Shown here piece after piece: positions 1 through 64,000 of a stretch of DNA of 64,000 nt. Source of the stretch: Streptomyces sp. NBC_01304. Its GTDB lineage: Bacteria > Actinomycetota > Actinomycetes > Streptomycetales > Streptomycetaceae. The notes beneath the pieces were generated by a model. It ran no database searches. It worked only from the letters and a program-made list of their open reading frames with translations, and was not told the origin of the DNA. Within the stretch, counting starts at the first letter, position 1; every line of letters starts with the position of its first letter. Both the position numbers and the translations under genes were made by a program. The stretch lies in NCBI RefSeq assembly GCF_035975855.1, contig NZ_CP109055.1, positions 5,642,001 through 5,706,000 on the forward strand. The letters are read 5' to 3'.

Positions 1-1101
1 ATGAAGAAGATCCAGGAGCGCTACAAGAACGACAAGCAGCGCCAGTCCGAAGAGATGATGAAGCTGTACAAGGAGACGGGTACCAACCCGCTCTCCTCGT
101 GCCTTCCCATCTTGGCGCAGTCGCCGTTCTTCTTTGCCCTGTACCACGTGCTGAACGGCATCGCGTCGAACAAGGAGATCGGCTTCATCGACGGGCCGCT
201 CCTGGCGAGCGCCCAGAAGGCCCACATCTTCGGTGCTCCGCTGGCCGCGAAGTTCATGGACAGCACGGAGAAGGTCGAAGCCCTCGGCGCCACGCTGATG
301 GACGTCCGCGTCGTCACCGCGATCATGATCGTGATGATGTCGTTCTCGCAGTTCTACACGCAGCGCCAGCTGATGACGAAGAACGTCGACATGACGGTGA
401 AGACGCCGTTCATGCAGCAGCAGAAGATGCTGATGTACGTCTTCCCGGTCATCTTCGCCGTGTTCGGCATCAACTTCCCCGTCGGTGTTCTCGTCTACTG
501 GCTGACCACCAACGTGTGGACCATGGGCCAGCAGATGTACGTCATCCGCCAGAACCCCACCCCGGGCAGCAAGGCGCAGGAGGCTTACCTCGACCGCCTG
601 AAGGACAAGCTCGTCCGGCACGAGGGCGGCAAGATGCGACGCAGCGAGCGGAACGTCGCCAAGCTGATCGTTGCCAAGGACATCAAGGACCGCAAGGAAG
701 CCGAGCGCAAGTTCATCACCGGTCTGCGGGGCGAGGGGCTGGCCGTACAGCCTGACGGCCTCGTGGTGAAGAGCGACTCGTCCGTCGCGGTGCTCGACGC
801 CGACGGCGACGCGCCGGCCGGCGGCCCCGCCAAGCGCCAGCAGCCCAAGCGGCAGAGCAAGTCCCAGCGCCAGTCCGGCGCGGCCAAGAGCGACCCGGCC
901 GAGCAGGACTCTCCCGAGACGGTCGGCAAGACCTCGCTGGAGAAGTCCGACGAGCCGCAGGACGCCAAGGCCGAGGAGCCACAGGACGCCAAGCCCCAGG
1001 CCAAGGCCGCGGCCGGCAAGACCGGCACCGGAACCCGCAGCAAAGCCAAGTCCGGACAGCGCAAGGGCCAGCAGCGGCCCAAGCACCCGTCCAAGAAGTA
1101 A
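1..1101 (+). CDS. yidC: Membrane protein insertase YidC (5' partial)
   Basis: YidC/Oxa1/Alb3 insertase, which places inner-membrane proteins into the bilayer with SecYEG or alone. The window opens inside the gene: 366 codons are visible, and the first transmembrane helix, which in Gram-positive YidC carries the conserved arginine, is absent. The ATG at base 1 is therefore probably an internal methionine. Hydrophobic stretches lie near residues 30-52, 98-118 and 143-168. A long Lys/Glu/Gln/Pro-rich cytoplasmic tail follows, typical of actinobacterial YidC. jag follows after 15 bases, the usual rnpA-yidC-jag-rsmG-parAB order beside oriC. Confidence 0.95.
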
Positions 1102-1116
1102 GAAGGAGTCCATCCC

Positions 1117-1632
1117 GTGACGGACGGCACCACCACCGAAGCCCCTGCTGAGGCCGGCGACACCCTGACCCGCCTCGAGCAGGAGGGCGAGATCGCGGCG
1201 GACTACCTCGAGGGTCTGCTGGACATCGCCGACCTCGACGGCGACATCGACATGGACGTCGAGGCCGATCGGGCCGCTGTCTCGATCATCAGCGACTCCG
1301 GCGGCCGCGACCTGCAGAAGCTGGTCGGCCGCGAGGGCGAGGTGCTCGAAGCACTTCAGGAGCTGACCCGTCTCGCGGTGCACCGAGAGACGGGGGACCG
1401 CAGCCGGCTGATGCTGGACATCGCGGGCTACCGTGCCAAGAAGCGCCAGGAGCTTTCTGAAATCGGCGCCAAGGCGGCGGCCGAGGTGAAGAGCAGCGGC
1501 GAGCCGGTCAAGCTCCAGCCGATGACGCCCTTCGAGCGCAAGGTCGTACACGACGCGGTCAAGTCCGCCGGGCTGCGCAGCGAGTCTGAGGGCGAGGAGC
1601 CGCAGCGCTTCGTCGTCGTGCTCCCTGCCTGA
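1117..1632 (+). CDS. jag: Jag / KhpB-type RNA-binding protein (KH and R3H domains)
   Basis: Single-stranded nucleic-acid-binding protein found beside yidC in most Gram-positive genomes; homologues affect cell division and envelope growth. It has 171 residues. An acidic N-terminal third is followed by a KH-like region around residues 50-110 with a GREG loop, then an R3H segment near residues 128-145 (PFERKVVHDAV, with the Arg and His spaced as in the family). GTG start preceded by AAGGAG at 1103-1108. It lies 15 bases after yidC, so the two are probably co-transcribed. A strong hairpin follows the stop. Confidence 0.93.
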   Translation: MTDGTTTEAPAEAGDTLTRLEQEGEIAADYLEGLLDIADLDGDIDMDVEADRAAVSIISDSGGRDLQKLVGREGEVLEALQELTRLAVHRETGDRSRLMLDIAGYRAKKRQELSEIGAKAAAEVKSSGEPVKLQPMTPFERKVVHDAVKSAGLRSESEGEEPQRFVVVLPA

Positions 1633-1648
1633 TCGGCACGCGTTTTCC

Positions 1649-1674
1649 GGCCCCGTCTGTTCGCAGGCGGGGCC
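1649..1674. terminator. Hairpin terminator after jag
   Basis: Eleven-base-pair stem with one G-U pair (left arm 1649-1659, right arm 1664-1674) closed by the stable loop TTCG, 17 bases after the jag stop. No clear T-run, as is usual in Streptomyces. It separates yidC-jag from rsmG. Confidence 0.7.
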
Positions 1675-1728
1675 GATCTTTGTCAGCCTGATAGTCAGCA
1701 CCCAGTGCGGTACGGAAGGACGGTCCCC

Positions 1729-2445
1729 GTGACGGAGGCAGCAGAGCTCCCCCCGGCGCCGGAGCAGGCCCGGACGGTATTCGGCGAGCGTTTCGCGGAT
1801 GCGGTCCGGTATGCCGAGCTGCTGGCCGATGCCGGTGTGCGGCGTGGGCTGATCGGCCCCCGCGAGGTGCCCCGGTTGTGGGAGCGCCATCTGCTGAACT
1901 GCGCGGTGCTGTCCGAGGTCGTCCCTGAGGGGGTGACCGTGTGCGACGTCGGCTCCGGTGCGGGTCTGCCCGGCATCCCGCTGGCCCTGGTCCGTCCGGA
2001 CCTCAAGATCACGCTGCTCGAGCCGCTGCTCAGGCGCACCAACTTCCTCACCGAAGTGGTGGAACTCCTTGGCCTCGACCATGTGACGGTCGTTCGGGGA
2101 CGGGCCGAGGAAGTACTGGGCAAGCTGCCGCCCGTCCACGTGGTCACCGCTCGCGCTGTGGCACCGCTGGACCGCCTGGCGGCCTGGGGTGTTCCACTGC
2201 TGCGCCCGTACGGCGAGATGCTGGCCCTCAAGGGCGACACCGCCGAAGAGGAGATCAAGGGGGCGGGGGCGGCGCTGAGCAAGCTCGGTGCTGTGACGAC
2301 CTCTGTGCTGCATGTTGGCGAGGGCATTGTCGACCCGCTGTCCACTGTCGTACGGGTCGAGGTCGGGGAGAGCCCGGGAGGCGTGCGCTTCGCGGCCAAG
2401 CGCGCGAAGGCGGCACGAACGGGACGTGTGCGCCGCCGTCGCTGA
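1729..2445 (+). CDS. rsmG: 16S rRNA (guanine-527-N7) methyltransferase RsmG (GidB)
   Basis: SAM-dependent methyltransferase that makes m7G527 in 16S rRNA; its loss gives low-level streptomycin resistance. 238 residues. The SAM-binding motif I is DVGSGAGLPGIPLAL near residues 70-84, followed by an acidic residue at the end of strand 2 (LLEPL). The GTG at 1729 is chosen because GGAAGGA at 1714-1720 precedes it by 8 bases; an in-frame GTG at 1705 lacks a ribosome binding site. It lies upstream of parAB in the conserved origin cluster. Confidence 0.94.
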   Translation: MTEAAELPPAPEQARTVFGERFADAVRYAELLADAGVRRGLIGPREVPRLWERHLLNCAVLSEVVPEGVTVCDVGSGAGLPGIPLALVRPDLKITLLEPLLRRTNFLTEVVELLGLDHVTVVRGRAEEVLGKLPPVHVVTARAVAPLDRLAAWGVPLLRPYGEMLALKGDTAEEEIKGAGAALSKLGAVTTSVLHVGEGIVDPLSTVVRVEVGESPGGVRFAAKRAKAARTGRVRRRR

Positions 2446-2538
2446 TCCGTCCTGATGACCAGCCGTAGGCCACACAAGCTGCCAAACGTACCCACGCCGG
2501 AGTGTCGCGCGGTTATGGGGCTGACGGCTAGGCATCGT

Positions 2539-2552
2539 GTTTCACGTGAAAC
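2539..2552. other. parS site, perfect
   Basis: GTTTCACGTGAAAC, the Streptomyces ParB-binding palindrome, in the gap between rsmG and parA. Confidence 0.95.
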
Positions 2553-2635
2553 GTCGCTCACTGCTGCATGGGATCATCAGTCGCGGTCGCACCGCGTCCT
2601 CGCGTGATCGCGGACCCCTCTCAGGGGGGACAGAG

Positions 2636-2662
2636 TTGTCCACAGAGGTGGATTCCTCCACA
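2636..2662 (+). promoter_or_regulatory. Two DnaA boxes upstream of parA
   Basis: TTGTCCACA at 2636-2644 is the preferred Streptomyces DnaA box. TCCTCCACA at 2654-2662 fits the degenerate consensus (T/C)(T/C)(G/A/C)TCCACA. Both lie between the first parS and the likely parA start, so DnaA could bind the parAB promoter region. No functional evidence beyond the match. Confidence 0.5.
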
Positions 2663-2698
2663 GAAGACCGGGCCTCGCTGGTTCACGACCCCGAAGGC

Positions 2699-3775
2699 AT
2701 GGGAGGCTCTGTTCATTCCGAGCCTGAAGTCGAGGAGAGTGAAGCCTTGCGGTCCAACGCCAACATCGCGGGACCGATGACCGATCCGGTCCCCGGTCCC
2801 CGTACCGAGTCGGTGGGGGAGGATGTTTCACGTGAAACACCGCCCCCGATGGACGACACCCCCATCGGTCGCGCTGCCCAACTGGCAGTAGAGGCGCTGG
2901 GTCGAGCCGGCGAGGGTCTCCCACGACCCGAGCAGACCCGGGTCATGGTGGTCGCCAACCAGAAGGGCGGGGTCGGCAAGACCACCACCACGGTCAATAT
3001 GGCCGCCTCACTCGCGCTGCACGGTGCGCGGGTTCTGGTGGTCGACCTCGACCCGCAGGGCAACGCTTCCACGGCCCTGGGGATCGACCATCACGCCGAA
3101 GTCCCTTCCATCTACGACGTGTTGGTGGAGAGCAAGCCGCTCTCCGAGGTCGTGCAGCCGGTCCCCGATGTCGAGGGCCTCTTCTGCGCTCCTGCCACGA
3201 TCGATCTCGCCGGTGCGGAGATCGAGCTGGTGTCGCTGGTGGCCCGCGAGAGCAGGCTGCAGCGTGCGATCCAGGCGTATGAGCAGCCCCTCGACTACAT
3301 CCTCATCGACTGCCCGCCCTCGCTGGGGCTGTTGACGGTCAACGCATTGGTGGCGGGCGCAGAGGTGCTCATCCCCATCCAGTGCGAGTACTACGCGCTC
3401 GAAGGCCTCGGCCAGCTGCTGCGCAATGTCGACCTGGTGCGCGGTCACCTCAACCCCGATCTGCACGTGTCGACCATCCTGCTCACCATGTACGACGGCC
3501 GGACCCGGCTCGCCTCCCAGGTGGCCGACGAGGTGCGCAACCACTTCGGTGAAGAAGTCCTTAGGACGAGCATTCCCCGTTCGGTCCGTATCTCGGAGGC
3601 GCCCAGCTACGGGCAGACCGTGCTGACCTACGATCCCGGATCAAGCGGTGCGCTCTCCTATCTCGAAGCAGCCCGGGAGATGGCGCTGCGCGGGGTCGGG
3701 GTGCGCTATGACGCACAGCACGGCCAGACAGGCGCACAGAACGATCAGCAGAGCATGGCGGAGGGGATCCAGTGA
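2699..3775 (+). CDS. parA: Chromosome partitioning ATPase ParA
   Basis: Walker-type ATPase that works with ParB-parS complexes; in Streptomyces it recruits ParB to hyphal tips and spaces chromosomes in sporulation septation. From ATG 2699 it has 358 residues. The deviant Walker A motif [10 protein letters not shown] is at residues 89-98, Walker A' is in the strand VVDLDPQGN, and Walker B is in [10 protein letters not shown]. The start is uncertain. The frame is open from GTG 2537; TTG 2636 has a strong GGGGGA but coincides with a DnaA box; TTG 2750 has GAGGAG. parB overlaps the stop by 4 bases, so the two are translationally coupled. A perfect parS is embedded in codons near residue 43. Confidence 0.95.
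2825..2838. other. parS site, perfect, inside parA
   Basis: GTTTCACGTGAAAC within the parA N-terminal coding region, read as Val-Ser-Arg-Glu-Thr. Confidence 0.95.
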
Positions 3776-4866
3776 GCGAGCGACGTAGAGGTCTGGGGCG
3801 CGGACTCGGCGCTCTGATCCCCGCGGCCCCGACCGCGGAGAAGTCGGCACCGCCGGCCATGGGCGGGGCAACGAGCTCCCCCTCGGCCGTGCCGGTGCTC
3901 ACCGCCGAGCGTGGTGTGGCCGCCGCGAAGGTGGCGACCCTTCCGCAGGGCAACGTTCCACGTGAAACGGAAGAGCCCACCGTCGAGGCCGTGGTGGTGG
4001 AGGAGCCTTCTGCCGGAGCTCATTTCGCCGAGCTGCCGCTGGACTTCATCACCCCCAACCCGCGACAGCCGCGCGAGGTCTTCGACGAGGACGCTCTGGC
4101 CGAGCTCATCACCTCCATCAAGGAGGTCGGGCTTCTTCAGCCGGTTGTCGTACGGCAGTTGAGTGCTTCCCGGTACGAGCTCATCATGGGCGAGCGCCGC
4201 TGGCGTGCCTGCCGTGAGGCCGGCCTGGAGCGGATTCCCGCGATCGTGCGGGCCACGGAGGACGAGAAGCTTCTCCTGGACGCGCTCCTGGAGAACCTGC
4301 ACCGAGCACAGCTGAACCCGCTGGAAGAGGCCGCGGCCTACGACCAGTTGCTGAAGGACTTCAACTGCACGCACGACCAGCTGGCGGACCGGATCGGTCG
4401 CTCACGCCCGCAGGTCTCCAACACCCTGCGTCTGCTCAAGCTGTCGCCGGCGGTGCAGCGCAGGGTCGCCGCCGGGGTGCTGTCCGCGGGTCATGCTCGG
4501 GCGCTGCTCTCCGTCGAGGACTCCGAGGAACAGGAGCGGCTCGCTCATCGCATCGTGGCCGAAGGGCTGTCGGTGCGTGCGGTCGAGGAGATCGTGACCC
4601 TGATGGGGTCCCGGCCGAAGACAGCGCCGCGGAACAAGGGCCCTCGGGCCGGAGGTCGTCTGTCGCCGGCGCTGACCGATCTCGCCTCTCGCCTCTCGGA
4701 CCGGTTCGAGACGCGGGTGAAGGTGGACCTGGGACAGAAGAAGGGCAAGATCGTCGTGGAGTTCGCCTCCATGGACGACCTGGAGCGCATCCTGGGCACG
4801 CTCGCCCCGGGTGAGGGGCCGGTCCTCGAGAAGAGCCTCACAGAGGACGAGGACGACGAGAGCTGA
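3772..4866 (+). CDS. parB: Chromosome partitioning protein ParB (CTPase)
   Basis: CTP-dependent DNA clamp that loads at parS and spreads, organising the origin region. 364 residues. N-terminal ParA-interacting peptide ([16 protein letters not shown]); ParB box NPRQPREVF near 96-104; CTP-binding motif GERRWR at 140-145; central helix-turn-helix ([22 protein letters not shown]); C-terminal dimerisation region after about residue 295. The GTG overlaps the parA stop (GTGA) with GGAGGGG just upstream. A one-mismatch parS lies inside the gene. An imperfect hairpin follows the stop. The many parS sites in this window are its targets. Confidence 0.97.
3955..3968. other. parS site, one mismatch, inside parB
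   Basis: GTTCCACGTGAAAC within the parB coding sequence (Val-Pro-Arg-Glu-Thr, residues 62-66). It differs from the consensus by T to C at position 4. Confidence 0.8.
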
Positions 4867-4883
4867 GGCCTCGTGCCACTGCG

Positions 4884-4926
4884 AGAGCGGGCGGTGTCCG
4901 GTGTGTACCGGAACACGGCCCGCTCT
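4884..4926 (+). terminator. Imperfect hairpin after parB
   Basis: Inverted repeat with outer arms AGAGCGGGC and GCCCGCTCT and inner arms around GTGT/ACAC, starting 18 bases after the parB stop and followed by CTTTGC. A likely parAB terminator. Confidence 0.6.
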
Positions 4927-5025
4927 TTGCTTTCTGGCGGTTTCGATGCAATCGCATGGTGGATACGATGCGCTCAGGTATGGCGCATCCACCTGGCGGC
5001 ACCTCTGGAGAGGGAGGCGGGGGCC

Positions 5026-5283
5026 ATGCGATCGATGAACCGCACCGGGCTGATGACTGCGGGCCTTGGGCTGGGCGCGGTCGGCGGTTTCGTCGGCAGT
5101 CTGCTCAAGGAACGGAGCACTCTGACCGCCGCCCGTGGTGCGGCGGGCGTAGGAAGCGAGGAACTGCCTTCATGGGGCGTCGGCTCGTACCGCTCACGCT
5201 GGACAACCTCTCGGACCTTCCCAAGCGCTGCCGTGCGTGTGTCTTCTGGGAGCTGGATCCGGTCAGTGGGCAGGCCGCGGTAA
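5026..5283 (+). CDS. Possible small membrane protein (doubtful)
   Basis: An ATG at 5026 follows a strong purine-rich site (GGGAGG, about 10 bases upstream). It opens an 85-codon frame whose first 30 residues form a basic N-terminus plus one glycine/alanine-rich hydrophobic helix (LMTAGLGLGAVGGFVGSLL). The frame overlaps the well-supported acetyltransferase gene from 5172 in another phase, and its C-terminal part looks non-coding. It may be a short leader peptide, a small membrane protein with a shorter real end in relatives, or a chance frame. The rest of 4927-5171 shows nothing I recognise. Confidence 0.25.
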   Translation: MRSMNRTGLMTAGLGLGAVGGFVGSLLKERSTLTAARGAAGVGSEELPSWGVGSYRSRWTTSRTFPSAAVRVSSGSWIRSVGRPR

Positions 5284-5789
5284 AGGCGGGCACTCCCGAG
5301 CTGGAGAAGGAAGCCTGGATCTCCGCGGTGCTGCTTGAGTGGGGTTCCTGCGGTCGGGTCGTCTATGTCGACGAGATCCCGGTTGGCTTTGTGCTGTACG
5401 CCCCGCCGGCGTACGTGCCGCGCTCCACCGCGTTTCCCACGAGCCCGGTGTCACCGGACGCCGTACAGCTGATGACGGCATGGATCATGCCGGGCTATCA
5501 GGGGCAGGGACTTGGCCGGGTGGTGGTGCAGACCGTGGCGAAGGATCTGCTGCGAAGAGGCTTCAAGGCGATAGAGGCCTTCGGGGATGCCCGCTGGAAG
5601 GAGCCCGCGTGTGTGCTGCCGGCGGACCATCTGCTCGCCGTGGGCTTCAAGACCGTACGACCGCATCCGGTTCATCCGCGGCTGCGGCTCGAGTTGCGTA
5701 CGACGCTCTCCTGGAAGGAGGACGTCGAGTTGGCCCTCGACCGTCTCCTGGGTGCAGTCCAGAAGGAGCCTGCGTTGCGGCCGCTTTAG
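5172..5789 (+). CDS. GNAT family N-acetyltransferase
   Basis: Predicted acetyl-CoA-dependent acyltransferase of 205 residues, substrate unknown. Acetyl-CoA-binding motif A is visible as MTAWIMPGYQGQGLGRVVV (about residues 98-116), and a late motif (VGFKTVRPHP) is near 160. ATG 5172 is chosen over longer in-frame upstream options because GAGGAA lies 8 bases before it. It probably corresponds to the GNAT gene beside parB in Mycobacterium (Rv3916c position). It converges on trxA, and the gap between them is filled by a 23-bp-stem hairpin merged with a parS site. Confidence 0.85.
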   Translation: MGRRLVPLTLDNLSDLPKRCRACVFWELDPVSGQAAVKAGTPELEKEAWISAVLLEWGSCGRVVYVDEIPVGFVLYAPPAYVPRSTAFPTSPVSPDAVQLMTAWIMPGYQGQGLGRVVVQTVAKDLLRRGFKAIEAFGDARWKEPACVLPADHLLAVGFKTVRPHPVHPRLRLELRTTLSWKEDVELALDRLLGAVQKEPALRPL

Positions 5790-5807
5790 AGGTGCATGGG
5801 TAGACAG

Positions 5808-5856
5808 ACGTGAAACGGGCCCGCCCCCTGCTACAGGGGGCGGGCCCGTTTCACGT
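5808..5856. terminator. Long perfect hairpin merged with parS
   Basis: Perfect 23-bp stem (5808-5830 with 5834-5856) and a 3-base loop. The outer part of each arm is a parS half-site and the inner part is a G+C-rich terminator stem. The right arm continues into the full parS at 5848-5861. It lies between the converging GNAT gene and trxA, so it should terminate both. Confidence 0.8.
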
Positions 5857-5861
5857 GAAAC
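5848..5861. other. parS site, perfect
   Basis: GTTTCACGTGAAAC between the GNAT gene and trxA, partly inside the terminator hairpin arm. Confidence 0.95.
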
Positions 5862-5897
5862 AGTCCGCTCGCATCCGCTGCACGGAAGCAGCAGCTG

Positions 5898-6230
5898 CTA
5901 CTTCGCAGCGATGAAGCCCTCGAGGTCGCGCTCGATGGCCGCCTTCGGCTTGGCGCCGACGATCGTCTTGGCCACCTCACCGCCCTGGTAGACGTTCAGG
6001 GTCGGGATCGACATGACGCCGTACTTGGCGGCGGTGGCCGGGTTCTCGTCGATGTTGAGCTTGGCGACGATGATCTCGTCGTGCTCGCCCGCGATCGCCT
6101 CGAGCGAGGGGGCGATCTGGCGGCACGGACCGCACCAGGCGGCCCAGAAGTCGACGAGCACGGGCTTGTCGCTCTTGAGGACCTTCTCCTCGAAGTCGGC
6201 GTCCGTCACGGTGATGGTGGCACCGGCCAT
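5898..6230 (-). CDS. trxA: Thioredoxin
   Basis: Small cytosolic dithiol oxidoreductase reduced by TrxB. 110 residues, normal family length. Active-site WCGPC at residues 32-36, preceded by the buried Asp of VLVDFWA; the cis-Pro is in MSIPTLNVY. The start is the ATG at 6230 with AAAGGAG on the minus strand. It lies 43 bases after trxB on the same strand, so trxB-trxA is an operon, expected to be read from the SigR-type promoter upstream of trxB and induced by disulfide stress. Confidence 0.97.
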   Translation of the reverse strand: MAGATITVTDADFEEKVLKSDKPVLVDFWAAWCGPCRQIAPSLEAIAGEHDEIIVAKLNIDENPATAAKYGVMSIPTLNVYQGGEVAKTIVGAKPKAAIERDLEGFIAAK

Positions 6231-6273
6231 GGCACTTTCTCCTTTGTTGCAGGGGGCGTTGGGGGAAGCAGGA

Positions 6274-7236
6274 TCAGGCAGTTGCGGCGGCAGCGGTCTC
6301 GCTGTCGGCGAGCGCTGCAAGGAAGCGCTCGGCGTCCAGAGCGGCGGAGCAGCCGGTGCCCGCTGCGGTGATCGCCTGCCGGTAGGTGTGGTCCACGACG
6401 TCGCCGGCACCGAAGACGCCGGACAGGTTGGTGCGAGTGGAGGGGGCCTCGACCTTGAGGTAGCCCTCGCCGTCCAGCTCGAGCTGACCCTTGAAGAGCT
6501 CCGTGCGAGGGTCGTGCCCGACGGCGATGAAGAGGCCGGTGACCGGCAGCTCGGAGGTCTCACCGGTCTTGGTGTTGCGCAGGGTCAGACCGGAGAGCTT
6601 CTGCTCGCCGTGGATCTCGGCGACTTCGCTGTCCCAGGCGAACTTGATCTTCGGGTCGGCGAAAGCACGGTCCTGCATGGCCTTGGAGGCGCGCAGGCTG
6701 TCACGGCGGTGGACGATCGTCACGGACTTGGCGAAGCGCGAGAGGAAGGTCGCCTCCTCCATCGCGGTGTCGCCACCGCCGATCACGGCGATGTCCTGGT
6801 CCTTGAAGAAGAACCCGTCGCACGTGGCGCACCAGGAGACGCCGCGTCCGGAGAGCGCGTCCTCGTTGGGCAGACCGAGCTTGCGGTGCTGGGAACCGGT
6901 GGTGACGATCACGGACTTGGCGCGGTGCACCGTGCCGGCCGTGTCGGTGACGGTCTTGATCTCACCGGTGAGGTCGACCGCGACCACATCGTCCGGGATC
7001 AGCTCGGCGCCGAAGCGCTCGGCCTGGCCGCGCATGTTGTCCATGAGCTCGGGGCCCATGATGCCGTCCTGGAAGCCCGGGAAGTTCTCCACCTCGGTGG
7101 TGTTCATGAGCGCACCGCCGGCGGTGACGGCACCCTCGAAGACCAGCGGCTTCAGCGACGCGCGCGCGGTGTACAGCGCCGCCGTGTAGCCGGCGGGTCC
7201 GGAGCCGATGATGATCACGTTACGGACGTCGCTCAC
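6274..7236 (-). CDS. trxB: Thioredoxin reductase
   Basis: FAD-dependent NADPH:thioredoxin reductase, 320 residues. FAD-binding GSGPAG at residues 11-16; redox-active CATC (Cys136, Cys139); NADPH-binding [10 protein letters not shown] further on; C-terminal FAD motif ([15 protein letters not shown]). The GTG at 7236 follows GAGGAA. The trxB-trxA operon is preceded by a good SigR promoter at 7310-7336 on the minus strand. The upstream gene on the same strand is the anti-sigma factor of SigM. Confidence 0.97.
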
Positions 7237-7309
7237 GGGTTGCTTCCTCGTCTCTGCGGACTGCCTACTGCCTCGGGCGGAGCCCCGTCTCAGGACTCTC
7301 ACCCCACCC

Positions 7310-7336
7310 AACGGATCCTACGGGGCATGCATTCCC
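7310..7336 (-). promoter_or_regulatory. SigR-type promoter of trxBA
   Basis: On the minus strand: GGGAAT (7336-7331), an 18-base spacer, then GTT (7312-7310). This is the established SigR consensus GGAAT-N18-GTT for the disulfide-stress regulon, of which trxBA is the classic target in S. coelicolor. It lies about 75 bases before the trxB start. Confidence 0.85.
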
Positions 7337-7399
7337 GTTTGGACCGAGAGCCGAGCGTGTCAGTACGCACAGGGCTACCGCAGGAGGCGCCCGTCGGGC

Positions 7400-8389
7400 T
7401 CAGCGACGAGGGTAGGTATGGGTGAACAGCACCTCGCCCTTGGCCGAGGCGGGTCCGTTCACGCAGCTCGCGTCGACGACGTACGCCGAGACGCGGCTGG
7501 TGTCGGTCGCATGAGGCAGCACCACGAGATAGGCGGCCGTGCCCTCATAGGTGCCCTTCTCCGTAGCGAGAGGAGTTGCCTCGCTGCTGATGCCCCGCTT
7601 GACGCATTCCGGCACATCGGGCTCCTTGCCGAACAGCGTGGGGGCCGTCTCCATCTCGGGGGTCCTGACTCCGCCGTCCGCGCTGTTCGCACCCGGACTG
7701 CGATGCGAGGGGTCGTCGGCCTTGGACGTCGACATGCTCTCCGTGAGTAGAGATTGCACCTGATCGCCCAGCTCTTTCTTGGAGAAGGCGCGGGAGTCCG
7801 ACTGGTCGCTCGCCACTGTGCCGCCGGACTCCGAGCCGTTGTCGCCGGCGGACTGGATCAGCAGGGTGCCGAGACCGATGGCAGCCACCGTGGCGAGGGT
7901 CCCGAGCGCAGCCGCGGCGATGCGACGCCGACGCCGGGGAGCGGAGCGGCCAGGGCCGGTGGAGGCCCGAGGGTGGCCGGCGGGCCGGTCCACCGTGGGC
8001 GATGTTTCACGTGAAACATGTTCATCAGTTTCACGCGCGGCACTGGCTTCACGCGCGGTGTCGGCAATGTCCGGCTCCCGTGTGGGAGCGGTGGCATTCG
8101 ATTCGTCCGGTGATGTGTCGATGCCCGGGAGTGAGGCATCCAGGAGCGCTTCCGCGGCCAGCGCGGCGTCGATTCGACCCGCCACGTCGGCGGGCATCTG
8201 CGGTGGTCCGGGCAGGGTGCCCAGCAGGCTGCGGATCTCCTCGAGGGAAGCGTGGACATCAGCGCACAGCACGCAGCCGTCCAGGTGGCGGCGTACGTCC
8301 GCGGTACGAGCCGGTGAGAGCAGGCCCTCCGCCAGCTCGGAGAGCTCCGATACTTCCGGGTGCTCGGCCGTGTCGGTCGTGGATGTCAC
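7400..8389 (-). CDS. Zinc-binding anti-sigma factor, membrane anchored (partner of SigM)
   Basis: 329 residues. The N-terminal ZAS-type motif H-x3-C-x2-C is at His35, Cys39 and Cys42, as in RsrA-like anti-sigma factors. A disordered region is followed by a basic stretch and one transmembrane helix near residues 155-180, then an extracytoplasmic domain of about 145 residues of unknown fold. GTG 8389 overlaps the sigM stop by 4 bases (GTGA), so it is translationally coupled and should sequester SigM at the membrane. A perfect parS lies within the coding sequence, in the linker before the membrane helix. Confidence 0.85.
   Translation of the reverse strand: MTSTTDTAEHPEVSELSELAEGLLSPARTADVRRHLDGCVLCADVHASLEEIRSLLGTLPGPPQMPADVAGRIDAALAAEALLDASLPGIDTSPDESNATAPTREPDIADTAREASAARETDEHVSRETSPTVDRPAGHPRASTGPGRSAPRRRRRIAAAALGTLATVAAIGLGTLLIQSAGDNGSESGGTVASDQSDSRAFSKKELGDQVQSLLTESMSTSKADDPSHRSPGANSADGGVRTPEMETAPTLFGKEPDVPECVKRGISSEATPLATEKGTYEGTAAYLVVLPHATDTSRVSAYVVDASCVNGPASAKGEVLFTHTYPRR
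8004..8017. other. parS site, perfect, inside the anti-sigma gene
   Basis: GTTTCACGTGAAAC in the segment coding for the disordered linker of the anti-sigma factor. Confidence 0.95.
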
Positions 8390-9135
8390 GCTCGCCCACC
8401 TCCGCCCTTCACGGCAGCTGAATCGCTTGGTCCTGTGTCCCGAGGTCCTGTGTCCCCTGGCCCTGCTGCCGGTGGGACGGATGTCCCCTGCGTCCGGTTC
8501 CTTCCTGCGCCCGGCCTCTTGCCGTCCCCTCCTTCTCTGCCTGTGCCGCCGCTGTCCGTGCCGTCAGGACGCAGGTGGCGCAGGAGAGGCAGCAACCGGG
8601 CTCTGCCACGAGCGCAGCGGCTCTTCACCGTGCCCGTGGGTACGTCGAGGACGGCTGCGGCCTCCGCCACCGGATAGCCCTGCATGTCCACGAGGACGAG
8701 GGCCGCCCGCTGGTCGGGAGGAAGCGTGCCCAGTGCCTCGATCAGTTCGCGGTGGAGGTCGTGCCGCTCGGCGGGGGCAGAGGCGGACTCATGCGGTTCG
8801 AGGAGCTGCTCGAGGCGCTCGGTGTCGTCGACCGGCGAGGTCTTTCGGGAGGCGGCCTTGCGGGCCCGGTCGAGGCAGGCGTTGACCGTGATCCGGTGCA
8901 GCCAAGTGGTGACCGCGGACTGCCCACGGAACGTATGGGCGGCCCGATAGGCGGAGACCAGCGCGTCCTGCACCGCGTCCGCGGCCTCTTCGCGGTCTCC
9001 CAGGGTGCGCAGCGCCACCGCCCACAGGCGGTCGCGATGCCGGCGTACGAGCTCGCCGAAGGCGTCGGGGTCGCCGTCGACATGACGGGCCAGGAGATCC
9101 TGGTCGTTCACCTCGCCGTATGTGGCGTCGTGCAC
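8386..9135 (-). CDS. sigM: ECF RNA polymerase sigma factor SigM
   Basis: ECF (group 4) sigma factor of 249 residues. Sigma region 2 spans about residues 15-90 (FGELVRRHRDRLWAVALRTLGD, then AADAVQDALVSAYR). Region 4 spans about 130-185, with the helix-turn-helix YPVAEAAAVLDVPTGTVKSRCARGRARL. A Gly/Thr/Pro-rich tail of about 60 residues follows and is not part of the fold. GTG 9135 has GGGGAGG upstream. It lies 28 bases after the pseudokinase gene and overlaps its anti-sigma gene. The murJ-sigM-trx order matches Mycobacterium (Rv3910-Rv3914), so I name it SigM by synteny. Confidence 0.88.
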   Translation of the reverse strand: MHDATYGEVNDQDLLARHVDGDPDAFGELVRRHRDRLWAVALRTLGDREEAADAVQDALVSAYRAAHTFRGQSAVTTWLHRITVNACLDRARKAASRKTSPVDDTERLEQLLEPHESASAPAERHDLHRELIEALGTLPPDQRAALVLVDMQGYPVAEAAAVLDVPTGTVKSRCARGRARLLPLLRHLRPDGTDSGGTGREGGDGKRPGAGRNRTQGTSVPPAAGPGDTGPRDTGPSDSAAVKGGGGRA

Positions 9136-9163
9136 CGTTGAGCCCCTCCCCCCGGTCAGCCGC

Positions 9164-10885
9164 TCAGCTCGTGAACTTCACGTCCGTAATCGCCTGCTTG
9201 TACCCCGCGCTGCTGAACTGGTCCTTCGGCGCGTGCGGGACATCCGTCAGCCACACCAGCACGTAGCGGGTCTTGACGGCTTCCTTGCCCTTTGCCTTGA
9301 GCGAGGTGTCTGTGGTCGTGCCTGTCGCGATCTGCTTCATTGACGTCACGGAAGACGACGGTGACAGCGAGTTCGTTGCATACAGCTCGACAGTGGTGTG
9401 GTCGCCACCGTAGCGAAGAGCTATCGACGCGGCCGAGACGTTCTGTTCGGAGCCGAGGTCGTAGACGATGCCGACACCCTTCCGGTACGGCGCCAGCTTC
9501 GGACCGCCTATGAAGCTCTTGGTGCGCCAGTACGTGGAGCCGTTGCCGTCGTACGTCTTGCCGACGTCGGCCGGGTTCTGAAGCGCGCCTCCGCCGCCGT
9601 ACTCCTCGGCGCCCTCGATCTTCAGAGGCCCGTTGGCGGGAGGCTTGTTCTTGTCTCCGCTGTCGTCCGTCTGGGAAGTCCCGCCGGAGTCACCGGACTT
9701 GTCGCGGTCCATGAGGGCGTCCGCGAGCTGCCAGCTGCCGAGGCCGAGGGCGGCGATCAGGAGGGCCGACACGGCCCACTTGAGGGCCTTGCCGGTACGG
9801 CTCTGCAGCGGGGCCGGAGGTGTGGCGGCAAGGGGCTGGGTGACGCCGGGCGGCATCGGCGGACGGCCGTACGTGCCCTGCTGGTAGGTGGTCCGCTGGT
9901 ACGCGGGCGGAGTGGCGAACGTGGGCTCCGGCGGGCGGATGCGCGGCATCTCGCCGACGGCCTTGGCCAGCTCCTCGGGCGTGGTGCACGCAGGCTCCTG
10001 GCGGGACGCGGTCGCCCCGTCGTTGGCCAGCGCGCGCATGGCGAGCTCGGACAGCCCGCGGTGGACGCCCGCACGTACCTGGTCGGGTGCGATGAGGCCG
10101 ACGGCCTTGGGCAGGCCCGTCAGACCGTATGCGTCGTCCTCGTACGGCCAGCGCTGGGTCAGCGAGGCGTACAGCAGCGCGCCGATTGCCTCGGTGTCGG
10201 TGCGCTGGGGGGTGTCGGAGGAGATGCCGCGCAGGGCGGCGTTCACCGCGAGGCCCCGAAGGCGGTACTGACCGGACGAGGTGCGCAGGACGGCGCTCGG
10301 GGTGAGCCGGAGGTGGGCGAGCCCCTCGCGGTGGGCGGCGGCCATGGCCTGGGCAACCTGGCTGACGAGCTGATAGGCGTCGTGCGGCTCCAGCGGGCCC
10401 GCCGCGAGGAGCGCGGTCAACTCCGTGGCGTCAGGCAGCCACTCATGGACCACGTAGACAAGGTCGTTCTCTTCGACGGCGTCGAGGACCTGTACAAAGC
10501 GCGGGTCGCCGAGGAGAGCCGAGGAACGCGCAGCGGAGAGCACCGAGCGGGCGCGTGGATGGTCCGCGGGCAGCAGGTGCACGCCGACGGCGCGACGGAG
10601 CTTCTCGTCCACCGCCCGCCAGCTGCTGAATCCGTCCAGACGGGTGACGCATTCCTCGAGTCGGTAGCGTCTGGCGAGCTTGTGGCCGCTGTGCAGTTCG
10701 GGCGGCGTGGCCTGCGGCCTGCCGGCTTCCGTACTGCCGACGGACTGCTGCGTGCCGTCGTCGTTCGCTGCTGTCTCCCGGCCCTGGGCCGCCCCGTCGG
10801 TCGTGGCCTGGCCCGCCTTCGCGGTCGGCGGCTCCCCGCCGCCTCCTGCTGCCACGTCGACGGCAGCTGTGCTCCGATCCGCCAC
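9164..10885 (-). CDS. Membrane-anchored pseudokinase, MurJ partner (Rv3910 C-terminal-like)
   Basis: 573 residues. Residues about 70-310 align in outline with a Ser/Thr kinase fold, but the catalytic loop reads HLRLTPSAVL (191-200) instead of HRDLKPxN and no DFG or VAIK lysine is visible, so it should be inactive. One transmembrane helix is at about 368-386. The extracytoplasmic C-terminal domain (about 420-573) looks like a discoidin/galactose-binding-type fold. In Mycobacterium the same modules are fused to the C-terminus of the lipid II flippase MviN/MurJ and bind the FHA protein FhaA when phosphorylated. Here it is a separate gene downstream of murJ. GTG 10885 is chosen for the GGGGAGG ahead; longer starts exist up to 10945. 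Confidence 0.85.
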   Translation of the reverse strand: MADRSTAAVDVAAGGGGEPPTAKAGQATTDGAAQGRETAANDDGTQQSVGSTEAGRPQATPPELHSGHKLARRYRLEECVTRLDGFSSWRAVDEKLRRAVGVHLLPADHPRARSVLSAARSSALLGDPRFVQVLDAVEENDLVYVVHEWLPDATELTALLAAGPLEPHDAYQLVSQVAQAMAAAHREGLAHLRLTPSAVLRTSSGQYRLRGLAVNAALRGISSDTPQRTDTEAIGALLYASLTQRWPYEDDAYGLTGLPKAVGLIAPDQVRAGVHRGLSELAMRALANDGATASRQEPACTTPEELAKAVGEMPRIRPPEPTFATPPAYQRTTYQQGTYGRPPMPPGVTQPLAATPPAPLQSRTGKALKWAVSALLIAALGLGSWQLADALMDRDKSGDSGGTSQTDDSGDKNKPPANGPLKIEGAEEYGGGGALQNPADVGKTYDGNGSTYWRTKSFIGGPKLAPYRKGVGIVYDLGSEQNVSAASIALRYGGDHTTVELYATNSLSPSSSVTSMKQIATGTTTDTSLKAKGKEAVKTRYVLVWLTDVPHAPKDQFSSAGYKQAITDVKFTS

Positions 10886-11014
10886 CGTCGTTCCTGCCTC
10901 CCCATCCATTGCGCTCTGTACGACGCCAAACCCAATTGTGCCCACAGTCGGCCGGTATGCACGACACGCGGCAGACGATGATGGTTGTGCGCGACCGTCG
11001 GCTAGATCACCGGG

Positions 11015-13180
11015 TCAGCGGCCGAGACGTCCACGCACCATGCCCACCATGCCGTTGAGCTCCTCGATCCGCATCCTCCGTGCGGCGACGAAGAAGACAC
11101 CGAGCAGCACGATCCCGCCCACCACCAAGGCCGCCAGCGAGCCGAGGGCGCCGCTGCCGAGGGCCTTGAGGAGCGCGAAGCCGACGGCGCCACCGGCGAG
11201 GGCCGCAGGGACCGAGGCTCCGACGAGCCTGGCGTACGTACGCATCACGTGCGCACCGTCCAGGTCGCCGCCCAGCCGCTTGCGCAGCCGGCTCCAGGCC
11301 ACACCGACGCCGACGACGTAGGCCAGGCCGTAGGAGGCTGCCATGCCGACGACCGCCCAGCGGGCGGGGAGGACGAGGAAGGAGACCAGCGAGGCCGCCG
11401 CGTTGACCGCGGCCACGATGACCGTGTTGTAGAAGGGGGTCCGCGTGTCCTCGTATGCGTAGAAGCCACGCAGCACCACGTACTGCACGGAGTACGGGAT
11501 GAGGCCGAGACCGAACGCCATCAGGACGTAGCCGATGTTCTGCGCGCCATCGGTGCCCGAGTAGAGCAGCGTGGCCATCGGGACGCCGAGGGCGAGGAAG
11601 GCGAAGGCGCACGGGACGATCGCCACCGCGGACGTTCTCAGCCCGTACGAGAGATCGTCGCGGACCGCCGCGGCGTCACCGTCATTGGCCGAGCGCGAGA
11701 TACGGGGAAGCACCGCGGTCATCACGGACACCGTGATGATGGCCTGCGGCATCTGCCAGAGCAGCAGCGCGTAGTTGTACGCCGTGATGCCGGTGCCGGG
11801 ATGTCCCTTGCCGGCGGAGACTCCGGCCGCGGTGGCGAGGTTGGTGACGACGACCATGCCGAGCTGGTTGGCGAGGACGAAGAAGAGCGTCCACTTGGCG
11901 AGCGCGGCGGTCTTGCCGAGCCCCTGGCCCTTCCAGTCGAAGCGCAGCTGCGGCTTGAAGCCCGCCTCGCGCAGGTACGGCAGCATCGCAAGGGCCTGGA
12001 CGACGAGGCCGAGCAGGGTGCCGATGCCGAGGAGCTGGACGCCCTCCGGAGTGATTGTCGAGGTCTCGACGCCGGAGGACTTGGAGGTGCCGAAGGCCCA
12101 GATGAAAGCGCCGAAGGTGGCGATGATGATGACGTTGTTCAGGACCGGGGTCCACATCATCGCGCCGAACCGGCCGCGGGCGTTGAGGATCTGCCCGAGC
12201 ACCACGTGCACACCCATGAAGAACATGGTGGGGATGCAGTAGCGGGCGAAGGTGACCGTGAGATCGAACTGCGCGCCTTCGTAGTCCTGCGCCATGAGGC
12301 GTACGAAGAGTGGGGCGGCCAGTACACAGACCACCGTGACGGCGCCGAGCAGCACGATGACCAGGGTGAGGAGCCGGTTGGCGTACGCCTCGCCACCGTC
12401 GTCGTCGTTCTTCATGGCCCGGACGAGCTGAGGGATGAAGACCGCGTTCATGGCGCCGCCCGCGACCAAGATGTAGATCATCGTGGGCAGGACGTTGGCG
12501 ACCTGGTACGTGTCGTTGAGGGTGCCGACGCCGATCGCGGCGGCCATCACGAGGGTGCGCAGGAAGCCGGTGATGCGGGACACGAAGGTTCCCGCGGCCA
12601 TCACCGCGCTGGACTTGAGGATGCTGGAGGTGCGGCCGCCCTTTTGGGCGGCGGGTGCGGGTGCGGGCGCCTGGGCCGGCGCCGCGGACGGGGACGGCAC
12701 CGTCGGAGACTGCGCGGGCGGATGGGTGCCGCTGCCCTGCTGGTCGCGGAAGAGGTGCGCGAAGGCGTCCGGTTCGTGGCGCTCCTCGCCGGCCCGGGTG
12801 ACCAGATCGTCCACGCCCACGAACTGCGTCGTACGGGCATCGTCGCCGTACGGCAGGTGACGGGACGGGCCGTCCGGCTCGGGTGCCGGGGTCTGCGCCC
12901 AGACGTTCGGGTCCGGGGCGTACGGCGGGGTCTGTGGCTGGGCGTAGAGCGGATGCGGCTCGGCATACGTGCCGGGCGGTGGCGGCGGGTGTGCCGCGCG
13001 GTCGTAGAGGGCCTCGGTCACCGGATCCTGGGCGGCCAGATCCTGCGCGCGGTACGGATCCTGGTCATAGGCGTCCTGGACGTACATGTCCGGGGCGGGC
13101 TGCTGTGCAGGGAACTGCTGGCCCGAGGGGTCGCTGCCGCCCGCGCCCTGGCCGCGGTCACCGTCGTACGGCGCGTTCAT
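11015..13180 (-). CDS. murJ: Lipid II flippase MurJ (MviN)
   Basis: MOP-superfamily flippase moving lipid II outward for peptidoglycan synthesis. 721 residues. An unusual Pro/Gln/Asp-rich cytoplasmic extension of about 185 residues precedes the membrane core, which starts at SSAVMAAGTFVSRITGFLRT, the typical MurJ first helix. About 14 hydrophobic helices follow. The core ends without the pseudokinase seen in Mycobacterium, which is the next gene downstream. ATG 13180 is preceded by GAGGTGGGG. It lies 47 bases after the DUF6049 gene on the same strand, making one envelope operon. Confidence 0.95.
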   Translation of the reverse strand: MNAPYDGDRGQGAGGSDPSGQQFPAQQPAPDMYVQDAYDQDPYRAQDLAAQDPVTEALYDRAAHPPPPPGTYAEPHPLYAQPQTPPYAPDPNVWAQTPAPEPDGPSRHLPYGDDARTTQFVGVDDLVTRAGEERHEPDAFAHLFRDQQGSGTHPPAQSPTVPSPSAAPAQAPAPAPAAQKGGRTSSILKSSAVMAAGTFVSRITGFLRTLVMAAAIGVGTLNDTYQVANVLPTMIYILVAGGAMNAVFIPQLVRAMKNDDDGGEAYANRLLTLVIVLLGAVTVVCVLAAPLFVRLMAQDYEGAQFDLTVTFARYCIPTMFFMGVHVVLGQILNARGRFGAMMWTPVLNNVIIIATFGAFIWAFGTSKSSGVETSTITPEGVQLLGIGTLLGLVVQALAMLPYLREAGFKPQLRFDWKGQGLGKTAALAKWTLFFVLANQLGMVVVTNLATAAGVSAGKGHPGTGITAYNYALLLWQMPQAIITVSVMTAVLPRISRSANDGDAAAVRDDLSYGLRTSAVAIVPCAFAFLALGVPMATLLYSGTDGAQNIGYVLMAFGLGLIPYSVQYVVLRGFYAYEDTRTPFYNTVIVAAVNAAASLVSFLVLPARWAVVGMAASYGLAYVVGVGVAWSRLRKRLGGDLDGAHVMRTYARLVGASVPAALAGGAVGFALLKALGSGALGSLAALVVGGIVLLGVFFVAARRMRIEELNGMVGMVRGRLGR

Positions 13181-13227
13181 GCTTACCCCACCTCATCGGT
13201 CCCACGGCCCACCGGCCACATCGTTGC

Positions 13228-15555
13228 TCAACGGTCCACTCTCTCACCCGTGCCGGACGGGTCGGTGCTTTCCGGAGCGGTGTCCGGTGTCGGGTCACTC
13301 GGCTGCTCGGGATCGTCTTCCCCGGAGCTGCTTCCCGACTCCCCTTCCGGGCCGTCCTCCCCGCCGGCGTCGGCCTCTTCGGCCGCTCGCCGGGCCGCTG
13401 CCTTGCGCTGCGTGTACATCCGGAATCCGGCGAGGACGAGCAGGAGGACACCGCCAGCGATCACGAGCATGACGGTCGGGGTGACCTCGGTGACATTGAC
13501 GTCGAACGGGATCGGATCGCCGTACGGTTCGCCGTCCGCGGTGAAGAGCTGCGCGGTCACGGGCACCGGGCCGTTGGCGTTGGCCGTCGTGGTGAACTTG
13601 ATCGACTGGCTGTGCGCGGCGGAGACCTTGACGGGCTCCTCGTCGTAGGCTTTGTCGCCGATCTTGAGGCGGGCCGGCTTCGCCGAGGTGAGACGCAACG
13701 TCAGGTGCTCGACGCCCTGGACCAGGTTGTTCTGGATCGTCACCGGGATGGTTGCGCTGCGTCCCGAGAGTTTGACCTCCGTCTTCGGGATCAGCTTCAC
13801 CTGGCTGGTCAGCTTGTCGAGCCAATCCTGTACGCCCGAGCGGTACGCGGAGGCCTCGTCCTTGTGCCCGCGCCAAGACGTGGACATCTCGCGGTCGATC
13901 GCCCGGCCGAAGGGCGGGACGACGCGATCCGGCTCGCTGAGGATGACCTTGAACTTGTCCAGCATCGACTTGGTCGTCTGAATATCCGTGAAGGCCTTCT
14001 CCGACAGCTCCTGACGGCTCAGCGCCTTGGGGTAGGAACTCGGCACCTGGGAGGTGGCCTTCGGGTCGGGCTTGGCCTTGGCGGCCGCGAGCAGGTCGTC
14101 GGACTGAGACCAGCGGTCGGCGCCAGGGGCGCCCAGGGCCGCGGCCATCGCCTGGGCCTGGCTGGTGGAGGGCATGCGCTGAGGGGCGACGACGATGTTG
14201 CGCTGCTTCTCCGGGTCCTGCAGCGTGATCATCTGGCTCTGGGCCAGGAACTCCTGCACGGCGAGCGTGGAGTTCTCAGCACTGCTCATGTCGCCCTGGA
14301 ACGCGGTCGACAGGCGGGCGTCGGCGACCACTGCGGTGGTGCCGCCACCGATCGGCCTGGCCGCGGAGGGCGTGTACAGCAGGTTGCCCGTCTCGCGCAG
14401 GCTGTCGCTGCGGGCGATCACCGTGTGGGCGCCGGCCGAGGTGGCTACGTTGACGATCTTGGGGTCGATCGCGCCGTCGACGGGCCAGGAGAAGTCGGTG
14501 CTCGGCGTCACATGGAGGATGGTGTCCACGGTGCTGACGGCAGCATCCGTGGCGTCCTTGAGGTAGCCGAGGGAGCCCTCGCTGTTGTGGGCGAGAGAGG
14601 CGAGATCGGGATCGGCGTAGGGAAGAGCGACGACTTTCTTGTCCTTGACGGCTTGCTCGAGCCGGTTGAGCCAGTCCTTGGCGAGCTTGTTGTTCTTCCC
14701 GGGGGTGATGCTGCCGTCGGGGTTCTTGATGCGGTAGCCCTTGACCATCGCGTCGACCGAGGCGAGGAGGTCCGGGTCGATGACCCAGGTGACGGGCAGG
14801 TCGCTGCCCAGCGACAGCATCGTGTCCAAGCGGCCACCCGGAGCGATCTCCTCGGCCAGGCCGTCGTCCGTGAAGACCGGGGTCTGCTGCTCGTCCGAGC
14901 CCGTCTCGGCGGTCATGTGAACGCGGGAGATGAGCGGCCACATGTAGGTGAGCTTGGTCTTCTCCTCCGAGGCTTCGGGCTGCCACGGCAGGAAGGTCCG
15001 CTGGATGCCCAGCGTCTGGTCGTACGCAGGCTGGGCAGCCGTGCGACCGGTCAGGGTCACGCCCAGCTGGTAGATGCCCGCCGAGGAGAGATCGAGCTCC
15101 TTGACGGGGATGGAGAGCGTGAAGTCCTGCGGCACGTCGGGGGCGAGCTTGTCGAACTTCTCGACGTACTTGCCGCCGATGGGGCTGCCCTCGAGGCCTT
15201 GGGCGGTACCGACCCGTTTCGAGGCGTTGTCGATCTCGGTGCGTCCCGTCATCACCGGGCCGACCCGCAAATCGACGCGGGCGTCGGTGACGGTCTGCTT
15301 GGTCTTGTTGGTGACCTTGCCAGAGATGGTGAGGGTGTCGTCTTCGGTGGGGACGTTGGGAGTGAGCTCGTTGACCGAGACATCGACCGAGCGTGAGCCC
15401 GTGGCTTCCGCGTTGACGGCGTGCGCGGCGGGGGCGGAAGGCAGCTGCATCAGGCCGACGAGCAGAGGCGCCGCGGCAAGCAGCCCGGCGGTGCGCCGCA
15501 GCCACCGGCGGGCAGGTGAGGGAGTCATCCCCTGGAAGTCTGCCGCCTCGGCCAC
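13228..15555 (-). CDS. DUF6049 family secreted/membrane protein
   Basis: 775-residue conserved actinobacterial protein of unknown function. Signal peptide at about residues 15-47 (twin-Arg-like basic start, hydrophobic core, AHA). A large extracytoplasmic part contains Ig-like and glycosidase-like segments. One transmembrane helix near 700-725 is followed by a basic stop-transfer and an acidic Ser/Pro-rich cytoplasmic tail. GTG 15555 is used, with GAGGGA 11 bases upstream. It corresponds to Rv3909 just before mviN in Mycobacterium. The fixed position before murJ suggests a cell-wall role, but no activity can be assigned. Confidence 0.85.
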   Translation of the reverse strand: MAEAADFQGMTPSPARRWLRRTAGLLAAAPLLVGLMQLPSAPAAHAVNAEATGSRSVDVSVNELTPNVPTEDDTLTISGKVTNKTKQTVTDARVDLRVGPVMTGRTEIDNASKRVGTAQGLEGSPIGGKYVEKFDKLAPDVPQDFTLSIPVKELDLSSAGIYQLGVTLTGRTAAQPAYDQTLGIQRTFLPWQPEASEEKTKLTYMWPLISRVHMTAETGSDEQQTPVFTDDGLAEEIAPGGRLDTMLSLGSDLPVTWVIDPDLLASVDAMVKGYRIKNPDGSITPGKNNKLAKDWLNRLEQAVKDKKVVALPYADPDLASLAHNSEGSLGYLKDATDAAVSTVDTILHVTPSTDFSWPVDGAIDPKIVNVATSAGAHTVIARSDSLRETGNLLYTPSAARPIGGGTTAVVADARLSTAFQGDMSSAENSTLAVQEFLAQSQMITLQDPEKQRNIVVAPQRMPSTSQAQAMAAALGAPGADRWSQSDDLLAAAKAKPDPKATSQVPSSYPKALSRQELSEKAFTDIQTTKSMLDKFKVILSEPDRVVPPFGRAIDREMSTSWRGHKDEASAYRSGVQDWLDKLTSQVKLIPKTEVKLSGRSATIPVTIQNNLVQGVEHLTLRLTSAKPARLKIGDKAYDEEPVKVSAAHSQSIKFTTTANANGPVPVTAQLFTADGEPYGDPIPFDVNVTEVTPTVMLVIAGGVLLLVLAGFRMYTQRKAAARRAAEEADAGGEDGPEGESGSSSGEDDPEQPSDPTPDTAPESTDPSGTGERVDR

Positions 15556-15738
15556 GCGCTCGTCCGTCCCTCGTCGTCAGTGGTCGTCGCAATTGCGTCC
15601 CCGCATGGTAACGAGACCGGCTGTGGCTAAGTGCCGCGGACTGCTCCACATGATCGGAAGCCAGGTCAGGGGCGGTGTCAGGGGGCCGGAGGGAAACAGG
15701 GACGCCTCGGCGGCCCAGGGCACGTACCCTTTTCTGTT

Positions 15739-17184
15739 GTGCCGAACGCCAATGAAGACAACCCCAGTGCACTGAGCCAGGTGCAGCGCCGCGCAGTCAG
15801 TGAACTGCTGCGGGTGTCCCCTGTCGCCGACGACCTCGCCCGCCGTTTTCAGGAGGCCGGGTTCTCGCTGGCGCTGGTCGGCGGGTCGGTTCGCGACGCG
15901 CTGCTCGGCCGGCTCGGCAACGACCTGGACTTCACGACCGACGCCCGCCCCGACGACGTACTGAAGATCGTCCGGCCGTGGGCGGACTCGGTGTGGGAGG
16001 TCGGGATCGCCTTCGGCACGGTCGGCTGCCAGAAGGCCGGCTACCAGATCGAGGTGACGACGTACCGCTCGGAGGCGTACGACCGCACCTCGCGCAAGCC
16101 CGAGGTGTCCTACGGCGACTCCATCGAGCAGGACCTCGTGCGCCGGGACTTCACGGTCAACGCGATGGCGGTGGCACTCCCGGAGAAGGACTTCATCGAC
16201 CCGCACGGTGGTCTCGAGGACCTCGCGGAGCGCGTCCTGCGCACGCCCAGCACGCCGGAGGAGTCGTTCTCGGACGACCCGCTGCGCATGATGCGGGCGG
16301 CACGGTTCGCGGCACAGCTCGACTTCGAGGTGGCGCCCGAGGTGGTCGCCGCGATGAAGGCGATGGCCGAGCGCATCGAGATCGTGTCGGCCGAGCGTGT
16401 GCGGGACGAACTGAACAAGCTGCTGCTCTCCGCCCACCCGCGCAAGGGCCTCGCCCTGCTCGTGGACACCGGCCTCGCGGACCACGTACTGCCGGAGCTT
16501 CCGGCATTGCGCCTGGAGAGCGATGAGCACCACCGGCACAAGGACGTGTACGAGCACTCGCTGACAGTCCTTGAGCAGGCGATCGCGCTGGAGGAGGACG
16601 GACCGGACCTCACCCTGCGGATCGCTGCGCTGCTGCACGACATCGGCAAGCCGAAGACTCGGCGCTTCGAGTCGGACGGCCGGGTCTCCTTCCACCACCA
16701 CGAGGTGGTGGGCGCCAAGATGACCAAGAAGCGGATGCTGGCGCTCAAGTACTCCAATGAGCTCGTGAAGGACGTGTCACGGCTCGTCGAGCTGCATCTG
16801 CGCTTCCACGGCTATGGCACGGGTGAGTGGACGGATTCGGCTGTACGTCGCTACGTACGGGACGCCGGGCCGCTGCTGTCGCGGTTGCACAAGCTGACCC
16901 GCTCGGACTGCACGACCCGGAACAAGCGCAAGGCCAATGCGCTGTCGCGGGCGTACGACGGCCTGGAGGAGCGCGTCGCTCGACTCCAGGAGCAGGAGGA
17001 GCTCGACTCGATCCGGCCCGACCTCGACGGCAACGAGATCATGGAGGTCCTGGGGGTTCGCCCGGGGCCGGCGATCGGGCAGGCCTACAAGTTCCTGCTG
17101 GAGCTTCGGCTGGAGAACGGGCCGATGGAGCGGGATGCGGCGGTGGCTGCGCTCAAGGAGTGGTGGGCCTTGCAGCAGAGCTGA
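15739..17184 (+). CDS. cca: CCA tRNA nucleotidyltransferase (HD-containing)
   Basis: Adds or repairs the 3' CCA of tRNA; class II nucleotidyltransferase with a C-terminal HD domain, 481 residues. The nucleotidyltransferase motif is ALVGGSVRDALLGR with the metal-binding pair in NDLDFTT (residues about 40-62). RRDFTVNAMA and the neck region follow; the HD motif HDIGKPKTRR is near residue 300. GTG 15739 is chosen because the protein then starts just before the family domain. No ribosome binding site is visible, and TACCCT at 15725-15730 could be the -10 of a leaderless transcript. Two parS-centred palindromes follow the gene. Confidence 0.93.
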   Translation: MPNANEDNPSALSQVQRRAVSELLRVSPVADDLARRFQEAGFSLALVGGSVRDALLGRLGNDLDFTTDARPDDVLKIVRPWADSVWEVGIAFGTVGCQKAGYQIEVTTYRSEAYDRTSRKPEVSYGDSIEQDLVRRDFTVNAMAVALPEKDFIDPHGGLEDLAERVLRTPSTPEESFSDDPLRMMRAARFAAQLDFEVAPEVVAAMKAMAERIEIVSAERVRDELNKLLLSAHPRKGLALLVDTGLADHVLPELPALRLESDEHHRHKDVYEHSLTVLEQAIALEEDGPDLTLRIAALLHDIGKPKTRRFESDGRVSFHHHEVVGAKMTKKRMLALKYSNELVKDVSRLVELHLRFHGYGTGEWTDSAVRRYVRDAGPLLSRLHKLTRSDCTTRNKRKANALSRAYDGLEERVARLQEQEELDSIRPDLDGNEIMEVLGVRPGPAIGQAYKFLLELRLENGPMERDAAVAALKEWWALQQS

Positions 17185-17189
17185 GAAGG

Positions 17190-17235
17190 CATGGAATGGC
17201 GCCATGTTTCACGTGAAACATGGCGCCATTCCATG
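17190..17235. terminator. 46-bp perfect palindrome centred on parS
   Basis: Perfect inverted repeat of 46 bases, arms 17190-17212 and 17213-17235, with no spacer. Its centre is the parS at 17206-17219. Starting 5 bases after the cca stop, the transcript should form a long stem, so it is a probable bidirectional terminator as well as a ParB site. Confidence 0.75.
17206..17219. other. parS site, perfect
   Basis: GTTTCACGTGAAAC at the centre of the 46-bp palindrome after cca. Confidence 0.95.
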
Positions 17236-17242
17236 GACGCGT

Positions 17243-17276
17243 ACGGGGCGGTGTTTCACGTGAAACACCGCCCCGT
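17243..17276. terminator. 34-bp perfect palindrome centred on parS
   Basis: Second perfect palindrome, arms 17243-17259 and 17260-17276, with a GGGGCGGT/ACCGCCCC flank around the parS core. It lies 8 bases after the first palindrome and 18 bases before the stop of the converging LppU-like gene. Confidence 0.75.
17253..17266. other. parS site, perfect
   Basis: GTTTCACGTGAAAC at the centre of the 34-bp palindrome, 47 bases from the previous parS. Confidence 0.95.
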
Positions 17277-17294
17277 GTGGCTGCGTGGGCCGTA

Positions 17295-17825
17295 CTACGG
17301 CTTGTGGGTGGCGAGGCAGAGAAGGAAGTCCTCGCCGTCGCCGCTCTGGCTGTAGACCGTGTCGAACTTCTTGCCCTCGGCCTCGCACTTGGCGCTGGCT
17401 TCGGTGTCGCTGGTGTAGGTACCAGAGACCTTCCCGACCACCTCGAACTGAGCCTTGGAGTCGCTGCAGTCGACGACCTCGAGGTCCGGGTTGGTGGAGC
17501 TGCTGCTGCCCTGGTGCATGCAGTCGCCCACCGCTGCGGTGTCCGCGTCGTCCTGGCTGGCTATGTAGCCGACGATGGCCACGATGGCGAAGACGACCAC
17601 GATGCCGATGTTCTTGATGGTCTTGAAGCTGACCCGGGAACGCGGCGGCTGCGGCGCCGGACCCTGGTTGAAGTAGGGCGAGGGCTGCTGCGGGACGCCG
17701 GGCTGGCCAGGCTGCTGGGGGTAGCCCTGCTGCGGGTAGCCCTGAGGGGCCTGCTGCTGACCGTACGGGTTCCCACCCTGGGGCTGGCCGTACGGGTTCT
17801 GGCCCTGGGGCGGCGGAGTGGTCAC
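17295..17825 (-). CDS. LppU/SCO3897-like membrane-anchored protein
   Basis: 176 residues of unknown function. A Pro/Gln/Gly/Tyr-rich cytoplasmic N-terminus of about 60 residues (repeats like NPYGQPQGG and YPQQGYPQQ) is followed by one transmembrane helix (IGIVVVFAIVAIVGYIA, about residues 72-90). A small extracytoplasmic domain with four cysteines follows (GDCMHQ, VVDCSD, AKCEAE, LLCLATH), probably disulfide bonded. The cysteine pattern and position after cca fit the LppU/SCO3897 family. GTG 17825 with GAGGGGG is preferred over longer starts that overlap the MFS gene. Confidence 0.8.
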   Translation of the reverse strand: MTTPPPQGQNPYGQPQGGNPYGQQQAPQGYPQQGYPQQPGQPGVPQQPSPYFNQGPAPQPPRSRVSFKTIKNIGIVVVFAIVAIVGYIASQDDADTAAVGDCMHQGSSSSTNPDLEVVDCSDSKAQFEVVGKVSGTYTSDTEASAKCEAEGKKFDTVYSQSGDGEDFLLCLATHKP

Positions 17826-17937
17826 TGGAGGTCCCCCTCGAACGTTGGCGCGATGGCGCGGAATTGACGCCCGTAAGCTATCGGGACCTATGGGCAACTC
17901 TGAAGTCGAGAGGGCCACTGTGGCGTTGATGTGACAC

Positions 17938-19200
17938 TTACTGCGCGTCAGATCGGTACATAGCGGCAGCAAGTGCCGCGTAGATGACAGCAATCGTTAT
18001 CACCAGAGGGACCGATCGTCCGTCAGAAGGCAGTACCAGCGCAGTCACTGCGGCCGCCCCCACGAAGGCGACGTTGAACAGCACGTCGTAAACGGAGAAG
18101 ATCCGGCCACGGAAGGCGTCGTCCACCTGCGACTGCACCGTCGTGTCGGTGGCGATCTTCGCGCCCTGAGTGGTGAAGCCCAGCACGAACGCGGCGATCA
18201 GCGTCGGGACCGGGGCGAAAGACAGCCCCAGAGCCGGTTCGAGGAGGGCGGCGGTGCTCGCGCACAAGGTGATCCAGCCGGCCGGCCCCCACTTGCCGGC
18301 CGCCCAGGGTGTCGCCACCGCAGCTGCGAAGAAGCCCGCCCCGGAGACGCCCACCGCGAGCCCGAGCAGGGCCAGGCCTTCGGACTCGCGTGACGTCCAG
18401 GCGTACCGGCACAGCATCAGCACCATCACGAGCAGCCCGCCATAGCAGAAGCGCATCAGCGTCATCGCACCCAACGCCCTTGCCGCAGCGCGCCGTTCGG
18501 GGGCGGCGAGGTGTCGTACGCCTGCAGCAAGGCCCTGTGCGGTGGAGGCCAGCGCCGACCGCAGTCGTGGCGGCACCAGGTCGGGCTCGGGTCCGAGCAG
18601 GGTGCGGGGGATGCGCAGTGCGGTGAGGGCCGAGCAGAGGTAGAGCGCCGCGCCCAGGAGCACGACTGCCGCGTCGGAGTCCGAGACGAGGAGACGTACG
18701 GCGAAGGCGAGACCCGCGCCCGCGGTCGCGGCGAGTGTGCCGGCGGTCGGGGACAGGGAGTTGGCGAGGACCAGGCGGTCGGCGTCGACCACGCGGGGCA
18801 GTGCTGCCGAGAGTCCCGCCAGGACGAAGCGGTTGACGGCTGTCACGCACAGGGCGGAGACGTAGAAGAGCCAGTCCGGGACGCTGCTCAGGATCAGGAG
18901 CGCGGTGATGCAGGCGAGCACGGCACGCAGCAGGTTGCCGTAGAGGAAGACCTGGCGGCGCTGCCAGCGGTCCAGGAGCACGCCGGCGAAGGGGCCGATG
19001 AGGGAGTAGGGGAGGAGCAGGACGGCCATGGCCGAGGCGATGGCCGTGGCCGAGGTCTGTTTCTCCGGGGAGAAGACGACGTAGGTGGCGAGCGCGACTT
19101 GGTAGACGCCGTCCGCACCTTGGGAGAGGAGCCGGACGGCGAGCAGCTGCCGGAAATGCCGGAAGCGGAGGAGTACGCGCAGGTCACGTACGACGGCCAT
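17938..19200 (-). CDS. MFS transporter, putative exporter
   Basis: Major facilitator superfamily protein of 420 residues with about 12 transmembrane helices. The A-loop-like signature between helices 2 and 3 reads GVLLDRWQRRQVFL. The closest general type is the DHA3-like exporters (cd06173-type). Substrate unknown. The first residues are basic (AVVRDLRVLLRFRHFRQL), typical of this subgroup. ATG 19200 has GAGG 9 bases ahead. It lies downstream of ino1 but behind a strong hairpin, so it probably has its own promoter or relies on readthrough. Confidence 0.85.
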   Translation of the reverse strand: MAVVRDLRVLLRFRHFRQLLAVRLLSQGADGVYQVALATYVVFSPEKQTSATAIASAMAVLLLPYSLIGPFAGVLLDRWQRRQVFLYGNLLRAVLACITALLILSSVPDWLFYVSALCVTAVNRFVLAGLSAALPRVVDADRLVLANSLSPTAGTLAATAGAGLAFAVRLLVSDSDAAVVLLGAALYLCSALTALRIPRTLLGPEPDLVPPRLRSALASTAQGLAAGVRHLAAPERRAAARALGAMTLMRFCYGGLLVMVLMLCRYAWTSRESEGLALLGLAVGVSGAGFFAAAVATPWAAGKWGPAGWITLCASTAALLEPALGLSFAPVPTLIAAFVLGFTTQGAKIATDTTVQSQVDDAFRGRIFSVYDVLFNVAFVGAAAVTALVLPSDGRSVPLVITIAVIYAALAAAMYRSDAQ

Positions 19201-19221
19201 GGGGCAAAGCCTCACACAACG

Positions 19222-19256
19222 CGCAGGCCCCCGGAGGGATTTCCCGGGGGCCTGCG
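19222..19256 (-). terminator. Hairpin terminator after ino1
   Basis: 13-bp stem (19222-19234 with 19244-19256) and a 9-base loop, placed between the ino1 stop and the downstream MFS start on the minus strand. Confidence 0.75.
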
Positions 19257-19283
19257 ATCAAGAGACGTACAGCAGCGGAGCGT

Positions 19284-20366
19284 TTAGCGCTCGACCTCGC
19301 CCTTGATGAACTTCTCGACGTTCGCGTAGGCCTCGTCGTCGAAGTACTGGACCGGCGGGGACTTCATGAAGTAGCTGGAGGCCGACAGGATCGGGCCACC
19401 GATGCCACGGTCCTTGGCGATCTTCGCGGCGCGCACGGCGTCGATGATGACACCCGCGGAGTTCGGGGAGTCCCAGACCTCGAGCTTGTACTCCAGGTTC
19501 AGCGGGACCTCGCCGAACGCGCGGCCCTCAAGGCGGACGTACGCCCACTTGCGGTCGTCGAGCCACGCGACGTAGTCCGACGGGCCGATGTGGACGTTCT
19601 TCTCGCCGAGCTCCCGGTCGGGGATCTGCGAGGTGACGGCCTGCGTCTTGGAGATCTTCTTGGACTCGAGGCGATCGCGCTCGAGCATGTTCTTGAAGTC
19701 CATGTTGCCGCCGACGTTGAGCTGCATGGTGCGCTCAAGACGGACACCGCGGTCCTCGAAGAGCTTCGCCATCACGCGGTGCGTGATGGTGGCGCCCACC
19801 TGGGACTTGATGTCGTCGCCGACGATCGGGACACCGGCCTCGGTGAACTTGTCGGCCCACTCCTTGGTGCCGGCGATGAAGACCGGAAGGGCGTTGACGA
19901 AGGCGACCTTGGCGTCGATGGCGCACTGCGCGTAGAACTTCGCAGCGTCCTCGGAACCGACGGGCAGGTAGCAGACCAGAACGTCGACCTGCTTGTCCTT
20001 GAGGACCTGGACGATGTCGACCGGGGCCTCGGCGGACTCCTCGATGGTCTGGCGGTAGTACAGACCCAGGCCGTCGAGGGTGTGACCACGCTGGACCTGG
20101 ACGCCGGTGTTCGGCACGTCGCAGATCTTGATGGTGTTGTTCTCGCTGGCGCCGATCGCGTCCGCGAGGTCGAGGCCGACCTTCTTCGCGTCGACGTCGA
20201 AGGCGGCGACGAACTCGACGTCACCCACGTGGTACTCGCCGAACTGGACGTGCATCAGGCCCGGGACCTTGGCGTCCGGGTCGGCGTCCTTGTAGAACTC
20301 GACGCCCTGGACCAGCGAGGCGGCGCAGTTGCCCACGCCAACGATGGCTACGCGAACCGAACCCAT
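19284..20366 (-). CDS. ino1: Inositol-3-phosphate synthase
   Basis: Converts glucose-6-phosphate to 1L-myo-inositol 1-phosphate with bound NAD; in actinobacteria this feeds phosphatidylinositol and mycothiol synthesis. 360 residues, normal for the short actinobacterial form. NAD-binding glycine-rich loop GVGNCAAS at residues 8-15; conserved [11 protein letters not shown] and LNVGGNMDF segments in the middle. ATG 20366 has GGGAGC upstream. It lies 50 bases after the PadR regulator on the same strand, so padR-ino1 is probably an operon under the operator at 21146-21168. Confidence 0.96.
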
Positions 20367-20416
20367 TCCGGTTGCTCCCTGTGTTCTCGATGAAGTCGTG
20401 CATGACTGCGGTGACT

Positions 20417-21097
20417 TCATGTGTCGGTGTCATCGGACGGATCCGGCCGGGTACTGTCCCGGTGCCGGGGCAGGCCGCCCGTCTTTCCAGATGTGTCCTG
20501 CTGAGCGGAGCTCTCGGGAGTGGACCGCTGCTGGTCCCGTCCCGCTCGCTCGCTCTCGATGAGCTCGTTCAGCCAGCGCACTTCGCGCTCCACGGACTCC
20601 ATGCCGTGGCGCTGCAGCTCGAGTGTGTAGTCGTCCAGGCGCTCGCGGGTGCGGGCGAACGAGGCGCGCATCTTCTCGAGGCGCTCCTCGAGGCGGCTGC
20701 GGCGGCCTTCCAGGACGCGCATGCGTACGTCCCGTTCCGTCTGTCCGAAGAAGGCGAAGCGGGCGGCGAAGGTCTCGTCTTCGTACGCATCCGGGCCGGT
20801 CTGCGAGAGCAGCTCCTCGAAACGCTCCTTACCTTCCGCCGTCAACCTGTAGACGATCTTGGCGCGGCGGCCGGTGAGTGGCGCCGCGAGGGCGTCCTCT
20901 GTTGTGCTGCCCGGTTCCTCGATCAACCAGCCGTTGCCGACCAGCGTCTTGAGGCAGGGGTAGAGCGTCCCGTAGCTGAAGGCACGGAACACCCCCAGCG
21001 AAGTGTTGAGCCGTTTCCGCAGCTCATAGCCGTGCATCGGGGATTCGCGGAGCAGTCCGAGAACGGCGAACTCGAGGATGCCGGAGCGCCTGCTCAT
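20417..21097 (-). CDS. PadR family transcriptional regulator
   Basis: 226 residues. N-terminal PadR winged helix (about residues 5-90: [23 protein letters not shown], then the [16 protein letters not shown] recognition segment). A C-terminal charged helical region of about 90 residues ([23 protein letters not shown]) is likely a dimerising coiled coil; the last 30 residues look disordered. ATG 21097 has GGGAGG 7 bases before it. A perfect 23-bp palindrome lies 49 bases upstream, at its own promoter, so autoregulation and control of ino1 are likely. Confidence 0.9.
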
Positions 21098-21145
21098 CGT
21101 TCGCCTCCCCTCTGGACCCGCTGTCCGCGGTCCTTTATGCCGACC

Positions 21146-21168
21146 TGATGTATCGAGTCGATACATCA
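21146..21168. promoter_or_regulatory. Palindromic operator, candidate PadR site
   Basis: Perfect 11+1+11 inverted repeat (arms 21146-21156 and 21158-21168, half-site TGATGTATCGA). It lies just downstream of the -10 of the padR-ino1 promoter, where a repressor would block transcription. It contains ATGT and ACAT half-elements as in PadR sites, but with an 11-base gap rather than the 8 of the B. subtilis site. Confidence 0.7.
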
Positions 21169-21170
21169 CG

Positions 21171-21199
21171 ACGATAGAACGGCCTTCCGGTTGCGACAA
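21171..21199 (-). promoter_or_regulatory. Promoter of padR-ino1
   Basis: On the minus strand TTGTCG (21199-21194), 17-base spacer, TATCGT (21176-21171). This is a reasonable vegetative-type promoter whose start site would fall in the palindromic operator. The rest of the 381-base gap (21098-21478) holds only a doubtful leader frame (21310-21471). Confidence 0.55.
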
Positions 21200-21309
21200 G
21201 AGGGGGCACGGTGAACGGCGTCACATCACCGATTCGTAGGAAGCAAGTTGCCTGATTTGGGGTGAACTTCGGCGGTAGGTGGGTTTTGACGGTGCGTAGT
21301 GTGTGCGCC

Positions 21310-21471
21310 ATGCAGACCACCGGGACCCACGTGACGCCAAGCGGCGTCTGCGCTTTGGGCATCCCGGATGCTGTGCGGGTGAGCCCTGGGACGGGCGCAT
21401 TCGTACTTCGGGGGGACTGGAAATCACCTGCCGCTTCCAGGCGCGCATGGCTGCGCCTGCCCGAGGAGTAG
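21310..21471 (+). CDS. Possible leader peptide upstream of the PBP gene
   Basis: A 53-codon frame starts at ATG 21310. TAGTGT at 21297-21302 lies 7 bases ahead, a spacing that would fit a leaderless transcript. The stop codon overlaps the ribosome binding site of the penicillin-binding protein gene (GAGGAG at 21463-21468, then TAG). No family is recognisable. It may be a translation-coupling leader or a chance frame. Confidence 0.25.
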   Translation: MQTTGTHVTPSGVCALGIPDAVRVSPGTGAFVLRGDWKSPAASRRAWLRLPEE

Positions 21472-21478
21472 TCGTTCG

Positions 21479-24196
21479 ATGAGCGAGCACCGTCGCAAAC
21501 CGTCGCAGCCCCAGGGCGGCGGACGTGCCGCGGCCAGACGCGGCGTCACAGGGTCGTCCTCCGGTCGGCGTGCCGCCCCGCGGGGCGGCACGGGGACACC
21601 TTCCGGTTCGTACGGCTCAGGCGAGGACCGGCCGTACGGCGGCCGCGCCGATGCCCGCCGTGCGGCGCAGCGCAGCGCTCCCACCGGGGGCGGTAGGCGG
21701 CGTGCGCCCGAGGGCGGCGGTGCCGGCCGTGGTGGGCATGGCGGCGGCGGTGGCGGACGTCGCGGTGGTGGCGGACCCAATGGGCCGGGGCGTGGTCGCG
21801 GGCGTGGGTATGAGCCGCCTCGTAAGAAGCGCTTCATCGACTACCCGCGGTCGGACAAGCACGGCTGGCGGAAGCTGGTGCCGTCGTGGAAGCAGGTTGT
21901 GGGGACGTGCATCGCGTTCATCGGTCTGATGGTGGCGGGTGTTGGCATCGCGCTGGCGATGGTGGAGGTGCCCAACGCGCAGGACGCCGCGAAGACGCAG
22001 AAGAACGTCTACTACTGGGCAAATGGCGACCAGATGGTTGTCGCAGGCGGTGGTGACAAGAACCGGCAGATCGTTGACCTCGCGGACATCCCAGAGGACA
22101 TGCGGAACGCCGTGATCGCTGCCGAGAATGCGACGTTCGAGGACGACGCAGGCGTCGATCCCATGGGTATCGCGCGCGCAGTCTTCAACATGGCGAAGGG
22201 TGGGGAGACCCAGAGTGGCTCCACGATCACCCAGCAGTATGTGAAGAACACCTACCTGAATCAGGACCAGACGCTCAAGCGCAAGGCCACTGAACTCCTC
22301 ATCTCCATAAAGGTCGGGGCGACCGAGGAGAAGGACACCATCATCGCCGGATACCTGAACACCGCCTACTACGGGCGCGGTGCGTACGGAATCGAGGCGG
22401 CGGCACGGGCGTACTACGACAAGAAGGCCATTGATCTCACGACGAGTGAGTGTGCCTTCCTCTCCTCCACGCTCAACGGTCCGAACCTCTATGACCCGGC
22501 GGGTGGAGAGGGTGCCGCCGCGACCAAGGCGAAGAACACCAAGCGGGCCGAGTTGCGTTGGGAGTGGACGCTCAAGCGCATGGTCGAGACCGGCAAGCTG
22601 GATGCAGCTAAGCGGGACGAGATCGTCGCCAAGGACTTCCCCATGCCGAGGCCCCCCGCACCGGCCACCAACAAGGCCGGCCAGATCGGCTACCTGACGG
22701 ACCTGGCCGACCGGTACATCGTGGCGAACACCGACATCACGAAGAGCAAGCTGGACAAGGGCGGCTACGAAATCCACACCACCTTCGAGGAGAAGAAGGT
22801 GAACGCCCTCGCGAAGTCGGTCAAGAAGGTGACGGACGCCAACATCGACCCGAAGAAGCGCCCGAAGACGGACAAGTTCGTCCAGTTCGGCGGGGCCTCG
22901 GTCGAGCCGGGCACCGGCAAGATCAAGGCGATCTATGGCGGTGCGGACTTCGTCAAGCACTTCACCAACAACGCCGACTACACCGGTGTCCAGGTCGGTT
23001 CGACCTTCAAGCCGTTCGTGCTCGCGGCTGCGATGCAACACGGCGTACGGGATCCAAAGCTCGATGCGGAGCAAGACGACGGAGACCGCACCAAGGTGTC
23101 GCCGAAGTCCATCTACGACGGCGACAACAAGCTAAAGGTCAAGAACTACGACGGCACGGTCTGGCGGAACGAGAAGGACGAGGAGTGGCTGCAGACCAAC
23201 GACGGCAATGAGTCGAAGGGCGACATCTCACTTCGCGAAGCCATGCAGTGGTCTACGAACACCCCGTACATCCAGCTGGGCATGGACGTCGGCACGGACA
23301 AGGTGAAGGAAGTCGCTGAGGACGCAGGCATCAAGGAGGACAGCTTCGCCGACTGGCACAGCCCGTCCTTCTCCCTCGGCACCTCCGCACCGAGCGCCAT
23401 CCGTCTGGCGGGTGCGTACGGGACCTTCGCGGCCAGCGGCAAGCAGGCCGACCCGTACTCGGTGGAGAGCATCGAAACCAAGGACGGCGTGAAATGGAAG
23501 CACGATGCCGAGACCACTCAGCCCATTCCCGCCGACGTCGCTGACAACGTCACTGACGTCCTGCGCACCGTCGTCCAGAAGGGCACCGGCACCAAGGCCC
23601 TTGCCGTGGACGCCCAGTGGCCCACGGCCGGAAAGACCGGTACCACCGACGGCAACAAGTCGGCCTGGTTCGTCGGCTACACCAAGCAGCTCTCCACCGC
23701 GATCGGAATGTTCCGGGCGGACGACAGGGCTGAGAAGCAGAAGTTCCTGAAGATGTACGGGACCGGTGGGCAGAAGTCGATTCACGGTGCGTCGTTCCCC
23801 GCCGAGATCTGGACCGACTACATGCTCTCGGCCATGAAGAACGAGAAATCCGAGGACTTCCCGAAGGCCCCGGACATCGGCGACATCATCGGCGAAGCCC
23901 CGAGTCCCACCCCGACCGCGGACCCGACGGACGACGGTGAGCCGACCACTCCTGCGAGCCCGACGCCCGACCCCTCGCAGCCCACGGGTGAACCCAGCCC
24001 AGGCACCAGCTGTGAGCCCTGGGACATGGCCTGCCAGGCCAACGGCGGTACGTCCGACGGTGGCACCGATGCCGGAACAACCGACGGTGGTGCGACAGGT
24101 GGGACATCACCCACTCCCACCGCACCATCGGGCGGCAACGGCAATGGAAGCGGTGGCAACGGCAACGGAGGCTGGTTCGGCGGCACAGACGGCTAG
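21479..24196 (+). CDS. Bifunctional class A penicillin-binding protein
   Basis: Peptidoglycan glycosyltransferase/transpeptidase of 905 residues. A Gly/Arg-rich cytoplasmic N-terminus of about 135 residues is followed by one transmembrane helix (about 142-165). The GT51 domain has catalytic Glu216 in AENATFEDDAG, then SGSTITQQYVKN. The transpeptidase domain has Ser508-x-x-Lys511 (STFK), Ser592-Thr-Asn and Lys719-Thr-Gly-Thr. An extracellular Thr/Pro/Gly-rich tail of about 120 residues carries a Cys pair (CEPWDMAC), common in actinobacterial class A PBPs. ATG 21479 follows GAGGAG. A hairpin follows the gene. Confidence 0.96.
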   Translation: MSEHRRKPSQPQGGGRAAARRGVTGSSSGRRAAPRGGTGTPSGSYGSGEDRPYGGRADARRAAQRSAPTGGGRRRAPEGGGAGRGGHGGGGGGRRGGGGPNGPGRGRGRGYEPPRKKRFIDYPRSDKHGWRKLVPSWKQVVGTCIAFIGLMVAGVGIALAMVEVPNAQDAAKTQKNVYYWANGDQMVVAGGGDKNRQIVDLADIPEDMRNAVIAAENATFEDDAGVDPMGIARAVFNMAKGGETQSGSTITQQYVKNTYLNQDQTLKRKATELLISIKVGATEEKDTIIAGYLNTAYYGRGAYGIEAAARAYYDKKAIDLTTSECAFLSSTLNGPNLYDPAGGEGAAATKAKNTKRAELRWEWTLKRMVETGKLDAAKRDEIVAKDFPMPRPPAPATNKAGQIGYLTDLADRYIVANTDITKSKLDKGGYEIHTTFEEKKVNALAKSVKKVTDANIDPKKRPKTDKFVQFGGASVEPGTGKIKAIYGGADFVKHFTNNADYTGVQVGSTFKPFVLAAAMQHGVRDPKLDAEQDDGDRTKVSPKSIYDGDNKLKVKNYDGTVWRNEKDEEWLQTNDGNESKGDISLREAMQWSTNTPYIQLGMDVGTDKVKEVAEDAGIKEDSFADWHSPSFSLGTSAPSAIRLAGAYGTFAASGKQADPYSVESIETKDGVKWKHDAETTQPIPADVADNVTDVLRTVVQKGTGTKALAVDAQWPTAGKTGTTDGNKSAWFVGYTKQLSTAIGMFRADDRAEKQKFLKMYGTGGQKSIHGASFPAEIWTDYMLSAMKNEKSEDFPKAPDIGDIIGEAPSPTPTADPTDDGEPTTPASPTPDPSQPTGEPSPGTSCEPWDMACQANGGTSDGGTDAGTTDGGATGGTSPTPTAPSGGNGNGSGGNGNGGWFGGTDG

Positions 24197-24240
24197 TCAG
24201 GGCCGCTGCCACGCTCCGGTCGCATACCGTCACGGGTCGT

Positions 24241-24254
24241 GTTTCACGTGAAAC
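24241..24254. other. parS site, perfect
   Basis: GTTTCACGTGAAAC, 44 bases after the PBP stop, directly before the terminator hairpin. Confidence 0.95.
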
Positions 24255-24255
24255 A

Positions 24256-24287
24256 AGGGCCGTCGCACCCCATGGTGCGGCGGCCCT
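24256..24287 (+). terminator. Hairpin terminator after the PBP gene
   Basis: 14-bp stem with one G-U pair (24256-24269 with 24274-24287), 4-base loop, immediately after the parS site. Confidence 0.75.
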
Positions 24288-24324
24288 CGCCGCATTCTCA
24301 GGCGCGTACGGCAGGATGAGCCCC

Positions 24325-25830
24325 ATGACGAGCGTGGACGAGGACCGGCCCGTACAGCCGACCCAGCAGGACGAGGTCGCTGCGGCCGGCAGCGAGCTGA
24401 TCGGTGGCCCCGTGGGGCGCAGAGCGCTGCTCGGGGCCACCTGGTGGACTCCCGTACGCGTCATCGCACTTGTCGCCATCGGGATGTTCGCGCTCGGCAT
24501 GGTGCAGAAGCTGCCCTGCTACAACGGCGCGTGGTTCTACGGCGCGAGTTCGCAGTACACGAAGGCCTGCTACTCCGACATCCCGCATCTCTTCCAGGGG
24601 CGCGGCTTCGCCGATGGCCTCGTGCCGTACTTCGACAAGCTGCCCGGCGACATGCAGTACCTCGAATACCCCGTGCTGACCGGTGTGTTCATGGAGGTTG
24701 CCTCCTGGCTCACGCCGGGCACCGGCACCATCCAGGAACGTGAGCAGATCTACTGGCTCGTGAACTCCGGGATGCTCATGGTCTGCGCCGTGGTCATCGC
24801 CGTCTGCGTCACCCGGACACACCGCCGCCGTCCTTGGGACGGGCTGCTCGTCGCGCTGGCGCCTGCCTTCGCGCTCACCGCGACCATCAACTGGGATCTG
24901 CTCGCCATCGCGTTCACGGCCGGGGCGATGCTGATGTGGTCGCGTTCGCGGCCCTTGGCCTTCGGCGTGCTGCTCGGCCTTGCGACCGCTGCCAAGCTCT
25001 ATCCGGTGTTCCTGCTGTTCGCGCTGTTCCTGCTGTGCTGGCGAGCCGCGAAGTGGCGGGAGTTCGGGCTGGCGGCGGCGGGCACGGTCGGCGCCTGGCT
25101 GGTCGTGAATCTGCCGGTCATGCTCCTGGCTCCCGAGGGGTGGAAGAAGTTCTACACGTTCAGCCAGGAACGAGGCGTCGACTTCGGCTCCTTCTGGCTC
25201 ATCCTGCAGCAGCGCATGATCACCCCATTCACCGTCGACACGGTGAACACCCTCGCCATGGTGCTGATGGCCCTGTCCTGCCTCGGCATCGGCGCCCTCG
25301 CGCTCACGGCCCCCCGCAGGCCGCGGTTCGCGCAGCTCGCGCTGCTGGTCGTCGCGGCCTTCATCCTCACCAACAAGGTCTACTCACCGCAGTACGTCCT
25401 GTGGTTGATCCCCCTCGCCGTGCTGGCCCGGCCGCGCTGGCGGGACTTCCTGATCTGGCAGGCCTGCGAGGTCCTGTACTTCCTGGGGATCTGGATGAAC
25501 CTCGCCTACTCGACGAGCGGCAAGCTGCGCACCGGGCTTCCGGAGGAGGGCTACCAGCTGGTGATCATCGTGCACATGCTGGGGACGCTCTATCTGTGCG
25601 CCGTGGTGGTACGGGACATCCTGATGCCGGAGCGGGACGTGGTGCGGCGCGACGGTTCGGACGACCCGTCGGGCGGTGTCCTCGACGGGGCGCCCGATGT
25701 CATCGCGCTAGGCCGTGCGGCGCATCCGCCGCGGCATGCGGCAGCGGCACAGGCGGCCCCGGGGGCGTATGTCGAATGGGGAACAGCGGAGACGCTGCGG
25801 AACGGGACGGCCGGTGAACGTTCGCTCTGA
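24325..25830 (+). CDS. GT87-type (DUF2029) membrane glycosyltransferase
   Basis: 501-residue polytopic membrane protein resembling the actinobacterial polyprenyl-phosphomannose-dependent mannosyltransferases (GT-C fold, GT87). About 10-12 transmembrane helices. Family features include the first extracytoplasmic loop with CYNGAWF and YLEYPVLTG, and the later segment VYSPQYVLWLIPL typical of GT87 proteins. A disordered cytoplasmic tail follows. ATG 24325 is chosen (AGGA 8 bases before); ATG 24316 in frame is an alternative. It probably builds cell-envelope glycans; the acceptor is unknown. A perfect 45-base palindromic hairpin follows. Confidence 0.85.
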   Translation: MTSVDEDRPVQPTQQDEVAAAGSELIGGPVGRRALLGATWWTPVRVIALVAIGMFALGMVQKLPCYNGAWFYGASSQYTKACYSDIPHLFQGRGFADGLVPYFDKLPGDMQYLEYPVLTGVFMEVASWLTPGTGTIQEREQIYWLVNSGMLMVCAVVIAVCVTRTHRRRPWDGLLVALAPAFALTATINWDLLAIAFTAGAMLMWSRSRPLAFGVLLGLATAAKLYPVFLLFALFLLCWRAAKWREFGLAAAGTVGAWLVVNLPVMLLAPEGWKKFYTFSQERGVDFGSFWLILQQRMITPFTVDTVNTLAMVLMALSCLGIGALALTAPRRPRFAQLALLVVAAFILTNKVYSPQYVLWLIPLAVLARPRWRDFLIWQACEVLYFLGIWMNLAYSTSGKLRTGLPEEGYQLVIIVHMLGTLYLCAVVVRDILMPERDVVRRDGSDDPSGGVLDGAPDVIALGRAAHPPRHAAAAQAAPGAYVEWGTAETLRNGTAGERSL

Positions 25831-25851
25831 GCGAACAGCCTTCGGAGGCAG

Positions 25852-25896
25852 AGCTGGAAGGGCCGGTCACGGAATCCGTGACCGGCCCTTCCAGCT
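25852..25896. terminator. Perfect 22-bp-arm palindromic terminator
   Basis: Arms 25852-25873 and 25875-25896, perfect, with a single central base. It sits between the GT87 gene and the converging racemase-like gene and should terminate both. Confidence 0.8.
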
Positions 25897-25934
25897 GTCT
25901 GCTGCGGCTTGATCCGTTGCGGCCCGCGCTCGGC

Positions 25935-26966
25935 TCAGTGGTCCACGAGGCGGTCGAACTGTGTGGTCGTGTGCCGCAGATGGGCCACCAGCTCCTCGCC
26001 GACCTTCGGCTCGGGAGCATCCCCCGGCACGAACAGGATCGACACCTGCATGTGCGGCGGCTCGGCGAACCAGCGCTGCTTGCCGGCCCAGACGAAGGGC
26101 GCGAGGTTCCGGTTGACGGTCGCAAGTCCCGCGCGGGCGACGCCCTTTGCCCTCGGCATGACACCGTGCAGCGCCTTCGGGGCCTCCAGGCCGACGCCGT
26201 GCGACGTACCGCCCGCGACGACCACCAGATAGCCGTCCGAGGCAGCCTTCTGCTGGCGGTAGCCGAAGCGGTCGCCCTTGGAGACGTGGGTGACGTCGAG
26301 GACCGCACCGCGGTACTGGGTCGCCTCGTGGTCGCCCAGCCACAGCCGCGTACCGATGCGGGCGCGGAAGCGGGTCTGCGGGAACTGCTGCTGCAGACGG
26401 GCGAGTTCCGCTGAGGAGAGGTGGCTGACGAACATGGTGTGCAGCGGGAGGCGAGCGGCGCGCAGCCGGTCCATCCAGCCGATGACCTCCTCGACGGCGT
26501 CCGAGCCGTCGGTGCGGTCCAGCGGCAGATGGATGCCGAAGCCCTCCAGGCGGACGTCCTCGATGGCCGAGTGCAGCTGGGAGAGCTCCTGCTCGCTGAC
26601 GCCGTGCCGCTTCATCGAGCTCATGACCTCGATGACGACGCGCGCGCCGACCAGGCCGTGCACGCCCTCCACGGAGGACACGGAGCGGATGACGCGGTCG
26701 GGCAGCGGCACCGGCTCCTCGCCCCGCCGGAACGGGGTCAGGACCAGCAGGTCACCGCTGAACCAGTCCTTGATGCGGGCGGCTTCGTAAGTCGTTCCCA
26801 CCGCGAGCATGTCGGAGCCGAAGCGGGTCGCCTCCTCGGCGAGCCGCTCGTGGCCGAAGCCGTAGCCGTTCCCCTTGCACACGGGGATGAGCCCCGGGAA
26901 CTGTTCGAGCACGTTCTTGTGATGTGCCCGCCAGCGCGCGGTGTCGACATAAAGCGTGAGCGCCAT
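25935..26966 (-). CDS. Alanine-racemase-like PLP protein
   Basis: 343 residues with the N-terminal alanine racemase TIM-barrel fold. The PLP lysine is Lys31 in VCKGNGYGFGH. Conserved barrel motifs follow (VIEVMSSMKRHGVSEQEL, then the HTMFVSHLSSAE and RFRARIGTRLWLGD segments). The C-terminal part is short, and the position of the catalytic tyrosine (GYADG in true alanine racemases) reads GGTSHGVG, so classical racemase activity is doubtful. It lies 98 bases downstream of femX on the same strand, suggesting a role in peptide cross-bridge formation or its regulation. ATG 26966. Confidence 0.85.
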   Translation of the reverse strand: MALTLYVDTARWRAHHKNVLEQFPGLIPVCKGNGYGFGHERLAEEATRFGSDMLAVGTTYEAARIKDWFSGDLLVLTPFRRGEEPVPLPDRVIRSVSSVEGVHGLVGARVVIEVMSSMKRHGVSEQELSQLHSAIEDVRLEGFGIHLPLDRTDGSDAVEEVIGWMDRLRAARLPLHTMFVSHLSSAELARLQQQFPQTRFRARIGTRLWLGDHEATQYRGAVLDVTHVSKGDRFGYRQQKAASDGYLVVVAGGTSHGVGLEAPKALHGVMPRAKGVARAGLATVNRNLAPFVWAGKQRWFAEPPHMQVSILFVPGDAPEPKVGEELVAHLRHTTTQFDRLVDH

Positions 26967-27064
26967 GGCCGGTCCCGGAACCTTTCTCGTGTCTGCGGTG
27001 TATCAGAGGTATGGAAGGTAATTGTGCTTGGTCTGTCGGCGTTCGGAGTGCCGGTCGGCGTGGT

Positions 27065-28186
27065 TCAGCGCTTCGACATGTAGATCTCGAGCGCCTTGTG
27101 CAGCATCTTGTTGAGCGGGAAGTCCCACTCGCCGACGTACTCGACGGCCTCGCCGCCGGTGCCGACCTTGAACTGGATCAGGCCGAAGAGGTGGTCCGTC
27201 TCGTCGAGGGAGTCGGAGATGCCACGCAGGTCATAGACGCTCGCGCCGAGCGCGTAGGCGTCGCGCAGCATCCGCCACTGCATCGCGTTCGAGGGCCGGA
27301 CCTCGCGGCCGATGTTGTCGGAGGCGCCGTAGGAGTACCAGACGTGCCCGCCGACGACGAGCATCGTCGCGGCCGACAGGTTCACACCGTTGTGCCGCGA
27401 GAAGTACAGCCGCATGCGGTTGGGGTCCTCGGAGTTGAGGGCCCGCCACTGCTGCTGGAAGTAACTGAGCGGCCTGGGGCGGAACTTGTCGCGGATCGCC
27501 GTGATCTCGTACAGCCGCTGCCACTCGGCAAGGTCCTCGTAGCCGCCCTGGACGACCTCGACGCCGGCCTTCTCGGCCTTCTTGATGTTGCGCCGCCACA
27601 GCTGGTTGAAGCCCTTCAGGACCTCGTCCAGGGAGCGGTTGGCCAGCGGCACCTGGAAGACATAGCGCGGCTGTACGTCGCCGAAGCCGGCCCCGCCGTC
27701 CTCCCCCTGCTGCCAGCCCATGCGGCGCAGCTTGTCGGAGACCTCGAAGGCGCGCGGTTCGATGTGCGTGGCCTCGATGTCGCGCAGGCGCTTCACGTCC
27801 GGGTCCTGGATGCCCGCCTTGATCGCGGGAGCATCCCACTTCCGGATCACGACCGGCGGGCCCATCTTCACGGAGAAGGCGCCCTGCTGCTTGAGGTGGG
27901 CGAGCATCGGCTTCAGCCACTCGTCCAGATTCGGGGCGTACCAGTTGATGACCGGGCCCTCGGGGAGATATGCGAGGTAACGCTTCACCTTGGGCAGCTG
28001 CCGGTACAGGACCAGGCCCGCGCCGACCAGCTGGCCGGTCTTGTCGTCGAACCAGCCCAGGTTCTCCGAGCGCCACTCGCTCTTCACGTCAGCCCACGCC
28101 GGGACCTGGCAGTGGCTCGCCGACGGCAGGCTCTGGATGTATGCCAGATGCTGCTCTCGGCTGATGGTCCTCAGGGTCAGGCTCAT
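27065..28186 (-). CDS. femX: FemX-type peptidoglycan bridge aminoacyltransferase
   Basis: Fem/FmhB family tRNA-dependent aminoacyltransferase of 373 residues. In S. coelicolor FemX adds the first glycine to the stem peptide of lipid II. Two GNAT-like subdomains are visible: residues about 10-150, and about 165-370 with SLDEVLKGFNQLWRRNIKKAEKAGV (the start of the helical arm) and the late motif YDLRGISDSLDETDHLFGLIQFK. ATG 28186. Next on the same strand is the alanine-racemase-like gene. It is probably essential for cell-wall assembly. Confidence 0.9.
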   Translation of the reverse strand: MSLTLRTISREQHLAYIQSLPSASHCQVPAWADVKSEWRSENLGWFDDKTGQLVGAGLVLYRQLPKVKRYLAYLPEGPVINWYAPNLDEWLKPMLAHLKQQGAFSVKMGPPVVIRKWDAPAIKAGIQDPDVKRLRDIEATHIEPRAFEVSDKLRRMGWQQGEDGGAGFGDVQPRYVFQVPLANRSLDEVLKGFNQLWRRNIKKAEKAGVEVVQGGYEDLAEWQRLYEITAIRDKFRPRPLSYFQQQWRALNSEDPNRMRLYFSRHNGVNLSAATMLVVGGHVWYSYGASDNIGREVRPSNAMQWRMLRDAYALGASVYDLRGISDSLDETDHLFGLIQFKVGTGGEAVEYVGEWDFPLNKMLHKALEIYMSKR

Positions 28187-28302
28187 TCTGGGGCGCTCCT
28201 CGGCAGGTGTGTCCCCATGGGGCAGGGGCTCCGGCTCTCGCGCCGAAGCCTACTGCCCAGGGGACGCGCCCCGAATGGCCGCATCCCATGGCGGCCCCGG
28301 GC

Positions 28303-28617
28303 TCAGCCGACCACACCTCCGAAGAGGCCGCCGTGCGCCATTCCTAGGAAGAAGCCGATGGCAGCCGCTCCCAGGCCCAGGATCAGGAAGAAGCGCTCGC
28401 GGGTCGTCGCCGAGATGAATTGCCCGTACGCGCCCGTGAGGATCCCCACGAGACCCGTCCAGGAGCTGAGCAGATGGAGGTTGTGGAACATCGCCGAGAC
28501 GAACGCGGTGAGGCCGAGGATCAGCGTCACGGCCAGCAGCGTGTCCTGCAGCGGATGGGGCTTGCCATCCGTGGCGAAGAGGGACGTGGCGGTGTTGGGT
28601 CGCATTGCCTGTGCCAT
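28303..28617 (-). CDS. Small membrane protein, unknown
   Basis: 104 residues with three hydrophobic segments (about 28-47, 52-70 and 76-98, the last rich in glycine: FFLGMAHGGLFGGVVG). No family assigned. ATG 28617 follows a very strong AGGAGG site on the minus strand. It lies 116 bases before femX, same strand. The divergent region up to rpsF (28618-28897) holds promoters for both sides but no gene that I can see. Confidence 0.75.
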   Translation of the reverse strand: MAQAMRPNTATSLFATDGKPHPLQDTLLAVTLILGLTAFVSAMFHNLHLLSSWTGLVGILTGAYGQFISATTRERFFLILGLGAAAIGFFLGMAHGGLFGGVVG

Positions 28618-28897
28618 AGGAGGCACCTCCTGGCGGAGAAGGCGGCGCATCGTAGCGCCATGGACACCCGATGTGTACAGATTGCGGCCCCTGGCCACCG
28701 GATTTCAACCGGAAGCCGCTGTGCAGGTACTCTGTACCGTCTGCACCGGTGTCTGCCCAGGCCAGTACAGGTCACACGACCAGGAATCTCCCTCGCGGGA
28801 GTCGACTGTCAGTGGCGGCCGATACCGTTGCTACGCATAACAGCCCTCCTGCCACGGAACGACCGTGGCCGCTGAGTCCAAAGGAGGTGGGTTACAC

Positions 28898-29188
28898 ATG
28901 CGTCACTACGAAGTGATGGTCATCCTCGACCCCGATCTCGAAGAGCGTGCTGTCTCGCCGCTGATCGAGAACTTCCTCTCCGTCGTCCGCGAGGGCAACG
29001 GAAAGGTCGAGAAGGTCGACACCTGGGGCCGTCGTCGTCTCTCGTACGAGATCAAGAAGAAGCCCGAGGGCATCTACTCGGTCATCGACCTGCAGGCCGA
29101 GCCTGCGGTCGTCAAGGAGCTCGACCGACAGATGAACCTGAACGAGTCGGTCCTCCGGACCAAGGTCCTCCGTCCCGAGACCCACTGA
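28898..29188 (+). CDS. rpsF: Small ribosomal subunit protein bS6
   Basis: 96 residues, usual length. Starts [22 protein letters not shown] and contains [22 protein letters not shown], both typical of bS6. It pairs with bS18 in the 30S platform. ATG 28898 follows AAAGGAGGTGG. First gene of the conserved rpsF-ssb-rpsR-rplI operon. Confidence 0.97.
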
Positions 29189-29263
29189 GCTTCCTAGCTC
29201 AGCGGTACTCGGGAATCGAGTAGCAGCAAGCAGCCAGCAGCAACCCGCCGAGAGGTTCCCCCA

Positions 29264-29875
29264 ATGGCAGGCGAGACCGTCATCACGATCGTCGGCAACC
29301 TTGTCGATGATCCCGAGCTGCGCTTCACCCCCTCCGGTGCGGCGGTCGCGAAGTTCCGTGTCGCGTCCACTCCCCGCATCTTCGACAAGCAGACCAATGA
29401 GTGGAAGGACGGCGAAGGCCTGTTCCTCACCTGCTCGGTCTGGCGTCAGGCGGCGGAGAACGTCGCGGAGTCGCTTCAGCGAGGCATGCGCGTCATCGTG
29501 CAGGGTCGACTGAAGCAGCGGTCCTATGAGGACCGTGAGGGCGTCAAGCGCACGGTCTACGAGCTGGACGTCGAGGAAGTCGGCGCCAGCCTCAAGACGG
29601 CCACGGCCAAGGTCACCAAGACCAGTGGCGGTGGCCGGAGCGGTGGCCAGGGTGGTTACGGCGGCGGTGGCGGTGGCCAGCAGGGCGGCGGCAACTGGGG
29701 CGGAAGCTCCGGTGGCGGCGGTCAGCAGCAGGGTGGCGGCGGTGCTCCCGCCGACGACCCCTGGGCGACCGGTGCGCCGGCCGGCGGCGGCCAGCAGCAG
29801 GGCGGCGGCGGTGGCGGTTGGGGCGGAAGCTCCGGCGGCTCCGGCGGCGGCTACTCGGACGAGCCCCCCTTCTAA
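29264..29875 (+). CDS. ssb: Single-stranded DNA-binding protein
   Basis: SsbA-type protein, 203 residues. The OB-fold is in residues 1-115 ([19 protein letters not shown], then [21 protein letters not shown]). A long Gly/Gln-rich linker follows, and the acidic tip DEPPF recruits replication and repair partners. Located between rpsF and rpsR as in other actinobacteria. ATG 29264, preceded by GAGAGG. Confidence 0.97.
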
Positions 29876-29920
29876 GGGCCGGGTTCGTACCCCACTTCTT
29901 GATCACACAGGAGAAACACC

Positions 29921-30157
29921 ATGGCGAAGCCGCCTGTGCGCAAGCCTAAGAAGAAGGTCTGCGCGTTCTGCAAGGACAAGGTCCAGTACGTGGACTACAA
30001 GGACACGAACATGCTGCGGAAGTTCATTTCCGACCGCGGCAAGATCCGTGCCCGCCGCGTGACCGGCAACTGCACGCAGCACCAGCGTGACGTCGCCACG
30101 GCCGTCAAGAACAGCCGTGAGATGGCGCTGCTGCCCTACACGTCCACCGCGCGATAA
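29921..30157 (+). CDS. rpsR: Small ribosomal subunit protein bS18
   Basis: 78 residues. Core [26 protein letters not shown] and [21 protein letters not shown] are typical. The N-terminal half contains two cysteines as CAFC (Cys14, Cys17) and a third Cys in the core (VTGNC), so this is the zinc-ribbon type (C+) paralogue rather than the zinc-independent one. ATG after CAGGAGAAA. Confidence 0.97.
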
Positions 30158-30175
30158 GGGAAGGGTGACCGAAAA

Positions 30176-30622
30176 ATGAAGATCATCCTGACCCACGAGG
30201 TCTCTGGCCTCGGTGCCGCCGGCGACGTAGTCGACGTCAAGGACGGCTACGCGCGCAACTACCTGATCCCGAATCGCTTTGCGATCCGCTGGACCAAGGG
30301 TGGCGAGCAGGACGTGGCGCAGATCCGCCGCGCTCGCAAGATCCACGAGATCCAGACCATCGAGCAGGCCAACCAGATCAAGGGCCAGCTCGAGGCCGTC
30401 AAGGTTCGCCTTGCGACCCGTTCCGGCGACTCCGGTCGCCTCTTCGGTGCCGTGACCGCCGCCGACATCGCTTCCGCGATCAAGGCGTCCGGTGGCCCCG
30501 AGGTCGACAAGCGCCGCATCGAGCTCGGTTCGCCGATCAAGGTGCTGGGCGCCCACGAGGCGTCCGTGCGTCTGCACCCCGAGGTTGCCGCCAAGGTCAA
30601 CATCGAGGTCGTCGCTGCGTAA
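30176..30622 (+). CDS. rplI: Large ribosomal subunit protein bL9
   Basis: 148 residues. N-terminal rRNA-binding domain ([30 protein letters not shown] pattern; NYLIPNRFA), central long helix, and a C-terminal domain with [13 protein letters not shown]. Starts 18 bases after rpsR. A strong terminator ends the operon. Confidence 0.97.
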
Positions 30623-30645
30623 GCGCTGCGCTCGGTAAGAGCGTA

Positions 30646-30679
30646 AGAAGGGCCGCACCCCACGGGGTGCGGCCCTTCT
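30646..30679 (+). terminator. Terminator of the rpsF-ssb-rpsR-rplI operon
   Basis: 16-bp perfect arms (30646-30661 and 30664-30679), G+C-rich inside with AGAAG/CTTCT at the outside. Confidence 0.85.
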
Positions 30680-30737
30680 GTCTGTCTCTGACTGTCTGGC
30701 TCCGGTCCTATGGCTCTGGGGCTGTCGGGGTCACGCT

Positions 30738-30751
30738 GTTTCACGTGAAAC
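30738..30751. other. parS site, perfect
   Basis: GTTTCACGTGAAAC between converging rplI and the MATE gene; flanked by GCT/AGC so the palindrome is 20 bases. Confidence 0.95.
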
Positions 30752-30763
30752 AGCGCTCCGTGG

Positions 30764-32119
30764 TCAGCGGGTGGCGCCCGTGACCAGCCAGTGGCCCGAG
30801 CGGGCCCGCAGCCACAGAGTGAGCATGCGGACCGCCATCATGAGCGTCATGGCTCCCCAGAGGGCGGTCAGGCCGCCGCCCCACACTGGGACGAGCAGGG
30901 CCACCGGAGCGAAGGCGGCCAGTGTGGCCAGCATCGCCCAGGCGAGATAGGGGCCGTCTCCGGCACCCATCAGGACCCCGTCGAGGACGAAGACGATGCC
31001 GCAGATCGGCTGGGAAGCGGCCACGACGAGGAGTGCGACAAATGCGGCGTCCTGCACTCCGTCGTCGCCGGTGAACATCGGCAGGAAGAGGGGGCGGGCC
31101 GCGACGATCAGCAGGCCCAGCACGACACCGGAGGCGATCCCCCACTGCACCATGCGGTTGCAGACCGCACGTGCTCCCTCGGTGTCGTCCGCGCCCAGAT
31201 ACCGGCCGATGATGGCCTGTCCGGCGATGGCGATGGCGTCGAGCGCGAAGGCCATGAGGGTCCACAAGGACAGGATGATCTGGTGGGCCGCGATGTCGGC
31301 GTCGCCGAGGCGGGCCGCCACGGCGGTGGCGATCATCAGGATCGCGCGCAGGGAGAGCGTGCGGACCAGGAGTGGCACACCGGCCTGGGCGCAGGCGCGT
31401 ATCCCTGCGGCGTCGGGCCGCAGCGAGGCACCGTGCCGGCGGGCTCCGCGTACGACGATCCAGAGGTAGGCGAAGGCCATACCCACCTGGGCGATCACGG
31501 TGCCCCAGGCGGATCCGGCGATGCCGAGGCCGGCGCCGTACACGAGTGCGACATTGAGCCCGGCGTTGACGGCGAAGCCCGCGATGGCGACGTAGAGCGG
31601 TGTCTTGGTGTCCTGCAGTCCGCGGAGCACGCCGGTGGCGGCCAGGACGACCAGCATCGCCGGGATGCCGAGGGCGGAGATGCGCAGATAGGTGATGGCG
31701 TACGGGGCCGCTGTGGGCGAGGCGCCGAAGAGGTCGACGATGGCAGGGGCCGCGGGGACGACGACGGCGACGACCGCGGCGCCGAGCAGCAGAGCGAGCC
31801 AGATGCCGTCCATGCCCTGACGGATGGCCGCTTGGATGTCTCCGGCGCCGACCCTGCGGGAGACGGCGGCGGTGGTGGCGTACGCGAGGAAGACGAAGAT
31901 GCTGACGGCTGTTGTCAGTAGGGCCGAGGCGATGCCGAGGCCGGCCAGCTGTTGCGTCCCCAGATGGCCGACGATGGCGGTGTCGGCCAGGAGGAAGAGG
32001 GGCTCGGCGACGAGTGCACCGAAAGCCGGGACGGCGAGCGCGATGATCTCGCGGTCGTGTCGTCTTCGGGCGTTCTTGGGCGCGGTGGGTTGAGCCGGGG
32101 AAGCCAGTGCCATGAGCAT
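30764..32119 (-). CDS. MATE family efflux transporter
   Basis: Multidrug/toxic-compound extrusion transporter (DinF-like subgroup), 451 residues and 12 predicted helices. Typical features: EIIALAVPAFGALVAEPLFLLADTAIVGHLG at the first two helices and the internal repeat beginning near residue 240. It exports cationic compounds in exchange for protons or sodium; the substrate cannot be predicted. ATG 32119 is chosen (GGAAGG 8 bases upstream); a second ATG at 32113 is possible. It is divergent from dnaB across a 454-base gap. Confidence 0.9.
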   Translation of the reverse strand: MLMALASPAQPTAPKNARRRHDREIIALAVPAFGALVAEPLFLLADTAIVGHLGTQQLAGLGIASALLTTAVSIFVFLAYATTAAVSRRVGAGDIQAAIRQGMDGIWLALLLGAAVVAVVVPAAPAIVDLFGASPTAAPYAITYLRISALGIPAMLVVLAATGVLRGLQDTKTPLYVAIAGFAVNAGLNVALVYGAGLGIAGSAWGTVIAQVGMAFAYLWIVVRGARRHGASLRPDAAGIRACAQAGVPLLVRTLSLRAILMIATAVAARLGDADIAAHQIILSLWTLMAFALDAIAIAGQAIIGRYLGADDTEGARAVCNRMVQWGIASGVVLGLLIVAARPLFLPMFTGDDGVQDAAFVALLVVAASQPICGIVFVLDGVLMGAGDGPYLAWAMLATLAAFAPVALLVPVWGGGLTALWGAMTLMMAVRMLTLWLRARSGHWLVTGATR

Positions 32120-32301
32120 CAATGTAACCTTCCACAGGTAAGAGATGCAATGCACTTGTGCCTATTACTATCCCTCTGGTGTGGCACTCTGCGCCGGATC
32201 GTTTGTCTCGATCTTGGGCCGACTGGGGAAGTTTTTTCCATGCACAGCCAGGGGACAAGGAAGTCGCAGGTCAGGCGGTATTTACCGGGACAGCTGAGGG
32301 C

Positions 32302-32390
32302 TTGTTCACAGAACTGTCCACCGGCCCGTGCACAGGATTGGCCGGGTTCTCCACAGCATCGGGTCCGTCATCCACAGCACCTGTGGATAA
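32302..32390 (+). promoter_or_regulatory. Cluster of DnaA boxes upstream of dnaB
   Basis: Within 89 bases: TTGTTCACA (32302-32310, one change), TTCTCCACA (32347-32355), TCATCCACA (32368-32376), and TTATCCACA on the minus strand (32382-32390). The last three fit the Streptomyces DnaA-box consensus (T/C)(T/C)(G/A/C)TCCACA. A weaker CTGTCCACC is at 32314. The rest of the 454-base gap (32120-32573) shows no gene; it must hold the promoters of dnaB and the MATE gene. Confidence 0.6.
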
Positions 32391-32573
32391 CCAGATTGGC
32401 TGACGGTGCCGACGGGCCTACCGTGGTGCGGCGCCCGCCCCGTTTTCCGGACATGGAAGACCCCGCAAAAACGACGCGTCAGAAGCGGAGTCGGGCCTCT
32501 CGTTTTGTCAGTGTCGTGCCGTAGAAAGAAGGCATGGCTAGGGTCCGCGCTGCGGACGGGAGGAGGTGGCCCG

Positions 32574-34049
<1,476 letters not shown>

Positions 34050-34090
34050 TCCGCCCCGGGGGTTGCCGGTCGGTGAGGCCGCCGGGTGCA

Positions 34091-35470
34091 ATGTCCGCCA
34101 TGGTGACTCAGGTTCGCCCGCCACAACCGGGTGAGATGGCCGCGTACTACCGGGCACTGCCGTTCGCGAACGGGCTGCCGAGCTGGGAGCCGGCGGATGC
34201 CGCGTGGCACGGTGGTCCCGAGCCGTGGCCGGCGCAGCGCGCCCCCGCGTCCGCGGAGCAGCTCGAGAAATGGGCCGAGGCCGACCTCAAGGACGAGTCC
34301 TTCCACCCGATCGCGACCTTCGTCGACGGCACCTGCGTCGGTGCATCGGCCACCCTCTCCTTCGAGGTGACGGTGCCCGGTGGGGGTGTGGTGAGGATGG
34401 CCGGCGTCACGGCCACCGGGGTGATCGTGACCCATCGCCGACGCGGGTATCTGCGGCAGATGATGCAGGCCATGTTCGACGCGGCCCTGGAGCGGGGCGA
34501 GCCGTTGGCGATGCTCAGCGCGAGCGAAGGCAGCATCTACGGGCGGTTCGGGTTCTCGCCGGCGACTTACCGCACGCGGTGGGAGCTGGCCCGTCATGAA
34601 GCGGCTCTCCTTCCGGCAGCGACCATCGAGTCCGAGTCCGAGTCCGAGCCCGGGTCCGAATACGAATACGCGTCCGGGGCCGGGTCCGGGTCCGGGTCCG
34701 AAGCAGGGTCGCTGGAGCTGGTCGTTGCCGCACAGGCGAAGCAGGTCTGGCCCATGGTGCATGCGGTCGTACGCGCATCCCGCGTCGGTGAGCTCAGCCC
34801 TCTCCCCGGGCGCTGGGACGGGCTTTCCGACGACGCGGACGGTACGAACGGACCGCTGCGGTATCTCGTCCACCGTGACCGGCGCGGTGATGTGGACGGC
34901 ATCGCCAATTTCCGGCTGCCCTGGTCCTCGACAGCGGGCAACGCGGGGACGCTCGTCGTGGAGGCCTTGGAGGCAACGAATCCGGTGTCCTACCGCGCCT
35001 TGTGGAGTGTGCTGATCGACTTCGATCTCACCAAGACTGTTGTGGCGCCCGGCCGTCCGCGCGACGAACCTCTGCGGTGGATGCTCACCAACCCACGTGC
35101 GATGCGCGTGACCCGCCAGTCAGACAACCTGTGGGCGCGCCTCCTCGACGTGCCCCGTGCTCTGACTCAACGCTCGTACGACACAGCCGACGAGCTGAGC
35201 TTCACCATCGCCGGGGACCGGATGTGCCCGGCGAACAACGGGACTTGGCGTCTTCGGGCGGACGGCGGATCGGTGACCTGTGTTCCTACCGGTCAGGTGG
35301 CGGACCTGACCCTCACGGTTCCGGCGCTCAGCTCGCTCTACCTCGGTGGCCTGTCGGCGCAGGATCTGGCGTACGCGGGCCACATCACCCCGCACTCCGA
35401 CGGCGCGGTCGGGCGGCTGGCGCGGTTGTTCCGCGCCGACTCCGAACCGCACAACTCGTTCGGCTTCTGA
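34091..35470 (+). CDS. Eis-like GNAT acetyltransferase with SCP2 domain
   Basis: 459 residues. The tandem GNAT plus C-terminal sterol-carrier-like domain layout matches the Eis/enhanced-intracellular-survival family, lysine and aminoglycoside acetyltransferases. Acetyl-CoA loop VTHRRRGYLRQMMQ; GSIYGRFGFSPATYR carries the Tyr that acts as general acid in Eis. The protein ends in Phe, whose carboxylate is the base in Eis. An unusual insert of Ser-Glu, Tyr-Glu and Ser-Gly repeats (about 180-207, DNA 34631-34710) separates the two GNAT halves. ATG 34091; GTG 34073 and ATG 34100 are alternatives. A 27-base tandem duplication covers the stop codon. Confidence 0.85.
   Translation: MSAMVTQVRPPQPGEMAAYYRALPFANGLPSWEPADAAWHGGPEPWPAQRAPASAEQLEKWAEADLKDESFHPIATFVDGTCVGASATLSFEVTVPGGGVVRMAGVTATGVIVTHRRRGYLRQMMQAMFDAALERGEPLAMLSASEGSIYGRFGFSPATYRTRWELARHEAALLPAATIESESESEPGSEYEYASGAGSGSGSEAGSLELVVAAQAKQVWPMVHAVVRASRVGELSPLPGRWDGLSDDADGTNGPLRYLVHRDRRGDVDGIANFRLPWSSTAGNAGTLVVEALEATNPVSYRALWSVLIDFDLTKTVVAPGRPRDEPLRWMLTNPRAMRVTRQSDNLWARLLDVPRALTQRSYDTADELSFTIAGDRMCPANNGTWRLRADGGSVTCVPTGQVADLTLTVPALSSLYLGGLSAQDLAYAGHITPHSDGAVGRLARLFRADSEPHNSFGF
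34631..34710 (+). repeat. TCCGAG/TCCGGG microsatellite-like array inside the Eis-like gene
   Basis: Hexamer array of TCCGAG then TCCGGG units with a GAATAC doublet between, coding for Ser-Glu, Glu-Tyr and Ser-Gly dipeptides. All changes keep the reading frame. It lies in the linker between two GNAT domains, so its length is probably free to vary. Confidence 0.8.
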
Positions 35471-35542
35471 GGGACCCCGACTGGCCGCGGCTCGTGAGGG
35501 ACCCCGACCGGGCGCAGCTTCTGGGGGACCGAGACTGCCCGG
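35462..35542 (+). repeat. 27-bp x3 tandem repeat spanning the Eis-like stop codon
   Basis: Three abutting 27-base units (35462-35488, 35489-35515, 35516-35542). The first contains the last two codons and TGA of the Eis-like gene. The unit length is nine codons, so the TGA recurs in frame in unit 2 and reads TGG in unit 3. The array ends one base before the stop of the converging VOC gene. Confidence 0.8.
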
Positions 35543-35908
35543 CTACGCAGGTGACATGACCTCATAGAGATTGCGTGCGGTGTCGCTGAAGTACAGGCCC
35601 CGAGCGCACAGCGGGTGATCGATGCGGCCGTTGTCGGGGGTGGCCGGGTCGTTGCCGTACGGGATGGTGGCGGCCTGGAGTCGCTGCAGGATCGCGTCGA
35701 AGGTGGCGGGGTCGACGTCGAAGGCCAGGTGGTGGCCGGTGGGCTGGGCGACGGCCAGGTAGTCGAGGGTCAGGGAGTCGTTGACCTGGACCGGGGCGAA
35801 GTGGCGCTGGGGTCCTGCGTAGGTCAGGCCCATGATCTCGGCGAAGAAGCGGGCCTCGTGCTCGTTGTCATGGGCTTCGACGATGGTGTGGTTGAGGCTG
35901 ATGGGCAT
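35543..35908 (-). CDS. VOC (glyoxalase/bleomycin-resistance fold) protein
   Basis: 121-residue single VOC domain. Metal-ligand candidates are His7 (ISLNHTIVEA), a His in GHHLAFDVD, and Glu near the C-terminus (RNLYEVMSP). This arrangement fits a dioxygenase- or glyoxalase-type enzyme of unknown substrate. ATG 35908 lies one base after the TetR stop on the same strand, so expression is coupled to the regulator. Confidence 0.85.
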   Translation of the reverse strand: MPISLNHTIVEAHDNEHEARFFAEIMGLTYAGPQRHFAPVQVNDSLTLDYLAVAQPTGHHLAFDVDPATFDAILQRLQAATIPYGNDPATPDNGRIDHPLCARGLYFSDTARNLYEVMSPA

Positions 35909-35909
35909 G

Positions 35910-36581
35910 TCAGGCCTTTCCGGTGTCTTCTGTGCCGGGGGCGGGGCTGGTGCCGGTCAAGGGCAGGGCTCCGTGCAGGAATACGTCGACGAGTTCGGCG
36001 GTGCTGAGGCCGCCAGGGGATCCGGGGGAGCCGGGTGAACCGGGCGTTCCTTGGGCGCCGGTGAAGAGCAGGCCGAGGAAGAGCTGGGCGCATTGGTCGG
36101 GGGACAGTCGCAGGGCATTGCGCTCCGGGGCGAAGAGCTCGGCGAGGGCACTACGGGTGGCGGCCATGCCCGCGGCGCGGTCGGGCGGTGCGGAGCCCTC
36201 GGCGGGTGTGCGGCGCGCGGGCGGACGGCCGGAGGTGTGCAGGGCGCCGACGATCGCACCGATCCGGTCGAGGTGGGCGCGGAGGGTCTCCGCTGCCTCG
36301 GCGAGCCGGTCGGGCAAAGGCTGTTCGAGTGCGATGGCCGCGAGTGCGGACAGGCTGGTGCCAGGGCTGAGAGCCTCGGCGACGCAGGCGTCGAGGAGTT
36401 CGTCCTTGTCGGCGAAGACCCGGAAGATCGTGCCCTCGCCGATGCCCGCGGACTGGGCGATCTGGCGGGTGGTGACGGCGCGGCCATGCGTGATGACCAG
36501 CGGAATCGTGGACTGAATGATCATGCTGCGACGCTGCTCGGGGCTCATGCCGGGAGCGCGTCCCTTCGTGGGTGGCGACAT
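35910..36581 (-). CDS. TetR family transcriptional regulator
   Basis: 223 residues. N-terminal helix-turn-helix around 20-65 (TIPLVITHGRAVTTRQIAQSAGIGEGTIFRVFADKDELLDACV); ligand-binding domain with a Gly/Pro/Ser-rich low-complexity segment near 195-205 (GTPGSPGSPGSPGG). It is divergent from the beta-lactamase gene with a palindromic operator between them, and is followed by the VOC gene with one base spacing. It probably represses itself, the VOC gene and perhaps the beta-lactamase. The low-complexity run is short and in frame. Confidence 0.9.
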   Translation of the reverse strand: MSPPTKGRAPGMSPEQRRSMIIQSTIPLVITHGRAVTTRQIAQSAGIGEGTIFRVFADKDELLDACVAEALSPGTSLSALAAIALEQPLPDRLAEAAETLRAHLDRIGAIVGALHTSGRPPARRTPAEGSAPPDRAAGMAATRSALAELFAPERNALRLSPDQCAQLFLGLLFTGAQGTPGSPGSPGSPGGLSTAELVDVFLHGALPLTGTSPAPGTEDTGKA

Positions 36582-36593
36582 GCGACCATAATG

Positions 36594-36613
36594 CGGAGTG
36601 AGTGCTCACTCCG
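36594..36613. promoter_or_regulatory. Palindromic operator for the TetR regulator
   Basis: Perfect 9-bp arms (CGGAGTGAG and CTCACTCCG) with a 2-base centre, 12 bases upstream of the tetR start in the divergent promoter region. Typical TetR-family size and symmetry (core GAGTGAGTGCTCACTC). Confidence 0.75.
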
Positions 36614-36670
36614 TCAATCGCTCGGCGAAATTGACTCGCCATGGCGTGCAGCTGCCGATGAACTGTGGTC

Positions 36671-38092
36671 ATGACGCGATCTCTTGCAGACCAAGCCGCT
36701 GAACTCCCGGACAACGAGGACTCCTTCACGGAACTTCTCCCCGGCACCCGCCGGGCCCTGCTGCACCGGACGGCCGCGGAGCAGGCCAATGGGCGAGCCC
36801 CCTCACTCGTTGCCGCGGTGGTCCGCGACGGCCGGATCGTGTGGACCGGGAGCCGGACCATGGTGGAAGGCCATGGGCCGGACGGCGATACGCAGTACCG
36901 GATCGGGTCGATCACCAAGACCTTCACGGCCGTTCTGGTCATGCGGCTGCGCGACGAGGGCCTGCTCGACCTCGGCGATCCCTTGGACAAGCACCTGCCC
37001 GGCACGGGCGTCGGCGAGGTGACCGTCGGACAACTGCTCGCGCACACCGGGGGGTTGGCGGCAGAGACGCCGGGTGAGTGGTGGGAGCGAACGCCCGCCG
37101 CGCTGCGCCCCGAGCTCGACGATGTATTGGGCGAGAAGCCGTTTCGGCATCCGGTCGGGCAGCGCCACCACTACTCGAACCCCGGATATACGCTGCTCGG
37201 CTCGCTGGTCGAGAAGCTGCGGGGTGCGCCGTGGGACGAGGTGCTGCGGCGAGAGGTGCTCGAACCGCTCGGCCTGCATCGCACCACGGCGCAGCCTCAG
37301 GCACCCCATGCGGGTGGCTGGGCGGTGCATCCCTGGGCGGACGTGATGCTGCCCGAGCCCCTGGAGGACCTGGGGCTGATGGCGCCTGCCGGACAGCTAT
37401 GGTCGACGGTTCACGACCTGGCGCGCTTCATGGTCTTCCTGGCCAAGGGGGACGAGCGGGTGCTGAGTGCGGAGTCGGTGCGTGAGATGCGGGCGCCGGC
37501 CGCGCCGCCCGAGTCGGGTGACTGGGACGGTGGTTACGGCCTTGGGGTGCAGCTCTTCCGTGGGGACAGGGGGAGCCTGGCCGGGCACGCGGGATCGCTG
37601 CCGGGGTTCGTCGCCTGTGCACTGCTGAGCGAGGAGGACGGGCTCGCCGCCGTCGCGCTGGCCAACGCCACCTCGGGGCCGCGGGTCGTGACGCTGGCCG
37701 CCGAGCTTCTGGGCATCGTGGCCGAGGCCGAGCCGCGGATTCCCGAGCCGTGGCGCCCGTTGGCCGAAGTCCGCCAGGAAGTCCTGGAGTTGGCTGGGTC
37801 CTGGTACTGGGGCACGTGTGCCTTCGGGCTCCGTCTCGTCGCGGACGACGGCCTGGAACTCGGCCCGCTGGCCGGAGCCGGCCGCAGCGCGCGCTTCCGG
37901 GCCGAGGACGACGGCAGCTGGACCGGGCTCAACGGCTACTACGCGGGAGAGACGCTGCGTGCGGTGCGGCGTGCGGACGGCTCGGTGAGCCATCTCGACC
38001 TCGGGTCCTTCGTGTTCACGCGTGAGCCGTACGAAGCTGAGGCACCGGTGCCGGGCGGTGTGGACCCGGAGGGCTGGCGTGCCTTCGGGTGA
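36671..38092 (+). CDS. Serine beta-lactamase / class C-like hydrolase
   Basis: 473 residues, beta-lactamase (PF00144) fold. Nucleophile motif Ser80-Ile-Thr-Lys83 (S-x-x-K); Tyr169-Ser-Asn (Y-x-N equivalent); third motif HAG in GSLAGHAGSLPG replacing KTG. These are features of esterase, D-aminopeptidase and class C-like enzymes, so the substrate could be an ester or peptide rather than a beta-lactam. A C-terminal beta-barrel-like domain follows (about 370-473). No signal peptide is visible, so it is probably cytoplasmic. ATG 36671; GTG 36665 is an alternative. Divergent from tetR. Confidence 0.87.
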   Translation: MTRSLADQAAELPDNEDSFTELLPGTRRALLHRTAAEQANGRAPSLVAAVVRDGRIVWTGSRTMVEGHGPDGDTQYRIGSITKTFTAVLVMRLRDEGLLDLGDPLDKHLPGTGVGEVTVGQLLAHTGGLAAETPGEWWERTPAALRPELDDVLGEKPFRHPVGQRHHYSNPGYTLLGSLVEKLRGAPWDEVLRREVLEPLGLHRTTAQPQAPHAGGWAVHPWADVMLPEPLEDLGLMAPAGQLWSTVHDLARFMVFLAKGDERVLSAESVREMRAPAAPPESGDWDGGYGLGVQLFRGDRGSLAGHAGSLPGFVACALLSEEDGLAAVALANATSGPRVVTLAAELLGIVAEAEPRIPEPWRPLAEVRQEVLELAGSWYWGTCAFGLRLVADDGLELGPLAGAGRSARFRAEDDGSWTGLNGYYAGETLRAVRRADGSVSHLDLGSFVFTREPYEAEAPVPGGVDPEGWRAFG

Positions 38093-38120
38093 GTGACCGC
38101 CGGTCTGCGCTGCTTGGCGT

Positions 38121-38200
38121 GAGCAGTGACCGATAGGTCTGAGCAGTGACCGAACAGCCTGAGCAGTGACGGGTCGGTCTGAGCAGTGACTGGTCGGACT
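38121..38200 (+). repeat. 20-bp x4 tandem repeat
   Basis: Four abutting 20-base units (38121, 38141, 38161, 38181). The first ten bases GAGCAGTGAC are identical in all four; the second halves vary around CNNNNNGGTCT. It lies after the beta-lactamase gene and runs straight into the 36-bp palindrome that carries a parS site. Confidence 0.85.
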
Positions 38201-38201
38201 G

Positions 38202-38237
38202 AGTGGCGTCCTGTTTCACGTGAAACAGGACGCCACT
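38202..38237. terminator. 36-bp perfect palindrome centred on parS
   Basis: Arms 38202-38219 and 38220-38237, perfect. It lies between the converging beta-lactamase and GNAT genes, so it can act as a bidirectional terminator. Confidence 0.75.
38213..38226. other. parS site, perfect
   Basis: GTTTCACGTGAAAC at the centre of the 36-bp palindrome. Confidence 0.95.
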
Positions 38238-38269
38238 GGCGCATACCGGACCGGACAGTGTGCGGCGTA

Positions 38270-38722
38270 TCAGAGCTGCAGCTTGAAGCCCACGTGCGAA
38301 GCCTCGAATCCGAGCCGCTCGTAGAAGCGGTGGGCATCCGTGCGCGAGGCGTTGGACGTCAGTTGTACCAACTGGCAGCCCTGGCGCCGGGATTCGTCGA
38401 TGGCCCACTCGATGAACTGCGTTCCGAGACCGCTGGCCCGCTCATCGGCGTGAACCCGCACTGCCTCGATGAGCGCACGTGAACTGCCCCGCAGGGACAG
38501 GCCCGGAATGACGGTGAGCTGGAGGGTGCCCACGACGCGACCCCCGCGTTCGGCGACCACCAGGTGTTGGTTGGGGTCACCAGCCAGACGCTCAAAGGCG
38601 GCGGCGTACGGGGTGAGGTCGTCGGGGGACTCGCGCTGGGCACCCAGCGTGTCATCAGCCAGCATGGCCACAATCGCCGCGATGTCGGCTGAGGTCGCGG
38701 GCCGAATCTGAAGATCGCTCAT
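38270..38722 (-). CDS. GNAT family N-acetyltransferase
   Basis: 150 residues, one GNAT domain. Starts SDLQIRPATSADIAAIVAMLADD. Motif A: ALIEAVRVHADERASGLGTQFIEW; motif B: TSNASRTDAHRFYERLGFEASHVGFKL. Resembles small acetyltransferases acting on amino compounds; substrate unknown. ATG 38722. It lies 66 bases downstream of the marR gene on the same strand and may be co-transcribed. Confidence 0.88.
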   Translation of the reverse strand: MSDLQIRPATSADIAAIVAMLADDTLGAQRESPDDLTPYAAAFERLAGDPNQHLVVAERGGRVVGTLQLTVIPGLSLRGSSRALIEAVRVHADERASGLGTQFIEWAIDESRRQGCQLVQLTSNASRTDAHRFYERLGFEASHVGFKLQL

Positions 38723-38788
38723 GGGGCGCAGCGTACGCGGGCCGTTGGAGGGCCTGGCCCCGTGCCCCCGGAGATCCGTGGGCAGACC

Positions 38789-39247
38789 CTAGGCCGGGAC
38801 CCGCAGCCCTTCGACCGTCCTGACCAGTGGCGTCAGCTCCGGGTCCTGCGCGGCCTCGTCGAGCGCCTTGCGCAGGGCGGCGTCGTTGGTGGGCCGGGCG
38901 GCGGCGAGCAGTTCCTGGCCGGCCTCGGTCACATCCGTGTAGATGCCGCGGCGGTCGGTGTCGCAGATGTACCGGGTCAGCAGCCCGCGGTCCTCGAGGC
39001 GCGAGACCAGGCGCGTCGTCGCGCTCTGGCTGAGGACCACCGCGTCAGCGACCTGCTTCATCTGCAGATGGCCGCCCGGGCCACTGTGCTGGCGGCTCAG
39101 GACGTCCAGGAGAGAGTACTCGCGCACGCTCAGCTGGTGCTCGGCCTGCAGGGCCTTCTCGATGTGGGACTCGATCTTGCCGTGGAGCAGGGAGAGCGCG
39201 CACCAGCCCTGGGCGAGCGCGGTCAGGGCGGGGTCGGTCGCGACCAT
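38789..39247 (-). CDS. MarR family transcriptional regulator
   Basis: 152 residues. Winged helix (residues about 40-110): LSVREYSLLDVLS, then LQMKQVADAVVLSQSATTRLVSRLEDRGLLTRYICDTDRRGIYTDVT, the MarR wing with DxRG. ATG 39247 with GGAGGA 6 bases upstream excludes the longer frame. Divergent from an MFS transporter, the classic MarR arrangement. A TTGCA-containing repeat in the gap is the likely operator. Confidence 0.92.
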   Translation of the reverse strand: MVATDPALTALAQGWCALSLLHGKIESHIEKALQAEHQLSVREYSLLDVLSRQHSGPGGHLQMKQVADAVVLSQSATTRLVSRLEDRGLLTRYICDTDRRGIYTDVTEAGQELLAAARPTNDAALRKALDEAAQDPELTPLVRTVEGLRVPA

Positions 39248-39309
39248 GGTCGGTCCTCCGTTCCGGAGCGGCTTGCTCCCAGGATAGCCCACGACCGCAA
39301 TAGCCCTCG

Positions 39310-39334
39310 CTTGCAAATAGTCGGCGTCTGCAAG
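39310..39334. promoter_or_regulatory. Candidate MarR operator
   Basis: Inverted CTTGCA (39310-39315) and TGCAAG (39329-39334). Seen as direct repeats, TGCAAATA and TGCAAGTA recur 18 bases apart. Located midway between the divergent marR and MFS starts. Confidence 0.5.
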
Positions 39335-39408
39335 TATTGTCTACGCCTGTAAAGCCCACACGCAAGCACCAGCTCTGCACCGGGCAGTCTTCTGGAAGGT
39401 GAATCCCC

Positions 39409-40623
39409 ATGCCTCTCGCGCTCCTCGCCCTGGCGATCGGGGCCTTCGGGATCGGCACCACGGAATTCGTGATCATGGGGCTGCTCCCCGAGGTCGCGGG
39501 TGACTTCGGCGTCTCGATTCCCACAGCCGGCTTTCTGGTCACCGGATACGCGCTCGGTGTCGTGCTCGGGGCCCCGCTGATGACGGCACTCGGTACCAAG
39601 ATCTCGCGCAAGCGGATGCTGATGCTGCTGATGGGCCTGTTCATCGTCGGCAACGTGCTGTCCGCGCTCGCCCCGGCCTTCGGCGTGATGCTGATCGGCC
39701 GCGTCGTCGCCTCGCTCGCGCACGGTGCGTTCTTCGGGATCGGCTCCGTGGTCGCGGCCGAGCTGGTCGCTCCGGAGAAGAAGGCCGGCGCCATCGCGAT
39801 GATGTTCACGGGCCTCACGGTGGCCAACGTCGTCGGAGTTCCGCTCGGCACGCTGGTCGGGCAGAGCGTCGGCTGGCGGGTCACCTTCGGGATGGTCGCC
39901 GCGCTCGGTGTCGTCGGTCTGCTCGGCGTGGCCAAGCTGGTTCCCGATCTGCCCAAGCCCGAGGGCGTCAGGCTGCGCCATGAACTGGCCGCGTTCCGGA
40001 ACATCCAGGTGCTGCTCGCCATGGCGATGACCGTGCTCGGCTTCGGCGGCGTCTTCGCGGCGATCACCTACATCACGCCGATGATGACCGACGTCGCCGG
40101 CTTCGCAGGCTCCTCCGTGACCTGGCTGCTCGTCCTGTTCGGCCTCGGCATGGTCGGCGGCAACCTCGTCGGCGGGAAGTTCGCGGACCGCGCGCTGATG
40201 CCGATGCTGTACGTCTCCCTCGGAGCCCTCGCGCTGGTGCTCGGGCTCTTCACGCTCACCGCGCACAACAAGATCGCGGCGGCCGTGACCATCACGCTGA
40301 TCGGCGCCCTGGGCTTCGCGACCGTGCCGCCGCTGCAGAAGCGGGTCCTCGACCAGGCGGCCGGTGCGCCCACGCTGGCCTCGGCCGTCAACATCGGCGC
40401 CTTCAACCTCGGCAACGCCCTGTCCGCCTGGCTCGGCGGTGTCGTGATCGCGGCCGGGCTCGGCTACACCGCACCCAACTGGGTGGGCGCGCTGCTCGCC
40501 GGTTCCGCACTCGTCCTCGCCGTTGTGTCGGCCGGGCTCGAGCGCCGCTCCGGCTCCAGCAGCCGGGTGGTCGCGGGCAACGTACCCACCGAACAGCGCG
40601 AGACCGCAGCAGTCCCCAACTAG
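39409..40623 (+). CDS. MFS transporter, AraJ/YdhP-type exporter
   Basis: 404 residues, 12 helices. DHA1-family features: LAIGAFGIGTTEFVIMGLLPEVAGD in helix 1 and PLGTLVGQSVGWRVTFG in the fifth helix region (motif C-like), suggesting a drug or sugar exporter. Divergent from marR, which probably represses it. ATG 39409, with AAGGTG upstream. Followed after 47 bases by the HbpS-like gene. Confidence 0.9.
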   Translation: MPLALLALAIGAFGIGTTEFVIMGLLPEVAGDFGVSIPTAGFLVTGYALGVVLGAPLMTALGTKISRKRMLMLLMGLFIVGNVLSALAPAFGVMLIGRVVASLAHGAFFGIGSVVAAELVAPEKKAGAIAMMFTGLTVANVVGVPLGTLVGQSVGWRVTFGMVAALGVVGLLGVAKLVPDLPKPEGVRLRHELAAFRNIQVLLAMAMTVLGFGGVFAAITYITPMMTDVAGFAGSSVTWLLVLFGLGMVGGNLVGGKFADRALMPMLYVSLGALALVLGLFTLTAHNKIAAAVTITLIGALGFATVPPLQKRVLDQAAGAPTLASAVNIGAFNLGNALSAWLGGVVIAAGLGYTAPNWVGALLAGSALVLAVVSAGLERRSGSSSRVVAGNVPTEQRETAAVPN

Positions 40624-40670
40624 TCTTCGCCACCCTCGACTTGGCAAGACCCAGCAAGGAGCACCCCCAC

Positions 40671-41093
40671 ATGAGCACCACCGTTGCCGTAGCCCCGCTG
40701 ACCACCACCGATGCGGAGCTCCTCGTGGCCGCCGCCCGGCAGGCCGCCGAACAGGCCGAAGTCCCGGTCAGCGTCACGGTCCTGGACGCAGGTGGTCACC
40801 TGCTGGCCTTCCGGCGCGACGATCGCGCCGTGCTGATCTCCGGCGAGACCAGCACGCGCAAGGCCTACACCGCGCTGCAGTTGAACGCCCCGACCGCCGA
40901 TCTCGTGGACGCGGTCCGTCCCGACGGCCTCTTCCATACGCTGCCGACCGCTCTCGACCGCCCGCTGCTGTTCATCGCGGGCGGAGTGCCGGTGCACCGT
41001 GAGGGCCGGCTGATCGGCGCGGTCGGTGTCGGGGGTGGTGCCCCGGACCAGGACCACGGCTTCGCCACGGTGGCCGTCGAGGCGATCGCCTGA
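40671..41093 (+). CDS. GlcG/HbpS family heme-binding-like protein
   Basis: 140 residues of the GlcG/HbpS (PF03928) fold. Conserved: VSVTVLDAGGHLLAFRRDDRA, then TSTRKAYTALQLN and GGVPVHREGRLIGAVGVGGG. HbpS of Streptomyces binds heme in redox sensing, but other members have unknown ligands. No signal peptide, so cytoplasmic. ATG 40671 after AAGGAG. Downstream of the MFS gene, same strand; converges with a GNAT gene across a good hairpin. Confidence 0.85.
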   Translation: MSTTVAVAPLTTTDAELLVAAARQAAEQAEVPVSVTVLDAGGHLLAFRRDDRAVLISGETSTRKAYTALQLNAPTADLVDAVRPDGLFHTLPTALDRPLLFIAGGVPVHREGRLIGAVGVGGGAPDQDHGFATVAVEAIA

Positions 41094-41114
41094 CACCGAA
41101 GGTCCGCAACTGCC

Positions 41115-41152
41115 CGTCCCCATGGCCGCGTTACTGCGTGGCCATGGGGACG
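41115..41152. terminator. Bidirectional hairpin between HbpS-like and GNAT genes
   Basis: Stem of 13 pairs, one mismatch, then two pairs; arms 41115-41130 and 41137-41152, loop TTACTG. Confidence 0.8.
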
Positions 41153-41188
41153 TGGTGTGTGTGGGCCCCTCGGCCCCTGACGTCCAGT

Positions 41189-42055
41189 TCAGCCTGCTGC
41201 CACCGTCAGCGGCGCGAACCGGCGCGTCCAGTCGCCGGGCAGGTCCGGGATGCCGTACGTCATGACCGCGTTGAAGCTCGTGGCCGCGACGCCATGAGCC
41301 TTGATCCACGTCAGCAGCTCTTCGTGGCGTACGTCGATGTCGGTGCGCAGCGGACGGTCTGTGCCTGCTGCCAACGCGGCGACCAGGGACTTCGCCGTCT
41401 CCGTGTCCCGGGCGATCAGCGGGCCGATGACGTGGGTGTCCATGTTCGGCCAGGCGGCGCCGTATCCGATGATCTCCCCGCCGTCCTCGGCGACCCGGAG
41501 CTGATCGGCGAAGGCCGGAAGCCGAGTGATCATGTGGGTCCGGTCGGAGCCGAAGACCTCGGCGTCCAGGCGAAGGAGCGCCGGCAGGTCCTCGGCGGTC
41601 CCGGGCCGGGTGGGAATCGTGGGTGCGGGTCCGGTGGGCCGGAAGTGGCCACGCACCATCTCTGCGCGGCCGGTTGTCTTGAACCCGAGCTCTTCGTACA
41701 GCGGTTGGCCGTACCTCGTGGCGTGCAGGGTGAGCGGAGTGCTGCCCATCTCTGCCACCACATGCTTCATCAGATGCCGGCCGATCCCCTGCCGTGCGTG
41801 CCGCTCGGCGACCAGGACCATGCCGATCGCGGCGAGTTCGGGTTCGCTCCGGGCGCCGTACTCCGTCACCACGCAGGCGGTGACGAGGCCTCCTTCGGGG
41901 TCGTCGACGCCGTATCCCTTGCCTGCCGAGAGCAGCAGGCCCCATTTGTGTTCCTCGCGCGGCCAGCCGCGGTCCTGGGAGAGGTCGGCGCAGGCGGTCA
42001 GATCACGGATGGTCAGGCGGCGGATGGGCAGCGTGGAGAGGGAAGGTGTCGACAC
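41189..42055 (-). CDS. GNAT family N-acetyltransferase (two-domain)
   Basis: 288 residues. An N-terminal GNAT domain (LAAIGMVLVAERHARQGIGRHLMKHVV, residues about 75-101; then YEELGFKTTG) and a second acetyltransferase-like C-terminal half (residues 150-288) without a clear acetyl-CoA loop, as in the GNAT_YncA-like tandem group. Substrate unknown. GTG 42055 is used but its ribosome binding site is weak; it lies only 5 bases after the stop of the upstream DUF2269-like gene, so it is translationally coupled. Confidence 0.83.
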   Translation of the reverse strand: MSTPSLSTLPIRRLTIRDLTACADLSQDRGWPREEHKWGLLLSAGKGYGVDDPEGGLVTACVVTEYGARSEPELAAIGMVLVAERHARQGIGRHLMKHVVAEMGSTPLTLHATRYGQPLYEELGFKTTGRAEMVRGHFRPTGPAPTIPTRPGTAEDLPALLRLDAEVFGSDRTHMITRLPAFADQLRVAEDGGEIIGYGAAWPNMDTHVIGPLIARDTETAKSLVAALAAGTDRPLRTDIDVRHEELLTWIKAHGVAATSFNAVMTYGIPDLPGDWTRRFAPLTVAAG

Positions 42056-42060
42056 GCTGG

Positions 42061-42597
42061 TCAGGCTGGCTGACGTACGGCTGTGGCGTCTACCGCTTTA
42101 CGTGAAGCAGCACGGTGCTTTCGGCCACGCTTGGTCAGGCCCCACGGCTTGAGTACCGAGACCGCCGTCATGAAGAGGTAGGCGACGAGCGAGACGATGG
42201 GGCCGGCGATCACATCCGTCGGGTTGGCGAGTGCCTCACCCGCGGCCGATGCGGCGGCCGCGTCGGTCACGCCAGGACGCAGGGCGAAGACCGAGGCTGC
42301 CGTGGTGGCGAGGGTCAGCCAGAACTTCGTATAGACCCAGCGGTGCCTGGCGAGCCCCCAGGGCGTGCCGAGCGAGAGCACCAGGCCGCTGAGGAGTGTG
42401 AGCAGCGCAAGCGGGATGATCAGCCAGCCCGCGAAGACCTTCATCGAGCGGACGGAGGCCTCGGTGGCAGCCGCGGAGCCGGTGGTGACGGCGGTGAGCG
42501 CGAGCGCCAGCAGCGCGAGCGTGAGCCCGAGCCAGCCGGCGGCGGCGGTGACATGGACGACGAGGGTGGCCCGGCGAGTCGGGCGGTTGAGTTTCAC
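42061..42597 (-). CDS. DUF2269-like integral membrane protein
   Basis: 178 residues with four hydrophobic helices (about 12-35, 52-74, 86-104, 132-150) and a basic C-terminus. The pattern of conserved His (VVHVTAAAGWLGL) and WVYTKFWLTL fits the DUF2269 predicted membrane family of unknown function. The most likely start is GTG 42597, which lies inside a parS site; GTG 42606 two codons earlier also overlaps the site. No strong ribosome binding site for either. It forms an operon with the downstream GNAT gene. Confidence 0.75.
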   Translation of the reverse strand: MKLNRPTRRATLVVHVTAAAGWLGLTLALLALALTAVTTGSAAATEASVRSMKVFAGWLIIPLALLTLLSGLVLSLGTPWGLARHRWVYTKFWLTLATTAASVFALRPGVTDAAAASAAGEALANPTDVIAGPIVSLVAYLFMTAVSVLKPWGLTKRGRKHRAASRKAVDATAVRQPA

Positions 42598-42604
42598 GTG
42601 AAAC
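42591..42604. other. parS site, perfect, at the DUF2269-like start codon
   Basis: GTTTCACGTGAAAC. On the minus strand the central GTG of the palindrome is the likely start codon of the DUF2269-like gene. Confidence 0.93.
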
Positions 42605-42721
42605 ACGGTGCCGCCCGGGGTGGGGCGGTGGCGTCTGACGGCGGGAGTAACCGCGACTACTGGCGTGGGCGTACGACACTGGAGACCGACGTACGCCGTC
42701 AAAAGGCTAAGGTCGGCGCCC

Positions 42722-43354
42722 ATGCCACGACTTCACCTCTTTGACCTGGACGGGACCCTGTTGCATGGGTCGGCGGCGCCCGTGGAGATCTCCCGGCAGC
42801 TTGGGCTCGACACCGAAATCAGGGAGCTCGAGCGGGATATCTCGGCGGGGCGCATCGGCCCGCCGGAGTATGCGGTGCGGGTCCACACGCTGTGGACCGA
42901 GCTCACTGCGGCCCACGTCGAAGCGGCCTTCGAGGGGGCGCCCTGGCTCGAGGGAATCCGTGAGACCTGGGCGGAGATCCGGTCGCGTGGTGATTACTGC
43001 GCGGTGATCTCGCTCTCGCCGTCGTTCTTCGTGGAGCGGCTTGAAGCCTGGGGCGCGCATGCCGCATTTGGTTCGCGATTTCCGGATCTGCCCTTCACCG
43101 AGCCGGTCGATCCGGAGGGGATCCTCAACGCCTCGGCAAAAGTGAAGATCATGGAACGGCTATGTGAAGCGTTCGAGGTGGCCAGGGCCGACTGTGTCGC
43201 GTACGGCGACTCGATGTCGGACGTGGAACTGTTCGCCGCCGTGCCCGTATCGGTCGCGGTCAACGCCGACCATCATGTGGTGGACCTGGCGACGTACGGC
43301 TATGTGGGGCGGGATCTGCGGGAGGTGTACGAAATCGTGCGCGGAGACCGGTAA
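42722..43354 (+). CDS. HAD family phosphatase (SerB-like)
   Basis: 210 residues. HAD motif I LFDLDGTLL (Asp nucleophile near residue 7), motif II VISLSPSFF, and motif IV GDSMSDVELFAAV. The overall pattern resembles phosphoserine phosphatase-like enzymes; substrate not predictable. ATG 42722 with AAGG upstream; the longer frame from 42608 is disfavoured since the HAD motif begins at once after this ATG. Divergent from the DUF2269-like gene with a parS site between. Confidence 0.88.
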   Translation: MPRLHLFDLDGTLLHGSAAPVEISRQLGLDTEIRELERDISAGRIGPPEYAVRVHTLWTELTAAHVEAAFEGAPWLEGIRETWAEIRSRGDYCAVISLSPSFFVERLEAWGAHAAFGSRFPDLPFTEPVDPEGILNASAKVKIMERLCEAFEVARADCVAYGDSMSDVELFAAVPVSVAVNADHHVVDLATYGYVGRDLREVYEIVRGDR

Positions 43355-43745
43355 TTGCCGGAATTGCAGGAAGTTCCGCGGAATTCGCGCGGAGATCAGA
43401 GGGGTTGTGCCTCTGGCACCTACCGGTATGGTCGACTCCGGTTCATGCCGGGCGCCCTATGGCCGTACGACCTATGGGTGTGCGCGGAGGTCAATGCAGC
43501 CTAACGGTATGGAGGGATCCACTACCTGTACTTCCCGCTATTTGTCCGGTGTGCCGAAGCGGAGTGGCATGCTGCGGTGACGGTACTGCGGCCAATATCA
43601 CATTCTCACCCTACTCGTCCGTATTGGCCGGGTGTTCGGGGTTCAATGTGGCCCAATTGATTCCGAGGCCGAACGGGGAATAGCGCGCGCCTTCCACACG
43701 GGAAGTGCACAGACCGACCGAAAGATGTTCGAGGCGAGGCACATA
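43355..43745. other. 391-base gap upstream of the flavohemoglobin-like gene
   Basis: No gene visible. It contains a weak 6-bp hairpin (43397-43415), possibly the end of the HAD transcript, and short direct repeats CGGTATGG (43424 and 43505) and CCTATGG (43456 and 43471). The latter lie in the likely promoter region and could bind a regulator. A+T content rises locally. Confidence 0.3.
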
Positions 43746-45377
43746 ATGGACGCTCCGACCACCACGTCGGCCGACAACGGCACTTCCGGCGGCGACGGCA
43801 GTGACGGCGGCTGGTTCACGCCGCGCAAGACGCCGCAGAGCCGCCCGGTGAGCGACGAGCAGCAACACGTCAGGCCCGTCGGCTCCGCCAGGCCCCCTGC
43901 CCCGGCGGCCGAGGCACCCGCGGCAGCGCCCCCGGCCCCCGCAGCGTCCCCAGCGCCTGAAGCGCCCGCAGCACCTGAAACACTCGCAGGCTCCCAGGCG
44001 CCGGACGTGCCGGACACCTCCTCCGCGCCCGCCCAGGGCCGAACCGCCCACGCGGCCCCGGAGCCCATATCCGAGGCGGTTTCCCCGCCCTCCGGCAGCA
44101 ACTGGCCCGCCGGCAACCGGCCCGAAGCCCCCGCGAGCCCCGTCAGGGACGCAGGCCAGGCCCAGAAGTACAGCGCGGAATCGGCCCCCACCGAGCCGGC
44201 GCTCACCGAGACAGAGCCCGAGCCCGCATCAGAGCCCACGACCGTGACCGAATCCGGCTCCCCGGACGCGATCCTGATCCGCCGCACGATGGCCGAGGTC
44301 GGCCCCGTCGCCGACAAGGTCACCTCGTACTTCTACGCCCTGCTCTTCGTGCGCCACCCCGACCTGCGCATGCTCTTCCCCGCCGCGATGGACACCCAGC
44401 GCGACCGGCTGCTCAAGGCGCTGCTCACGGCCGCCGAGCACATCGACAACACCGAGATCCTCGTCGCGTACCTGAAGAACCTCGGCCGCGGCCACCGCAA
44501 GTACGGCACCCGGCCCGAGCACTACCCGGCCGTCGGTGAAGCCCTCATCGGGGCGCTGACCAGATACGCCACCGACACCTGGGACGAGGAGACCGAGGCC
44601 GCCTGGGTGCGGGCCTACACCACGATCTCCCAGGTCATGATCGACGCGGCTTCGGCGGACGAACTGCGCGCACCGGCGTGGTGGTTCGGGGAGGTCGTCT
44701 CGCACGATCTGCGGACCCCGGACATCGCGGTGCTCACGGTTCGGCCCGACCAGCCGTACCCCTTCCTGGCCGGCCAGTACACCAGCCTGGAGACCCCGTG
44801 GTGGCCGCGGATCTGGCGGCACTACTCGTTCGCCTCCGCGCCGCGTTCGGACGGGCTGCTCTCCTTCCACGTGAAGGCCGTCCCGGCCGGCTGGGTGTCC
44901 AACGCCCTGGTGCACCGGGCCCGCCCCGGCGACACCATCCGGCTCGGCCCACCCACCGGCAGCATGACCGTCGACCACAACACCGACAACGGCATGCTCT
45001 GCCTCGGCGGCGGCACCGGCATAGCGCCCATCAAGGCCCTGGTCGAGGACGTGGCCGAGCACGGCGAGCGGCGCCCGGTCGAGGTCTTCTACGGCGCCCG
45101 CACCGACCACGACCTGTACGACATCGACACGATGCTGCGGCTGCAGCAGTCCCACCCCTGGCTCTCGGTGCGCCCCATCGTCGACAGGCTGGACCGGCAG
45201 CATGTCCAACTGCCGGACGCGGTGCGCGAGTACGGCCCGTGGAACGAGTACGACGCCTATCTGTCGGGCCCGCCCGGCATGATCCGCAGCGGGGTGCACG
45301 CCCTGCGGGACGTCGGCATACCGTCCAACCGGATCCGGCACGACTCCGTCGAGGAGCTGGTGGCGGCGGGGGACTAG
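43746..45377 (+). CDS. Flavohemoglobin-like protein with long disordered N-terminus
   Basis: 543 residues. Residues 1-165 are Pro/Ala/Glu-rich and disordered. The globin domain (about 175-310) has the proximal His at His250 in GRGHRKYG. The FAD/NAD reductase domain (about 320-543) has the FAD motif HYSFASAP, NAD motif GGTGIAPI and C-terminal YLSGPPGM. The layout is that of flavohemoglobins (nitric oxide dioxygenases) but with an extra 165-residue extension. ATG 43746 after GAGG; the upstream frame is less likely. It converges with the NUDIX gene with a 22-base gap. Confidence 0.87.
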   Translation: MDAPTTTSADNGTSGGDGSDGGWFTPRKTPQSRPVSDEQQHVRPVGSARPPAPAAEAPAAAPPAPAASPAPEAPAAPETLAGSQAPDVPDTSSAPAQGRTAHAAPEPISEAVSPPSGSNWPAGNRPEAPASPVRDAGQAQKYSAESAPTEPALTETEPEPASEPTTVTESGSPDAILIRRTMAEVGPVADKVTSYFYALLFVRHPDLRMLFPAAMDTQRDRLLKALLTAAEHIDNTEILVAYLKNLGRGHRKYGTRPEHYPAVGEALIGALTRYATDTWDEETEAAWVRAYTTISQVMIDAASADELRAPAWWFGEVVSHDLRTPDIAVLTVRPDQPYPFLAGQYTSLETPWWPRIWRHYSFASAPRSDGLLSFHVKAVPAGWVSNALVHRARPGDTIRLGPPTGSMTVDHNTDNGMLCLGGGTGIAPIKALVEDVAEHGERRPVEVFYGARTDHDLYDIDTMLRLQQSHPWLSVRPIVDRLDRQHVQLPDAVREYGPWNEYDAYLSGPPGMIRSGVHALRDVGIPSNRIRHDSVEELVAAGD

Positions 45378-45399
45378 GGCCGCTCCCCACCCTGGGTCT

Positions 45400-45882
45400 T
45401 CAGCCCAAGTCAGGCGCATGCATCGCACGTACGCCCTCGATGTTGCCGTCGAGGTAGTGGCGCAGCGACAGCGGTACGAGGTGGACCGAGGCGATTCCGA
45501 CCCGGGTGAACGGGATGCGGACGATCTCGTACTCGCCGAGCGGCTCCTCGACCTCGGGGCCGTGCCGCAGCGAGGTGTCCATGGACTCGAGGTGGCAGAC
45601 GAAGAAGTGCTGCACCTTCACGCCGGTCGCGCCGCCGCCGGCGCCGATGTGCTCGACGGTGTCGACGAAGCAGGGCACGACATCGGTGATCTTGGCGCCG
45701 AGCTCCTCGTACACCTCGCGATGGAGGGCGTCGACGACAGTGGCGTCCTCGGGCTCGACTCCCCCGCCGGGCGTGACCCAGTAGGGATCCACGCCGGGCT
45801 TGGTCCGCTTGATGAGGATCAGGTCGTCGCCGTCGAGGAGGACGGCTCGTGCGGTGCGCTTGACCACGGGGCGGACGGTCAT
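45400..45882 (-). CDS. NUDIX hydrolase
   Basis: 160 residues. Nudix box GGGVEPEDATVVDALHREVYEELGA: the REVYEELG helix is intact, but the Glu of G-x5-E reads Ala, a variant common in streptomycete members. It hydrolyses a nucleoside-diphosphate-linked compound, unknown. Start uncertain: ATG 45882 gives the normal domain edge; ATG 45897 and 45918 are in frame. A one-mismatch parS is just upstream. LysR gene next on the same strand upstream. Confidence 0.82.
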   Translation of the reverse strand: MTVRPVVKRTARAVLLDGDDLILIKRTKPGVDPYWVTPGGGVEPEDATVVDALHREVYEELGAKITDVVPCFVDTVEHIGAGGGATGVKVQHFFVCHLESMDTSLRHGPEVEEPLGEYEIVRIPFTRVGIASVHLVPLSLRHYLDGNIEGVRAMHAPDLG

Positions 45883-45918
45883 GGGTCGAACGGTCATGGA
45901 AGAAATGTGGCCCGTCAT

Positions 45919-45932
45919 GTTCCACGTGAAAC
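45919..45932. other. parS site, one mismatch
   Basis: GTTCCACGTGAAAC in the gap between the LysR and NUDIX genes; same T to C change as the parB copy. Confidence 0.8.
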
Positions 45933-45955
45933 ACGACGAAAGTCCCTGACCTCTG

Positions 45956-46861
45956 TCAGCTCCAGTCCGCGGCAGCGCGCAGCAGCCACTCGTGCGCCCG
46001 CGCGATGTGCGGCATGGCCAGTGTGCCGGTGCGCACCACCAGGAAATATGTGCGCAGCGGGGGCACCGGCGGCTCGAGCAACGCGGCCACCTCACCCCGT
46101 GCCAACGCCTCGGCGCACAGATAGCGCGGCAGCACCGCGAGCCCCGCCCCTGCCGCCGCGCAGGCGAGCACGGCCCGCAGATCGGGCACGACCACGGCCG
46201 CGGAGGCGGCAGGCCGGGAGTCGAAGACCGCCGCCCAGTAGCGCGCGACCAGCGGCAGCGACTCGTGCACCTCGACCACCGGAAGACCCTCCAGCGCCGG
46301 AGCCCCCCGCCGCCGCAGCTTGCCGGGCCCCACCCGGGCGGCCAGCCCCGGACCGGCGACCAGCACATGCTCCTCGTCGCACAGCGGCGTCGCCGTGAGC
46401 AGGCCCCCGCGGGGCTGTGCCGTGGAGATGGCCAGATCGTGATGGCCCGCGGCAAGCCCTTCGAGGGCCTCCTCCGCGGTGCCGAAGGAGGTGCGCAGAG
46501 CGAAGCGCCGGCCGTCGTCACCGGTGAGCGTGGTCAGTGCGGGCAGGGCACGCTCGGCGGTGAACTCCGGGGGACCGGCGAGATGCAGGGTGCGTACGGT
46601 CGAGTCCTCGTCCACCCCGGTCTCCGCGATCTCCACGAGGGCGTCGAGATGCGGTGCCGCCTTGTGGGCCAGCTCGTCCCCGATGGTCGTGGGCGTCACG
46701 CCCCGCGCCTGACGCAGGAAGAGCGGGCGGCCCAACTGCCGCTCCAGGGTGCGGATCTGCGAGGTGACCGCGGGCTGCGACAGACCGAGCAGTGCGGCCG
46801 CCCGCGTGAACGAACCGGCGCGGTGCACGGTGACAAAAGTGCGCAGGAGGGCCAGATCCAT
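45956..46861 (-). CDS. LysR family transcriptional regulator
   Basis: 301 residues. N-terminal HTH (residues 1-60: LALLRTFVTVHRAGSFTRAAALLGLSQPAVTSQIRTLERQLGRPLF), substrate-binding domain from 90. ATG 46861 with GGAGGGGG upstream. No divergent partner is close, so the target is unknown; a weak dyad CTATAAATAAGTCGATAG (46913-46930) precedes it and could be its own binding site. Confidence 0.9.
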   Translation of the reverse strand: MDLALLRTFVTVHRAGSFTRAAALLGLSQPAVTSQIRTLERQLGRPLFLRQARGVTPTTIGDELAHKAAPHLDALVEIAETGVDEDSTVRTLHLAGPPEFTAERALPALTTLTGDDGRRFALRTSFGTAEEALEGLAAGHHDLAISTAQPRGGLLTATPLCDEEHVLVAGPGLAARVGPGKLRRRGAPALEGLPVVEVHESLPLVARYWAAVFDSRPAASAAVVVPDLRAVLACAAAGAGLAVLPRYLCAEALARGEVAALLEPPVPPLRTYFLVVRTGTLAMPHIARAHEWLLRAAADWS

Positions 46862-47009
46862 CCCGAGCCCCCTCCCCTCCCGAGCAACTCCGATGTGGCC
46901 GCAGGCGCCCAACTATAAATAAGTCGATAGGTCTCTGTCGCTAGGGTGATTGGACACTGACACAGAGTCAACTAGCCTTGTTTAGGCGGTTCTTCGCGCG
47001 CAGAACCGA

Positions 47010-47048
47010 GGACGTCCCGAGCCACGAGGGGGGAGGCTCGGGACGTCC
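47010..47048 (-). terminator. Terminator of the ptpA-gamma-lyase operon
   Basis: Perfect 14-bp stem (47010-47023 with 47035-47048) with an 11-base loop, about 50 bases downstream of the gamma-lyase stop on the minus strand. Confidence 0.75.
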
Positions 47049-47098
47049 GTTGTGCGTAGCCCCGGTAGTGCGCGGGGCAGGAATGCCGGTCGAGCTCG

Positions 47099-48268
47099 CT
47101 ACGCAGCCGACTCATCGAGCGCGTGCAGCACATCCGCCACGAGATCCGCGGGGTTCTCCGCACCGGCCGAGAAGCGGATGAAGCCCTCCGGTACGGCATC
47201 GCCGCCCCACCTGCCGCGCCGCTCGGCCGTGGAGCGTACGCCGCCGAAGCTGGTCGCCTCGTCCACCAGGCGAAGCGCGGCCAGGAATCCCTCGGCCCGG
47301 GCCCGCGTCGGCAACGTAAAGGAGACCACCGATCCGAAGCGGCGCATCTGTGCGGAAGCGATCTTGTACGAGGGGTCGTCGGGCAGGCCCGGATACCGCA
47401 GCCCCGACACCCCGCCCCGCCCTCGCAGCGCCTCCGCGACGGCCAGCGCATTGGCGCACTGGCGGTCGGCCCGCAGCTCGAGGGTGGCGAGCGAGCGGTG
47501 CGCGAGCCAGGCCTCCATCGGCCCCGGAATCGCCCCGACGATCTTCCGCCAGCGCCGGACGGAAGCGGTCAACCCGGCGTCCGCGCAGGTCACGTAGCCC
47601 AGCAGGATGTCACCGTGCCCGGTCAGCTGCTTGGTCCCGCTGGCCACGACGAAGTCCGCGCCCAGTTCGAGAGGACGCTGCCCGAGCGGCGTGGCCAGGG
47701 TGTTGTCGACCGCCACCAAGGTGCCCTGCGCATGGGCGGCGGTCACCAGGTGGCGTATGTCGCACACGTCGAGCCCGGGGTTCGACGGCGTCTCGATCCA
47801 CAGCAGCCGGGCCCCGTCGAGCACGTCGAGCTGCGCGTTGCCGCCGGTCGGCGCCGTACGCACGTCGATGCCGTACGCCGTCAGCTGCTCGCGCACGAGC
47901 GGCAGCGCCTGATAGCCGTCGTCCGGCAGGACCACCACGTCACCGGTCCTGACCTGCGAGAAGAGGACCGCCGATATCGCGGCCATCCCGGAGGCGAAGA
48001 CCAGGGTCTGCACGTCCTTGCCGGGGGCCTCCAACTCGCCTATGGCGCGCTCGAGATGGGTCCAGGTCGGATTCTCGTCACGGCCGTAGGTGTACGGGCC
48101 CGTGGGTTCGCCCGGCAGATGGAAATGGGCGGCGAACACCGGCCCGGGAAGCGTCGGTTCGTTCTTCGCCGGCTCGGGCAGCCCGGCCCGCACCGCACGC
48201 GTCCCGTCGCCGTACGTCCTGTCGTCGTACGCCCCGCCTCCGTGGGCCCCGCCACGTAAACCAGTCAT
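47099..48268 (-). CDS. Cystathionine gamma-lyase/synthase family PLP enzyme
   Basis: 389 residues of the Cys/Met metabolism PLP-dependent family (fold type I). PLP lysine in ASGTKQLTGHGDILLG (about 210); YTYGRDENPTWTHLE and FASGMAAISAVL segments early; C-terminal FIRFSAGAENPADLVADV. It probably performs a beta- or gamma-elimination on cystathionine or methionine-related substrates. ATG 48268 overlaps the ptpA stop by 4 bases (ATGA), so it is coupled to the phosphatase. Confidence 0.9.
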   Translation of the reverse strand: MTGLRGGAHGGGAYDDRTYGDGTRAVRAGLPEPAKNEPTLPGPVFAAHFHLPGEPTGPYTYGRDENPTWTHLERAIGELEAPGKDVQTLVFASGMAAISAVLFSQVRTGDVVVLPDDGYQALPLVREQLTAYGIDVRTAPTGGNAQLDVLDGARLLWIETPSNPGLDVCDIRHLVTAAHAQGTLVAVDNTLATPLGQRPLELGADFVVASGTKQLTGHGDILLGYVTCADAGLTASVRRWRKIVGAIPGPMEAWLAHRSLATLELRADRQCANALAVAEALRGRGGVSGLRYPGLPDDPSYKIASAQMRRFGSVVSFTLPTRARAEGFLAALRLVDEATSFGGVRSTAERRGRWGGDAVPEGFIRFSAGAENPADLVADVLHALDESAA

Positions 48269-48792
48269 GCCGCACCCCTTTCCGCGACCGCGTCCCGCAC
48301 CGCCGCAAGCAGCCCGGGACTTGCGGCCTCCACCATGTCGAGGCACTCCTCGAAGCCGTCCATGCCCCCGTAGTACGGGTCCGGCACATCCGTGTCGCCG
48401 CCCGCGGAGGGGTCGTACGCGCGCAACAGCCGCACCTTCTGGGCATCCATAGAGGTCGGCGCGAGCCGCCGCAAGTCCCGCAGATGCCCGGAGTCGAGCG
48501 CGATCACCAGGTCGAGCCGGCCGAACCACGAGGCGTGAAACTGCCGTGCCGCATGCTCACCGTCATACCCATGCGCCTCCAGTACGGAGACCGTGCGCGG
48601 GTCCGCGCCGTCGCCCTCGTGCCAGCCTCCGGTGCCCGCACTGTCCACCTCGACCAGGTTGCCGAGTCCGGCCTCCTCGATGTGGGAGCGGAAGACGCTT
48701 TCGGCCATCGGGGAGCGGCAGATGTTGCCCGTGCAGACGAAGCAGACGCGAAAGACGGTCGTGGGGTCGAGGGGGTCGGTCGGGTCGGTCAT
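48265..48792 (-). CDS. ptpA: Low-molecular-weight protein tyrosine phosphatase
   Basis: 175 residues. Active site Cys20-x5-Arg26 (VCTGNICRS) near the N-terminus; general acid Asp in DVPDPYYGG. It dephosphorylates phosphotyrosine; the S. coelicolor homologue PtpA (SCO3921) in the same position influences antibiotic production. GTG or ATG start at 48792. The downstream gamma-lyase overlaps it by four bases. Confidence 0.93.
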   Translation of the reverse strand: MTDPTDPLDPTTVFRVCFVCTGNICRSPMAESVFRSHIEEAGLGNLVEVDSAGTGGWHEGDGADPRTVSVLEAHGYDGEHAARQFHASWFGRLDLVIALDSGHLRDLRRLAPTSMDAQKVRLLRAYDPSAGGDTDVPDPYYGGMDGFEECLDMVEAASPGLLAAVRDAVAERGAA

Positions 48793-48801
48793 GGGCGGGC
48801 T

Positions 48802-49182
48802 TCAGTCCTTGTCGTCGGGCAGGGCCACGTTCATCGCCCACGAGACGACGCTGATGATCAGGCCGCCGACGACGGCCGTCCAGAAGCCCTCGACATGGAA
48901 GCTCAGGTTCAGCTTGTCGGCGAGCCATGAGGTGAGCCCGAGCATCAGTGCGTTGACCACGAGCGTGAACAGGCCGAGGGTCAGCACGAACAGCGGGAAG
49001 GTCAGCAGCTTCACGACGGGCTTGACCAGGACGTTCACCACGCCGAAGAGCAGCGCGACGAGGACCAGGGTGAGCACCTTGCGCGGGGTGCTGCTTCCGG
49101 TCAGCGAGATCTTGTCGACCAGCCAGATGGCCACACCGAGGGCCGCCGTGTTGGCGATCGTCTTGACTACGAAATTCTTCAT
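48802..49182 (-). CDS. Phage-holin-4-like membrane protein
   Basis: 126 residues of the Phage_holin_4_2 family: four hydrophobic helices (residues about 7-22, 33-52, 60-85, 95-118) and VVNVLVKPVVKLLTFPLFVLTLGLFTLVVNALML, the family signature. Chromosomal copies are housekeeping membrane proteins of unknown role, not lysis proteins; there is no phage context here. ATG 49182. Nine bases before the ptpA start on the same strand. Confidence 0.88.
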   Translation of the reverse strand: MKNFVVKTIANTAALGVAIWLVDKISLTGSSTPRKVLTLVLVALLFGVVNVLVKPVVKLLTFPLFVLTLGLFTLVVNALMLGLTSWLADKLNLSFHVEGFWTAVVGGLIISVVSWAMNVALPDDKD

Positions 49183-49284
49183 GTGTCTGATCGTGGCAGA
49201 CGTGATCGGAACCGGGCACCGGCGTGCGGCAGCAGTACGGCGACAGTCCGGCTGCAGTACACCGGCAGTGAGGGCGGACAGGGC

Positions 49285-49602
49285 ATGAAGGCATTCCGGC
49301 TGGACGAGCTCGAGGCGGAGCGAGCGGCGAACGACGGCGCGTACCTGCAGTTTCTGCGGGAGCGGAACATGTCGGTCGGCCTGTACGCGCTCGACGCAGG
49401 TCAGACCGATCCACAGCAGCCGCACAACCAGGACGAGGTCTACTTCGTGGTGAGCGGCCGCGCCTCGGTGACGGTCGGCATGGAGACCACGACGGTCGGG
49501 CGCGGCAGTGTCGTGTACGTACCCGCAGGGGTCCCCCACAAGTTCCACCACATCAGCGAGGACCTGCGGGTTCTGGTCGTCTTCTCGCCACCGGAGGGCT
49601 GA
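49285..49602 (+). CDS. Small cupin-domain protein
   Basis: 105 residues, single cupin. Motif 1 PQQPHNQDEVYFVVSGRASVTV (His-x-x-x-Glu ligands) and motif 2 VYVPAGVPHKFHHI. Likely a metal-binding mono-cupin of unknown function. ATG 49285 with GAGGG; divergent from the holin-like gene. A hairpin follows the gene (49612-49632). Confidence 0.88.
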   Translation: MKAFRLDELEAERAANDGAYLQFLRERNMSVGLYALDAGQTDPQQPHNQDEVYFVVSGRASVTVGMETTTVGRGSVVYVPAGVPHKFHHISEDLRVLVVFSPPEG

Positions 49603-49611
49603 ACGGATCAT

Positions 49612-49632
49612 TCCGCTCCGACTCGGAGCGGA
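49612..49632 (+). terminator. Hairpin after the cupin gene
   Basis: Perfect 10-bp arms (TCCGCTCCGA and TCGGAGCGGA) with one central base, 10 bases after the stop. Confidence 0.65.
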
Positions 49633-49788
49633 CGGTGACCCTGGTCTTCCCTAAGGGTCGAGTCAGGGAAGGACAAGGGATCTCAGGCCCCCGAACGCAC
49701 CCCGTGCGGCCCTAACATCGAACCAGTAGCTCGGAGAGGACTCTCGGAGCCCCGGAAATCCGGTGTCATCCGGAGAAAGCAGGAGACG

Positions 49789-50010
49789 ATGGCCGTGCAG
49801 CAGATATTCGCGGGAATGCCCTGGTGGGTGAAGTGGGTCGCGGTGCCGGTCATCGCCCTGGTGGTCTTCGGCGGCATGATCGCCTGGGTCGTCGGCGTCA
49901 TCGTCAGCCTGCTGTTCAAGGTCCTTGTCTTCGCGGCCCTGGTCGCCGGACTCATCTACGTCGTACGGAAGTTCACCTCGTCCTCGTCGTCGAGCCGCAG
50001 CGACTGGTAG
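49789..50010 (+). CDS. DUF5326-like small membrane protein
   Basis: 73 residues; two transmembrane helices (about 15-38 and 41-60) and a serine-rich basic C-terminus (KFTSSSSSSRSDW). Streptomycete-specific. ATG 49789 with AGGAGA upstream. It lies immediately before ssgR as in S. coelicolor (SCO3924 position). Confidence 0.85.
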   Translation: MAVQQIFAGMPWWVKWVAVPVIALVVFGGMIAWVVGVIVSLLFKVLVFAALVAGLIYVVRKFTSSSSSSRSDW

Positions 50011-50084
50011 CCCTTGGCTACGGTTCGCCCGGCCGGGGGAATATTTAGGCCATGAGCTCCGCCGACCGGTGGAGCGCGGCTAAA

Positions 50085-50150
50085 GTCCGGAAACCGACGC
50101 GGGATGCCCCCCGCGGGAGGGTCCACCGCCCACCCTCGTGGCTTCCGGAC
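50085..50150 (+). promoter_or_regulatory. Possible three-way-junction RNA before ssgR
   Basis: The sequence can fold into a compact three-stem element: P1 pairs 50085-50092 (GTCCGGAA) with 50143-50150 (TTCCGGAC); P2 pairs 50098-50103 with 50110-50115; P3 pairs 50117-50122 with 50132-50137. Six consecutive C residues lie at 50107-50112. It sits just before the likely TTG start of ssgR (50184). If ssgR starts at ATG 50052 instead, the region is coding, and the high G+C may explain the pairing. Confidence 0.3.
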
Positions 50151-50183
50151 GAGGGCTACCCCCACGCGCCTCGGGAGCGAACC

Positions 50184-50954
50184 TTGGCCACGGCAGCCGG
50201 CACCGCCGCCCCCACGCTCATCGGCTCCGTTCAAAGAGCGATGCGCCTGCTGGAAGCGGTGGGTGCGCACGAGGAAGGCGCGCCCGCGAAACAGCTCGCG
50301 CGCGAGGCCGGACTCGCGCTGCCCACGGCGTACCACCTGCTGCGCACTCTGACCCATGAGGGCTATCTGCGGCGCGAGAAGGGCGTGTTCGTCCTCGGCG
50401 CCGCGGCCGAGCGGCTGGTCAGCAACGGAGCGCAGCAGAATCGTCGCAGCATGATCGGCGAGGCCCTCGAGCACTGGCGCGATTCCATCGGGGTGCCGGT
50501 GTACTTCGCGGTCTACCGCGAGGGCGATGTCGAGGTCGTCGGCGTCGCGGACACCCCGGGCAGTCCCGCCGTGGAGGAGTGGGCCGACTTCCGGGAGACC
50601 GCGCACGCCCATGCGATCGGCCAGTGCCTGCTCTCGCAGCTCGACGAGGACTCCAGGCAGGACCATCTCTCGCGCTATCGCGTGCAGTCCATCACCCCGT
50701 ACACCGTCCGCGACAACCGGACGCTGCTGCGCCGGCTCGCGTCGATGGGCCGGATGCAACCCGTCGTGGAACGCCAGGAGTACGCGCTCGGGACGGTGTG
50801 CGCCGCCGTTCCCATCACGGCCGGCACCACGGCGGCCACGCTGGCGATTTCGGTTCCCGTACATCAGGCCGACCGGCTGCTGCCCGCCGTACGTGAGTTG
50901 CAGAGCGACGTTGGCCGAAAGCTTGGCTCGCTGGCCTTCTCTATCAGTATCTGA
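50184..50954 (+). CDS. ssgR: IclR-type sporulation regulator SsgR
   Basis: Transcriptional activator of ssgA, the direct neighbour. IclR family: winged helix (residues about 18-75: SVQRAMRLLEAVGAHEEGAPAKQLAREAGLALPTAYHLLRTLTHEGYLRREK) and effector domain. From TTG 50184 it has 256 residues, GGAG 6 bases before. The frame is open from ATG 50052, which has GGGGGA but puts an atypical 44-residue N-terminus on the protein. It lies 41 bases to 173 bases after DUF5326, depending on the start. Confidence 0.9.
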   Translation: MATAAGTAAPTLIGSVQRAMRLLEAVGAHEEGAPAKQLAREAGLALPTAYHLLRTLTHEGYLRREKGVFVLGAAAERLVSNGAQQNRRSMIGEALEHWRDSIGVPVYFAVYREGDVEVVGVADTPGSPAVEEWADFRETAHAHAIGQCLLSQLDEDSRQDHLSRYRVQSITPYTVRDNRTLLRRLASMGRMQPVVERQEYALGTVCAAVPITAGTTAATLAISVPVHQADRLLPAVRELQSDVGRKLGSLAFSISI

Positions 50955-51085
50955 AAACTCACTCCTTGTGATCTGACGAGTACGTTCAGCAAGATGCCAT
51001 GAGTGTCGGGAAGATGATTCCTGGCCAACTCAACGTCACAACAACGGGGTAGGCGATGCGCGAGTCGGTACAGGCAGAGGTCTTG

Positions 51086-51493
51086 ATGAGCTTTCTCGTT
51101 TCCGAGGAGCTCTCCTTCCGCATTCCGGTGGAACTGCGGTACGAGACACGCGACCCCTATGCCGTACGGCTGACGTTCCACTTGCCCGGGGATGCCCCGG
51201 TGACCTGGGCCTTCAGCAGAGAACTCCTGGTGGACGGAGTGCATACGCCCTGTGGGGAAGGCGATGTGCACATCGCGCCGCAGGAGCCCGAACCGTCCGA
51301 CGAGGCCGTCATCCGGCTCCAGGTCGGCGGTGACCAGGCGCTGTTCAGGGCCTCCGTCGCCCCTCTCATGGCCTTCCTCGACCGCACCGACAAGCTGGTG
51401 CCGCTCGGCCAGGAGCGGGCCCTTGCCGACTTCGACTCGCATCTGGACGAGGCGCTCGGGCGGATCCTGGCGGAGGAGCCGAGCGCGGGGTAG
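51086..51493 (+). CDS. ssgA: Sporulation-specific cell division activator SsgA
   Basis: SALP-family protein that stimulates septum formation and marks sites of wall remodelling in aerial hyphae; found only in sporulating actinobacteria. 135 residues beginning MSFLVSEELSFRIPVELRYE; then the family core FHLPGDAPVTWAFSRELLVDG and the C-terminal PLGQERALADFDSHLDEALGRI. ATG 51086 follows AGAGG by 6 bases; an ATG at 51056 is in frame. It lies 131 bases after ssgR, which activates it in S. coelicolor. Confidence 0.95.
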   Translation: MSFLVSEELSFRIPVELRYETRDPYAVRLTFHLPGDAPVTWAFSRELLVDGVHTPCGEGDVHIAPQEPEPSDEAVIRLQVGGDQALFRASVAPLMAFLDRTDKLVPLGQERALADFDSHLDEALGRILAEEPSAG

Positions 51494-51558
51494 CGGCCTC
51501 GCGCGGCGGGGCTCTGGGCCTGGCGCGGCGGTCCCGCCGTGGTGCCGAGGGCTCGGGC

Positions 51559-52920
51559 TCAGTGCTTGCGGCGTCGGCGGCCGCTGCCCCCGCCGAGTAC
51601 CGCGCCCCGCCCGGGAGTTACGGCAGGGCCGGTCCCGCGGGACGTGCCGGACTTGTCGGCCGAGACCACCAGTGCCGCGAGCACCGTCGTCACCGGCACC
51701 GAGGCGACCAGGCCGATCGAACCGACCAGCGTCCGCACGATCTCCTCGGCGACCAGCTCACTGTTGGCCACCGTGCCCACGCTGCTCTGCGCGACCGAGA
51801 ACAGCAGCAACAGGGGCAGCGCGGCGCCCGCATACGCCAGTACCAGCGTGTTCACGACCGAGGCGATGTGGTCGCGTCCGATCCGGATGCCGGCCCGGTA
51901 GAGGCCTCGTACGCCCAGCTTGGGGTCGGCCTGGTGCAGCTCCCACACGGCCGAGGTCTGGGTCACCGTCACATCGTCGAGCACACCGAGCGAGCCGATG
52001 ATGACGCTGGCGAGCAGCAGACCGCTCATGTCGATGTTCGGGTAGAGCCCGTGGATCAGGCCGGTGTTGTCGTCGGTGTTGCCGGTCAGCGAGGCCCAGC
52101 CGATGAACAGCGAGCCGAGCAGGCCGATGAGGAGCAGCGAGGCCAGCGTGCCGAGCACGGCGACGGAGGTGCGGGCGCTGAGGCCATGACACATGTAGAG
52201 CGCGATCAGCATGATGGCGCTCGACCCGATCACCGCCACGATCAGCGGGTTCGACCCCTGGAGGATCGCGGGCAGGATGAAGAGGGTCAGCACCGCGAAG
52301 CTCACCACCAGCGCGACCAACGCCATCACGCCGCGCATCCGCCCCACCGCGATCACCACCACGGCGAAGATCGCGGCAAGGAGTGTCATCGGGACCTTGC
52401 GGTTCACATCGGTCACCGAGTACTGCAGTTCCTTCGGTGCGTCGGGCGCGTACGCCACGACCACCTTCTGCCCTTCGTGCAACTGCCGTGGTGCGTCGGG
52501 CTGTACGACCTCGACGAAGGTGCGGCCCTTGTCCTTGCCGCTGGTCACCTCGATCGTCGCCGTCGCGCACTGACCGTCCTGTCCCTGCTGCGCCTTGCGG
52601 CCCTCGGCGGTCGAGGTGTCACCGGTGGGCGGGACCTGGGAGGCGTTCACGTCCTTGCAGTCGACCTTGAGGACCTTGGTCACGGTGCCCTGCTCGGTCT
52701 GCCGGTCGAAGCCGACCCCCGAGCGCTCATGGGCCGGCGCACCGCCGGGCCAGAGCACGGCCAGGCCGACGACGACGGCCGTGGCGAACGGGATCAGCAC
52801 CGCGGCGATGACCTTGCGCAGGTGCTGGGAGACCGGAGCGGCGGGGCCATGGCTGTGCGAGTGGCCGTGCCCGTGCGGCGGTTCGGAGGGCGGAACGGGT
52901 GGCTGCTGCGTCGTGGTCAC
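51559..52920 (-). CDS. YibE/F family membrane protein
   Basis: 453 residues, YibE/F-like (PF07907). Ser/Gly/His-rich N-terminus (HGHGHSHSHGPAAP), one helix, an extracytoplasmic domain of about 120 residues with two Cys, then seven helices with GVLDDVTVTQTSAVWEL, a family signature. Function unknown; suggested to be a transporter or stabiliser of other membrane proteins. It converges with ssgA. GTG or ATG start at 52920. Confidence 0.88.
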   Translation of the reverse strand: MTTTQQPPVPPSEPPHGHGHSHSHGPAAPVSQHLRKVIAAVLIPFATAVVVGLAVLWPGGAPAHERSGVGFDRQTEQGTVTKVLKVDCKDVNASQVPPTGDTSTAEGRKAQQGQDGQCATATIEVTSGKDKGRTFVEVVQPDAPRQLHEGQKVVVAYAPDAPKELQYSVTDVNRKVPMTLLAAIFAVVVIAVGRMRGVMALVALVVSFAVLTLFILPAILQGSNPLIVAVIGSSAIMLIALYMCHGLSARTSVAVLGTLASLLLIGLLGSLFIGWASLTGNTDDNTGLIHGLYPNIDMSGLLLASVIIGSLGVLDDVTVTQTSAVWELHQADPKLGVRGLYRAGIRIGRDHIASVVNTLVLAYAGAALPLLLLFSVAQSSVGTVANSELVAEEIVRTLVGSIGLVASVPVTTVLAALVVSADKSGTSRGTGPAVTPGRGAVLGGGSGRRRRKH

Positions 52921-53000
52921 CGACCGATCATCGCAAGAACGACAGGGGCCCTCTGTTCAGCGCGGCCGACATGACGCTAGCGTGGGGGCACCTTTGCACA

Positions 53001-54923
<1,923 letters not shown>

Positions 54924-54973
54924 CGGGCTTTCCCGTATCGGTTCTTTGGATCAACTCGCGGACCCGAACGCGT

Positions 54974-54987
54974 GTTTCACGTGAAAC
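54974..54987. other. parS site, perfect
   Basis: GTTTCACGTGAAAC between converging thiC and the membrane-protein gene. Confidence 0.95.
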
Positions 54988-55014
54988 ACATGCCGGACGG
55001 CCCGGATCATTCAG

Positions 55015-55887
55015 CTACTCAGGCTGATGTTCCGGGCCGCCGAAGTCGGGACTTGAGAAGTCGGGGCTGGAATAGCTCGGCTTGGGCCCGGCATCGGGTC
55101 CTCCATCCGGGCTGCTGAAACCCGGGCGGTTATAGCCGAGTTGGGGCATGCGGTTGTTGTGGGAGGAACCCGGGCGGGGGCCGGGTCCGCCCGGTGAGCC
55201 GGGATCGGCCAGAGCCTCGCGAAGGAACGGCAGTACGCCGTTCTCCAGGAGGGCCACCCGCCAGACTTCCCTGGCCCGGGCCACCTCCTCGCTCAACTCG
55301 CCGTGTGCGCCCGCCTGGAGCTGCGTGGAGCCGTTGCGCAGGGCGGTGAGCAGCAGGCCGACCGCGGCGACCAGGATGCCGACCGCGGTGAGGGCCCCGA
55401 ACAGCCAGCCGGCCCTCAGCAGGGTGTCGGCGAAGGCGGGTTCGGGGTTGAGCATCTTCAGGATGTACCCGACGAGCAGGAAGATCGCGGCGGATGCGCC
55501 CGCGAGGACCGGGGCCAGGACGGCGACGACCGCGACGAGTCCCGCGCCGGTGGCCTCGCTGACTTCGCCCACCGTGGCGGCCAGACCGCTCACGGAGCCC
55601 GCGCCGGAATCGGAGCTGCTGGTGGTGGAGGATTCGGGCATCGACGCGGCGGGGCGGGCAGGCTCACGCAGTTCTTCGCGGGCCTTCACGTAATGCTGGT
55701 ACTCGGTCGCGGCGGCCGCGGTGATCAGTGCCGTGGCGTTCAGCGCCATTGTGCGCAGTTGTTCGGCGTTGAGCCGTACGCCGACCGCGGCGAGGTCAGG
55801 GCGAGATGGTGCGGAGCGCAGCGCCTCATCGAGGATCCGCTCGTATTCCTGGCGGTCCTCATTGAGCAGGTGTGGAGCGCTGTTCAT
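55015..55887 (-). CDS. Conserved Streptomyces membrane protein, unknown
   Basis: 290 residues. The N-terminal helical part (residues 1-90, YERILDEALRSAPSRPDLAAVGVRLNAEQL) is cytoplasmic. Two transmembrane helices are at about 122-145 and 162-185. The C-terminal tail is Pro/Gly/Ser-rich with a repeated YNRPGFSSP / YSSPDFSSPDF motif. No family recognised. ATG 55887 (M3) with GGGGG at a 6-base distance is preferred over 55893. It may be part of the coat or cell envelope. Confidence 0.75.
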   Translation of the reverse strand: MNSAPHLLNEDRQEYERILDEALRSAPSRPDLAAVGVRLNAEQLRTMALNATALITAAAATEYQHYVKAREELREPARPAASMPESSTTSSSDSGAGSVSGLAATVGEVSEATGAGLVAVVAVLAPVLAGASAAIFLLVGYILKMLNPEPAFADTLLRAGWLFGALTAVGILVAAVGLLLTALRNGSTQLQAGAHGELSEEVARAREVWRVALLENGVLPFLREALADPGSPGGPGPRPGSSHNNRMPQLGYNRPGFSSPDGGPDAGPKPSYSSPDFSSPDFGGPEHQPE

Positions 55888-56076
55888 GTGCATCCCCCGA
55901 TGCTCCGTAGGGCTTGGGGACTCGCATGGTTACGAGCCGATGGGCAGAAACGGAGGGGAGCCTGCTACGGATAAGCCGATGGTAGAGCCGTTACGGCACG
56001 CGGTGACAGGGGGTTTCCGGAAATTGGCCCCCTGGCCAGCAACGTCCTATGTTTTCTACGCCTGCCCGATCAACGC

Positions 56077-57114
56077 TCAGTTATCCAACGGCAGTTGGCA
56101 GACCAGCAGCTTTCCGGCCATGGTCACGCCGCCGTCCATGGCGATGGCCAGGCCGCCCGCGTACACATGAGGCCCTTCGACCTGCGGACCCGAGCTGTCC
56201 TCGCCCTCCTCCGAGCCGACCTCACCGAGCAGATACGGAATCGGGCTGTGGCCGTGCACGACGCGGGTGCCGCCGTAGGTGTCGAGCAGCTCACGGACGG
56301 CCTCGGGGCCCGACTCGTCGCGGAACGCGAAGCGCTTGGTGAACTTGCGGAAGAGATCCCAGCATTCGTCGGCGTCATTGCGGGTGAGCGCCTCGCGGAT
56401 GGAGTCGTTGACCGCCTCGATCGAATCGCCGTAGTCCAGGTACGACGTCGCGTCGGAGTGCATCAGGAGATGGCCGTCCTCCAGCTCGATGGCGTCGAGC
56501 CGGGACATCCACTGCAGATGGACGTCCTGGAGGCGGTCCATGTCGGACTTCTGCCCGCCGTTGAGCAGCCACGCCGCCTGGAAGGTGGCGGTGCCCGCGC
56601 CGGAGTTGACCGGGGTGTCCCCGAAGCGCTTGGCGCCGAGCAGCAGCAGCTCGTGGTTGCCCATGAGCGCCTTGCAGTAGCCGCCGGCGGCCGCGGCCTC
56701 GGCGGACAGCCGCATCACGAGGTCGATCACCCCGATGCCGTCCGGGCCGCGGTCGGTGAAGTCGCCCAGGAACCACAGCCGGGCATTGCCCGCGGCCCAC
56801 GCGCCCTCGTCGTCGATCAGGCCCTGCTCGCGCAGCGCCGCGATCAGCTCGTCCAGATAGCCGTGCACATCGCCCACGACGTAGAGCGGGCCGAGGCCCG
56901 AGTCGCTCTGCAGGGGGTCCTCCTCGACCTGCACGGTGACCTGAACCGTGTCACCGCGATTGATGACCGGAAGGTCCCGCTGTGTCGGCGTGTAGCCCTC
57001 GGGTTCCTCAGCCCCCGAGGCCTCCTGGCCGGCCTGGTGCACATACGCGGGAACGCGGAAGTCGCGCACGGTGTCCGTGCGCACCACGGGTCCCTGACCG
57101 GCCCCCTGAGTCAT
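56077..57114 (-). CDS. Metallophosphoesterase (PPP-type serine/threonine or Ap4A phosphatase)
   Basis: 345 residues. Metal-ligand motifs GDVHG (about 84), GDFTDRG (about 116) and GNHE (about 152), then conserved His in LLMHSDATSYLD and VVHGHSPIPYL. The set is that of the calcineurin-like PPP family. The N-terminal 75 residues are a variable extension. ATG 57114 with GGAGG five bases before the start; the upstream frame from 57150 is not favoured. Substrate unknown: phosphoprotein or dinucleotide. Confidence 0.88.
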   Translation of the reverse strand: MTQGAGQGPVVRTDTVRDFRVPAYVHQAGQEASGAEEPEGYTPTQRDLPVINRGDTVQVTVQVEEDPLQSDSGLGPLYVVGDVHGYLDELIAALREQGLIDDEGAWAAGNARLWFLGDFTDRGPDGIGVIDLVMRLSAEAAAAGGYCKALMGNHELLLLGAKRFGDTPVNSGAGTATFQAAWLLNGGQKSDMDRLQDVHLQWMSRLDAIELEDGHLLMHSDATSYLDYGDSIEAVNDSIREALTRNDADECWDLFRKFTKRFAFRDESGPEAVRELLDTYGGTRVVHGHSPIPYLLGEVGSEEGEDSSGPQVEGPHVYAGGLAIAMDGGVTMAGKLLVCQLPLDN

Positions 57115-57252
57115 CGACCCCTCCACCACCGTCGCGCCGCATTTCTCCACCGGGTCGGACTGCCTGGTCGAGCCGTCCGTGGTGTCGTGCGCCCATCATA
57201 GGAATGCGGCTCGCGCTGTGTGATGCACCAGGGGTGGTGAATCGAAACGGGA

Positions 57253-57267
57253 CCGGCGGTTCGCCGG
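57253..57267 (-). terminator. Small hairpin after the LacI gene
   Basis: CCGGCG/CGCCGG stem with a 3-base loop, about 45 bases downstream of the LacI gene on the minus strand; weak candidate. Confidence 0.4.
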
Positions 57268-57310
57268 GGTTTTCTCCCGAATTGGGGGTAACCGGGCGCC
57301 GGAGCGGGCC

Positions 57311-58417
57311 CTAGCTCTGCTCCGGTGTACGCGGAGGGCTGACCGTGGTGCGGGGTGGTCGGCGCTGTGAGGAGGTCCGCACGATGAGTTCTGTGGGTAT
57401 CACCTGCTCGACCGGACGCCCGGTGTCGACCCCCTCGATGGCGTCGATGAGGAGCTGGACGACGGCGGTGCCGATACGGCGCGGTTTGAGGGAGAGCGTC
57501 GTGATGGGCGGTTCGGTATTGGCGTAGACGGTCGACTCGCTGCAGCACACCAGGAGCAGGTCGTCGGGTACGCGCAGACCGTAGCGCCGGGCCGCCGCGA
57601 GCAGATCCGTGCCGTTCGGGTCGAAGAGCCCGTACACGGCGTCGGGCCGGTCCGGGCGGGCAAGGAGCCGGTCGGCGGCTACGGCCCCGGCGCACGGGTC
57701 GTGCGCGGGGTACGCCTCGTACACCGGGTCCTGGCCGACGCGGGTGCACCAGCGCAGGTATGCGGTGGTGGAGAGCCGGGTGTAGGTGTCCGTGGTGGTG
57801 CCGGTCAGCAGGCCGATCCGGCGGGCGCCGGCCGCGGCCAGGTGGTCGAGGATGCCGAGCACGGCGGCCTCGTGGTCGTTGTCGACCCAGGCCGTGACCG
57901 GCAGGGCGCCCGCGGGGCGGCCGTCCGAGACCACCGGCAGACCCTGGCGGACGAGCTCGCTCACCACGGGGTCCTGGTCGGAGGGGTCGATGACGACGGT
58001 GCCGTCGAGGGCGACGTTCGACCAGACGTCATGGCGCGAGGTGGCCGGGAGGATGACCAGGGCATAGCCCCGGGCGAGCGCAGCGGAGGTGGCGGCTCTG
58101 GCCATCTCCGCGAAGTACGCGAACTCGGTGAAGGTGAAAGGTTCATCCCCGTACGTCGTCACGGTCAGGCCGATGAGGCCGGACTTGCCGGTACGGAGCG
58201 TGCGGGCCGCTGCGGATGGGCGGTAGCCCAGCCGGTCGGCGACCTCGCGGACGTGTTGGCGGGTGGTGTCGGGGAGCCGGCCCTTACCGTTGAGCGCGTC
58301 GGAGACGGTCGTGATGGAGACCCCGGCTGCGGCGGCCACGTCCCGGATGCCCGCCCGAACCTGCCGGCTGCCCCGAGTCTGCGCCCGGCTCACCTGGTGC
58401 TTCCCTGCTGCTGTCAT
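57311..58417 (-). CDS. LacI family transcriptional regulator
   Basis: 368 residues. N-terminal HTH (residues about 25-75: IRDVAAAAGVSITTVSDALNGKGRLPDTTRQHV) and hinge; periplasmic-binding-like effector domain after 85. ATG 58417 has no ribosome binding site; TACTAT lies 9 bases before it and could be a -10 of a leaderless transcript. The sugar or other effector is unknown; no transport genes are adjacent. Confidence 0.9.
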   Translation of the reverse strand: MTAAGKHQVSRAQTRGSRQVRAGIRDVAAAAGVSITTVSDALNGKGRLPDTTRQHVREVADRLGYRPSAAARTLRTGKSGLIGLTVTTYGDEPFTFTEFAYFAEMARAATSAALARGYALVILPATSRHDVWSNVALDGTVVIDPSDQDPVVSELVRQGLPVVSDGRPAGALPVTAWVDNDHEAAVLGILDHLAAAGARRIGLLTGTTTDTYTRLSTTAYLRWCTRVGQDPVYEAYPAHDPCAGAVAADRLLARPDRPDAVYGLFDPNGTDLLAAARRYGLRVPDDLLLVCCSESTVYANTEPPITTLSLKPRRIGTAVVQLLIDAIEGVDTGRPVEQVIPTELIVRTSSQRRPPRTTVSPPRTPEQS

Positions 58418-58665
58418 GGCGAGCCGATAGTAGGGCTCATCAGCGCGGGTGGCAGGAGTGCATATGCAGTCGTTGACAGGCACGTTTCTGCAAGGCGTAT
58501 AGGCACCAATGACCATGGAACATAAGGGAGTTGATGAGTGCGGCGAGGTTCCTCGCTTGTCGACGCGCATGTGCCTACTGAATGCCCGATGTTTCGGAGA
58601 GGTCTCAACTCACCTTCACGGGTGATGCGCGCCACGGCGCGAGCCACCGGCGCGCGGACCTTCAT
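58414..58665 (-). CDS. Possible short protein upstream of LacI (doubtful)
   Basis: An 83-codon frame starts at ATG 58665 with a very strong GGGGGGAG at 6-base distance and ends with its TGA overlapping the LacI ATG (ATGA). Only the first 18 codons (KVRAPVARAVARITREG) have Streptomyces-like codon usage; the rest has low third-position G+C. It may be a short leader peptide, or a truncated gene. Confidence 0.25.
   Translation of the reverse strand: MKVRAPVARAVARITREGELRPLRNIGHSVGTCASTSEEPRRTHQLPYVPWSLVPIRLAETCLSTTAYALLPPALMSPTIGSP
58473..58503 (+). promoter_or_regulatory. Consensus-like promoter in the LacI-hisC gap
   Basis: TTGACA (58473-58478), 19-base spacer, TATAGG (58498-58503): unusually close to the vegetative consensus for Streptomyces. 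It reads toward the hisC-like gene, about 290 bases away. A small frame follows (ATG 58533). The rest of the gap (58418-58801) shows only the doubtful small ORF on the other strand. Confidence 0.5.
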
Positions 58666-58801
58666 GAGCGCTCCCCCCTTCCCGGGCGCCCACGCTCCTG
58701 GATCCGCAGACCGAGGCCCTCAGGCCATTCGCAGCGGGCCGGAATCCTCATAAGGTAAGCAGCATTCGAACGGAACCTGGGTGGCCCGAGGAGGACCTGC
58801 G

Positions 58802-59881
58802 GTGAGCGAGAAGAGCCCGAAGCTGCGCGCCGAGCTGGACGGCATTCCGACGTACAAGCCGGGGAAGCCGGCTGCTGCCGGCGGTCCGGTGGCGTACAAG
58901 CTGTCGTCCAACGAGAACCCCTATCCGCCGTTGCCCGGCGTGATGGAGCAGGTGACGGCGGCCGCCGGGTCCTTCAACCGTTACCCGGACATGGCGTGCA
59001 CGGGCCTGATGAACGAGCTGGCGGAGCGCTTCGGCGTCCCGCTCTCGCACCTGGCCACCGGCACCGGCTCGGTCGGTGTCGCGCAGCAGCTGATCCAGGC
59101 GACCTCGGGGCCGGGCGACGAGGTGATCTACGCCTGGCGTTCCTTCGAGGCGTACCCGATCATCACGCAGGTCAGCGGGGCGAAGTCGGTGCAGGTGCCG
59201 CTGACGCCGGGGGAGGTGCACGACCTCGACGCGATGGCCGACGCGATCACCGACCGGACCCGGCTGATCTTCGTCTGCAACCCCAACAACCCGACCGGCA
59301 CGGTGGTGCGCAAGGCCGAGCTCGAGCGGTTCCTGGACCGGGTGCCCGGCGACGTCCTGGTGGTGCTCGACGAGGCGTACCGCGAGTTCATCCGCGATGC
59401 CGAGGTGCCGGACGGGATCGAGCTCTACCGGGACCGGCCCAATGTCTGTGTGCTGCGGACCTTCTCCAAGGCGTACGGCCTCGCGGGTCTGCGGGTCGGC
59501 TTCGCGGTGGCCCATGAGCCGGTCGCGGCCGCGCTGCGCAAGACCGCGGTGCCGTTCGGGGTGAGCCAGCTCGCGCAGGACGCGGCGGTCGCCTCGCTGC
59601 GTGCCGAGGACGAACTGCTCGGCCGGGTCGGCTCGCTGGTCGGCGAGCGGGCGCGGGTGGTCGAGACGTTGCGGGGGCAGGGCTGGACGGTCCCCGAGAC
59701 GCAGGCCAACTTCGTATGGCTGCGTCTAGGGGAGCGCACGCTCGACTTCGCGGCCGCCTGCGAGAAGGCCGGGGTCGTCGTGCGGCCGTTCGCCGGCGAG
59801 GGCATGCGGGCCACGATCGGTGAGCCCGAGGCCAATGACCTCTTCCTGCAGACGGCCCAGGCCTTCCGCAAGGAGCTGTAG
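58802..59881 (+). CDS. hisC: Histidinol-phosphate aminotransferase-like enzyme
   Basis: PLP-dependent aminotransferase (fold type I, HisC subfamily), 359 residues. [16 protein letters not shown] at the N-terminus, CNPNNPTG (about 160), PLP lysine in [16 protein letters not shown] (about 222), and the C-terminal [16 protein letters not shown]. It could act on histidinol phosphate, phenylalanine or related amino acids; no other his gene is nearby, so a true HisC role is inference. GTG 58802 follows GAGGAGGA. Confidence 0.88.
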
Positions 59882-59906
59882 CCCTCGGGGCTCGGCTCAA
59901 CCGGTG

Positions 59907-60281
59907 CTATTCGGCGACCAGTTCCACTCGGATCGGGTCGCCGTTTCGCACGGTGGCCAACTGACGCGGGTCGCCGTCGAGGGCGCCGAGCAGGTTGCAC
60001 GGGCTTGCGAGGCGGCACTCGTCGCCCCGGGATATCGGGGTGGGTCCGTACGGGAGGGCAAGGGCGTCGCCGTCCGTCCAGAAGGCGACGGTGCCCGGCT
60101 CGACCACCTGCTGGGCGTCGTCCTCGCGTTCGACGCTGACGCCGGTGTCGAAGTAGACCTCTTCGCCCCAGGTGTTGGCGGAGGCGGAGATCGGCAGGGC
60201 TTTCCGCAGCGCCTGCGTGGTGGGGGTGTCTTCGAGGGTCGCGGTCAGGTGCCCGGCGGGCCAGGAGATTCGGATCTGCAT
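59907..60281 (-). CDS. Cyclophilin-like fold protein
   Basis: 124 residues resembling the small cyclophilin-like (TM1367-type) family: MQIRISWPAGHLTATLEDTPTTQALRKALPISASANTWGEEVYFDTGVS, then GTVAFWTDGDALALPYGPTP. The fold is inferred from the TWGEEVYF segment. Function unknown. ATG 60281; converges with hisC. Confidence 0.8.
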   Translation of the reverse strand: MQIRISWPAGHLTATLEDTPTTQALRKALPISASANTWGEEVYFDTGVSVEREDDAQQVVEPGTVAFWTDGDALALPYGPTPISRGDECRLASPCNLLGALDGDPRQLATVRNGDPIRVELVAE

Positions 60282-60453
60282 GCCGCGGATTCAACAAGAT
60301 GTTGAAGTTCTTGGGAAGGGGTTCCCGGCGATCCTCGATGATCTCCGGTGATCCCTGGGTGGCGGACGGGGTGTCACATTCCGCCGTCGCCGTGCGTCTT
60401 ATGGGTGAGCGGCAAAGAGGGACCCCCCTGAAAGTTCCCGACAGTGTGTGCGA

Positions 60454-60459
60454 CATAAT
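60454..60459 (+). promoter_or_regulatory. -10 element of the cyd promoter
   Basis: CATAAT, nine bases upstream of the Rex operator; no good -35 at the standard distance. The start site would fall within the operator. Confidence 0.45.
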
Positions 60460-60467
60460 GCTTGTGA

Positions 60468-60485
60468 ATGTGAACGCGTTCACAA
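60468..60485. promoter_or_regulatory. Rex operator (ROP) of cydABCD
   Basis: TGTGAACGCGTTCACA (60469-60484), a perfect 16-base palindrome that matches the Rex consensus TTGTGAANNNNTTCACAA except at the first base. In S. coelicolor Rex represses cydABCD at the same position when NAD+ is high. Located just upstream of cydA. Confidence 0.92.
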
Positions 60486-60569
60486 GCGTGTCCTATTTGG
60501 TCCAGTGATGCATGGGATTAAAGGGGCAAACTGCCGCTGTGACCACGGCGACGTAAGGAGACCTGCGAC

Positions 60570-62078
60570 GTGGACCTGGCTCTAGCACCAGAGACCCTGG
60601 CGCGATGGCAGTTCGGCATCACCACCGTCTATCACTTCCTCTTCGTCCCTCTGACGATCTCGCTCGCCGCGCTCACCGCCGGCCTGCAGACCGCATGGGT
60701 GCGGACCGAGAAGGAGAAGTACCTCAGGGCCACCAAGTTCTGGGGCAAGCTCTTCCTGATCAACATCGCGATGGGTGTCGTGACCGGCATCCTGCAGGAG
60801 TTCCAGTTCGGCATGAACTGGTCCGACTACTCGCGGTTCGTGGGCGACATCTTCGGCGCCCCGCTCGCTTTCGAGGCGCTGATCGCCTTCTTCTTCGAGT
60901 CCACCTTCATCGGGCTGTGGATCTTCGGCTGGGACAAGCTGCCGAAGAAGATCCACCTGGCCTGCATCTGGATGGTCTCGATCGGCACGATCCTGTCGGC
61001 GTACTTCATCCTGGCGGCCAACTCCTGGATGCAGCACCCGGTCGGCTACCGGATCAACGAGAAGAAGGGCCGTGCCGAGCTCACCGACTTCTGGCACGTG
61101 CTGACGCAGAACACCGCGCTGGCGCAGATGTTCCACACGATGACGGCCGCCTTCATGGTCGGTGGCGCGTTCATGGTCGGTATCGCGGCCTACCACCTGG
61201 CTCGCAAGAAGCACGTGCCGGTGATGAAGACGTCGCTGCGGCTCGGGCTCGTCACGCTCGTCATCAGCGGACTGCTCAGCGCGATCAGCGGTGACACGCT
61301 CGGCAAGATCATGTTCGAGCAGCAGCCGATGAAGATGGCCGCGGCCGAAGCCCTGTGGGACGGCGAGGACTCCGCACCCTTCTCGATCTTCGCGTACGGG
61401 GACGTCGCCGCCGGCCACAACAAGGTCGCCATAGAGGTGCCTGGGCTGCTGTCCTTCCTCGCCCACAACAACTTCAACGAGCACGTCCCCGGCATCAACG
61501 ACCTCAACAAGAAGATGCAGGAGGAGTACGGGCCCGGCGACTACCGGCCGAACATCCCCGTCGCCTACTGGAGCTTCCGCTGGATGATCGGCTTCGGGAT
61601 GGCCTCGCTCGGCATCGGACTGCTCGGGCTGTGGCTGACCCGCAAGAAGTTCATGCTGCCCGAGTCGATGCGGGTGGGTGAGGACGAGGTGCCGAACCTG
61701 GTCCTCTTCAAGAACAAGGCGCTCAGCCCCAAGTTCACCAAGTGGTACTGGATCGTGGCCCTGTGGACCATGCTCTTCCCGCTGATCGCCAACTCCTGGG
61801 GCTGGCTCTTCACCGAGATGGGCCGCCAGCCGTGGACCGTGTTCGGGGTCTTCACGACGGCCCAGTCCGTGTCCCCCAGCGTCTCCCAGGGCGAGGTCAT
61901 CACCTCGATGACGGTCTACACCCTGCTCTACGCGGCACTCGCCGTCATCGAGATCAAGCTGATGATCAAGTACGTCAAGGCCGGACCCCCCGAACTCACG
62001 GAGGCGGACCTCAACCCGCCCACCAAGATCGGCGGCGACGACCGTGACCCCGACCGGCCCATGGCCTTCTCGTACTGA
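60570..62078 (+). CDS. cydA: Cytochrome bd ubiquinol oxidase subunit I
   Basis: Terminal oxidase with high oxygen affinity. 502 residues, nine helices. Heme ligand His in FGITTVYHFLFVPLTIS (about 19); GRQPWTV motif near 417; the Q-loop is of the short form. GTG 60570 after GGAGA. First gene of cydABCD, regulated by Rex. Confidence 0.97.
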   Translation: MDLALAPETLARWQFGITTVYHFLFVPLTISLAALTAGLQTAWVRTEKEKYLRATKFWGKLFLINIAMGVVTGILQEFQFGMNWSDYSRFVGDIFGAPLAFEALIAFFFESTFIGLWIFGWDKLPKKIHLACIWMVSIGTILSAYFILAANSWMQHPVGYRINEKKGRAELTDFWHVLTQNTALAQMFHTMTAAFMVGGAFMVGIAAYHLARKKHVPVMKTSLRLGLVTLVISGLLSAISGDTLGKIMFEQQPMKMAAAEALWDGEDSAPFSIFAYGDVAAGHNKVAIEVPGLLSFLAHNNFNEHVPGINDLNKKMQEEYGPGDYRPNIPVAYWSFRWMIGFGMASLGIGLLGLWLTRKKFMLPESMRVGEDEVPNLVLFKNKALSPKFTKWYWIVALWTMLFPLIANSWGWLFTEMGRQPWTVFGVFTTAQSVSPSVSQGEVITSMTVYTLLYAALAVIEIKLMIKYVKAGPPELTEADLNPPTKIGGDDRDPDRPMAFSY

Positions 62079-62094
62079 AGGGAGCTGACCGAAT

Positions 62095-63099
62095 ATGGAA
62101 CTCCACGACGTCTGGTTCGTGCTGATCGCCGTCCTGTGGATCGGCTACTTCTTCCTCGAAGGCTTCGACTTCGGGGTCGGCATCCTGACCAAGCTGCTCG
62201 CCCGCGACCGCCAGGAGCGGCGCGTGCTCATCAACACCATCGGTCCCGTCTGGGACGGCAACGAGGTCTGGCTGCTCACGGCGGGCGGCGCCACCTTCGC
62301 CGCCTTCCCCGAGTGGTACGCGACGTTGTTCTCCGGCTTCTATCTGCCGCTGCTGCTCATCCTGATCTGCCTGATCATCCGCGGCGTCGCCTTCGAGTAC
62401 CGGCACAAGAGGGCCGAGGAGCGCTGGCAGACCAACTGGGAGCACGCGATCTTCTGGACCTCGCTGCTGCCGGCCGTCCTGTGGGGTGTGGCCTTCGCCA
62501 ACATCGTGCGGGGCGTGAAGATCGACAAGAACATGGAGTACGTCGGCAACTTCTGGGACCTGCTCAACCCGTACGCCATCCTCGGCGGGCTCGTCACGCT
62601 GAGCCTGTTCACCTTCCACGGCGCTGTCTTCACCGCGCTCAAGACGGTGGGCGACATCCGGGTGCGGGCACGGCAGTTGGCGCTCGCCCTGGGGCTGCTC
62701 ACGGCGTTCCTGGCCCTCGGCTTCCTGATCTGGACCCAGGTGGACAAGGGCGACGGCAAGAGCCTGGTCGCGATGATCGTCACGGTGCTCGCTCTGGTCG
62801 GTGCGATCGGGGCCATCAAGGTAGGGCGCGAGGGCTGGTCGTTCGCGCTCTCCGGGGTCACGATCGCGGCCGCGGTGGCCATGCTGTTCCTGACGCTCTT
62901 CCCGAACGTCATGCCGTCCTCGCTCAACCCGGACTGGAACCTCACGGTCACCAACGCCTCGTCGAGTGCGTACACGCTGAAGATCATGACCTGGTGCGCA
63001 GGCCTCGCCACTCCGGTGGTGCTGCTCTACCAGGCGTGGACGTACTGGGTGTTCCGCAAGCGGATCGGCACCCAGCACATCGCCGCCGATGCTCACTGA
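62095..63099 (+). CDS. cydB: Cytochrome bd ubiquinol oxidase subunit II
   Basis: 334 residues, eight helices. N-terminal MELHDVWFVLIAVLWIGYFFLEGFDFGVG and the IGPVWDGNEVWL segment are the family signatures. ATG 62095 is 16 bases after cydA. The last 8 codons including TGA are the first unit of a tandem repeat. Confidence 0.97.
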   Translation: MELHDVWFVLIAVLWIGYFFLEGFDFGVGILTKLLARDRQERRVLINTIGPVWDGNEVWLLTAGGATFAAFPEWYATLFSGFYLPLLLILICLIIRGVAFEYRHKRAEERWQTNWEHAIFWTSLLPAVLWGVAFANIVRGVKIDKNMEYVGNFWDLLNPYAILGGLVTLSLFTFHGAVFTALKTVGDIRVRARQLALALGLLTAFLALGFLIWTQVDKGDGKSLVAMIVTVLALVGAIGAIKVGREGWSFALSGVTIAAAVAMLFLTLFPNVMPSSLNPDWNLTVTNASSSAYTLKIMTWCAGLATPVVLLYQAWTYWVFRKRIGTQHIAADAH

Positions 63100-63165
63100 G
63101 TCCGTCACATCGCTGCTCATGCCCGCTGAGTCCGTCATATCGCTGCCGGTGCTCGCTGAATCCGT
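63076..63165 (+). repeat. 30-bp x3 tandem repeat spanning the cydB stop codon
   Basis: Three abutting 30-base units: 63076-63105 (includes the last seven cydB codons, its TGA and two more codons), 63106-63135 and 63136-63165. The unit is ten codons, so TGA recurs in frame in all three. Each unit starts CACATCG or CATATCG and ends with a Ser/Pro codon TCCGT. Confidence 0.88.
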
Positions 63166-63186
63166 TTCCCGATTTCGGTAGGGGCT

Positions 63187-63200
63187 GTTTCACGTGAAAC
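63187..63200. other. parS site, perfect, at the cydD start codon
   Basis: GTTTCACGTGAAAC; the central GTG (63194-63196) is the likely start codon of the cyd ABC transporter gene. Confidence 0.93.
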
Positions 63201-64000
63201 CGATCGACCCGCGCCTGCTCCGGTACGCCCGAGCCACTCGCTTCTTCCTGATCGCGGTGGTGGTCCTCGGGCTGGCCGGGGCGGGCCTGGTCGTCGCTCA
63301 GGCGATGCTCATCGCCGAGGTGGTGGTGGGGGGATTCCAACGAGGGCTCGATGCCTCTTCGTTGGTGACGCCCCTGCTGCTGCTCGCGGCCGTCTCGGCC
63401 GGGCGCGGTGTCGTCGCGTGGCTCACCGAGCTGGCGGCGCACCGGGCGAGTGCGGCGGTGAAGTCGGAGCTTCGGGGGCGGTTGCTCGAGCGCGCGGGGG
63501 CGCTCGGGCCCGGCTGGCTCAGTGGTCAACGGACCGGGTCGCTGGTCGCGCTGGCCACGAAGGGTGTCGATGCGCTCGACGACTACTTCGCGCGCTATCT
63601 CCCGCAGTTGGGGCTTGCGATCGTCGTGCCGGTCGCGGTGCTCGCACGGATCATCACCGAGGACTGGGTCTCGGCGGCGATCATCGCCGGGACGTTGCCG
63701 CTGATCCCCGTCTTCATGGTCCTGATCGGCTGGGCGACACAGGCCCGGATGGACCGTCAGTGGCAGCTGCTCTCCCGGCTGTCGGGGCACTTCCTCGATG
63801 TGGTGGCCGGGCTGCCGACGCTGAAGGTGTTCGGGCGGGCCAAGGCGCAGGCCGATTCGATCCGGAAGATCACCGGGGAGTACCGGCAGGCGACCATGCG
63901 GACGCTGCGGATCGCCTTCCTCTCGTCGTTCGCCCTCGAATTGCTGGCCACGTTGTCCGTGGCGCTGGTGGCGGTGACCATCGGGATGCGGCTCGTGCAC
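63194..64000 (+). CDS. cydD: CydD(CydC) ABC transporter, 3' partial
   Basis: Heterodimeric or fused ABC exporter needed for cytochrome bd assembly (thiol export). 269 codons are visible: the transmembrane part of the CydD half, helices at about 16-40, 52-72, 130-175 and 240-265. The gene runs out of the window; in Streptomyces it is usually a CydD-CydC fusion of about 1,170 residues. The GTG start lies inside parS; AGGGG at 63179-63183 is the likely ribosome binding site. It begins 95 bases after cydB. Confidence 0.9.
   Translation, partial: MKPIDPRLLRYARATRFFLIAVVVLGLAGAGLVVAQAMLIAEVVVGGFQRGLDASSLVTPLLLLAAVSAGRGVVAWLTELAAHRASAAVKSELRGRLLERAGALGPGWLSGQRTGSLVALATKGVDALDDYFARYLPQLGLAIVVPVAVLARIITEDWVSAAIIAGTLPLIPVFMVLIGWATQARMDRQWQLLSRLSGHFLDVVAGLPTLKVFGRAKAQADSIRKITGEYRQATMRTLRIAFLSSFALELLATLSVALVAVTIGMRLVH

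Follow-up and report, generated by a model that had tools for sequence, protein, structure and literature searches.

Do the two parS copies that lie between cca and the gene converging on it serve as ParB-binding sites alone, or is the DNA around them also maintained as an RNA hairpin? The question was raised by the preliminary description of the window (the whole stretch of DNA analysed, 64 kb), which had placed two perfect palindromes of 46 and 34 bp, each centred on parS and separated by 7 bases, between cca and an LppU-like gene. Direct reading and measurement reproduced the lengths, the centres and the gap exactly, and the gene assignments (TIGR02692 and NF049863) placed the pair in the interval named (Table 1).

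Two parS-centred palindromes at the 3' end of cca

Table 1. Features of the 64-kb window discussed in the text
Feature	Position	Strand	Remarks
ParA-type ATPase	2849-3775		
ParB	3859-4866		PF17762, PF02195
Variant layout	5808..5856		23-bp-stem hairpin; base formed by the left part of parS 5848-5861 and a mirrored partial parS
cca, CCA tRNA nucleotidyltransferase	15739..17184	+	TIGR02692, 824 bits (cut-off 438.8); start codon uncertain (home-made gene caller)
Hairpin 1, 46-bp perfect palindrome, parS-centred	17190..17235		21-bp stem, 4-nt loop
parS core GTTTCACGTGAAAC, tip of hairpin 1	17206..17219		exact match
Spacer separating the palindromes	17236..17242		7 bp
Hairpin 2, 34-bp perfect palindrome, parS-centred	17243..17276		15-bp stem, 4-nt loop
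parS core GTTTCACGTGAAAC, tip of hairpin 2	17253..17266		exact match
LppU/SCO3897-family gene, converging on cca	17295..17825	-	NF049863, 60.9 bits (cut-off 25); gene start uncertain
MFS transporter gene	17938..19200	-	
PF00144 gene, converging on the 38-kb hairpin	36665-38092	+	
Second parS-centred hairpin locus (38-kb locus)	38202..38237		core 38213-38226, 11 perfect flank pairs
GNAT gene, converging on the 38-kb hairpin	38270-38722	-	

Hairpin 1 lies 5 bp from the cca stop and hairpin 2 lies 18 bp from the stop of the LppU-like gene, with 16 perfectly paired flank positions per side around the first core and 10 around the second. Folding of the intergenic region as RNA gave -76.9 kcal/mol (z -9.6) for the + strand and -72.9 kcal/mol (z -10.9) for the - strand, and both folds were dominated by hairpins 1 and 2 with their ACGU 4-nt loops, besides one short weak hairpin. 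Folding each palindrome by itself gave stems of 21 and 15 bp. By RNA folding, a stable GC-rich stem-loop is thus present 3' of the cca stop, as in a terminator, and it forms on either strand between converging genes, as in a bidirectional one. The sequence has no U-tract next to either side of the hairpins, which sets them apart from canonical intrinsic terminators, and in 61 of 94 genomes of relatives only 0-2 of the 10 nt that follow the site-2 stem were T. A consensus terminator scan returned no site at the cca parS pair, and there were no Rfam matches at gathering score in 15000-40000.

Both cca cores are exact copies of GTTTCACGTGAAAC and are clustered with other parS near a par locus that encodes the cognate ParB. 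The window contained 14 parS matches with at most 2 mismatches, as compared with 0.09 expected by chance, and all 19 genome-wide matches with at most 1 mismatch fell within 5.57-5.77 Mb. Binding of parS by ParB in vivo has been reported for S. venezuelae (PMC4852455). In the present strain, ParB would be expected to occupy the cca sites. Only three of the 19 genomic parS had at least 10 perfect flank pairs, namely the cca pair (16 and 10) and the site at 38213 (11), the other 16 having 0-4; when mismatches were allowed, the same three sites reached flank scores of 41, 32 and 29. A fourth outlier, at C1:5769561, scored 23.5 with 0 perfect pairs, and the remaining 15 scored at most 11. This fourth site (C1:5769561-5769574; L020, 1562-1575) is a one-mismatch parS with imperfectly paired flanks in a region called codirectional intergenic. 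A chance palindrome was ruled out by these flank-pair measurements, by the shuffles in relatives described below and by random-position scores, as a flank score of at least 14 was reached at 0.9% of 14,000 random positions in the relatives' loci, coding sequence included.

Pairing of the flanks among relatives

We collected 117 Streptomyces cca loci (30 of the 198 matched genomes, 80 of at least 581 relatives, and 7 more), a sample biased to close relatives because the closest Cca matches were kept, and dropped 8 duplicates to obtain 109 distinct cca 3' regions. In relatives with no LppU-like gene called in between, the MFS gene was the converging neighbour of cca. The 260 nt that follow the cca stop contained two exact parS in 95 regions, one in 11, three in 2 and none in 1, a region of low-complexity G and C (L105); as cores were located by exact match, their invariance is partly by construction. 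For 94 of the 95 regions with two parS (the other contained an N), pairing was counted at each successive flank position, starting next to the core. At both sites, flank positions 2-11 paired above shuffles with two to four pair types, and the observed pairing exceeded the largest of 500 shuffles at every one of these positions except site 2 position 6, where it tied. At site 1, position 3 was paired in 89 of 94 regions (41.9 in shuffles) and position 4 in 83 (36.1), while at site 2 position 2 was paired in 82 (31.0) and position 9 in 78 (46.2). The weakest case was site 2 position 6 (82 of 94, 77.2 in shuffles), where the letters hardly vary, and pairing weakened over positions 12-16. Position 1 was nearly fixed as T/A, which is uninformative on pairing and matches the expectation for a ParB site. 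The alignment among Streptomyces species proposed as a check in the preliminary description therefore gave the result it had foreseen, with flanks that covary as their letters change.

Since shuffles disregard kinship, changes were also reconstructed on a cca gene tree (FastTree, midpoint root). Over all 14 positions, double changes from one Watson-Crick pair to another numbered 117 at site 1 and 113 at site 2, as compared with approximately 23.4 and 28.3 after shuffling. In ranges picked after viewing the shuffle results, there were 95 such changes at site 1 positions 2-9 (approximately 13.9 shuffled), spread over 72 branches, and 92 at site 2 positions 2-11 (approximately 16.4 shuffled), spread over 60 branches. 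On the same tree, pairing was broken 142 times at site 1 and 178 times at site 2 over all 14 positions; within the narrower ranges, site 1 had 74 breaks and 21 changes to wobble, and site 2 had 83 and 31, respectively. Among 17 sister pairs with a cca divergence of at most 8%, 52 one-sided differences outnumbered 14 compensated ones, and a further 17 differences were two-sided with at least one member unpaired. Compensatory change that conserves pairing was thus found together with many losses of pairing. The proposal that selection for a hairpin is added to ParB binding gains from this covariation, from the controls at other loci and from the relation to other hairpins (see below), although pairing is not rigid. 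These sequence comparisons leave it well supported that selection acts to keep the hairpin as well as the parS word.

A flank score of at least 14 was reached by site 1 in 78 and by site 2 in 83 of the 94 genomes. At this threshold both sites were paired in 67 genomes, site 1 only in 11, site 2 only in 16 and neither in 0, as compared with 1.9 genomes expected to lack both under independence (0.9-3.1 over three thresholds); this is a weak effect, and only suggestive of two hairpin copies that back each other up. Overall, 105 of the 109 cca regions had at least one parS with a flank score of at least 14 (95 of 95 two-site, 8 of 11 one-site and 2 of 2 three-site regions), the four without being L028, L038, L082 and L105. 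The spacing between the two centres was 41-47 in 59 of 94 regions and 33-95 in the rest, and we claim no helical phasing of the sites. In one relative (L055, 11485 onward), the parS core of the second hairpin has one changed base and the long stem is retained, possibly a hairpin that has outlived its centromere site.

Other parS sites and other hairpins at gene ends

We classed 510 parS in 140 loci (up to 21.5 kb) by gene context, using a home-made codon-usage caller; 7 more were dropped because of locus ends or N. Perfect flank extension had a median of 9 among the 138 sites in the convergent cca position and of 1 in every other class. Extensions of at least 6 were found in 105 of 138 cca sites, 23 of 113 other convergent, 11 of 112 codirectional, 1 of 25 divergent, 7 of 104 genic and 0 of 18 edge sites. 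Likewise, pairing at positions 3-6 was 89-95% for the 138 cca sites and 83-90% for the 29 orthologous sites of the 38-kb locus, as compared with 19-66%, at most 14 points from shuffled values, in four control groups (an intragenic locus, 67 sites; a codirectional locus, 78; divergent sites, 25; a convergent locus beside ribosomal protein L9, 65). These intragenic, codirectional, divergent and other convergent controls rule out paired flanks as a general property of parS. As the palindromic nucleus is identical at all parS groups, mutation driven by the nucleus alone fails to explain the arms.

To relate the parS-centred stems to other hairpins, we scored the parS flanks in 238 parS-bearing intergenic regions and, with the cores masked, the best other hairpin. 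These regions are what remained of the 510 rows after leaving out 104 genic, 18 edge, 138 in a region already represented, 11 longer than 600 nt and 1 with N. Thresholds of 14 for the flanks and 26 for the other hairpin were picked after a first look; best hairpins from 40 random sequences of 70% GC had a 95th percentile of 28.5. Of the convergent regions (154), 91 had only a parS-centred hairpin, 48 only another one, 5 both and 10 neither. The corresponding numbers were 10, 45, 1 and 13 for codirectional regions (69), and 1, 2, 0 and 12 for divergent regions (15). Over nine threshold pairs (24, 28 or 32 for the other hairpin combined with 10, 14 or 18 for the flanks), the convergent regions gave 88-93 parS-only, 40-51 other-only, 3-9 both and 7-17 neither. 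Most of the either/or pattern comes from differences between loci, and an individual locus seldom switches. Thus, 88 of the 91 parS-only convergent regions came from cca (68) or the 38-kb locus (20), and 44 of the 48 other-only regions came from the 30-kb (36) and 5.8-kb (8) loci. Within the 38-kb locus (27 regions), 20 were parS-only and 3 other-only; one codirectional locus (48 regions) had 43 other-only, 3 parS-only, 1 both and 1 neither. Related genomes were counted separately, and for this reason Fisher values are not relied on.

A paired parS was present in all 69 regions identified as cca facing an LppU-like (39) or MFS (30) gene, a count to be read with the 10 of 80 named loci that fell in other classes or had no usable region, including L082, which has no well-paired parS. 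The best hairpin had a median score of 35.5 in 163 convergent regions without parS and reached 26 in 101 of them, as compared with a median of 19.5 and 22 regions reaching 26 among 198 divergent regions without parS; by these scores, strong hairpins are frequent at convergent gene ends without being universal. Convergent position alone was rejected as a sufficient explanation of the paired flanks, as the 30-kb and 5.8-kb loci mostly have another hairpin and unpaired parS flanks. Ahead of the 38-kb hairpin, a short unit similar to GAGCAGTGACCG recurs several times in nearly identical form over the stretch 38093-38200. Two further layouts were seen. The hairpin near 5.8 kb is a variant that uses parS at its base (Table 1), and in some relatives two parS make up both hairpin arms.

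Of 41 further cca 3' regions read, one belonged to the genus and 40 came from the 51 family members found outside it (16 genera); in 23 of these 40, a parS-like core lay in the first 220 nt past the cca stop. The best hairpin was parS-centred in 13 of the 40, and 10 of these scored at least 26. In three genera (g2, g5 and g11; 10 genomes) the cca 3' stretch lacked parS and held ordinary hairpins scoring 29-58.5. In the sister genus g7, 8 of 9 genomes (G246, G243, G234, G240, G204, G228, G237 and G249) carried 5-11 copies of GTTCCACGTGGAAC, mostly on the cca-bearing contig, as compared with at most one copy in 7 further genomes searched, and GTTTCACGTGAAAC persisted at 2-11 copies, fewer than or similar to GTTCCACGTGGAAC. 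Among the nine g7 cca 3' regions, 5 had the symmetric variant, 4 of them with at least 9 perfect flank pairs; 2 had mixed cores only, 1 a standard and a mixed core, and 1 the standard core only. The parS consensus of this genus seems to have shifted partly to GTTCCACGTGGAAC, with the cca 3' regions partly following, so that the core seems to track the centromere word and the stem to track pairing. In the wider phylum, parS was found in 77 of 118 genomes sampled and 29 loci were read; with the gene caller trained on the 64-kb window, contexts outside the family are unsafe. Outside Streptomyces, 2 of 50 parS (26 loci) had a flank score of at least 14 (L262 and L264); we rejected a phylum-wide trait on this count and claim no generality beyond the family. 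The parS at L264, 1501-1514 (G317, same phylum), lies outside the family and has long, imperfectly paired flanks scoring 29.5, in a context called divergent, a call that is unsafe.

A candidate bidirectional terminator and its alternatives

We consider it likely that the cca palindromes are tandem, symmetric, U-lacking bidirectional terminators centred on parS between cca and the converging gene. In this reading both are composite sites. Each 14-bp core is a parS of the oriC-proximal centromere, and mostly GC-rich flanks, variable in their letters but paired, extend the palindrome, which would form an RNA hairpin. RNA polymerase leaving cca or the opposing LppU-like or MFS gene would transcribe one or two long hairpins, with the parS half-sites as upper stem and ACGU loop and the flanks as lower stem. 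Such a hairpin could end transcripts from both strands, those of cca on one and those of its converging LppU-like or MFS neighbour on the second, the two copies may serve as mutual back-up, and ParB would load on the same DNA. The sequences show the anatomy, its conservation, the covariation, the confinement to certain gene ends and the usual lack of another strong hairpin at those ends; we infer that transcription stops at the hairpins and that both functions simply occupy the same DNA. Because no U-tract is present, we set the hairpins beside the structured U-lacking 3' ends mapped by Term-seq in S. clavuligerus, which have been interpreted either as I-shaped terminators or as Rho-dependent ends that were trimmed (PMC8269248). 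Termination seems to be stronger at U-rich than at U-lacking ends in S. avermitilis (PMC8780764), so that termination at the parS hairpins may be partial.

Mutation might by itself lengthen the arms if template switching at the palindromic nucleus copied one arm onto the other, giving long arms with no selection for a hairpin. This mechanism has been proposed to generate RNA hairpins (PMC8794818), and two or more compensated changes coincided on 19 of the 72 branches at site 1 and on 21 of the 60 at site 2. The preliminary description had argued that random drift would not keep the bases paired and that selection follows, reasoning that overlooks template-switch mutation, which is able to perfect hairpin arms (PMC8794818). 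Nevertheless, intragenic, codirectional, other convergent and divergent parS share the nucleus and mostly show no arm growth, and paired flanks are found mainly where another strong hairpin is absent, which makes a purely mutational origin improbable in our judgement. Template switching may help to perfect the arms; it could supply paired changes, with selection deciding where they are kept (PMC8794818). We give still less credit to the view that symmetric flanks serve ParB, through contacts beyond the 14 bp or a cruciform that improves loading. T/A predominates at position 1 of the cca, 38-kb, intragenic and divergent sites, and A/T is frequent at position 2 of cca site 1 and of the intragenic locus, which fits a slightly longer ParB site; past position 2, however, letters vary and pairing is kept, a pattern not expected of base-specific contact, and pairing is absent from the other parS groups. 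A cruciform may still play a part.

The hairpin might instead act mainly as a 3' stabiliser after Rho-dependent termination and trimming, or as a barrier to antisense RNA. This is the most serious of the alternatives, although we regard it as rather unlikely, and it overlaps with the terminator reading, so that the likelihoods given to the two are not exclusive. It would agree with the missing U-tract and with the possibly trimmed Rho-dependent origin of U-lacking ends in S. clavuligerus (PMC8269248), but symmetry, tandem copies and convergent placement are in line with bidirectional termination too, and on sequence alone the two readings look the same. A ParB clamp on parS that itself blocks the converging RNA polymerase, with the flanks only making adjustments, would be in keeping with the 108 of 109 regions that have one or more exact parS in the 260 nt past the cca stop and with a ParB gene within the window. 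It leaves the flank pairing unexplained, however, and convergent parS loci elsewhere mostly retain another hairpin, and we hold it to be as remote as the view that the flanks serve ParB.

Returning to parS-centred bidirectional terminators, functional coupling of parS and terminator, in which the terminator shields the ParB-loading site from converging RNA polymerases and/or the formation of 3' ends at cca and its partner gene is adjusted by ParB-CTP clamps, seems doubtful to us. If they were coupled, the shared palindrome would be an insulated centromere element of the Streptomycetaceae and not a matter of DNA economy. If the terminator reading is true, bacterial centromere sites can be building blocks of terminators, in which the ParB word stays constant and the stem letters change in step, and this would give a reason for the placement of parS at some gene ends, as well as a natural setting in which to study possible interference between ParB loading and transcription. 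The apparent word shift to GTTCCACGTGGAAC in g7, partly followed at cca, means that the two selections may be separable.

The array resembles the oriC-proximal parS arrays known from Streptomyces, with an identical core word gathered into a single zone of the chromosome (PMC8743542, PMC4852455) and a similar copy number (19 here, as compared with a mean of 22.8 in 20 streptomycete genomes; PMC8743542). The available text of that parS survey and of the S. venezuelae ParB ChIP study (PMC4852455) makes no mention of palindromic flanks or terminators, and we found no description of parS-centred terminators in titles and abstract openings of the open-licence literature, among the matches listed. 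The U-lacking 3' ends and I-shaped terminators of Streptomyces likewise have a strong gene-end hairpin without a U-tract (PMC8269248); here, in contrast, the tip is parS and two symmetric hairpins stand in tandem. Bidirectional transcript ends between opposite genes, described in the same source, also share a symmetric hairpin, which in the present case embeds a ParB-binding word. The closest precedent in principle is the terminators of Neisseria and Pasteurellaceae that contain uptake signals, where a word recognised genome-wide likewise lies within a hairpin and one stretch serves two systems (PMC1852404). As far as that source goes, those hairpins are formed by closely spaced complementary copies, whereas here one self-palindromic tip carries variable arms, so that the likeness is one of analogy only; a genomic word within terminators is the known principle, and a centromere word in that place is what would be new.
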